Virus record (IMG/VR): IMGVR_UViG_3300042294_004327
Span: 1 to 22,041 of that record
DNA: 22,041 nt
Strand: one strand, 5' to 3'
Source of the DNA: a virus
Position 1 is the stretch's first letter; each line of letters opens with the position of its first letter. Under the pieces are notes generated by a model. The model was not told the DNA's origin. It worked only from the letters and a program-made list of their open reading frames with translations, and did not search any database. The translations under genes and the position numbers were made by a program. Shown in pieces: positions 1-22,041 of the stretch.

Positions 1-359
1 CAAAATTAGAACCTGTTGAATTTAGAATGCAAGGTAAGACTAATAGACAAGTAGGGGATAAGGAAGTGCAGCTTACATCGTATCAAGCAAGCTATGTTGA
101 ACGAGCGGAAAAGTCTTGTTTGGTGGCTTATGAATTCTTAATTGATTCAGGTATAGCAAGAGAGTGTGCCCGGATGGTCTTACCGCTTAGCACCCAGACA
201 ACTCTGTACATGTCCGGGTCATGTCGCTCATTCATTCACTACCTACAACTCAGAACAAAAGAAGATACTCAGAAAGAGCACCGGGAAGTAGCTCTCAATA
301 TGCAAAAAATCTTCTGTGAAGCCTTTCCCACCATTGCAAAAGCTTTAGAATGGAGATAA
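1..359 (+). CDS. thyX: FAD-dependent thymidylate synthase ThyX, C-terminal part (5' end outside window)
   Basis: ThyX makes dTMP from dUMP using methylene-tetrahydrofolate, FAD and NADPH. The frame is open to the left edge, reading KLEPVEFRMQGKTNRQ before the first internal Met at 27, so the start lies outside the window. The segment EFR-QGK-NRQ matches the region shortly before the ThyX signature in phage enzymes. The stretch SGIARECARMVLPLSTQTTL (about residues 41-60 from the internal Met) matches the family block ending in AR-x-x-LP, which contributes to dUMP binding. It is followed by the typical RSFIHYLQLR helix, and the end of the protein is where ThyX usually ends. The RHR-x7-S motif is not in view. 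The gene fits with the dCMP deaminase further right in thymidylate supply. Confidence 0.9.
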   Translation, partial: KLEPVEFRMQGKTNRQVGDKEVQLTSYQASYVERAEKSCLVAYEFLIDSGIARECARMVLPLSTQTTLYMSGSCRSFIHYLQLRTKEDTQKEHREVALNMQKIFCEAFPTIAKALEWR

Positions 360-371
360 TATATTAACACT

Positions 372-563
372 ATGCACGGACGATTCCCGACAATGAATAA
401 ATATTGGTTAGCTCAAGAGCTCTTTCCTCTCTTATCCAAAGAAGAAAAGCGTTTAGTATTCTTTCCTACTAAGGAAGAGCGTAAAGGTAAGACTTTTACT
501 AAAAACGATCTTCGCCTTTCACGAGAAGATCAAGAGCTGTTAGACAAACATCGCGCTAAATAA
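372..563 (+). CDS. small charged protein of unknown function
   Basis: A 63-residue ORF lies 12 nt after thyX on the same strand, so it is probably cotranscribed with it. It is rich in Lys, Glu and Arg, with a segment LFPLLSKEEKRLVFFPTKEE that looks like a short helix-strand fold. No family is recognised. The start is uncertain. ATG at 372 has a distant GGAG about 15 nt upstream, and the internal ATG at 393 (MNKYWLAQELF) would give 56 residues and is equally plausible. It ends 1 nt before the next small gene. Confidence 0.55.
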   Translation: MHGRFPTMNKYWLAQELFPLLSKEEKRLVFFPTKEERKGKTFTKNDLRLSREDQELLDKHRAK

Positions 564-564
564 T

Positions 565-714
565 ATGAAACCTTCAGCCGCAGGCAAGGGCTCGGACCCC
601 CGTCCAGTAAAATTGTCCGAATATGTAAAGAACTTTGACCAAATTAAATGGTCTAAGGATAAGCGAGAACCCACTAAGACAAAGAAGGGAAAGCAGATTT
701 ACGTCTATAGATAG
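565..714 (+). CDS. 49-residue conserved-type phage protein (GKGSDPRP motif)
   Basis: A 49-codon ORF begins 1 nt after the previous stop (TAATATG junction). It starts MKPSAAGKGSDPRPVKLSEY and continues with a segment around NFDQIKWSKDK. Short phage proteins with a glycine-rich G-K-G-D/S-x-P-R-P start followed by a Y..N-F/Y-D-x-I block are, from memory, common in tailed phages, but their role is unknown. The protein is very basic and has no signal peptide or membrane segment. Gene order after thyX and the tight spacing suggest one operon. No Shine-Dalgarno is evident, so translation is probably coupled to the upstream gene. Confidence 0.6.
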   Translation: MKPSAAGKGSDPRPVKLSEYVKNFDQIKWSKDKREPTKTKKGKQIYVYR

Positions 715-737
715 AATAAATATTAATAGCTCAGAAA

Positions 738-793
738 ACTAAAAGAATAAAGCTTATTTGTTGTTGTCGTAACTTCGAATAAGCTCTTTTAGT
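738..793. terminator. long inverted repeat between convergent genes, possible bidirectional terminator
   Basis: Left arms ACTAAAAG (738-745) and AGCTTATT (751-758), separated by AATAA, pair perfectly with right arms AATAAGCT (778-785) and CTTTTAGT (786-793). This makes two stacked 8-bp helices with a 5-nt bulge on one side and a 19-nt loop. It sits between plus-strand genes ending at 714 and minus-strand genes ending at 894, where a two-way terminator is expected. The stem is AT-rich and lacks a clean poly-T tail on either side, so a structured RNA element or protein-binding site is also possible. Confidence 0.4.
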
Positions 794-809
794 CTTCAAA
801 AGCTACATA

Positions 810-893
810 ATGTTTGAACAGATATTCTTTTCGGTCCTCTTTTGTCTATTTGTAGCTTTAATTGTTTTAAAAGAGTGTAATAAAAAAGGTTAA
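810..893 (+). CDS. possible 27-residue membrane peptide
   Basis: The ORF encodes MFEQIFFSVLFCLFVALIVL followed by KECNKKG: one hydrophobic helix of about 18 residues and a short basic tail, the usual plan of tiny phage membrane proteins. It starts 17 nt after the inverted repeat and ends exactly at the end of the convergent neighbour. There is no convincing ribosome binding site and the ORF is very short, so it may be chance. Only the amphipathic layout and fit to the gap support it. Confidence 0.3.
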   Translation: MFEQIFFSVLFCLFVALIVLKECNKKG

Positions 894-1313
894 TCAAACC
901 TCTACACTAGAAAGTGTCTTAACACCATCTGACCAAGGTCTGAGTTGTTGTAGTGACTGTTCTCCTGAATACAAGTACTTGACAACGTACTGAGTAAGCT
1001 TACCATAACCTGCTGGATTCTCTACGATAATATCAACATACCCCGGTCTAGTAGCTGAGGGCATAGTAAAGGTTATAGTGTTGTCATTATTTGTTGTGTA
1101 GGCAGAAGAGAGTAGTTTGACTCCAAAGAACCCCGGATAATTAGCTGACAGTCTCGGCACACTTGAAAAGGGATTATAAAACGTTTGACTTTGATATGGG
1201 TAGCCGGAAAGATAAACATTAGTTATATTAAAAAAAGACTTACCGTAGACGTTAAACGTTTTAGAAGCGGAAGTAAAAACTACTGGTGTATAAGGCTTAT
1301 TAAGATAATTCAT
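894..1313 (-). CDS. probable virion-associated beta-sandwich (IPT/TIG-like) protein
   Basis: The 139-residue protein is rich in Tyr, Ser, Thr and Asn and looks like a single immunoglobulin-type beta-sandwich. An early strand, SKTFNVYGKSFFNITNVYLS, resembles the G-x-x-F...V-x-x-G opening of IPT/TIG domains. The later TITFTMPSATRPGYVDIIVE followed by NPAG resembles their closing strands. Such domains decorate phage tails and capsids. Its start overlaps the end of the gp15-like gene by 14 nt, so the two are probably translated together and this may be a tail or neck partner. No specific T4 counterpart is recognised. The domain assignment is by pattern only. Confidence 0.6.
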   Translation of the reverse strand: MNYLNKPYTPVVFTSASKTFNVYGKSFFNITNVYLSGYPYQSQTFYNPFSSVPRLSANYPGFFGVKLLSSAYTTNNDNTITFTMPSATRPGYVDIIVENPAGYGKLTQYVVKYLYSGEQSLQQLRPWSDGVKTLSSVEV

Positions 1314-2043
1314 TAATGATCTGGGGTTGAGGTTGTGCTGAGAGGATATGCCGCTCGGTAGTTAATAGGTCTAGGTCGTCTAGAGAATATTTGGACATTA
1401 AATCAGCCTGAGTTGAGAAGTTTGAGTTGATAGTAAGAATTGTTGATTCAGGTCTAGAAGGAGCTGCTTTAAACAACCAACCTTTAAAGGTAAATGATGT
1501 CTCGCCTTGAATACGAGCTACGGTGGTAGAATTAATATCGTAAGGCTGAGAGAGATTAACTGATCCGTTCCAAATAACTTGTGAACGAATTTCGTGATCA
1601 GGTGCGGAAGGTATTCGCCATGAAATAATTAGATAAGGGTCTGTGTATGAAAATAAATTACTGATAATCTGGTCCATATCCTCAGCGAAGCGCGTTAGAA
1701 TACTTACCCCGATATTAAGATCTATTGGTACTGGTTGTAATAATTTGTTTGTTATAGTTGGATCAGTTGATGTAATGTACGAACCTTGTATTTTATTAAA
1801 AACTCTACTAGGGTCTCTTGTTATACCGTTATTATACAAGGCAACCACTGGTAGTTGTAAATTTTGAGCTTTATCTAATAAGTCAGCTAGTACTCTTTGT
1901 TTAGGTGCATAAACAAAACGAACTTTAATTGTGTCTTGAGCTTCGCGAAAACGGTTATATCTCTTAACGTGCAAACCGTCAAGAGCTGAAGCCAACATGG
2001 TTATCATGGTGGATATTTCGAACGAGTAGGTGTACTTTCGCAT
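1300..2043 (-). CDS. 15: tail completion and sheath stabiliser protein, T4 gp15-like
   Basis: In T4, gp15 forms a hexameric ring that caps the finished tail tube and sheath and joins it to the neck. This 247-residue protein shares several features with gp15: an N-terminal aromatic stretch, the block RYNRFREAQDTIKVRFVYAP (gp15 has a similar R-x-x-x-S-G-D-K-x-I-R-V-P-I-T-Y-A), a Leu-rich helix, and the block VSILTRFAEDMDQIISNLFS followed by YTDPYL (gp15: LSIFTRYEDDMFQIVEQILPYFQP). A C-terminal FTFKGWLF resembles gp15 TFEVNGWMY. Length is close to gp15 (272). It lies among virion-type genes on the minus strand. No exact late promoter octamer is seen directly upstream, so it is probably expressed from a polycistronic transcript. 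Confidence 0.85.
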   Translation of the reverse strand: MRKYTYSFEISTMITMLASALDGLHVKRYNRFREAQDTIKVRFVYAPKQRVLADLLDKAQNLQLPVVALYNNGITRDPSRVFNKIQGSYITSTDPTITNKLLQPVPIDLNIGVSILTRFAEDMDQIISNLFSYTDPYLIISWRIPSAPDHEIRSQVIWNGSVNLSQPYDINSTTVARIQGETSFTFKGWLFKAAPSRPESTILTINSNFSTQADLMSKYSLDDLDLLTTERHILSAQPQPQIINELS

Positions 2044-2049
2044 TGTCTA

Positions 2050-2430
2050 TTATTTAAGTGAATCTTCTTCCCCGGCTTCTAAAATATACTTTAAAACTTC
2101 GAGCTGTACTTTAGCCTTCCTTTTAGGACATCTTCTAACACTAACTGCATCTAAGATATCATTTGATCTCTGGTCGACATAATGTCTAATAAACTCTAAC
2201 ACCTTGGACCCTCTTGTTGTCATAAACTCCCTAACCTCCCGATTACAGAGCTCTTTATAGTTTGGATCATCGGGGTCAATCTCCCCCGACTCAATCCTTT
2301 GTTTAAACTCTTCTAAGTAGTCGTCTTGACGAACCTTATAGAACTTTCGTATAGCATTACGAAATTTTATAAACTCTTCTTCTCTAATCTGTTCTATGTT
2401 AACTACCATAAAAAAGGTACTTATAGACAT
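2050..2430 (-). CDS. unknown alpha-helical protein next to tail genes
   Basis: The 126-residue protein is almost entirely helical and charged, with blocks EEEFIKFRNAIRKFYKVRQD and ESGEIDPDDPNYKELCNREV, then a basic segment RRCPKRKAKVQLEVLKYILE. ATG at 2430 is preceded by AGGG with 5-nt spacing, which favours this start over the internal ATG at 2409. It lies 6 nt upstream of the gp15-like gene and 13 nt downstream of the HExxH gene, so all are in one transcription unit. No family is recognised. Position suggests a neck or tail assembly role, but this is inference. Confidence 0.6.
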   Translation of the reverse strand: MSISTFFMVVNIEQIREEEFIKFRNAIRKFYKVRQDDYLEEFKQRIESGEIDPDDPNYKELCNREVREFMTTRGSKVLEFIRHYVDQRSNDILDAVSVRRCPKRKAKVQLEVLKYILEAGEEDSLK

Positions 2431-2443
2431 AGAACCCTAATTA

Positions 2444-3019
2444 CTACTGGCGAAAATATCTTAAAAAGTCATTTTCAGGTTTAAGATATTCTTCTTCTTT
2501 AAGAAAATAATTAGGCATCCGACGAACTATCTTAGGATTATTATAAGGGAAGGGAAACCATTTCCTGTCTCTATAAGTGGCCCAATAAGACAATATATAG
2601 GCATTAACCTGTTTAATATATTGGTCAGTATCTACTTTAAGTTTAAACTTCTTAAACTTCTTTATTGATCTCTTTTCACAATCGTGTTCAAGAAGAATAG
2701 TGTCTTGGAATGATTTTATTAGTTTCTTGTCTGAATAATTTGTACCTCCAATCCACTTATCAATAGTAGAGATGCCTACGTCAGCATCTGTCCAGAGAGG
2801 AAACTTTTCAAGAAATTGATCTAGATGACAAGACTCATGAACTAAAACGTCAATCCAGTCCTTCTTACCACCTGCTACTACAAGATCTGTCTCATCAAAA
2901 TAACCAGAACACTTAATATTATCTGCCATGACATGATCTTCTCCTGAAAGTCTAAACCCAATACCGTGCTGTTGACAGTCAGAGACAACCTTTGAGATAA
3001 ATTTTTGTACATTAGTCAT
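2444..3019 (-). CDS. putative zinc metallopeptidase-like protein (HExxH)
   Basis: Residues 58-67 read VLVHESCHLD, an HExxH motif (H61, E62, H65) in a hydrophobic helix, the hallmark of zincin metallopeptidases. A later helix, DTILLEHDCEKRSIKKF (about residues 106-122), carries acidic residues that could provide the third zinc ligand. The C-terminus is rich in aromatic and basic residues with no membrane segment. Similar HExxH proteins of unknown substrate are common in large phages. The start overlaps the end of the SDR gene in an ATGA junction (3016-3019), so translation is coupled. A second, unrelated HExxH protein lies at 12775-13401. Confidence 0.65.
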   Translation of the reverse strand: MTNVQKFISKVVSDCQQHGIGFRLSGEDHVMADNIKCSGYFDETDLVVAGGKKDWIDVLVHESCHLDQFLEKFPLWTDADVGISTIDKWIGGTNYSDKKLIKSFQDTILLEHDCEKRSIKKFKKFKLKVDTDQYIKQVNAYILSYWATYRDRKWFPFPYNNPKIVRRMPNYFLKEEEYLKPENDFLRYFRQ

Positions 3020-3882
3020 ACATCTTGTCCTTGGGAGCGGGCTAAGGCTACAATATCCCGGACTAAGGAGTCTCGGGTCGCAGGAAGCTCTAGCCCTAAT
3101 TTAGTTAATTTGTCTGTAGATAGAACGCAATTAGACCGGTTAGCTTTAGTATTAAGATCTTTAAGTTCTATAAATCTCCAGTTAGGATTTTTCAGTCCAT
3201 GCTTTTCTAGTAACCAGACAACCTCTTCAGCTTTGACCGGTTCAGGGTTAACTACATTGTAAATTCCATATTCAGGGAACAGACGCATAAACTTAACTAC
3301 AAAATGATTAAAGTCAGCAATAGAAGTTACAGAATTAAGTTCATTAATAAGGGTGTCGTAGTTGAGAAGCTTGGTAAAATAGTTCTTACGCGACAAATCT
3401 GAAGTAAAGGGAATACGTATACGCAAGACATAACACTTCCGCCCTTGGGCAAAAGTTTCAAAGACGTGTTTGCATTTTGAATAGTAGGAAGAAGTATCAG
3501 AATACATCCCAAAGTTAGGAGTATCTTCTTCAGTATAAACTTTATCGTAACCGGAATAAATGCACCCCGAACCTACATGAATAACAGGAATAGCAAATTG
3601 CTCGCAAATACGAACTACTTGCATAGGGTATAACACATTATACAAGTAACAAAGTTCTTTGTTGTCTTCGCAAGCATCAACGTTAGGAATTCCAGTATAG
3701 CCAAAAGCTGATATAACACATTTAATATCATTATTATTTTCTGAAATATAATCCCGAAACACATCCGGATTAGTATAATCTAGTTCTTTTTGAGAAAAAA
3801 TTCGATAAGGAATCTCTTTATGTTTAAAATGCTCGGCAAGATTAGAACCAACAAAACCTCTACCTAAAATAAGCGTATACAT
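3016..3882 (-). CDS. extended short-chain dehydrogenase/reductase (NAD-dependent epimerase / RmlD-like)
   Basis: The 288-residue protein opens MYTLILGRGFVGSNLAEHF, a beta strand followed by the GxGxxG dinucleotide-binding loop (G7, G9, G12). The catalytic pair is Y134-x3-K138 (YSKCK), preceded by the strand VIHVGSGCIYSG that supplies the active-site Ser/Gly region. The C-terminal part (GIYNVVNPEPVKAEEVVWLL) matches the substrate domain of sugar-nucleotide epimerases and dTDP-4-dehydrorhamnose reductases. It probably modifies a nucleotide sugar, perhaps for virion or host surface glycan changes. The substrate cannot be read from sequence. It starts 15 nt after the guaC C-terminal gene and overlaps the HExxH gene by 4 nt. 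Confidence 0.8.
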   Translation of the reverse strand: MYTLILGRGFVGSNLAEHFKHKEIPYRIFSQKELDYTNPDVFRDYISENNNDIKCVISAFGYTGIPNVDACEDNKELCYLYNVLYPMQVVRICEQFAIPVIHVGSGCIYSGYDKVYTEEDTPNFGMYSDTSSYYSKCKHVFETFAQGRKCYVLRIRIPFTSDLSRKNYFTKLLNYDTLINELNSVTSIADFNHFVVKFMRLFPEYGIYNVVNPEPVKAEEVVWLLEKHGLKNPNWRFIELKDLNTKANRSNCVLSTDKLTKLGLELPATRDSLVRDIVALARSQGQDV

Positions 3883-3897
3883 CTCTATATTATAAGG

Positions 3898-4476
3898 TCA
3901 AAGGAGACAATATTCCACTTCTTGGAAAGCTTTTAAGTTGTTACCTCCAGCATAAGAAACAGCAGATGCTAAGTCTTGACGGATCTCAGTCATCTTCTGC
4001 TCATAGGTCATACCGTTCATAGGCATGGAGAGGGTGCGGCCTTCAATATTCTTCTTGTTACCATTCATAGAAGAAGCAGAACCAAAGTAGAGCTTCTTAG
4101 TAGGATCTGTCGGGTCAATCATAGCTGGGGAATCAATACAGCGAGCAAACATAGACCCGGCCATAACCATATCAGCTCCCGCTACCAAAGCTTTAGCAAT
4201 ATCTCCATTACAAGAAATACCCCCGTCAGCAATAATTAGAGGAAGTTTAATATCTTGTCCCTTATTACCCTCTACTCGGGTCTGGTTAATATCCCGGACC
4301 GTTGAAAACATAGGAGAGGCAAACCCTGTCTTGTTGTAAGTGATACAATTATGTACAACGGTATTATCTTCCCCAACACAAAACGAGTGGTCCTCTTCTA
4401 CTTCTAAATCATACACCGGTACATCAAATTCGTATGTTAAATTTTGGATTTCAGGTTTAACAAATTTGTATTTCAT
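3898..4476 (-). CDS. guaC: GMP reductase C-terminal half preceded by the C-terminal fragment of a split intein
   Basis: Residues 1-43 are the intein C-fragment: VYDLEVEEDHSFCVG is block F and TVVHN followed by Cys is block G, with the terminal Asn43 and +1 nucleophile Cys44 that protein splicing needs. Residues 44-192 are the C-terminal part of GMP reductase of the Bacillus GuaC type. It begins CITYNKTGF at the catalytic Cys loop, then has LIIADGGI (phosphate-binding DGG), GADMVMAGSMFA, KLYFGSAS, IEGR and the closing RQDLASAVSYAGG. GMP reductase converts GMP to IMP and ammonia using NADPH. This half can work only after trans-splicing to the product of 5612-6463. ATG at 4476 has no Shine-Dalgarno, but it overlaps a TGA in a neighbouring open frame, pointing to coupled translation in an ancestral arrangement. 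Confidence 0.92.
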   Translation of the reverse strand: MKYKFVKPEIQNLTYEFDVPVYDLEVEEDHSFCVGEDNTVVHNCITYNKTGFASPMFSTVRDINQTRVEGNKGQDIKLPLIIADGGISCNGDIAKALVAGADMVMAGSMFARCIDSPAMIDPTDPTKKLYFGSASSMNGNKKNIEGRTLSMPMNGMTYEQKMTEIRQDLASAVSYAGGNNLKAFQEVEYCLL

Positions 4477-4611
4477 TTTATAAATTTTCTAATATTTTGT
4501 AAAACAAGTCTAATAAAGCTTCTTATAGGTTTATTTTCAGAAGTTTCAATAGGCCATCCAAGTTTATCTTTTCTGTACCAAGGTAAACTTTTTATTTCGA
4601 TCTCTTTTCTT
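4473..4611 (-). pseudogene. open but startless frame between the endonuclease stop and the C-intein start
   Basis: Read on the minus strand in the frame that ends TGA at 4473-4475, this gap is open for about 45 codons with protein-like content (IKSLPWYRKDKLGWPIETSE and then RSFIRLVLQNIRKFIK). It has no start codon. Its TGA overlaps the ATG of the C-intein ORF as ATGA, the junction style used throughout this genome. The frame is offset from the endonuclease by one base at a run of four TA units (4613-4620). One additional TA unit would fuse it in frame to the endonuclease, adding 47 residues after VYI. It is therefore read as the lost C-terminal tail of the endonuclease gene. A sequencing error or a separate remnant are alternatives. 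Confidence 0.5.
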
Positions 4612-5580
4612 TTATATATACACTTGCTCATATATTTCTTCTAAAACTTTAAAATTGTTATTTAAAATATCGTTCTCCCAAATATAGTATACTTTAAAGT
4701 TATTATCAATAGCAAAATTATACTTTTCAACATCTTTTTCTTTTTTAAGTTTTTGAGTACTATTAAGTTTCTTTTTACCGTCTGTACCATCTTCGTTAAA
4801 AAATAAGGGGTTTCCGTGCCAGTAGTCGCCTTGTACTTCTAGAAGAATTCTTTCTGCCTTAAAACCAAAATCATATTGTTTATACCCTAATATTACACCA
4901 TATTCTGGTACAAGATTAAGCTCTTTTAGTTTATTTTCAACTATAGTTTCGATTTTGTTGCGCGTGTATTTTTTAGAAGATAGTGCAGCGCATAACCCTG
5001 CTTTTCGTCTATATTCTGAATATTTAGCCGGGTCTTTAGCTATTTGTATTTTTTGATATTCGGATTGTTTTTGTCTTCTTATTTGTTTTTCCTCTTCTGT
5101 TAAATTATTATACCATTGTTTAGCTTTTTGACTTAAAGTATATCTTGTTTCAAGGGTGTGAGATTTGCCATAGAAATGGTTTCGAGCGCCGGTCATTTTC
5201 CAGGCCTCTTTCTTTCTATACTCGCTTAGTTTTTTACGTGCCTCCAAAGACATAGGAATACCTTTGTTCCATGCCTTCCACTTACCTTTTCTCTCCTGAG
5301 ATACTTTTTGTTTATATTCTTCTGTATGCTTTTTACCAAAAAAGCCATTTCGCTCACCTAATTTACCACATGACTGGCAAAGATATAATTTTTTATCAAT
5401 TCCGTGATAACAATTAATGTATTTTTGTTTTTTACATTCATGACATTCTATACTAAAAAAGGGCTTTTTTAACTCTGTTCTTTTTGCTTTTTCTCCATTT
5501 GCAAGAGTAACACAGTTAACTCTACCTTGTCTTTGTATAGATAAAATTTCTATTCCTTTATAGAACATTCTCGACTTCAC
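4612..5580 (-). CDS. Vsr-like homing endonuclease with NUMOD3 motifs, between split-intein halves
   Basis: This free-standing homing endonuclease probably cuts intein-less guaC alleles and so spreads the element. Domains in order are: a zinc-finger-like region (C46-x2-C49 ... C68-x2-C71), two NUMOD3-type DNA-binding segments (GFFGKKHTEEYKQKVSQ at about 79-95 and HFYGKSHTLETRYTLSQ at about 135-151), a long basic helix, and a C-terminal nuclease domain of the Vsr/PD-(D/E)xK fold. The nuclease domain carries E211/E215, D237 in QYDFGF, and E248-x-Q250-G-x-Y-W-H255. The start is GTG at 5580, with an in-frame ATG at 5568 as an alternative. It is more AT-rich than its neighbours. The C-terminus may be truncated by a TA-repeat frameshift (see the entry at 4473-4611). 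Confidence 0.88.
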   Translation of the reverse strand: MKSRMFYKGIEILSIQRQGRVNCVTLANGEKAKRTELKKPFFSIECHECKKQKYINCYHGIDKKLYLCQSCGKLGERNGFFGKKHTEEYKQKVSQERKGKWKAWNKGIPMSLEARKKLSEYRKKEAWKMTGARNHFYGKSHTLETRYTLSQKAKQWYNNLTEEEKQIRRQKQSEYQKIQIAKDPAKYSEYRRKAGLCAALSSKKYTRNKIETIVENKLKELNLVPEYGVILGYKQYDFGFKAERILLEVQGDYWHGNPLFFNEDGTDGKKKLNSTQKLKKEKDVEKYNFAIDNNFKVYYIWENDILNNNFKVLEEIYEQVYI

Positions 5581-5611
5581 ATTTATATTTATGCTGTCAA
5601 GTATGAATTTG

Positions 5612-6463
5612 CTATTGGTCTTGTATTTGAATTAAAAAATGTTTATCTTTATCTAAATCTTTTGCTTCTACCCAAAAAGCATAATCGTGTATATTACTAT
5701 CACTTACATTTTTAACATCTTCAACATTAACAACATAAAACTTATGATCTAATGTACAAATATTTTGATTAACCTCTAACAAATCTTGGGCGTATTTAAT
5801 AATTGTATTTGTTACTTTTTTATATTGTTTGCTATGCGTAAGTACATAATCTCCAAGCTTTACATTTTGAATTGACTTATATCCATCTTTTGTTTTAACC
5901 TTAGTACCAGCAACAAAACACGAAGCGCCACAAGCAATACCGACTTTAGCTGCATCAATATAATGAGCCATTCTTAGATAGGCATCAGAAGTAGCGATAT
6001 TACCTCCAATGACAAAGAGGTCTGGGTTTACTAAACGCTTAACCGTATGCAAGTAAGCAAGCATACCATGAACTTCCTCGTGATCGCCATGAGCAACATC
6101 AACAGTGACGTAGTCTAGCCTCAGCTTTTCTTCGAGAATAGTTGCCATTAGCTTAATATCTCTTTGCTTAATGCCTATCGAGATAGAGATAAAAGGAAGA
6201 AGATCTGTGCACTTGTTCATCCTGCGCATCCAGTTTAGAATTTCGTCATATTCATAAAACCGATGCAAAATATAAAAATAGCCGTTCTGGGCCAGCCACG
6301 TAGCCTTGGTCATATCAATACAAGAAGCCATATTGGCAGGCACTACCGGGAGCTTAAATTTAAATTTACCTAATTGAACTGAGGTATCAGCTTCTGCTCT
6401 TGATTTAAGCTCTGAGTAATTTGGTACAAGGTGTACGTCTTTATAGTTTAGAGATCTTTGCAT
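5612..6463 (-). CDS. guaC: GMP reductase N-terminal half followed by the N-terminal fragment of a split intein
   Basis: Residues 1-181 match the N-terminal barrel of Bacillus-type GMP reductase: the opening LNYKDVHLVPNYSELKSRAE, then KFKLPVVPANMASCIDMTKA, NGYFYILHRF, VTVDVAHGDHEEV, FVIGGNIAT and AAKVGIACGAS, which ends one residue before the catalytic Cys. Residues 182-283 are the intein N-fragment, beginning CFVAGTKVKTKDGYKSI (block A with nucleophile C182), then GDYVLTHS and CTLDHKFYVV (block B, T-x-x-H). The reading frame stops after KHFLIQIQDQ, so the polypeptide cannot splice in cis. There is no CBS domain, as expected for GuaC rather than IMP dehydrogenase. It starts 1 nt after the 6465-6983 gene. 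Confidence 0.92.
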   Translation of the reverse strand: MQRSLNYKDVHLVPNYSELKSRAEADTSVQLGKFKFKLPVVPANMASCIDMTKATWLAQNGYFYILHRFYEYDEILNWMRRMNKCTDLLPFISISIGIKQRDIKLMATILEEKLRLDYVTVDVAHGDHEEVHGMLAYLHTVKRLVNPDLFVIGGNIATSDAYLRMAHYIDAAKVGIACGASCFVAGTKVKTKDGYKSIQNVKLGDYVLTHSKQYKKVTNTIIKYAQDLLEVNQNICTLDHKFYVVNVEDVKNVSDSNIHDYAFWVEAKDLDKDKHFLIQIQDQ

Positions 6464-6464
6464 A

Positions 6465-6983
6465 TTAATCTTTTTTTGAATGTTCAGGGCAGAGCGTCTC
6501 TACCCAAAAGCTTCCAGTGATCTTGCCCGGCTTTCCACAAACTTCACAAGTCTTAGATGAGAGGTACTCGGTGAAGTCTATTACACTATCAACTACAGTT
6601 GAATATCTATCAATATATTTGTCAAGTTCATCAGGATCTTCGAGCTGGGACTTAAGCTCTTCATAGTTCTCAATATCAGCAAAGTGCCAATAGACTCTGA
6701 GAGTTGCATATTTAGATTTTACTTGATCAAATACAACTTCTGGGCAACGGAAAGGCACAGAGCCGTAGTTTTTATTAGTTTTAAATTCTTCTTTAAGCTT
6801 GAGGTAATAGCTTCGGGACTCTCTGAGATTGGCAAGAAACCCGCAAAGGTTATTAATAATATCAAACCAACCGTCACTGCATTCTGCGCCCCAGCACATG
6901 CAAGATTCTTGAGGCGACTTATTAACATCCCTAAAGAACTTTGGATATTTTTTGATTAATTTTTGTTCTAGTTCTGGTTTCAT
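6465..6983 (-). CDS. conserved-type phage protein with C-terminal zinc ribbon
   Basis: The 172-residue protein has an N-terminal block with CMCWGAECSDGWFDIINNLC, a central FDQVKSKYATLRVYWHFAD, and a C-terminal zinc-ribbon-like pattern C-x2-C (TCEVCGKPG) followed by LCPEH. The combination of a GW-(F/Y)-D-x-(I/L) motif, a K-x-(K/F)-(F/Y)-(G/A)-x-L-R-(F/V)-Y motif and a terminal CxxCG ... W ... CxxH is seen, from memory, in many phage and prophage hypothetical proteins with no known role. It lies in a tight minus-strand series, 1 nt from both neighbours. A DNA- or protein-binding role is a guess from the zinc ribbon. Confidence 0.7.
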   Translation of the reverse strand: MKPELEQKLIKKYPKFFRDVNKSPQESCMCWGAECSDGWFDIINNLCGFLANLRESRSYYLKLKEEFKTNKNYGSVPFRCPEVVFDQVKSKYATLRVYWHFADIENYEELKSQLEDPDELDKYIDRYSTVVDSVIDFTEYLSSKTCEVCGKPGKITGSFWVETLCPEHSKKD

Positions 6984-6984
6984 T

Positions 6985-7188
6985 TTATCGAGGAATAACT
7001 AGTACTACTTTGCCGTCACTAGTAGCCTGCTCATACTTTCCGTAATACCATTCAGGGTTCGGGTCTTCTTTTACAAATTGCCGATGGATTAGCCCGACCG
7101 GACAAAAGCCTCCTTCGTATCCGTCTACTACAACTTCCATATCAGGATCTTCTTTTGAGAGAAATTCTATAAGTTCTTTAACTGTCAT
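6985..7188 (-). CDS. small conserved-type phage protein (MTVKELIEFLSK...)
   Basis: The 67-residue protein opens MTVKELIEFLSKEDPDMEVV, the start of a widespread family of short phage and bacterial proteins of unknown function: a helix, then a D-P-D-hydrophobic turn into a beta strand. The C-terminal VVLVIPR closes a small beta sheet. The ORF overlaps the end of the phosphoesterase gene by 11 nt, which favours coupled translation. No catalytic or metal-binding residues stand out. Confidence 0.65.
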   Translation of the reverse strand: MTVKELIEFLSKEDPDMEVVVDGYEGGFCPVGLIHRQFVKEDPNPEWYYGKYEQATSDGKVVLVIPR

Positions 7189-7996
7189 GTCTTAGGGTTC
7201 CTTTATATTCGTTAAGTTCGGGGATTCTTTTTGTAGTCACCCGGCCATTTATGATTATACCGTAATCTCTTTCAGTATCAAGGTTCCAGGACTCCTTTTC
7301 TGTATTCATATGTCTACATTCTGGTTCCCTGACCGTAGTATGACCGACTATTTGTTTACCAATAGCTTCAGAGGCTTCAAATTCCATATTCCAATCCAGC
7401 CACAAAACACCCCCTACATTACAGTCTCCTCCTCGAGCAAAGCCTGCCCCGGAAATAAGATAGTGATGAGGGACAGTAAAGTCTCTAAAGTTCTTCCAGA
7501 CAAAAGAAATAATACCCTCTATAAGATCATCAGGTGTCTTCCCGTAGGGAATATGTTTTTCGGATAACCCAGCATGAGACAAAGTCCATCCCTGGGTACG
7601 ATGAACCGGTTTAAAATACTTTAGAAAAAAATTATCTTTTAAACCGCAATCATAAAACTGATGTCTAAATTTTTTAGCTTTTGATGCTGTAAAACCAGAA
7701 CAATAATATTTGATTGTCTTTGATAGTCTATGAGCAGAGCTATCATTATTGTTATAAATATAAGAAATATCATGATTGCCTAATAAGAAAACGAATTTGT
7801 CTTTATTAGGGTGTTCTAAGATAAGATGCTTGAGGTATTTACAAGTTTCTTCAAACCCGGCTACTTTAGGTGGTACCCAAAAGGAGTCAAACCAATCACT
7901 GAGAAAGACTACTTCATCGTAATCTTTTTCAGTCTCAAGAATATACTTTACAAAGTCTACCCTTTGGTGGACATCCGGCACAATTATGGTTTTCAT
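7178..7996 (-). CDS. calcineurin-like metallophosphoesterase
   Basis: The 272-residue protein carries the ordered metal-ligand motifs of the two-metal phosphoesterase superfamily. These are D8-x-H10 in IIVPDVHQ, an Asp at about residue 34 in FLSDWFDS, GNHD at residues 73-76, and two later His sites in WTLSHAGLSEKH and QIVGHTTV. The usual GD-x-x-D is changed to SDWFD, a mild deviation. Members cleave phosphomono- or diester bonds in nucleotides, nucleic acids or phosphoproteins. The substrate is not evident, but phage enzymes of this group often act on nucleotides or on RNA/DNA 3' phosphates. It overlaps neighbours at both ends. Confidence 0.85.
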   Translation of the reverse strand: MKTIIVPDVHQRVDFVKYILETEKDYDEVVFLSDWFDSFWVPPKVAGFEETCKYLKHLILEHPNKDKFVFLLGNHDISYIYNNNDSSAHRLSKTIKYYCSGFTASKAKKFRHQFYDCGLKDNFFLKYFKPVHRTQGWTLSHAGLSEKHIPYGKTPDDLIEGIISFVWKNFRDFTVPHHYLISGAGFARGGDCNVGGVLWLDWNMEFEASEAIGKQIVGHTTVREPECRHMNTEKESWNLDTERDYGIIINGRVTTKRIPELNEYKGTLRHDS

Positions 7997-8175
7997 CTAA
8001 CGTCTAACGGATCTAAAATTAAAGCCGGTAAAGACTTTTGATTAACAATAATTCTTAATTCATCTATCTGTGCTTGAAGCTCTCTATTCTTTACAATCTG
8101 CAAACATTCCATAATGATAAGAAAGCCAAATAAGCTGCCTACAACAACTACAATAAGATTATCAGAGCTCTTCAT
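7993..8175 (-). CDS. small single-pass membrane protein
   Basis: From the ATG at 8175 the protein is 60 residues. It has a short polar start (MKSSDN), a hydrophobic helix LIVVVVGSLFGFLIIMECL (about 7-25) and a charged, helical tail with VKNRELQAQIDELRIIV. This resembles small inner-membrane proteins of phages, such as spanin- or holin-accessory-like proteins, but no family is recognised. A TTG at 8211 overlapping the upstream TGA would add 12 hydrophobic residues. The ATG is preferred because it gives a cleaner topology. Neither start has a clear Shine-Dalgarno. The stop overlaps the phosphoesterase start by 4 nt. Confidence 0.5.
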   Translation of the reverse strand: MKSSDNLIVVVVGSLFGFLIIMECLQIVKNRELQAQIDELRIIVNQKSLPALILDPLDVR

Positions 8176-8207
8176 AAAGTATATGTTGAAGGAAAATACA
8201 AATAAAG

Positions 8208-8393
8208 TCAAGAAGAAAGTTTATTAACCTTTTCTTTCAACCTTTGACATTCTTCGTAATACCAGTCTCTTTGATCAACAATGTCCCAGAAATCATTCAT
8301 ATTAAGTTCTACAAGCTTTTCCACCATTTGACAATGCTTTTTTAGATCTTCGACCTCTTTTTTAAGCTTTTCTATTTGTTCATCTTTAGTCAT
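8208..8393 (-). CDS. short coiled-coil protein
   Basis: The 61-residue protein is strongly charged, with heptad-like Leu/Val spacing in EQIEKLKKEVEDLKKHCQMV and in CQRLKEKVNKLS, indicating a coiled coil broken by a WDIVDQRDWYYEE segment. No enzymatic motif is present. It stands 24 nt downstream of the coiled-coil gene at 8418-9308. The intergenic stretch has no obvious ribosome binding site. Function is unknown. Confidence 0.6.
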   Translation of the reverse strand: MTKDEQIEKLKKEVEDLKKHCQMVEKLVELNMNDFWDIVDQRDWYYEECQRLKEKVNKLSS

Positions 8394-8417
8394 TGTTATG
8401 TAATGTTAGCACAAGAT

Positions 8418-9308
8418 TTATTTACTTTTCTTATCATTTCTCCATTCATAACCAATATCTTCCAGGCAAATTCGAGCCTTATTGGCAAGGGCTTGTAACC
8501 CGACCCAGTCATTATGGTAAATCTCATCTCTCATTTCAAAGCATTCCCAGATATTAATAAGAGTCTCTTTTGCTTTTTCTAAATTTATCTTCCACTCTGA
8601 AGCATTTTTATTAAGAGTATTAGCTACAACGAGATCAAGTTTAAGTTCTTTATTTTCAGCATCTAAGTCTTCATTAGCTGCTTCCAAGATATGACTATAC
8701 ATCTTGTAATAGTCTCTCTCATTATAGACCTCTTCAACTTGATTGCAAATCTTATCAACCTTTTCAGAGGGCTCTAACTTCTTTTCTGCTTCCATAGCTC
8801 TCTTTTTATACCCCTCTACTATTTCTCTTTGGCGATAATATCTATCTCTAAATGTTTCAAAGCTTTTAAAAATACTTTCTTTTTCTTTTTCTATTCTGTC
8901 ACAGAGGTCTTTGAGTGAATTACTTTCATCTATGAGCTTATCAACTTCTTTTTCGAGAAATTTGTTTTTATCTTTTAGCTCTTCATTTTCTAGAACATAG
9001 CTGATAACAAGCTTTTGCTGCATGTCATGAGCTTCTTTCCAATCAATAGAAGGCTTTTCATTAAGAGCTTTATCCAAAGGAACTATCTTACCTTCCACAA
9101 TATCTTTCATAGCCTCAACAAAGGGATCAGGATCAACACCAAATGATTCAGGAATCCCTTCAACATAATACTCATCTCCTACTTCAAGCTGATCCCAAAT
9201 TCCATAATAGACCTGCTCATCAGTTCCATCATCAAAGTGTAGGAAGTATTTGTCAACCATTACTCCTCCGTAAACTGTCTTATCAATAATAATTTTTTTG
9301 TCTTTCAT
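8418..9308 (-). CDS. long coiled-coil protein with N-terminal beta domain, unknown function
   Basis: The 296-residue protein has an N-terminal segment of about 60 residues with strand-turn character (TVYGGVMVDKYFLHFDDGTD, then IWDQLEVGDEYYVEG). A long Glu/Lys-rich coiled coil follows from about residue 70 to 250, and then a short Trp-containing end. ATG at 9308 has AAAGGA about 8 nt upstream, one of the few good ribosome binding sites in this region, and overlaps the end of the preceding gene. It may be a scaffold or oligomerisation protein. No family is recognised. Confidence 0.65.
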   Translation of the reverse strand: MKDKKIIIDKTVYGGVMVDKYFLHFDDGTDEQVYYGIWDQLEVGDEYYVEGIPESFGVDPDPFVEAMKDIVEGKIVPLDKALNEKPSIDWKEAHDMQQKLVISYVLENEELKDKNKFLEKEVDKLIDESNSLKDLCDRIEKEKESIFKSFETFRDRYYRQREIVEGYKKRAMEAEKKLEPSEKVDKICNQVEEVYNERDYYKMYSHILEAANEDLDAENKELKLDLVVANTLNKNASEWKINLEKAKETLINIWECFEMRDEIYHNDWVGLQALANKARICLEDIGYEWRNDKKSK

Positions 9309-9702
9309 TTTGTCTATCCTTTGCAGCTTTTTCGATTAACACTTTATCCACAATTTTACAAACTTCAAAGAAATCATTTCTTTTATCTTCGCTTATATAA
9401 TGTAACAAACTATTACCAACAGAGGTAAGCACCGAACAATAATCTTCATTAGGGTCTATTTTCATATGTGCTATCACAACATGATTTTCTTTATTTACAA
9501 AATGATCTTTATCAAGATTAATACCTTGTTTTTGAAGAAATGTTCCTTTATCCACCCAACCATCTTTGAGATAGTTCTCAAGTTCACCATAATATCTATT
9601 CGGATAATATTGTACAATAGAGCGCTCATATACATTCTTTTCCGGTCTTTTGCCTGTATATGCTACAGGCTCGGTACCAATATTATTAATCCTTGTTTTC
9701 AT
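9283..9702 (-). CDS. unknown protein, tandem paralog of the next gene upstream
   Basis: From ATG 9702 the protein begins MKTRINNIGTEPVAYTGKRP and is 139 residues. It shares its first 50 residues closely with the gene at 9686-10081 (MKVRINNIGAEPIAYIGKAP), including the block RYYGxLExYLKDGW, and less in the C-terminal half. A TTG nine bases earlier is open in frame, but the ATG is supported by AGAAGG about 9 nt upstream. It overlaps its paralog by 17 nt. No known domain is recognised. The pair looks like a recent tandem duplication followed by divergence. Confidence 0.65.
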   Translation of the reverse strand: MKTRINNIGTEPVAYTGKRPEKNVYERSIVQYYPNRYYGELENYLKDGWVDKGTFLQKQGINLDKDHFVNKENHVVIAHMKIDPNEDYCSVLTSVGNSLLHYISEDKRNDFFEVCKIVDKVLIEKAAKDRQNERQKNYY

Positions 9703-10081
9703 CTTTCTCAACCTTCTCTATAATCATTCTATCTGCTATTTTGTAAACTTCAAAGAAATCTTTCTTCTCATCCTCTTCAATGCCAAGCAATCTATCGCAG
9801 ACTGATTCAAGTTTTGTGCATTGTTCTTTAGAATCATATTTCAGGAATGCTATGACATAGTTTGTTTCTTTGCCTAAGAAGGAACTTTTACTAATAGAAG
9901 CATTCTTATGAGTAAGGCAATCGCCATTATCCTCCCAACCATCTTTCAGGTATTGTTCCAGCATTCCATAATATCTATTAAAATAATACTTTACAATAGA
10001 CAATTCATACTCTGCATTTTTAGGTGCTTTACCAATATATGCTATAGGCTCTGCGCCGATGTTGTTAATTCTAACTTTCAT
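9686..10081 (-). CDS. unknown protein, tandem paralog of the 9283-9702 gene
   Basis: The 131-residue protein begins MKVRINNIGAEPIAYIGKAP and carries RYYGMLEQYLKDGW in common with its neighbour. It also shares a C-terminal Asp/Phe-rich helix (KKDFFEVYKIADRMIIEKV here, RNDFFEVCKIVDKVLIEKA there). The middle third differs, so the two copies may bind different partners. The start forms an ATGA overlap with the upstream stop at 10078-10081. There is no signal peptide, membrane segment or catalytic motif. Confidence 0.65.
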   Translation of the reverse strand: MKVRINNIGAEPIAYIGKAPKNAEYELSIVKYYFNRYYGMLEQYLKDGWEDNGDCLTHKNASISKSSFLGKETNYVIAFLKYDSKEQCTKLESVCDRLLGIEEDEKKDFFEVYKIADRMIIEKVEKDENKD

Positions 10082-10320
10082 TTTTTCTTCTTAGGTACAA
10101 GTTCTTGGTTTATAAAATTCTTTAAAGTTTCACAAAATTTGTCGATACCATCAACATCAATTGCCCATCTATCAGTTTCAATAACGAGATAATGTTCATT
10201 ATTTCCGTTATCAGAAGCACTAAGAGTTATTTCTTGCACTTTCAAATCAGGTCTTCCATTACAATCCTCTTCTTGAGAATAGGTGGTTGACCATTCTGTA
10301 AGCTTAAATGTCTCTTTCAT
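10078..10320 (-). CDS. small protein of unknown function
   Basis: ATG at 10320 (MKETFKLTEWSTTYSQEED) is chosen because AGAGGAG lies 8 nt upstream and the ATG overlaps the TGA of the upstream gene in an ATGA junction. A TTG at 10347 is open in frame but less likely. The 80-residue product alternates strands and turns (VQEITLSASDNGNNEHYLVI) and ends in a helix with a basic tail, EQ/LVPKKKK-like. It was not matched to a family. Confidence 0.6.
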   Translation of the reverse strand: MKETFKLTEWSTTYSQEEDCNGRPDLKVQEITLSASDNGNNEHYLVIETDRWAIDVDGIDKFCETLKNFINQELVPKKKK

Positions 10321-10595
10321 TTGTATTTCTCCTCTACTCTTTTCCAAGCCCTATCATAAAGATCTCCAATAGGGTCTTTGACTTCAGATCCTGTTTCATC
10401 TCTACAAATTCCCAAACTTTCTACAAACTTATGAAACTCATCTATAATCATATGATTATAATAAGCTTGCCGAGCATAGTATTCAGAGTACCTGCAACCA
10501 TGACCAAGTATCACATTTTCTATTGAACAACAGCCACCCTCTCCGCAGCTTTTGCAAACAGGACAATAACAGCTTTCTGTTTCTTCATTATTCAC
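10317..10595 (-). CDS. small protein with N-terminal cysteine cluster
   Basis: The 92-residue protein carries C9, C11, C14, C17, C22 and C23 within its first 23 residues (ESCYCPVCKSCGEGGCC), then C34 and C63. This pattern suggests a zinc knuckle or metal-binding N-terminus, followed by a helical domain (DEFHKFVESLG, DLYDRAWKRVEEKY). The start is GTG at 10595. It lies only 6 nt downstream of a TATACT hexamer, so its mRNA may start at or next to the start codon. Confidence 0.6.
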   Translation of the reverse strand: MNNEETESCYCPVCKSCGEGGCCSIENVILGHGCRYSEYYARQAYYNHMIIDEFHKFVESLGICRDETGSEVKDPIGDLYDRAWKRVEEKYK

Positions 10596-10601
10596 TATTG
10601 T

Positions 10602-10629
10602 AGTATAACCAATTTATAGAACAATACAA
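10602..10629 (-). promoter_or_regulatory. sigma70-like promoter for the 10595 gene
   Basis: On the minus strand TTGTAT (10624-10629) and TATACT (10602-10607) are separated by 16 nt. The predicted start site is at about the GTG start codon at 10595, implying a leaderless or nearly leaderless transcript. The same -10 hexamer is used upstream of 11816. Confidence 0.45.
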
Positions 10630-10631
10630 GC

Positions 10632-10919
10632 TTATTTTTTAACAACTTCATTATACAGAGATTCAATATTATTACAAATCTCATTTCCTTCTTTATCCCA
10701 AGCCTTCATATCCTCTCTACCATCTTTTTCGTAAATATACCAATCAATCCAATCTACCCCTTCTTTGCCAAATGCTTCAAGCATCAAAGGATTTACCACC
10801 TCTCTATAATAATCTTCATTAAAGGACAACAAGTCAACTCCATGTTTATATAGCTCATGAGTCTTTTCAGATTGGTTTTGAATACCTTTGATAAGAAATG
10901 TAAATGTATCTAGTGTCAT
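10632..10919 (-). CDS. conserved-type small phage protein of unknown function
   Basis: From ATG 10919 (MTLDTFTFLIKGIQNQSEKT) the product is 95 residues. This start is preferred over ATG 10934 because it overlaps the TGA of the frame upstream in an ATGA junction and has GGAAAAAG just upstream. The blocks YKHGVDLLSFNEDYYREVV, FGKEGVDWIDWYIYEK and AWDKEGNEICNNIESLY recall a group of phage hypotheticals with the same order: YxxGIDL, FGxxGxDWxxWFxxE, WDxxGxxIC. No function is known for them as far as I recall. Confidence 0.65.
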   Translation of the reverse strand: MTLDTFTFLIKGIQNQSEKTHELYKHGVDLLSFNEDYYREVVNPLMLEAFGKEGVDWIDWYIYEKDGREDMKAWDKEGNEICNNIESLYNEVVKK

Positions 10920-11059
10920 TGTTTCTTTTTCCATTCAATAACTTTATCACTTTTAATGAGTTTTGATAAATCAATAATATGCTGCTTTTTACCAAAGTTC
11001 AATAGATAAGATGTTCTCCATTAATACAACCAAGGTCCATTAAACTCTTTGTTTTTCAT
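10916..11059 (-). pseudogene. 47-codon mini-gene interrupted by one in-frame TAA
   Basis: The frame starts at ATG 11059, overlapping the stop of the YopX-type gene as ATGA. It ends at TGA 10916-10918, overlapping the ATG of the next gene as ATGA. Both ends therefore obey the junction rule of this operon. It reads MKNKEFNGPWLY, then TAA at 11021-11023, then a coherent remainder (TSYLLNFGKKQHIIDLSKLI, ending DKVIEWKKKQ). It is most simply a small gene broken by a single nonsense change. Readthrough, a sequencing error or two separate peptides are alternatives. A possible internal promoter lies in its second half. Confidence 0.5.
10974..11002 (-). promoter_or_regulatory. possible sigma70-like promoter inside the broken mini-gene
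   Basis: On the minus strand TTGAAC (10997-11002) and TATTAT (10974-10979) are spaced by 17 nt, about 50 nt upstream of the 10919 start. The match to the consensus is fair, but the region is AT-rich and the site lies inside the interrupted frame, so chance is possible. Confidence 0.3.
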
Positions 11060-11427
11060 TTTTCAAAAATATTTCCAACAACTTCTAGAGAAGTCATAAT
11101 GATTCTATCAAGAGGGGTAAAACCTTCTTCCCCAAACATGAAACCGCAGAACTCTCCAGAGTAGTGCACATCCATGTTTTTATATTCAATAATATCAAGA
11201 TCTCCATGCTCATGTGTATTATTAACAGAAAAGTTAACAAGATCTCCTTCATAGATCTCTTTGCCATTTTTATCAATAAGTCCTGTGAATTGTTGCACAA
11301 TGTACCTTTTACAAGAAGAAGACAAAGAGATAGTGTAATCAGAGTTGAGTTTAACAACACCATTGTTAACTTTGTCAAAAGATTTCTCTTCTTTATTCCA
11401 AACTCTGAATTTTAGTTCTCTATTCAT
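11056..11427 (-). CDS. YopX-family protein (copy 1)
   Basis: The 123-residue protein begins MNRELKFRVWNKEEKSF and contains QQFTGLIDKNGKEIYEGDLV and a final LEVVGNIFEK. This is the full YopX-family layout: R-x-(F/L)-K-F-R-x-W at the start, Q-(F/Y)-T-G-L-x-D-K-N-G-x-x-I-Y-E-G-D, and G-N-(I/V)-(F/Y)-E at the end. The family is common in phages of many hosts and has no established function. The core is a small beta barrel. Its start overlaps copy 2 by 4 nt (ATGA). Confidence 0.85.
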   Translation of the reverse strand: MNRELKFRVWNKEEKSFDKVNNGVVKLNSDYTISLSSSCKRYIVQQFTGLIDKNGKEIYEGDLVNFSVNNTHEHGDLDIIEYKNMDVHYSGEFCGFMFGEEGFTPLDRIIMTSLEVVGNIFEK

Positions 11428-11816
11428 ATTTCAAAAATATTTCCCACAACTTCAATATTCCCCATCATGTTGTTATAAAAACCACTTGTACCCCCTGTAA
11501 ACCATAAGCCAAAACATGGAGCATTTACAAGAGTCATATCAGTTGTATAAATTACTTCAGCTGTTCCCTTTATGGGTTCTTGCGCAATTTCACTATTATC
11601 AAAATTTACAATGTCTCCTTCATAAATGTCAACACCTTTGGAATCTTTAATACCAATGTATTGCTGGACAACATACTCACCTCCTCCAGAGCCATTCTGC
11701 AAATTGTGAAACCTGCCATTAAGAGACAAAATATAATGACCCTGATAACCTTCATCAGAATAGATAAAGGATTTGTTAAGCTTATCCCAAGCTCTAAATT
11801 TTAGTTCTCTACTCAT
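11424..11816 (-). CDS. YopX-family protein (copy 2)
   Basis: The 130-residue protein starts MSRELKFRAWDKLNKSF and contains VVQQYIGIKDSKGVDIYEGD and a final IEVVGNIFEI, the same YopX-family blocks as the adjacent copy. The middle loop differs (GRFHNLQNGSGGGEYVVQQ and SGFYNNMMGNIE). It is the first gene after a strong sigma70-like promoter with a 19-bp dyad over the -10, so it probably leads an early, repressible transcription unit. The sequence AGGAACA directly precedes the ATG. Confidence 0.85.
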   Translation of the reverse strand: MSRELKFRAWDKLNKSFIYSDEGYQGHYILSLNGRFHNLQNGSGGGEYVVQQYIGIKDSKGVDIYEGDIVNFDNSEIAQEPIKGTAEVIYTTDMTLVNAPCFGLWFTGGTSGFYNNMMGNIEVVGNIFEI

Positions 11817-11817
11817 T

Positions 11818-11836
11818 GTTCCTAGTATATAGGAAC
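11818..11836 (-). promoter_or_regulatory. operator-like dyad GTTCCTA-N5-TAGGAAC over the -10 element
   Basis: The two 7-bp arms at 11818-11824 and 11830-11836 are perfect inverted repeats with a 5-nt centre. The dyad covers the whole -10 hexamer (11824-11829) and reaches to 2 nt from the start codon at 11816. Its position is ideal for a dimeric repressor that blocks RNA polymerase. It is too small and poorly placed to be a terminator. Confidence 0.5.
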
Positions 11837-11852
11837 TTTATGGACTAGTCAA
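11824..11852 (-). promoter_or_regulatory. sigma70-like promoter upstream of the YopX pair
   Basis: On the minus strand TTGACT (11847-11852) and TATACT (11824-11829) are separated by exactly 17 nt, each one base from consensus. It lies 7 nt upstream of the ATG at 11816, so transcription would start at or within a base or two of the start codon. This is the best sigma70-type match found in the window. Confidence 0.65.
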
Positions 11853-11854
11853 GC
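11832..11854 (-). repeat. 23-bp exact direct repeat, copy 1 (promoter -35 region)
   Basis: The 23 bases here are identical to 12285-12307. On the minus strand they contain the -35 hexamer TTGACT and most of the spacer, ending in half of the operator dyad. This copy has the -10 element; the other copy does not. Confidence 0.8.
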
Positions 11855-11856
11855 TT

Positions 11857-12240
11857 TTAAAATTGATGTGAGTTTACTCTTTTTTGCCGATCAATCCAAT
11901 TTTGTAGAGCTTTTGCTTGTGGTTCAGGCAATTTTGATAAATCTTCTAAGTAACCTGCCTTAAAGAGGCTAATCAGGAATCCGTCAGCACCCTCATCTTC
12001 ATATCTTGAAATTTCGGCTTCTTTTGCTTTCTGTTCCTCATAATCTGATGGAACTTCATCTACACTATTTATATCTGTTGGGTCGAAAGAATGCTTTTTG
12101 TTTGCAATTTTAAGAGCTTGCTCTGCTGTTTTTGCTTTTACAATTTCTTTCCAACCGCTTCCTGGCCTATCTAAATAAACTCTCCAAGTCTTGTGAATAC
12201 TTTCATAAGCCTCAGCTAAGAGTTTAGAGTCTTTGTTCAT
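11857..12240 (-). CDS. protein with MNKDSKLLAEA N-terminal tag, possible packaged head protein
   Basis: The 127-residue protein begins MNKDSKLLAEAYESIHK, shared almost exactly with the 12390-12770 product and in part with the 16626-17303 product. The LAE|A sequence fits the (I/L)-x-E cleavage rule of T4 prohead protease, and the whole tag resembles the T4 capsid-targeting start MKTYQEFIAEA. After the tag comes a strand-helix-strand unit (TWRVYLDRPGSGWKEIVKAK, TAEQALKIANKKHSFD), then an acidic linker and a helical end. No enzymatic family is recognised. A late-type promoter octamer TATAAATA lies 5 nt upstream of the ATG. Delivery into the capsid is inference. Confidence 0.7.
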   Translation of the reverse strand: MNKDSKLLAEAYESIHKTWRVYLDRPGSGWKEIVKAKTAEQALKIANKKHSFDPTDINSVDEVPSDYEEQKAKEAEISRYEDEGADGFLISLFKAGYLEDLSKLPEPQAKALQNWIDRQKRVNSHQF

Positions 12241-12244
12241 GATA

Positions 12245-12289
12245 TTATTTATACAATTTGTTATATTTTTTTCTAACCCTCATGGGAAC
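12245..12289 (-). pseudogene. C-terminal remnant of an HExxH peptidase gene (VPMRVRKKYNKLYK stop)
   Basis: Read on the minus strand, this stretch encodes VPMRVRKKYNKLYK and a TAA. It matches the last residues of the intact 12775-13401 protein (VPMRARKKYNNLYK stop) in the same position relative to a following tagged gene. Upstream, the frame meets a TGA within a few codons and shows no peptidase sequence. It is a leftover from duplication of the peptidase-tagged gene pair. Confidence 0.7.
12246..12253 (-). promoter_or_regulatory. T4-type late promoter octamer TATAAATA
   Basis: An exact TATAAATA on the minus strand sits 5 nt upstream of the ATG at 12240. With the usual 6-nt spacing from the octamer to the start site, transcription would begin at the A of the ATG. 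The same bases encode Tyr-Lys-stop of the peptidase remnant. Confidence 0.6.
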
Positions 12290-12307
12290 TTTATGGACTA
12301 GTCAAGC
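12285..12307 (-). repeat. 23-bp exact direct repeat, copy 2 (lacking the -10 half)
   Basis: Identical to 11832-11854. Here the -35-like TTGACT is followed at the expected -10 position by TGAGGG, so this copy is unlikely to work as a promoter. Its junction with the peptidase remnant suggests a recombination end point. Confidence 0.75.
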
Positions 12308-12312
12308 AAGTT

Positions 12313-12393
12313 TTATTTTTCGTAATAACCTAATTCTTGCTCTTTTCTTTTAATTGCATCTTTAAGCTTTATAAAGGTTTTGTCAGACTTCAT
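12313..12393 (-). CDS. 26-residue basic microprotein coupled to the tagged gene
   Basis: ATG at 12391-12393 overlaps the TGA of the upstream tagged gene as ATGA, the junction style of this region. The product begins MKSDKTFIKLKDAIKRKEQE and ends LGYYEK, a single amphipathic basic helix. It ends just before the 23-bp repeat. No family is recognised. The exact junction and lack of internal stops support it, and the short length argues for caution. Confidence 0.4.
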   Translation of the reverse strand: MKSDKTFIKLKDAIKRKEQELGYYEK

Positions 12394-12770
12394 TCTTCAT
12401 CTTCTGGGTCTATGTGCTCTTTGTCCCTTTTGAGGATATAAGACTCCACAGATCCCAGATTAGGCCAACCAGATTCTGTCACACGATCTCCAACTATGCT
12501 TCGGTGTCCGATGTGTTTGTTGAAATACTCAATGAGTTGCTGAGCTGCCTCTTCTGGGGTTTTCCCGGTGAAGCTGCGACCTGCGAAACTTCCACAAAGC
12601 CACTCATTTGTCACCTCCCACTCCCCATTCCATTGGAAAATATAATCCTCGGGCTTGTCCATCACCCTCTTGATGAGGTCCAAGACTTCGGCGGGTGATG
12701 GGGATTTTGCTGCTCTCGGGTTGGCGACTTGTTCGTAAGCTTCAGCTAAGAGTTTAGAGTCTTTGTTCAT
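12390..12770 (-). CDS. protein with MNKDSKLLAEA tag and GC-rich body, possible packaged head protein
   Basis: The 126-residue protein begins MNKDSKLLAEAYEQVANPRA, with the same first 13 residues as the 11857-12240 product, including the LAE|A prohead-protease-like site. The rest is different: PSPAEVLDLIKRVMDKPEDY, a Trp-rich segment WNGEWEVTNEWLCGSFAGRS, and TGKTPEEAAQQLIEYF, a small alpha-beta domain. The body is about 50% GC against roughly one third for flanking genes, while the tag and promoter are AT-rich. This looks like a foreign domain joined to a native tag. A TATAAATA octamer lies 5 nt before the ATG. Confidence 0.7.
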   Translation of the reverse strand: MNKDSKLLAEAYEQVANPRAAKSPSPAEVLDLIKRVMDKPEDYIFQWNGEWEVTNEWLCGSFAGRSFTGKTPEEAAQQLIEYFNKHIGHRSIVGDRVTESGWPNLGSVESYILKRDKEHIDPEDEE

Positions 12771-12819
12771 ACTATTATTTATACAAATTGTTATATTTCT
12801 TTCTCGCTCTCATAGGAAC
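12736..12819 (-). repeat. 84-bp promoter-plus-tag module, copy 2
   Basis: This is the counterpart of 12206-12289 at an offset of 530 nt with no gaps. It spans the last codons of the intact HExxH gene, the TATAAATA octamer and the first 12 codons of the 12390-12770 gene. Confidence 0.8.
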
Positions 12820-13401
12820 ACCTTTTCCAAATGCAGAGTAGTCATGCCCGTATTGGAGATATGCCTGGATTTCATCATCAACCACTCTTTCTGTATAACC
12901 CATCTCTAATAGATTCTTTTTAAAGATATTATAATGTTCTACTGGAAGAGATTTTGTCAAAGCATCCATTCTCTTTTTGTAGTCTTTATCGGTATAGTAA
13001 AGGGCATGGCATACTTCATGCTTAAAAGTATCTCCTGTTGTGTTTCCACAAGCAATGACATAGCCATCTTCAAGAAGATTATTTTTATTAATCTTCACTA
13101 CAATGTCATACATCACTTTGTCGTAAGGTGATTCAAATTTACCGAGCTTGTTGTAGCATTGTGTAATAACTTTTAGAGGGATATTGAACCCTGACCAATC
13201 AGCACCATAACTAAAGCCCTTACCATACTTTTCATTATACCACTTCATGTAGTCCCAGATTGAAAAAGTCTTATTACGGAATTTAGGATTAGGAGATTCA
13301 TAATACTCCTGAGCTCTACAGAATAACATAGCCCTATCATATTTGTCTTTAACTATGACAGCAAAGACATTTGGCTTAACTTCTTTAATTTTGTATTTCA
13401 A
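12775..13401 (-). CDS. putative zinc metallopeptidase-like protein (HExxH ... E)
   Basis: The 208-residue protein carries FKHEVCHALYY with H128, E129 and H132 forming HExxH, and a downstream VVDDEIQAYLQYG whose E177 is well placed as third zinc ligand. The N-terminal half (NVFAVIVKDKYDRAMLFCRA) is a mixed alpha-beta region. The last residues before the stop carry the TATAAATA octamer used by the next gene, so its 3' end doubles as a promoter. The start overlaps the next gene upstream by 4 nt (ATGA). Such proteins in large phages have no proven substrates. It does not resemble the 2444-3019 HExxH protein outside the motif. Confidence 0.7.
   Translation of the reverse strand: MKYKIKEVKPNVFAVIVKDKYDRAMLFCRAQEYYESPNPKFRNKTFSIWDYMKWYNEKYGKGFSYGADWSGFNIPLKVITQCYNKLGKFESPYDKVMYDIVVKINKNNLLEDGYVIACGNTTGDTFKHEVCHALYYTDKDYKKRMDALTKSLPVEHYNIFKKNLLEMGYTERVVDDEIQAYLQYGHDYSAFGKGVPMRARKKYNNLYK
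12776..12783 (-). promoter_or_regulatory. T4-type late promoter octamer TATAAATA
   Basis: An exact TATAAATA on the minus strand sits 5 nt before the ATG at 12770 and is embedded in the codons TAT AAA TAA that end the HExxH gene. The layout is the same as for the octamer at 12246-12253. Confidence 0.6.
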
Positions 13402-13586
13402 TTGCTCCTAATTGTTTTTGCTATACCTTTAACAAATTCTTTTGCTTCTTCTTTCCAAGCTTTGAGTTCATTTAATTCTTTTTCTTGATCTTCAAGTTCA
13501 TCAGCAAATGAATAAACAAATTCATCATCAAGAGGATATTTTTCATAATACTCTCGCAATTGTTGGGATAATGGTTTCTTACTCAC
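13398..13586 (-). CDS. small charged coiled-coil protein
   Basis: The 62-residue protein starts with GTG (MSKKPLSQQLREYYEKYPLD). It has an acidic helix DELEDQEKELNELKAWKEEA with heptad-like spacing and a basic end. Its stop overlaps the start of the HExxH gene (ATGA). The GTG is preceded by an A-run rather than a Shine-Dalgarno. Function is unknown. Confidence 0.6.
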   Translation of the reverse strand: MSKKPLSQQLREYYEKYPLDDEFVYSFADELEDQEKELNELKAWKEEAKEFVKGIAKTIRSN

Positions 13587-13616
13587 TTTTTTTTAGTTCT
13601 TTATAGCAAATCAAGC

Positions 13617-13793
13617 TTATTTTGTCTTAAACCTAAATTCAGCATTACCATCTTCATCAGCAACCCATTCAGCTACTCCAGCCTTTATAGCATCTTTTTT
13701 CCATTGGGTATCCATTATCCCGCTTCCAGCCAAAAAGCCAAACGCAAATATGAAAAAAGCCATTCCAAACATTATTGGAGCATTATCATTCAT
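13617..13793 (-). CDS. 58-residue single-pass membrane protein
   Basis: ATG at 13793 begins 1 nt after the stop of the upstream gene (TAATATG). The product starts MNDNAPIMFGMAFFIFAFGF, continues LAGSGIMDTQWKKDAIKAGV and ends with AEWVADEDGNAEFRFKTK. It has one membrane helix (about residues 7-25) and a cytoplasmic tail with W-K-x-D-A-I-x-x-G-x-A-E-W, a motif I recall from many tiny phage membrane proteins where it ends G-x-x-x-F-x-W/F-K. Its role is unknown. The stretch 13587-13616 downstream holds no gene. Confidence 0.65.
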   Translation of the reverse strand: MNDNAPIMFGMAFFIFAFGFLAGSGIMDTQWKKDAIKAGVAEWVADEDGNAEFRFKTK

Positions 13794-13794
13794 A

Positions 13795-14133
13795 TTATTT
13801 TATAAGCTCCGCATACTCTACATCATATCTATCAAGATACTCTTCAAACTCAATTTGTTCATCCCAGTTATAGATATAATCAAAAAGCCAATCTTTACCT
13901 TTTTCATTTAGTCTAAGGTCATAAGCTAGCTTTTCATAGACCGCATCCAAATGCTTTTGAAGTCTGTTAATAAATTCTTTGTCTCTAAAGATTCTATCTT
14001 CAGGGTGTTCTCCTTGAGGTGTGTAATGTTTTTTCTTAATCATATCTTCTCCTAAAGCATCTGTGCAATAACAAGTATCATTTATATAGATAAAAGGAAA
14101 ACCACATTTAACGCAATGTTTTTTTACTTTCAT
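13795..14133 (-). CDS. small protein with N-terminal zinc-ribbon-like cysteines
   Basis: The 112-residue protein begins MKVKKHCVKCGFPFIYINDT and continues with CYC, giving C7-x2-C10 and a second C-x-C pair, a probable metal-binding knuckle. The remainder is helical and acidic, ending WDEQIEFEEYLDRYDVEYAE. Its neighbours on both sides are 1 nt away, so it belongs to one polycistronic unit. No family is recognised. Confidence 0.6.
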   Translation of the reverse strand: MKVKKHCVKCGFPFIYINDTCYCTDALGEDMIKKKHYTPQGEHPEDRIFRDKEFINRLQKHLDAVYEKLAYDLRLNEKGKDWLFDYIYNWDEQIEFEEYLDRYDVEYAELIK

Positions 14134-14134
14134 A

Positions 14135-14701
14135 CTATTTCCTCATCTCATTTCTGATTAACTCATCAACTGAATTATACCTTCTTCCGGTTGATTTACA
14201 CTCTTTAACATATTTTTTAGCATCATCAGCAGGAGGATTACAAATACCGTGAACCCAATTCTGCTTCTTTACCTCAGAGTGCATAGCAAAAGATTTAGGA
14301 TACTTGTCTGTTATAGTGTAATGATCAGAGGCACAGATAGTTTTAGGCTCATGTTCAAAAAAGTCTCCAGTTTGATATAGAGGCTTTTTAGGAGATGAAT
14401 GTTTGCTAAATTCTTCTCGAGCCTTTCTTTCTGTTTCTCTGAGATCTTTATTGAATTTCTCAACAACATCGCTAATTTGATCCATTACTGATTCCAGCTC
14501 TTCCAAGACAACATAATCCGTTACATGACACCATTTAGTGTAAGTGGTGTTATCAACTTTTTTAATTTGAACCTTGGCATACTCTCCAGAAGGAGAAACT
14601 TCAAGAATGCCAGCTTCTGTAGGATCGGAACAAGATACTGAATAATCTGATATGAGCAATCTTTTGCCTATATATTCTTTAGATAAAGGTCTGTTATTCA
14701 T
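14135..14701 (-). CDS. unknown protein, helical and charged
   Basis: ATG at 14701 (MNNRPLSKEYIGKRLLISDY) is preferred because it overlaps the TAA of the upstream gene in a TAATG junction, with GGAA just upstream. A TTG at 14716 is open in frame but less likely. The 188-residue product has an N-terminal small beta domain resembling an SH3-like fold (AGILEVSPSGEYAKVQIKKV), a coiled coil (VMDQISDVVEKFNKDLRETE) and a C-terminal basic helix. No enzyme motif is present. Confidence 0.6.
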   Translation of the reverse strand: MNNRPLSKEYIGKRLLISDYSVSCSDPTEAGILEVSPSGEYAKVQIKKVDNTTYTKWCHVTDYVVLEELESVMDQISDVVEKFNKDLRETERKAREEFSKHSSPKKPLYQTGDFFEHEPKTICASDHYTITDKYPKSFAMHSEVKKQNWVHGICNPPADDAKKYVKECKSTGRRYNSVDELIRNEMRK

Positions 14702-14973
14702 TAAGAATTCCAACAATTGTCTGAGTTGTTTTTGTCATCATCACCCATACAGCACCCATGAGCATCTTCGTCAATTACAGGATAAGTCTCTTCATCAACT
14801 ACTTCTAAATGTCCATCAAAGACAAAGCCGCAGGCTTTCAAGTAGCATTCAAAGTTATTAAGCATCTGGGTGATAGTGACATCTCCAGGCATATCAAAGG
14901 TGACTTCGACAGGAGAATACTCTTCAAATTCGGTTTCGTTATAGGTGTATTTGAATTGGTGTTTGTAGTTCAT
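14701..14973 (-). CDS. conserved-type phage protein with acidic Cys-containing tail
   Basis: The 90-residue protein begins MNYKHQFKYTYNETEFEEYS. Its core VEVTFDMPGDVTITQMLNNF followed by LKACGFVFDGHLEVVD matches, from memory, a small phage family with the order V-x-F-x-x-P-x-x-(V/I)-T-x-x-x-M-L-x-x-F-x-x-(F/Y)-L-x-(A/S)-x-G-(F/Y). The tail has a CC pair and several Asp/Asn residues. Function is unknown. It is coupled to the next gene by TAATG. Confidence 0.65.
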   Translation of the reverse strand: MNYKHQFKYTYNETEFEEYSPVEVTFDMPGDVTITQMLNNFECYLKACGFVFDGHLEVVDEETYPVIDEDAHGCCMGDDDKNNSDNCWNS

Positions 14974-14977
14974 ATTT

Positions 14978-15199
14978 TTATATATTAATGTCTTTTAAAA
15001 TTTTGTCAAGCTCTTCTGGGGTTACTTGCTTGTATGTCTTTTTGTCTTTTTTGGGTCCGGAAATCTCTAATATAAATCTCAACCAATAAAAAGATAACTT
15101 CCAATATCTGCCTCCGTTAAACCAAGATGCACCGGGCAAGTATCTAAAACTTACAAACGGAACCCATTCAAACCAAAAACTGATATAAAATAAACTCAT
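14978..15199 (-). CDS. small aromatic-rich protein, possibly membrane-associated
   Basis: The 73-residue product opens MSLFYISFWFEWVPFVSFRY, very rich in Phe, Trp and Tyr. It continues through GGRYWKLSFYWLRFILEISG and ends in a charged helix EELDKILKDI. The aromatic N-terminal half could sit at a membrane or form a small beta domain. The start overlaps the upstream gene by 4 nt (ATGA). No family is recognised. Confidence 0.6.
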   Translation of the reverse strand: MSLFYISFWFEWVPFVSFRYLPGASWFNGGRYWKLSFYWLRFILEISGPKKDKKTYKQVTPEELDKILKDINI

Positions 15200-15735
15200 G
15201 TCCAGAGATGTTTACGGTATTTGATAAGCTCGGTTAAAACCTTAGTGTCCATCTTTTCAATAAGCACTTCGTAGTAATCTACTTTGCTATAGAGCTGTTT
15301 GTAAGTTCCCTTGGCTTCGAAGTCAGGATAAGCCTCGTCCATCTTCTTCTCTAAGGCAGGCCTCTCTTCCGTAACGTACCTGTAAGCATTCTCTAGCCAG
15401 GAAGCAAATTTAGCAGCCTCTGGTCCGGACTCTTCCCAATCGACAATACCTTTGTCAAATTCATCTTCATAAAAAGATTTAATAATTTCGAAATTAACCA
15501 AAAGTAAAATACCGTCAAGGTCAATCCAGTGACGAGGTACAGCTTTACGGATCCGAGAATGCTTAGGTGCCCAGATGGTCTTAACATGCTTGTAGTAAAA
15601 GTCGCGCACAGAATAGGGGATAGCGAAGTAGATCCGGTCTTTAATGCCTACCCAGTAGAAGTAGAGCTTGGTACGGGTATCAGTCTGTAGAAAGATGTTA
15701 TCTATATCTTTTAATTTTTTAAAGGGTCTGTTCAT
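15196..15735 (-). CDS. conserved-type phage protein (PRHWIDLDGIL)
   Basis: ATG at 15735 (MNRPFKKLKDIDNIFLQTDT) forms an ATGA overlap with the upstream TGA, so it is chosen over the upstream in-frame codon at 15783. The 179-residue product contains KTIWAPKHSRIRKAVPRHWI followed by DLDGILLLVNFEIIKSFYED, a pattern recalled from phage hypotheticals (HxRI-x-K-A-I/V-P-R-x-W-x-D). A long C-terminal helical region follows. No function is known. Confidence 0.65.
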   Translation of the reverse strand: MNRPFKKLKDIDNIFLQTDTRTKLYFYWVGIKDRIYFAIPYSVRDFYYKHVKTIWAPKHSRIRKAVPRHWIDLDGILLLVNFEIIKSFYEDEFDKGIVDWEESGPEAAKFASWLENAYRYVTEERPALEKKMDEAYPDFEAKGTYKQLYSKVDYYEVLIEKMDTKVLTELIKYRKHLWT

Positions 15736-15965
15736 TTGTTTGTCTGTTGTTGTTTGATTTGTTCGTTGTAAGCTTCCATCCAATCCTGTACTTGGTCAAA
15801 ACTCCAATTAACTGTCTTAGGAACAGCATCATTGAACTCTTTATAAAGCTCTTTAAAATCAGCCCAAAGCCGAGGATCAATATTACAGCAAGGAGCCCCT
15901 CCTCCAAAAAGTACTAAGGACTCATCTACTAGTTCGTTGTATTCGCGTTGGGACATTCCGGCCAT
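15732..15965 (-). CDS. small protein, first gene of the long minus-strand run
   Basis: The 77-residue product begins MAGMSQREYNELVDESLVLF, contains a GGGAPCC segment and a DPRLWADFKELYKEFNDAV helix, and ends in a Gln-rich tail. ATG at 15965 is taken; the ATG at 15956 is possible. A TATTAT hexamer 6 nt before the ATG could be a -10 element, but no convincing -35 is seen. It is divergent from the 16017 gene across 51 nt. No family is recognised. Confidence 0.55.
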   Translation of the reverse strand: MAGMSQREYNELVDESLVLFGGGAPCCNIDPRLWADFKELYKEFNDAVPKTVNWSFDQVQDWMEAYNEQIKQQQTNK

Positions 15966-16016
15966 ATACCCATAATACTAGTAGCTATTTCAGGAACAGG
16001 CAACTAAAATATATAT

Positions 16017-16355
16017 ATGAAAAAAGTCCTCAAACCTGCCCAACGAGAAGAAGCAATATACTATTCTGACTTCTCCGGTAAACTGTTCCAAGACTCCCCT
16101 CCCGTAACTGTAAAGATAGAATGTGATTACGGATCTAAATATGACGGAGCGAGAGCAGAGTTCCACTTATCTGATAAGGGCTTAGAAAAGCTTTTACAGT
16201 TCTTCAAAGAAAACCTTTGTGAAGAAACTAAAAATAAGCTTAAAAAGGATATGGCCGTTGCCGATAAGAATGCCCAAGATAATATGGAGTGTAGGGATTG
16301 GCAATCTGCAGAATTCTATTATAATAACAGAGAACTTTATCAGAAACTTATATGA
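16017..16355 (+). CDS. conserved-type phage protein (YYSDFSGK)
   Basis: The 112-residue product contains REEAIYYSDFSGKLFQDSPP followed by VTVKIECDYGSKYDGA and FHLSDKGLEKLLQFF. Phage and bacterial small proteins with EEAxYYSDFSGK, C-x-Y-G-S-x-x-D-G-x-x-x-x-L-H-L are familiar but uncharacterised. It is the first gene of a plus-strand cassette of five ending with dCMP deaminase, reached by the divergent gap 15966-16016. It overlaps the next gene by 4 nt (ATGA). Confidence 0.7.
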   Translation: MKKVLKPAQREEAIYYSDFSGKLFQDSPPVTVKIECDYGSKYDGARAEFHLSDKGLEKLLQFFKENLCEETKNKLKKDMAVADKNAQDNMECRDWQSAEFYYNNRELYQKLI

Positions 16356-16639
16356 AAAAACCTATTCGAAAAACTGTCCAATCCCGAGAAGAGTATTACA
16401 TTCAGTTCACGGATGAAGAGATGGCTGAGTTAAAGATGGAACCTGGGCAGAAGTATTCCTGGGAAGTTAAAGACGGGGGAGTCCAGCTCACCCCCTACGT
16501 TAAGGTAGAGATGGATATTAGTCAATGGGATAAAGAGACTCTGGTATACCTTATCGAACAATCCTGCCAACGTGACGTATCTGTTAATGATGTTATTGTT
16601 GATACCTTAGAGCGGTACTTAAAGAGTGAACAAAGATAG
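16352..16639 (+). CDS. small putative DNA-binding protein (AbrB-like hairpin plus ribbon-helix-helix-like end)
   Basis: The 95-residue protein has an N-terminal part YYIQFTDEEMAELKMEPGQK followed by YSWEVKDGGVQL, which resembles the swapped-hairpin SpoVT/AbrB pattern (F-T-x-E-E-x-x-x-L-x-x-x-P-G-x-x). Its C-terminal helix pair (IEQSCQRDVSVNDVIVDTLE) fits the D-x-(S/T)-x-N-(D/E) turn of ribbon-helix-helix proteins. A transcription regulator or antitoxin-like role is inferred, and no toxin gene is seen beside it. Its 3' end overlaps the next gene by 14 nt. Confidence 0.6.
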   Translation: MKKPIRKTVQSREEYYIQFTDEEMAELKMEPGQKYSWEVKDGGVQLTPYVKVEMDISQWDKETLVYLIEQSCQRDVSVNDVIVDTLERYLKSEQR

Positions 16640-17303
16640 CAAAACTATTACCAAGCTTTACGAATCGATTCATAAAGTAGATTACTTTACCGTAAACGAA
16701 AATGATTTTGACGAGGAGAAGTTCTTCAGTCTTGATGAAGACTTTGCCAATTTAGGAGCCCTAAACGTATACAGTTATATACTTGAGACGTTTAAACAGG
16801 TAAAACAAAACTCCCCTACTGATGACGGAACAGAGGATGTCTATGAAGTAGTACTACACAATGGTCAACTCTTCACCCTGCATCTAAACTACATTGAATC
16901 CCGGCAGGCAAAGAGCTTTATTGAGCGAAAGAATGTCAACGCCAAACAAAAACATAACAACACTCTTACCCAGGAATACAGCTCGATGCTACAAAGCTTT
17001 GAACCCGAGGATACAATATGTGTAATAATGTTTAAGGACGAGCAAGGCAAATTTGAACAAACCGGCAAAGTGGGCATATCAGCTAAAGAGCTCTTTATAA
17101 CTCTTAAAAATGCTATAGAAGACTCTTGGTCAAAGAGAGACTTTGAAAAAATAAAAGCTATCTTAATGCGAGTCAATAAAGCAGAACCAAAAAGACTTGA
17201 GTTCTATAAAATGCTTTTAAGAAAATTCCTACCCGCTTATAACAATATTGTAGTAGATTCTATTTCAGAAGATAGTAATATATTACTCTTTGCATCAAAA
17301 TAA
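16626..17303 (+). CDS. protein with MNKDSK tag, unknown function
   Basis: The 225-residue protein starts with GTG at 16626 and opens MNKDSKTITKLYESIHKVDY. It shares MNKDSK and YESIHK with the minus-strand 11857-12240 product but lacks the LAE|A cleavage-like site. An acidic segment (DFDEEKFFSLDEDFANLGA), a strand-rich middle (VYEVVLHNGQLFTLHLNYIE), a helix, a strand TICVIMFKDEQGKFEQTGKV and a helical C-terminus follow. It has no late promoter octamer and lies in a different operon, so the tag may have been acquired independently. Function is unknown. Confidence 0.65.
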   Translation: MNKDSKTITKLYESIHKVDYFTVNENDFDEEKFFSLDEDFANLGALNVYSYILETFKQVKQNSPTDDGTEDVYEVVLHNGQLFTLHLNYIESRQAKSFIERKNVNAKQKHNNTLTQEYSSMLQSFEPEDTICVIMFKDEQGKFEQTGKVGISAKELFITLKNAIEDSWSKRDFEKIKAILMRVNKAEPKRLEFYKMLLRKFLPAYNNIVVDSISEDSNILLFASK

Positions 17304-17308
17304 AATAT

Positions 17309-17479
17309 ATGGAACAATTCAACGTAATTTGGAAATTTAGTGTCATTGGACTTCTTTTAGCTATTGTACTGTCACTGGGCATGATTAAGTTTAAGATTGA
17401 CGATATTGAAAGGCTTCTGACGATCCCTGACGTTGAAATGCCCTTACCCGAAGAGCCTCAAGATGGCCAGCTCCAGTAG
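17309..17479 (+). CDS. 56-residue single-pass membrane protein
   Basis: ATG at 17309 lies 5 nt after the upstream stop. The product begins MEQFNVIWKFSVIGLLLAIV, with a membrane helix at about residues 9-27 (ending LSLGMI). It continues KFKIDDIERLLTIPDVEMPL and a Pro/Glu-rich tail ending in QLQ. It overlaps the dCMP deaminase start by 17 nt. No family is recognised. The layout is typical of small phage membrane proteins. Confidence 0.55.
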   Translation: MEQFNVIWKFSVIGLLLAIVLSLGMIKFKIDDIERLLTIPDVEMPLPEEPQDGQLQ

Positions 17480-17885
17480 AATAACCTGGGAAGAGTACGC
17501 TTTGCGGATAGCGCAAGTAGTAGCTCTTCGCTCTCAAGACCCTCGACATAAGGTGGGATGTGTGCTTCTAAGGCACGACAACACTATAGCTTCTGCTGGG
17601 TTCAACGGAGCACCTTCCGGGGTAGAGATAGATTGGAGCAATAGAAAAGAGAAGCTCCTTCGGGTAGTGCACGCTGAGATAAACTCGCTTCGTATGATTA
17701 AACCCGGGGAATGCTATCTGGCAGCCTGTACTCTATCTCCTTGTAATGACTGTTTAAAGTCCTTGGCAGCTTACGGCATTAAAAAGATTGTATATCAGAA
17801 TGAATATAGGCCTGATGTACCCTACCCTCTTAAAGATATTGCCAAAGAGTTCGGAATAGAACTAGAGCAAATTACTTTGATTTAG
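17463..17885 (+). CDS. deoxycytidylate (dCMP) deaminase
   Basis: The enzyme converts dCMP to dUMP, the substrate for ThyX. From ATG 17463 the protein is 140 residues: MASSSRITWEEYALRIAQVV, then SQDPRHKVGCVLL, the loop SAGFNGAPSG, the zinc-binding H70-A-E72 (VVHAEINSL) and P-C94-x2-C97 (LSPCNDCLKSL). This is the complete catalytic set of the family. GAAGAG about 7 nt upstream supports this start over the in-frame ATG at 17433. The C-terminal DVPYPLKDIAKEFGIEL fits the dCMP group. It is shorter than T4 gene cd because the T4 zinc insert is absent. Its 3' end overlaps the convergent small gene by 14 nt. Confidence 0.9.
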   Translation: MASSSRITWEEYALRIAQVVALRSQDPRHKVGCVLLRHDNTIASAGFNGAPSGVEIDWSNRKEKLLRVVHAEINSLRMIKPGECYLAACTLSPCNDCLKSLAAYGIKKIVYQNEYRPDVPYPLKDIAKEFGIELEQITLI

Positions 17886-17997
17886 CTTTGTGCTTTTTAA
17901 GAGCTTTAGCTGGCTTGACAGCTTTCTTCTTTGTCTTTTTAGCTTCGGTTAAGAATTCGCCTACAATGGCGTTGAAGTGGGGTGTGTTAATATTCAT
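17872..17997 (-). CDS. 41-residue highly basic peptide with FLTEA-type N-terminus
   Basis: ATG at 17997 lies 8 nt after the stop of the 18006-18908 gene. The product begins MNINTPHFNAIVGEFLTEAK and ends with a Lys/Ala-rich tail (KKAVKPAKALKKHKAKSK), about 13 Lys in the last 22 residues. FLTE|A fits the L-x-E prohead-protease rule and recalls the T4 capsid-targeting FIAE|A. If cleaved there, a basic DNA-condensing peptide would be released in the head. It is too short for firm assignment, but it is in a virion-type neighbourhood and has no internal stop. Confidence 0.5.
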   Translation of the reverse strand: MNINTPHFNAIVGEFLTEAKKTKKKAVKPAKALKKHKAKSK

Positions 17998-18005
17998 ATT
18001 AAGAA

Positions 18006-18908
18006 TTAGTCTTCAAACCCGTATGACATAGCTTCAGGCTTAGAAGCCATATAGTCTTTATAAACTTTGCCGAAAGATCTTTCGAATTCTCTTTTGCCAA
18101 TCTCTTCAATGTCGCCCTCTTCGCGCTCTAAAGCTTCAATGTCTTGATCTGAATTCTCAGCAGAAGCATACTTAACAGCACCAGCTCTAATTAAGGCGCT
18201 AGCAGCTTTGGTAGCAGAGCCAACATCAGCCCCGCCCCGTTGGATAGCCTTTACTAGATCAGATCCTTTTTGGACTTGGTCGGCAATGTTCTCTACTCTT
18301 GCATAATAGGTCTTAAGGTCATCAGAAAGCTCGACCCCAGCCGCAGACATTTCATCTGGTGTTAGAATTTCATATTCAGCCTCTTCCATAAAGCGAGCAG
18401 CCTTAGGGGCTTTAGGAGCTGCTGGCTTACCGTTCTCGACAGGTTCAGCACTCTTAACAGCCTTCTCAACTTCTTGGGGAGCAGCTTGAGCCCCTTGAGA
18501 ATAATCTTTCTCGGCTTTAGCCAATTGTGAAATGACTCGAGCTGTATAACCTTTAACAGCATCAGCACCAGGAACCTTCATGTCTGGATTCTCAGCTTTT
18601 AAATCACTGACAATCTCAGCAACAGCAGCTTTAATAGCATTGCGGTATTGATCTTCGTTCTTAGCAGGGTTGGTGTTGTTCTCGTATTTACCGAACACTT
18701 TGTCAAATAATGATTTAGAAATCATATCAACAACCTCTTCTCTTGACTTGCCTAAAGAGTCAGCAATGCTACCAATCAAGTACCCCCTGCCTGGTGCTGT
18801 TCCAATTGCACCTCTTAAAGATGAACCGAACGTTTCGTAGTCTGCTGTTACTGGAGACAGCTCACCGAGAAGCTGTTCAAAGAGAGAGTCAAATTGCTTA
18901 GTTGCCAT
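18006..18908 (-). CDS. Ala/Glu-rich protein behind a late promoter, probable head or core protein
   Basis: The 300-residue protein starts MATKQFDSLFEQLLGELSPV. It has an alpha-helical first half, an Ala/Pro/Lys linker (APQEVEKAVKSAEPVENGKP, AAPKAPKAARFMEEAEYEIL) and a second helical-acidic half ending ASKPEAMSYGFED. LLGE near the start and FMEEA in the linker resemble (L/I)-x-E cleavage sites. GC and Ala content are higher than in neighbours. The TATAAATA octamer 8 nt upstream marks it as a late gene. A scaffold or internal head protein is a reasonable inference, but no known T4 protein is recognised. Confidence 0.65.
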   Translation of the reverse strand: MATKQFDSLFEQLLGELSPVTADYETFGSSLRGAIGTAPGRGYLIGSIADSLGKSREEVVDMISKSLFDKVFGKYENNTNPAKNEDQYRNAIKAAVAEIVSDLKAENPDMKVPGADAVKGYTARVISQLAKAEKDYSQGAQAAPQEVEKAVKSAEPVENGKPAAPKAPKAARFMEEAEYEILTPDEMSAAGVELSDDLKTYYARVENIADQVQKGSDLVKAIQRGGADVGSATKAASALIRAGAVKYASAENSDQDIEALEREEGDIEEIGKREFERSFGKVYKDYMASKPEAMSYGFED

Positions 18909-18916
18909 ATGTATAT

Positions 18917-18924
18917 TATTTATA
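18917..18924 (-). promoter_or_regulatory. T4-type late promoter octamer TATAAATA
   Basis: An exact TATAAATA on the minus strand lies 8 nt before the ATG at 18908 and overlaps the last codons of the upstream gene (stop at 18920-18922). The predicted mRNA leader is only about 3 nt. Confidence 0.6.
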
Positions 18925-19300
18925 CGTTCTGGACCTGAATCTCCAAGATCTTATTATAATATTGAGAAGGATTAATATTTTTAATTTTAATACTTTGAAT
19001 CTGATTCAAAAGATCTTCATCAAGACCGACTAAAGATGTCAGACGGTAGTCAAAATAAATGAGCCCTTCGGAAGGGTAATGTTCGGTACGAAAAGGAATG
19101 GGTATTTCAAAAGACTCTTTAACATTCTTAGAATTAATTAAAGTTACCTGAATGTAGTAATGAGTGCGTTTAAAGATGAGAAGCCTTCCTTGTTTGATTG
19201 TCTTCTGACCGAGGGTAAACTTTATAGGAGATTGTAACATCTGGGTGAGGTACTCTTCCCCGGGCATGCCATCTACGTAAGTTGAATTTACAGATATCAT
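18920..19300 (-). CDS. unknown protein between late genes
   Basis: The 126-residue protein begins MISVNSTYVDGMPGEEYLTQ. It alternates hydrophobic strands (GRLLIFKRTHYYIQVTLINS, SFEIPIPFRTEHY, EGLIYFDYRLTSL) and ends with a helix and strand. It looks like a beta-rich domain, as often seen in virion parts. Its end overlaps the late promoter of the next gene. It starts 1 nt after the stop of the 19302 gene. No family is recognised. Confidence 0.6.
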   Translation of the reverse strand: MISVNSTYVDGMPGEEYLTQMLQSPIKFTLGQKTIKQGRLLIFKRTHYYIQVTLINSKNVKESFEIPIPFRTEHYPSEGLIYFDYRLTSLVGLDEDLLNQIQSIKIKNINPSQYYNKILEIQVQNV

Positions 19301-19301
19301 A

Positions 19302-19688
19302 TTATTTGTTCATGAAGGCAGCTTTCTGCCCAGCAGGCATGGGGGCTAGCTTATCATTAAAGTATTGCCAAAACTCTTTAGGGTCAGGTGAGGTCTTAAT
19401 AACCGCAATAACTTCAACATCATTGCAATTAACAGCTCTATAATTTTGCATAAAAATATCATATACTATAACCAAATTCTTAGAAGCCGGATCGTACTTA
19501 GGAGGTTGGGTTGAGGGTTCAAAGTTTAAAATATTTCTTCCAAGCTGAGACATTAGAAGACCACGATCATTGGTACACAGCATACGGCGATAGTCACCGT
19601 AGCCAGGCTTTTCGATCCGTCTCCGGAATCTCAGCTCAACAACATTAGTCATTAATAGCTGAGCTAATGCTGCGCGTCCTAATCTCAT
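19302..19688 (-). CDS. WYL_2/DUF2693-like small beta-barrel protein
   Basis: The 128-residue protein has LLMTNVVELRFRRRIEKPGY followed by YRRMLCTNDRGLL, then NLVIVYDIFMQNYRAVNCND and VEVIAVIKT. This order (V-x-(L/V)-x-F-x-(K/R)...R-x-M-x-C-T-x-(N/D)...N-L-x-x-V-(W/Y)-D-(L/I)...(W/Y)-R...V...V) resembles the SH3-like WYL_2 (DUF2693) family found in phages. The C-terminal PKEFWQYFNDKLAPMPAGQK is an extension. It overlaps the co-chaperonin gene by 4 nt. Function is unknown, and the family assignment is by memory of motifs. Confidence 0.6.
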   Translation of the reverse strand: MRLGRAALAQLLMTNVVELRFRRRIEKPGYGDYRRMLCTNDRGLLMSQLGRNILNFEPSTQPPKYDPASKNLVIVYDIFMQNYRAVNCNDVEVIAVIKTSPDPKEFWQYFNDKLAPMPAGQKAAFMNK

Positions 19689-20098
19689 TTCTTCTTTTTG
19701 TCTGTCTTCTTTTCTTCGTCGGTAATAGGTTTACAAATACCAAAAATGCGCTCTTCAGAAAGAAAGATAACCATCTTTCCATTCTTTTGAATTGATTGAA
19801 GACCTCTATCGCCCGGGAAGATGACAATGTCACCCGACTTAACCTGCTTACAAGCCGGTCCTGCTAGAATTACTTTTGCTACACGCCAGGCTCTGTGATC
19901 GATAACTGATTTAGGCAAATAAATGCCGTTACGAATAATCGACTCCCCGTCAGGTGACACATCAACGTACTCAGCTGAGATGACATTAGAAAGAAGTTCT
20001 ACAATTTCATAGTCCTCAGGCAAGGGTAAGTCTTTGTAGTCTTCAGGTGCGATTCCGTTATTTTCAGCCGCTAAACCGGCCATTGAGTTAGCTATCAT
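19685..20098 (-). CDS. GroES/gp31-like co-chaperonin
   Basis: The 137-residue protein has the beta-barrel layout of co-chaperonins: an N-terminal strand EDYEIVELLSNV, a long insert with SIIRNGIYLPKSVI in the place of the mobile loop, then VAKVILAGPACKQVKSGDIV and IFPGDRGLQSI (compare the GroES core V-x-x-x-G-x-x-x-x-V-K-x-G-D-x-V-I-F), and a C-terminal strand SEERIFGICKP. A Lys-rich tail follows. T4 gp31 replaces host GroES to fold the capsid protein, and a similar role is likely here. No GroEL is in the window. There is no clear promoter or Shine-Dalgarno at the start. Confidence 0.75.
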   Translation of the reverse strand: MIANSMAGLAAENNGIAPEDYKDLPLPEDYEIVELLSNVISAEYVDVSPDGESIIRNGIYLPKSVIDHRAWRVAKVILAGPACKQVKSGDIVIFPGDRGLQSIQKNGKMVIFLSEERIFGICKPITDEEKKTDKKKK

Positions 20099-20110
20099 AT
20101 ATGTTTAAAT

Positions 20111-20461
20111 TTAAGTTAATTGTTGACTAAGTTCCAGTAATTGTTTGGCCTCTCTTTGAGACATTTCTAGGTTCCGGGCTATGAGTTCTACTTTATTGTC
20201 CTCTTTGGTCTTCTCTTCTTTGACCTTCTTAATGTAGTTAATGAAAGGTACCTTGCCTTTAGGAAACAGTCTGAGTAAGAGCTTATAATGCTGCTCTTTT
20301 CCGATGTTGCCTAAGGCATTGGTACTTTCATTAATAGCACAACAAACTTGTGGAGAAGAAAAAGATAACCAGCGATTAATGAGGTATAAATTATACTCTT
20401 CAAGTGGTAGGTTACCTTTCTTGTTTTGAACAATGTCTTTGATGTAATCGAATATTTGCAT
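20111..20461 (-). CDS. 62: sliding clamp loader small subunit, T4 gp62-like
   Basis: In T4, gp62 and gp44 form the loader that places the sliding clamp on DNA. The 116-residue protein contains YLINRWLSFSSPQVCCAINE followed by STNALGNI and HYKLLLRLFPKGKV. These match, from memory, the core of short gp62 proteins in T4-like phages of marine bacteria (Y-x-x-(F/Y)-L-(I/V)-N-(R/K)-x-L-S ... N-E-x-N ... Q-(Y/H)-x-x-L-x-x-x-x-P/R-K-(G/K)). It ends with a helix pair, IARNLEMSQREAKQLLELSQ. It is shorter than T4 gp62 (187), as in that group. Neither the gp44 nor the gp43 gene is visible here. It has a divergent promoter region beside a GIY-YIG gene. Confidence 0.65.
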   Translation of the reverse strand: MQIFDYIKDIVQNKKGNLPLEEYNLYLINRWLSFSSPQVCCAINESTNALGNIGKEQHYKLLLRLFPKGKVPFINYIKKVKEEKTKEDNKVELIARNLEMSQREAKQLLELSQQLT

Positions 20462-20477
20462 AAATAAACATAGATAT

Positions 20478-20505
20478 AGTATATAGAAACTCTATACAAA
20501 ATCAA
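20478..20505 (-). promoter_or_regulatory. possible sigma70-like promoter for the clamp loader gene
   Basis: On the minus strand TTGATT (20500-20505) and TATACT (20478-20483) are spaced by 16 nt, and the ATG at 20461 follows 16 nt after the -10. The stretch also separates the loader gene from the divergent endonuclease gene at 20508. Confidence 0.4.
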
Positions 20506-20507
20506 TA

Positions 20508-21299
20508 ATGAAACAATTTTACATTTACAAAATAACAAATACGATAAACGGCATGATGTATATCGGGTCTCATTACGGGGGTATACATGATAATTATCTA
20601 GGTTCAGGCAAGCGCATTCTACAAGCTATTAAAAAATACGGTAAAGATAATTTTACAAAAGAAATATTAGAAATTCAACCCTCAAAACAATTACTTTTAG
20701 AACGAGAAAATTATTGGTTGAACAAATTAAAATGTGCAACTGATTCTCGGTATTATAATATGACTAATACAGCAGGTGGAGGATGTTTCTTAGATGGAAA
20801 AACAGAAAAGGAACGACAAAAAATAATAAATGAAAGTATACAAAGATTAAGAAAGTGGCATAATTCTTTATCATTAACAAATAAATTAAAAGAAAGAAAA
20901 AAATTATCTAAGATTGTTAAAAAATGGTGGAAAAAAATGTCTTGTGAAGAAAAAAAAGAATGGTGTGAAAAACGTATACTAAGACAAAAAGAAATTTGGA
21001 ATAACAAATCTATTGCTGAAAAAACAGCAATAACCCAAAAACGTTCGCAAGGTCAGCTTAAAAGATGGAAAAACATGTCTAAAGAAGAAAAAGGACTTCG
21101 GGGTAAAAAGATATCACAAATTTTAAAAGCTGTTCATAAAAATCGTACTCCAGAACAAAGAGCATTGATTGCTAAACGGCGCTCTAAAATGATGATAGGT
21201 ACTAAAATATGTAATGATGGTGTTAAAAACTATCGCAAGACACTTGAACAAATTAAGCTTTTGGGTTATAAAATAGGTAAGGTCACACAACAATCTTAG
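20508..21299 (+). CDS. GIY-YIG homing endonuclease (Seg-like), free-standing
   Basis: The 263-residue protein begins MKQFYIYKITNTINGMMYIG, with the GIY-like YIYKITN at residues 5-11 and YIG at 18-20. It continues with the catalytic Arg in GSGKRILQAI (R36) and the Glu in LLLERENYWL, the metal-binding site of GIY-YIG nucleases. The C-terminal half is a basic, repeat-like DNA-binding region (KWWKKMS, RWKNMSKEEKGLRGKKI). It ends KICNDGVKNYRKTLEQI, a closing block typical of phage Seg-type enzymes. It is on the opposite strand to both neighbours, is very AT-rich, and its last 17 nt overlap the 3' end of the next gene. Such enzymes insert beside essential phage genes and promote their own spread. 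Confidence 0.9.
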   Translation: MKQFYIYKITNTINGMMYIGSHYGGIHDNYLGSGKRILQAIKKYGKDNFTKEILEIQPSKQLLLERENYWLNKLKCATDSRYYNMTNTAGGGCFLDGKTEKERQKIINESIQRLRKWHNSLSLTNKLKERKKLSKIVKKWWKKMSCEEKKEWCEKRILRQKEIWNNKSIAEKTAITQKRSQGQLKRWKNMSKEEKGLRGKKISQILKAVHKNRTPEQRALIAKRRSKMMIGTKICNDGVKNYRKTLEQIKLLGYKIGKVTQQS

Positions 21300-21870
21300 T
21301 AGTCGCTACATGGACGTCTTGAAGAATTTCGTTAAAGATACCTTCAACTTCTGTCATAAAATCAATGGCCTTCTCTTCAGAGAGGTTAGTTGAGTAGGCA
21401 AAGTCAGGTGCCTTAGGACCAGCATTGATATTAATACCGAGGTGGATCAGTACAGCTCCGTTCTTCTCAGCTGCAATACTAACTGAAGCCTTCTTAGGTC
21501 CAAACTCAGTATTGATCATAATGTCGTCTCCATCAACATAGCCTTCAGTCTCCAAATACTTAGAACAGAGCAGTGAACCGACTTGAGCGTTCAACAAACG
21601 CTGAAACAAAACACCTCCCCAGATACCCTTATTAGGAATCTCCATAATAAAGTTCATAGCCATATCAGAGTAAATGTAGTCTTTGTTAAGAGAGTCTTCC
21701 AGATCAATCAAGTTATCAGTTACAAGCATTGGAGCAATAAACGAAACGATATTGCCTAAAGGTGAAACAGACTTCTTAAAAAACTTGTAAGCAAAACGAT
21801 CGTGAATCTCAACTCCCCCGTATAAATCTTCTCCGAATACTTCTTTTAGTTGTTCTCTAGTAATAATCAT
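21283..21870 (-). CDS. conserved-type T4-like phage protein of unknown function (DUF366-like by memory)
   Basis: The 195-residue protein begins MIITREQLKEVFGEDLYGGV and has the blocks KSVSPLGNIVSFIAPMLVTD, NLIDLEDSLNKDYIYSDMAM, DGDDIMINTEFGPKKASVSI and AVLIHLGININAGPKAPDFA, ending in a helix and VATTKIVV. The arrangement resembles the DUF366 type, which I recall from T4-like and other large phages and which has a biotin/lipoyl-ligase-like core, but a function is not established. A good promoter lies just upstream. Its stop is overlapped by the convergent endonuclease gene. Confidence 0.65.
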   Translation of the reverse strand: MIITREQLKEVFGEDLYGGVEIHDRFAYKFFKKSVSPLGNIVSFIAPMLVTDNLIDLEDSLNKDYIYSDMAMNFIMEIPNKGIWGGVLFQRLLNAQVGSLLCSKYLETEGYVDGDDIMINTEFGPKKASVSIAAEKNGAVLIHLGININAGPKAPDFAYSTNLSEEKAIDFMTEVEGIFNEILQDVHVATTKIVV

Positions 21871-21879
21871 AGTGTGTAA

Positions 21880-21907
21880 ATTATAAAAGCTATTCCGATT
21901 TCTTCAA
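21880..21907 (-). promoter_or_regulatory. sigma70-like promoter for the 21870 gene
   Basis: On the minus strand TTGAAG (21902-21907) and a perfect TATAAT (21880-21885) are spaced by 16 nt. The ATG at 21870 follows 9 nt after the -10 hexamer, so the leader would be about 2-3 nt. The -35 lies inside the 3' end of the upstream gene. Confidence 0.55.
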
Positions 21908-22041
21908 GGCACTTTGCCACTTTTCAATAAATTTCTTATTAGACTCTTCCCACTCCGGGGTCATGAACGAGTTGCCTAGCCCGTGATGCAGAACTGAGAT
22001 AGGTAGGGTTCCCATTTTAAGCTTCTTCTCATTTGCCTGTA
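21890..22041 (-). CDS. C-terminal end of an unknown protein (5' end outside window)
   Basis: The open frame enters from the right edge and stops with TAG at 21890-21892. The visible 49 residues include QANEKKLKMGTLPISVLHHG, then LGNSFMTPEWEESNKKF and a C-terminal helix ending ALKKSE. The LHHGLGNSFMTPEWEE segment could be an exposed motif, but no family is recognised. It is cotranscribed in the same direction as the 21870 gene but carries that gene's promoter in its 3' end. Confidence 0.55.
   Translation of the reverse strand, partial: QANEKKLKMGTLPISVLHHGLGNSFMTPEWEESNKKFIEKWQSALKKSE

Follow-up and report, generated by a model that had tools for sequence, protein, structure and literature searches.

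The internal head proteins of bacteriophage T4 carry the capsid-targeting sequence (CTS) MKTYQEFIAEA. According to PMC9026906, the first 10 residues of IPIII are required and sufficient for incorporation, residues 4 and 7 counting most for targeting and residues 8 and 10 for processing, and Asp at position 10 blocks processing while leaving targeting intact; the same text suggests the CTS as a general protein-loading route of T4-like phages. The T-even internal proteins are highly diverse, only the CTS being conserved (PMC3012670), and those of T4 for which studies exist affect host defences, IPI being directed against GmrSD and IPIII being required on E. coli ECOR17 (PMC9391042). The shared protein start described here, MNKDSxL(L/I)xEAY, probably serves, from its sequence context, as the N-terminal propeptide by which an uncultivated lineage of T4-like phages targets proteins to the capsid.

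The window, meaning the whole stretch of 22,041 nt that was analysed, represents part of a virus genome and encodes a homologue of T4 gp15 (PF16724); a gp15 search gave 32 relatives of it. Three of its genes encode proteins that share the start MNKDSK...(Y)E and then differ, as stated in the initial annotation. Copy 1 (127 aa, 11857..12240, minus strand) starts with MNKDSKLLAEAYESIHK, this tag being encoded at 12190..12240; copy 2 (126 aa, 12390..12770, minus strand) starts with MNKDSKLLAEAYEQV, with the tag MNKDSKLLAEAYEQVAN at 12720..12770; and copy 3 (225 aa, 16626..17303, plus strand, GTG start) opens with the tag MNKDSKTITKLYESIHK at 16626..16676. Over residues 2–17, these proteins gave the three top pairwise identities among the 47 called genes (12, 11, and 11 of 16), and the maximum reached in 2000 shuffles was 8 of 16, which excludes chance. 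In copies 1 and 2 the leader ends in a site of the hydrophobic-x-Glu type (h-x-E; LLAE|A), with the predicted cut after Glu10 (codons 12211-12213 and 12741-12743, respectively); copy 3, with Lys10, has no such site. Searches of Pfam and PHROGs gave no match for any of the three. Relatives of the copy 1 and copy 3 bodies were not found in viral contigs, the fetched loci held no convincing relative for any of the three, and the AlphaFold model of copy 1 was poor (pLDDT 60). The region from about 8.4 to 15 kb, in which copies 1 and 2 are found, is accessory, with few genes that have counterparts in the gp15 relatives.

Elsewhere in the window, an IMPDH/GMP-reductase gene appears in two parts (3898-6463, minus strand), the first with an intein-like end (CFVAGTKVKTKDGYKSI...) and the second with an intein-like start followed by the C-terminal half of IMPDH; the ORF between them (4612-5580) has the look of a homing endonuclease. 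This arrangement resembles the fractured genes that have been reported to carry split inteins (IMPDH-1). By eye, the ORF at 20508-21299 (plus strand) looks like a GIY-YIG homing endonuclease.

The search for MN-x-D-type starts proposed in the initial annotation was run on viral contigs with a degenerate DNA pattern for M-x-[KNRS]-D-x-x-h-h-x-E-A-Y (h, hydrophobic), and it returned at least 119 matching stretches, so the tag is not confined to the window. The matches listed comprised at least about a hundred ORFs with the tag, among them some false positives; those rejected as chance matches were an SPP1-type portal (L127), a fragment of a ligase (L177), and the MFKDVNFIREAYP family. Also among the matches listed, 87 tagged proteins fell into 55 body families, a number slightly too high because the portal and the ligase fragment are still counted, and a leader of about 10–19 residues is thus common to otherwise unrelated proteins. 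Five of the six long records carried from three to seven tagged genes each. In addition, a profile of five tags detected further examples in relatives, namely MNKDSKMLAEAYDQV in G014, a pair of neighbouring genes in G001, and a cluster in G019. No carriers were found among cultured phages, the queries being the 300-aa family described below, a tagged Cys-rich protein, and two synthetic tags (24 aa, with little power).

In 66 N termini, for which D and Y were required and which were partly preselected by the pattern, position 7 was Leu in 58 and position 8 was Leu or Ile in 64. Conservation of E-A-Y in the pattern set is no evidence, since the pattern demanded it. A set of 49 N termini, chance matches included, was free of preselection at positions 9–11; of these, 29 had Glu at position 10, 5 had Asp, 4 had Asn, and 4 had Lys, the background for Glu at the corresponding place inside proteins being 12%. 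This preference is in line with the initial claim, borne out for copies 1 and 2, that LLAE|A fits the (I/L)-x-E rule of the prohead protease. Residues past the predicted cut are also kept, namely Tyr12 (demanded by the searches) and often Ile or Val at position 15, so that a cleavage site alone is no sufficient explanation of the tag. At the DNA level, synonymous codons are in use for each conserved residue of the tag; Leu, for example, is encoded by six different codons and Ala by four.

As for the bodies, 69 of the 87 among the matches listed are acidic, and a scan of the tagged proteins for defence systems gave weak hits only. One tagged protein (L125:5986-6441, minus strand) is an S-adenosylmethionine (AdoMet) decarboxylase with the tag as an N-terminal extension. 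Motifs of the L-x-E-A-Y kind were also seen inside proteins, between two parts (L050, L077:512-1105, and L101:1755-2408), as if two tagged genes had been fused.

The initial annotation proposed a check for a prohead protease gene. Among the tag-bearing records searched, nine had gp23, the T4-type capsid gene, and the same nine had a gp21-type S77 prohead protease, but neither gene was seen, as far as tested, in the 22-kb window, itself a fragment. All five tag-bearing records of at least 139 kb in the searched set contained gp21, gp23, and gp15; G001 (124 kb) gave no match to the models of these three genes, and tag-bearing records lacking a gp21 or gp23 match may be fragments. The gp21 protease and gp23 were also present in four relatives of the gp15 of the window. 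The gp23 of one tag-bearing record had its nearest cultured match in cyanophages, at about 33% identity.

The tagged genes are associated with a late promoter octamer, TATAAATA. This element was found 3–15 nt before the ATG in 21 of 89 tagged genes (24%) and in 99 of 3226 other genes (3%), an odds ratio of 9.8 with a P value (P=1.6e-12) that overstates independence because the loci are related. Judged by the octamer, late expression is indicated for the tagged class and for copies 1 and 2, none being present at copy 3, in agreement with the earlier statement that two of the three genes have it. Across the lineage, the distance from octamer to ATG peaks at 5–6 nt, from which leaderless mRNAs are predicted, and no Shine–Dalgarno enrichment was seen in the six long records; late mRNAs may thus be leaderless or nearly so. 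By eye, the other octamer genes include those for sheath, tube, gp21, and gp22; these other genes seem to be structural or start with leaders of the kind of MNLFEKQFIHLLEAD. Untagged octamer genes also showed an excess of h-x-E in residues 5–16 (38% vs. 22%, P=3e-4), with no enrichment further in.

Evidence of another kind came from a family of proteins of about 300 aa. The member in the window (18006..18908, minus strand), with a late octamer 8 nt before its ATG (18917..18924, minus strand), has a different leader (FDSLFEQLLGEL), and homologues elsewhere have the MNKD tag. In most of the nearest relatives of the window, the protein starts with variants of MATKxFDSLFEQLLxELxPV, an F..L..LLxE leader, and in others with MNKDSKLIFEAY...VLSEAPIY. 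Homology of the bodies extends across leader types (L109, E=2e-36), and most members retain a second h-x-E ahead of A/L-P. As one family has either the tag or the F..L..LLxE leader, the leaders look interchangeable. The structural model of the window protein was fair only for approximately residues 21–130, the first 20 being of low confidence, and gave no significant fold match. Adjoining this gene is one for a small basic protein of 41 aa (17872..17997, minus strand) with FLTE|A, a candidate head protein, in which h-x-E is kept in all 11 distinct aligned sequences.

Copy 3 departs from this picture. Its residues at the key positions are D4, T7, I8, and K10, and its codons for D and S are GAT AGC vs. 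GAC TCT in copies 1 and 2; since these synonymous codons differ, the likeness lies at the protein level and does not reflect recent DNA copying. The gene overlaps the 3' end of the preceding one by 14 nt and is a clean insertion absent from the relatives: homologues of the flanking genes (16352 and 17309) adjoin, at -11 or +4 nt, in all 15 relative loci in which both neighbours could be placed, some of these being overlapping or near-identical contigs. Its operon contains a dCMP deaminase and no late octamer. The initial annotation had allowed that this copy could be retained uncut, which is what Lys10 would predict by analogy with T4 IPIII, but as tagged cargo it fits poorly: the non-hydrophobic Thr7 may, by the same analogy, also cost targeting, so the protein may not be packaged, and copy 3 may represent a tag that has diverged and sits on a gene outside the late class.

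Alternatively, the tag could be a helix that docks onto some other partner from the phage or the host (for example, a factor in late transcription, in the membrane, or in assembly), its match to L-x-E-A being incidental. Such a role would accommodate the D, N, or K found at position 10 in some members, copy 3 included, the residues kept past the cut (often I or V at 15, and Tyr12 too, although the searches demanded the latter), and the motifs inside the L050, L077, and L101 proteins. It is nevertheless rather unlikely, as Glu10 is strongly preferred without preselection, the register is that of the T4 signal, the association is with late genes, and the tag takes the place of a different h-x-E leader in the 300-aa family.

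Copies 1 and 2 share more than the protein start, as an 88-nt direct repeat of 89% identity (12202..12289 and 12732..12819, both minus strand) covers 39 nt of coding sequence (13 codons) and 49 nt upstream. Each repeat contains the octamer (12246..12253 and 12776..12783, minus strand) 5 nt before the ATG, its final A sitting 6 nt before the A of ATG. The repeat between neighbours, and the failure to find relatives of the bodies in the viral contigs and loci searched, could suggest that the duplication of a single gene left both as remnants, their bodies having diverged or been replaced and the tag having no present role; this seems very improbable, because many other phages have the same tag on long open frames, some in conserved families, and a relic would not retain D4, a hydrophobic residue at 8, E10, and A11. 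Also very improbable is a nucleotide element (a signal for translation or for leaderless mRNA, or a site of recombination duplicated along with the promoter), for despite the duplication of promoter and tag together, the octamer 5–6 nt before the ATG with the leaderless mRNA that it predicts, and the A-rich first codons, every conserved residue varies synonymously in its codons, and copy 3 has other codons and no octamer.

Other features were observed around these genes. An intergenic repeat of 26 nt, with a GGAACTTTATGGACTAGTCAAGC core and 96% identity, lies on either side of copy 1 (11829-11854 and 12282-12307) and is perhaps a promoter or a recombination site. Two neighbouring YopX-like genes (11056-11427 and 11424-11816, minus strand), the second matching PF09643, are probably a tandem duplication. 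The ORF at 12775-13401 (minus strand), possibly metallopeptidase-like, has an HEVCH motif and is 84% identical to an ORF of L111, a contig also with tagged genes.

A capsid-targeting propeptide thus remains the preferred reading, with packaging, cleavage, injection, and core binding of the tagged proteins as its predictions. Late in infection, genes with TATAAATA right at the start codon would yield the tagged proteins; the leader, through its key residues D4, L7, and L/I8, would bind the assembling prohead core; and the gp21-type protease would cut after Glu10 (LLAE|A), setting free a body that would remain in the head and go into the next host with the DNA. Promoter and tag would together make up a cassette able to spread to new bodies by copying, and cargo would change fast, as in the T4 internal proteins. 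The portable signal proposed initially is thus supported by the 55 families, gp21 and gp23, the octamers, Glu10, and the leader exchange, but copy 3 fits it poorly. It is possible, but doubtful, that the tag loads a large and fast-changing set of proteins across the lineage, AdoMet decarboxylase among them, with the Asp/Asn/Lys10 class loaded and its leader kept. If the preferred reading is right, a 12-residue handle would find candidate head-packaged, injected proteins of uncultured phages straight from metagenomes, and, given the effect on host defences of those T4 internal proteins for which studies exist, it would list anti-defence candidates missed by homology; cargo loading into T4-type heads would also gain a second natural signal.

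Other known phages offer further comparisons. In the giant phages phiKZ and SPN3US, as covered in the available text of PMC9026906, many head proteins are packaged and ejected and head propeptides are cut after Glu by the diverged gp21 relatives gp175 and gp245; the phiKZ motif is S/A-x-E, unlike the tag, and that text makes no mention of a short shared leader of this kind. The Far-T4 clade is known from viromes, and a term search of the available text of that paper (PMC4360716) gave nothing on shared leaders.

In comparison with T4 itself, only the h-x-E-A end of the tag matches MKTYQEFIAEA by eye, Tyr12 follows the site, and the bodies are mostly acidic where the T4 internal proteins are basic. 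In contrast to these differences, the register is that of the T4 CTS (D4, L7, L/I8, E10, and usually Ala11), and, as in IPI, IPII, and IPIII, the leader is N-terminal, with 10 residues before a predicted cut at hydrophobic-x-Glu|Ala, and sits on otherwise unrelated accessory proteins with late octamers in a T4-like phage. In conclusion, the most plausible interpretation is that the tag represents a new sequence class within a known type of signal, the T4-type capsid-targeting propeptide.
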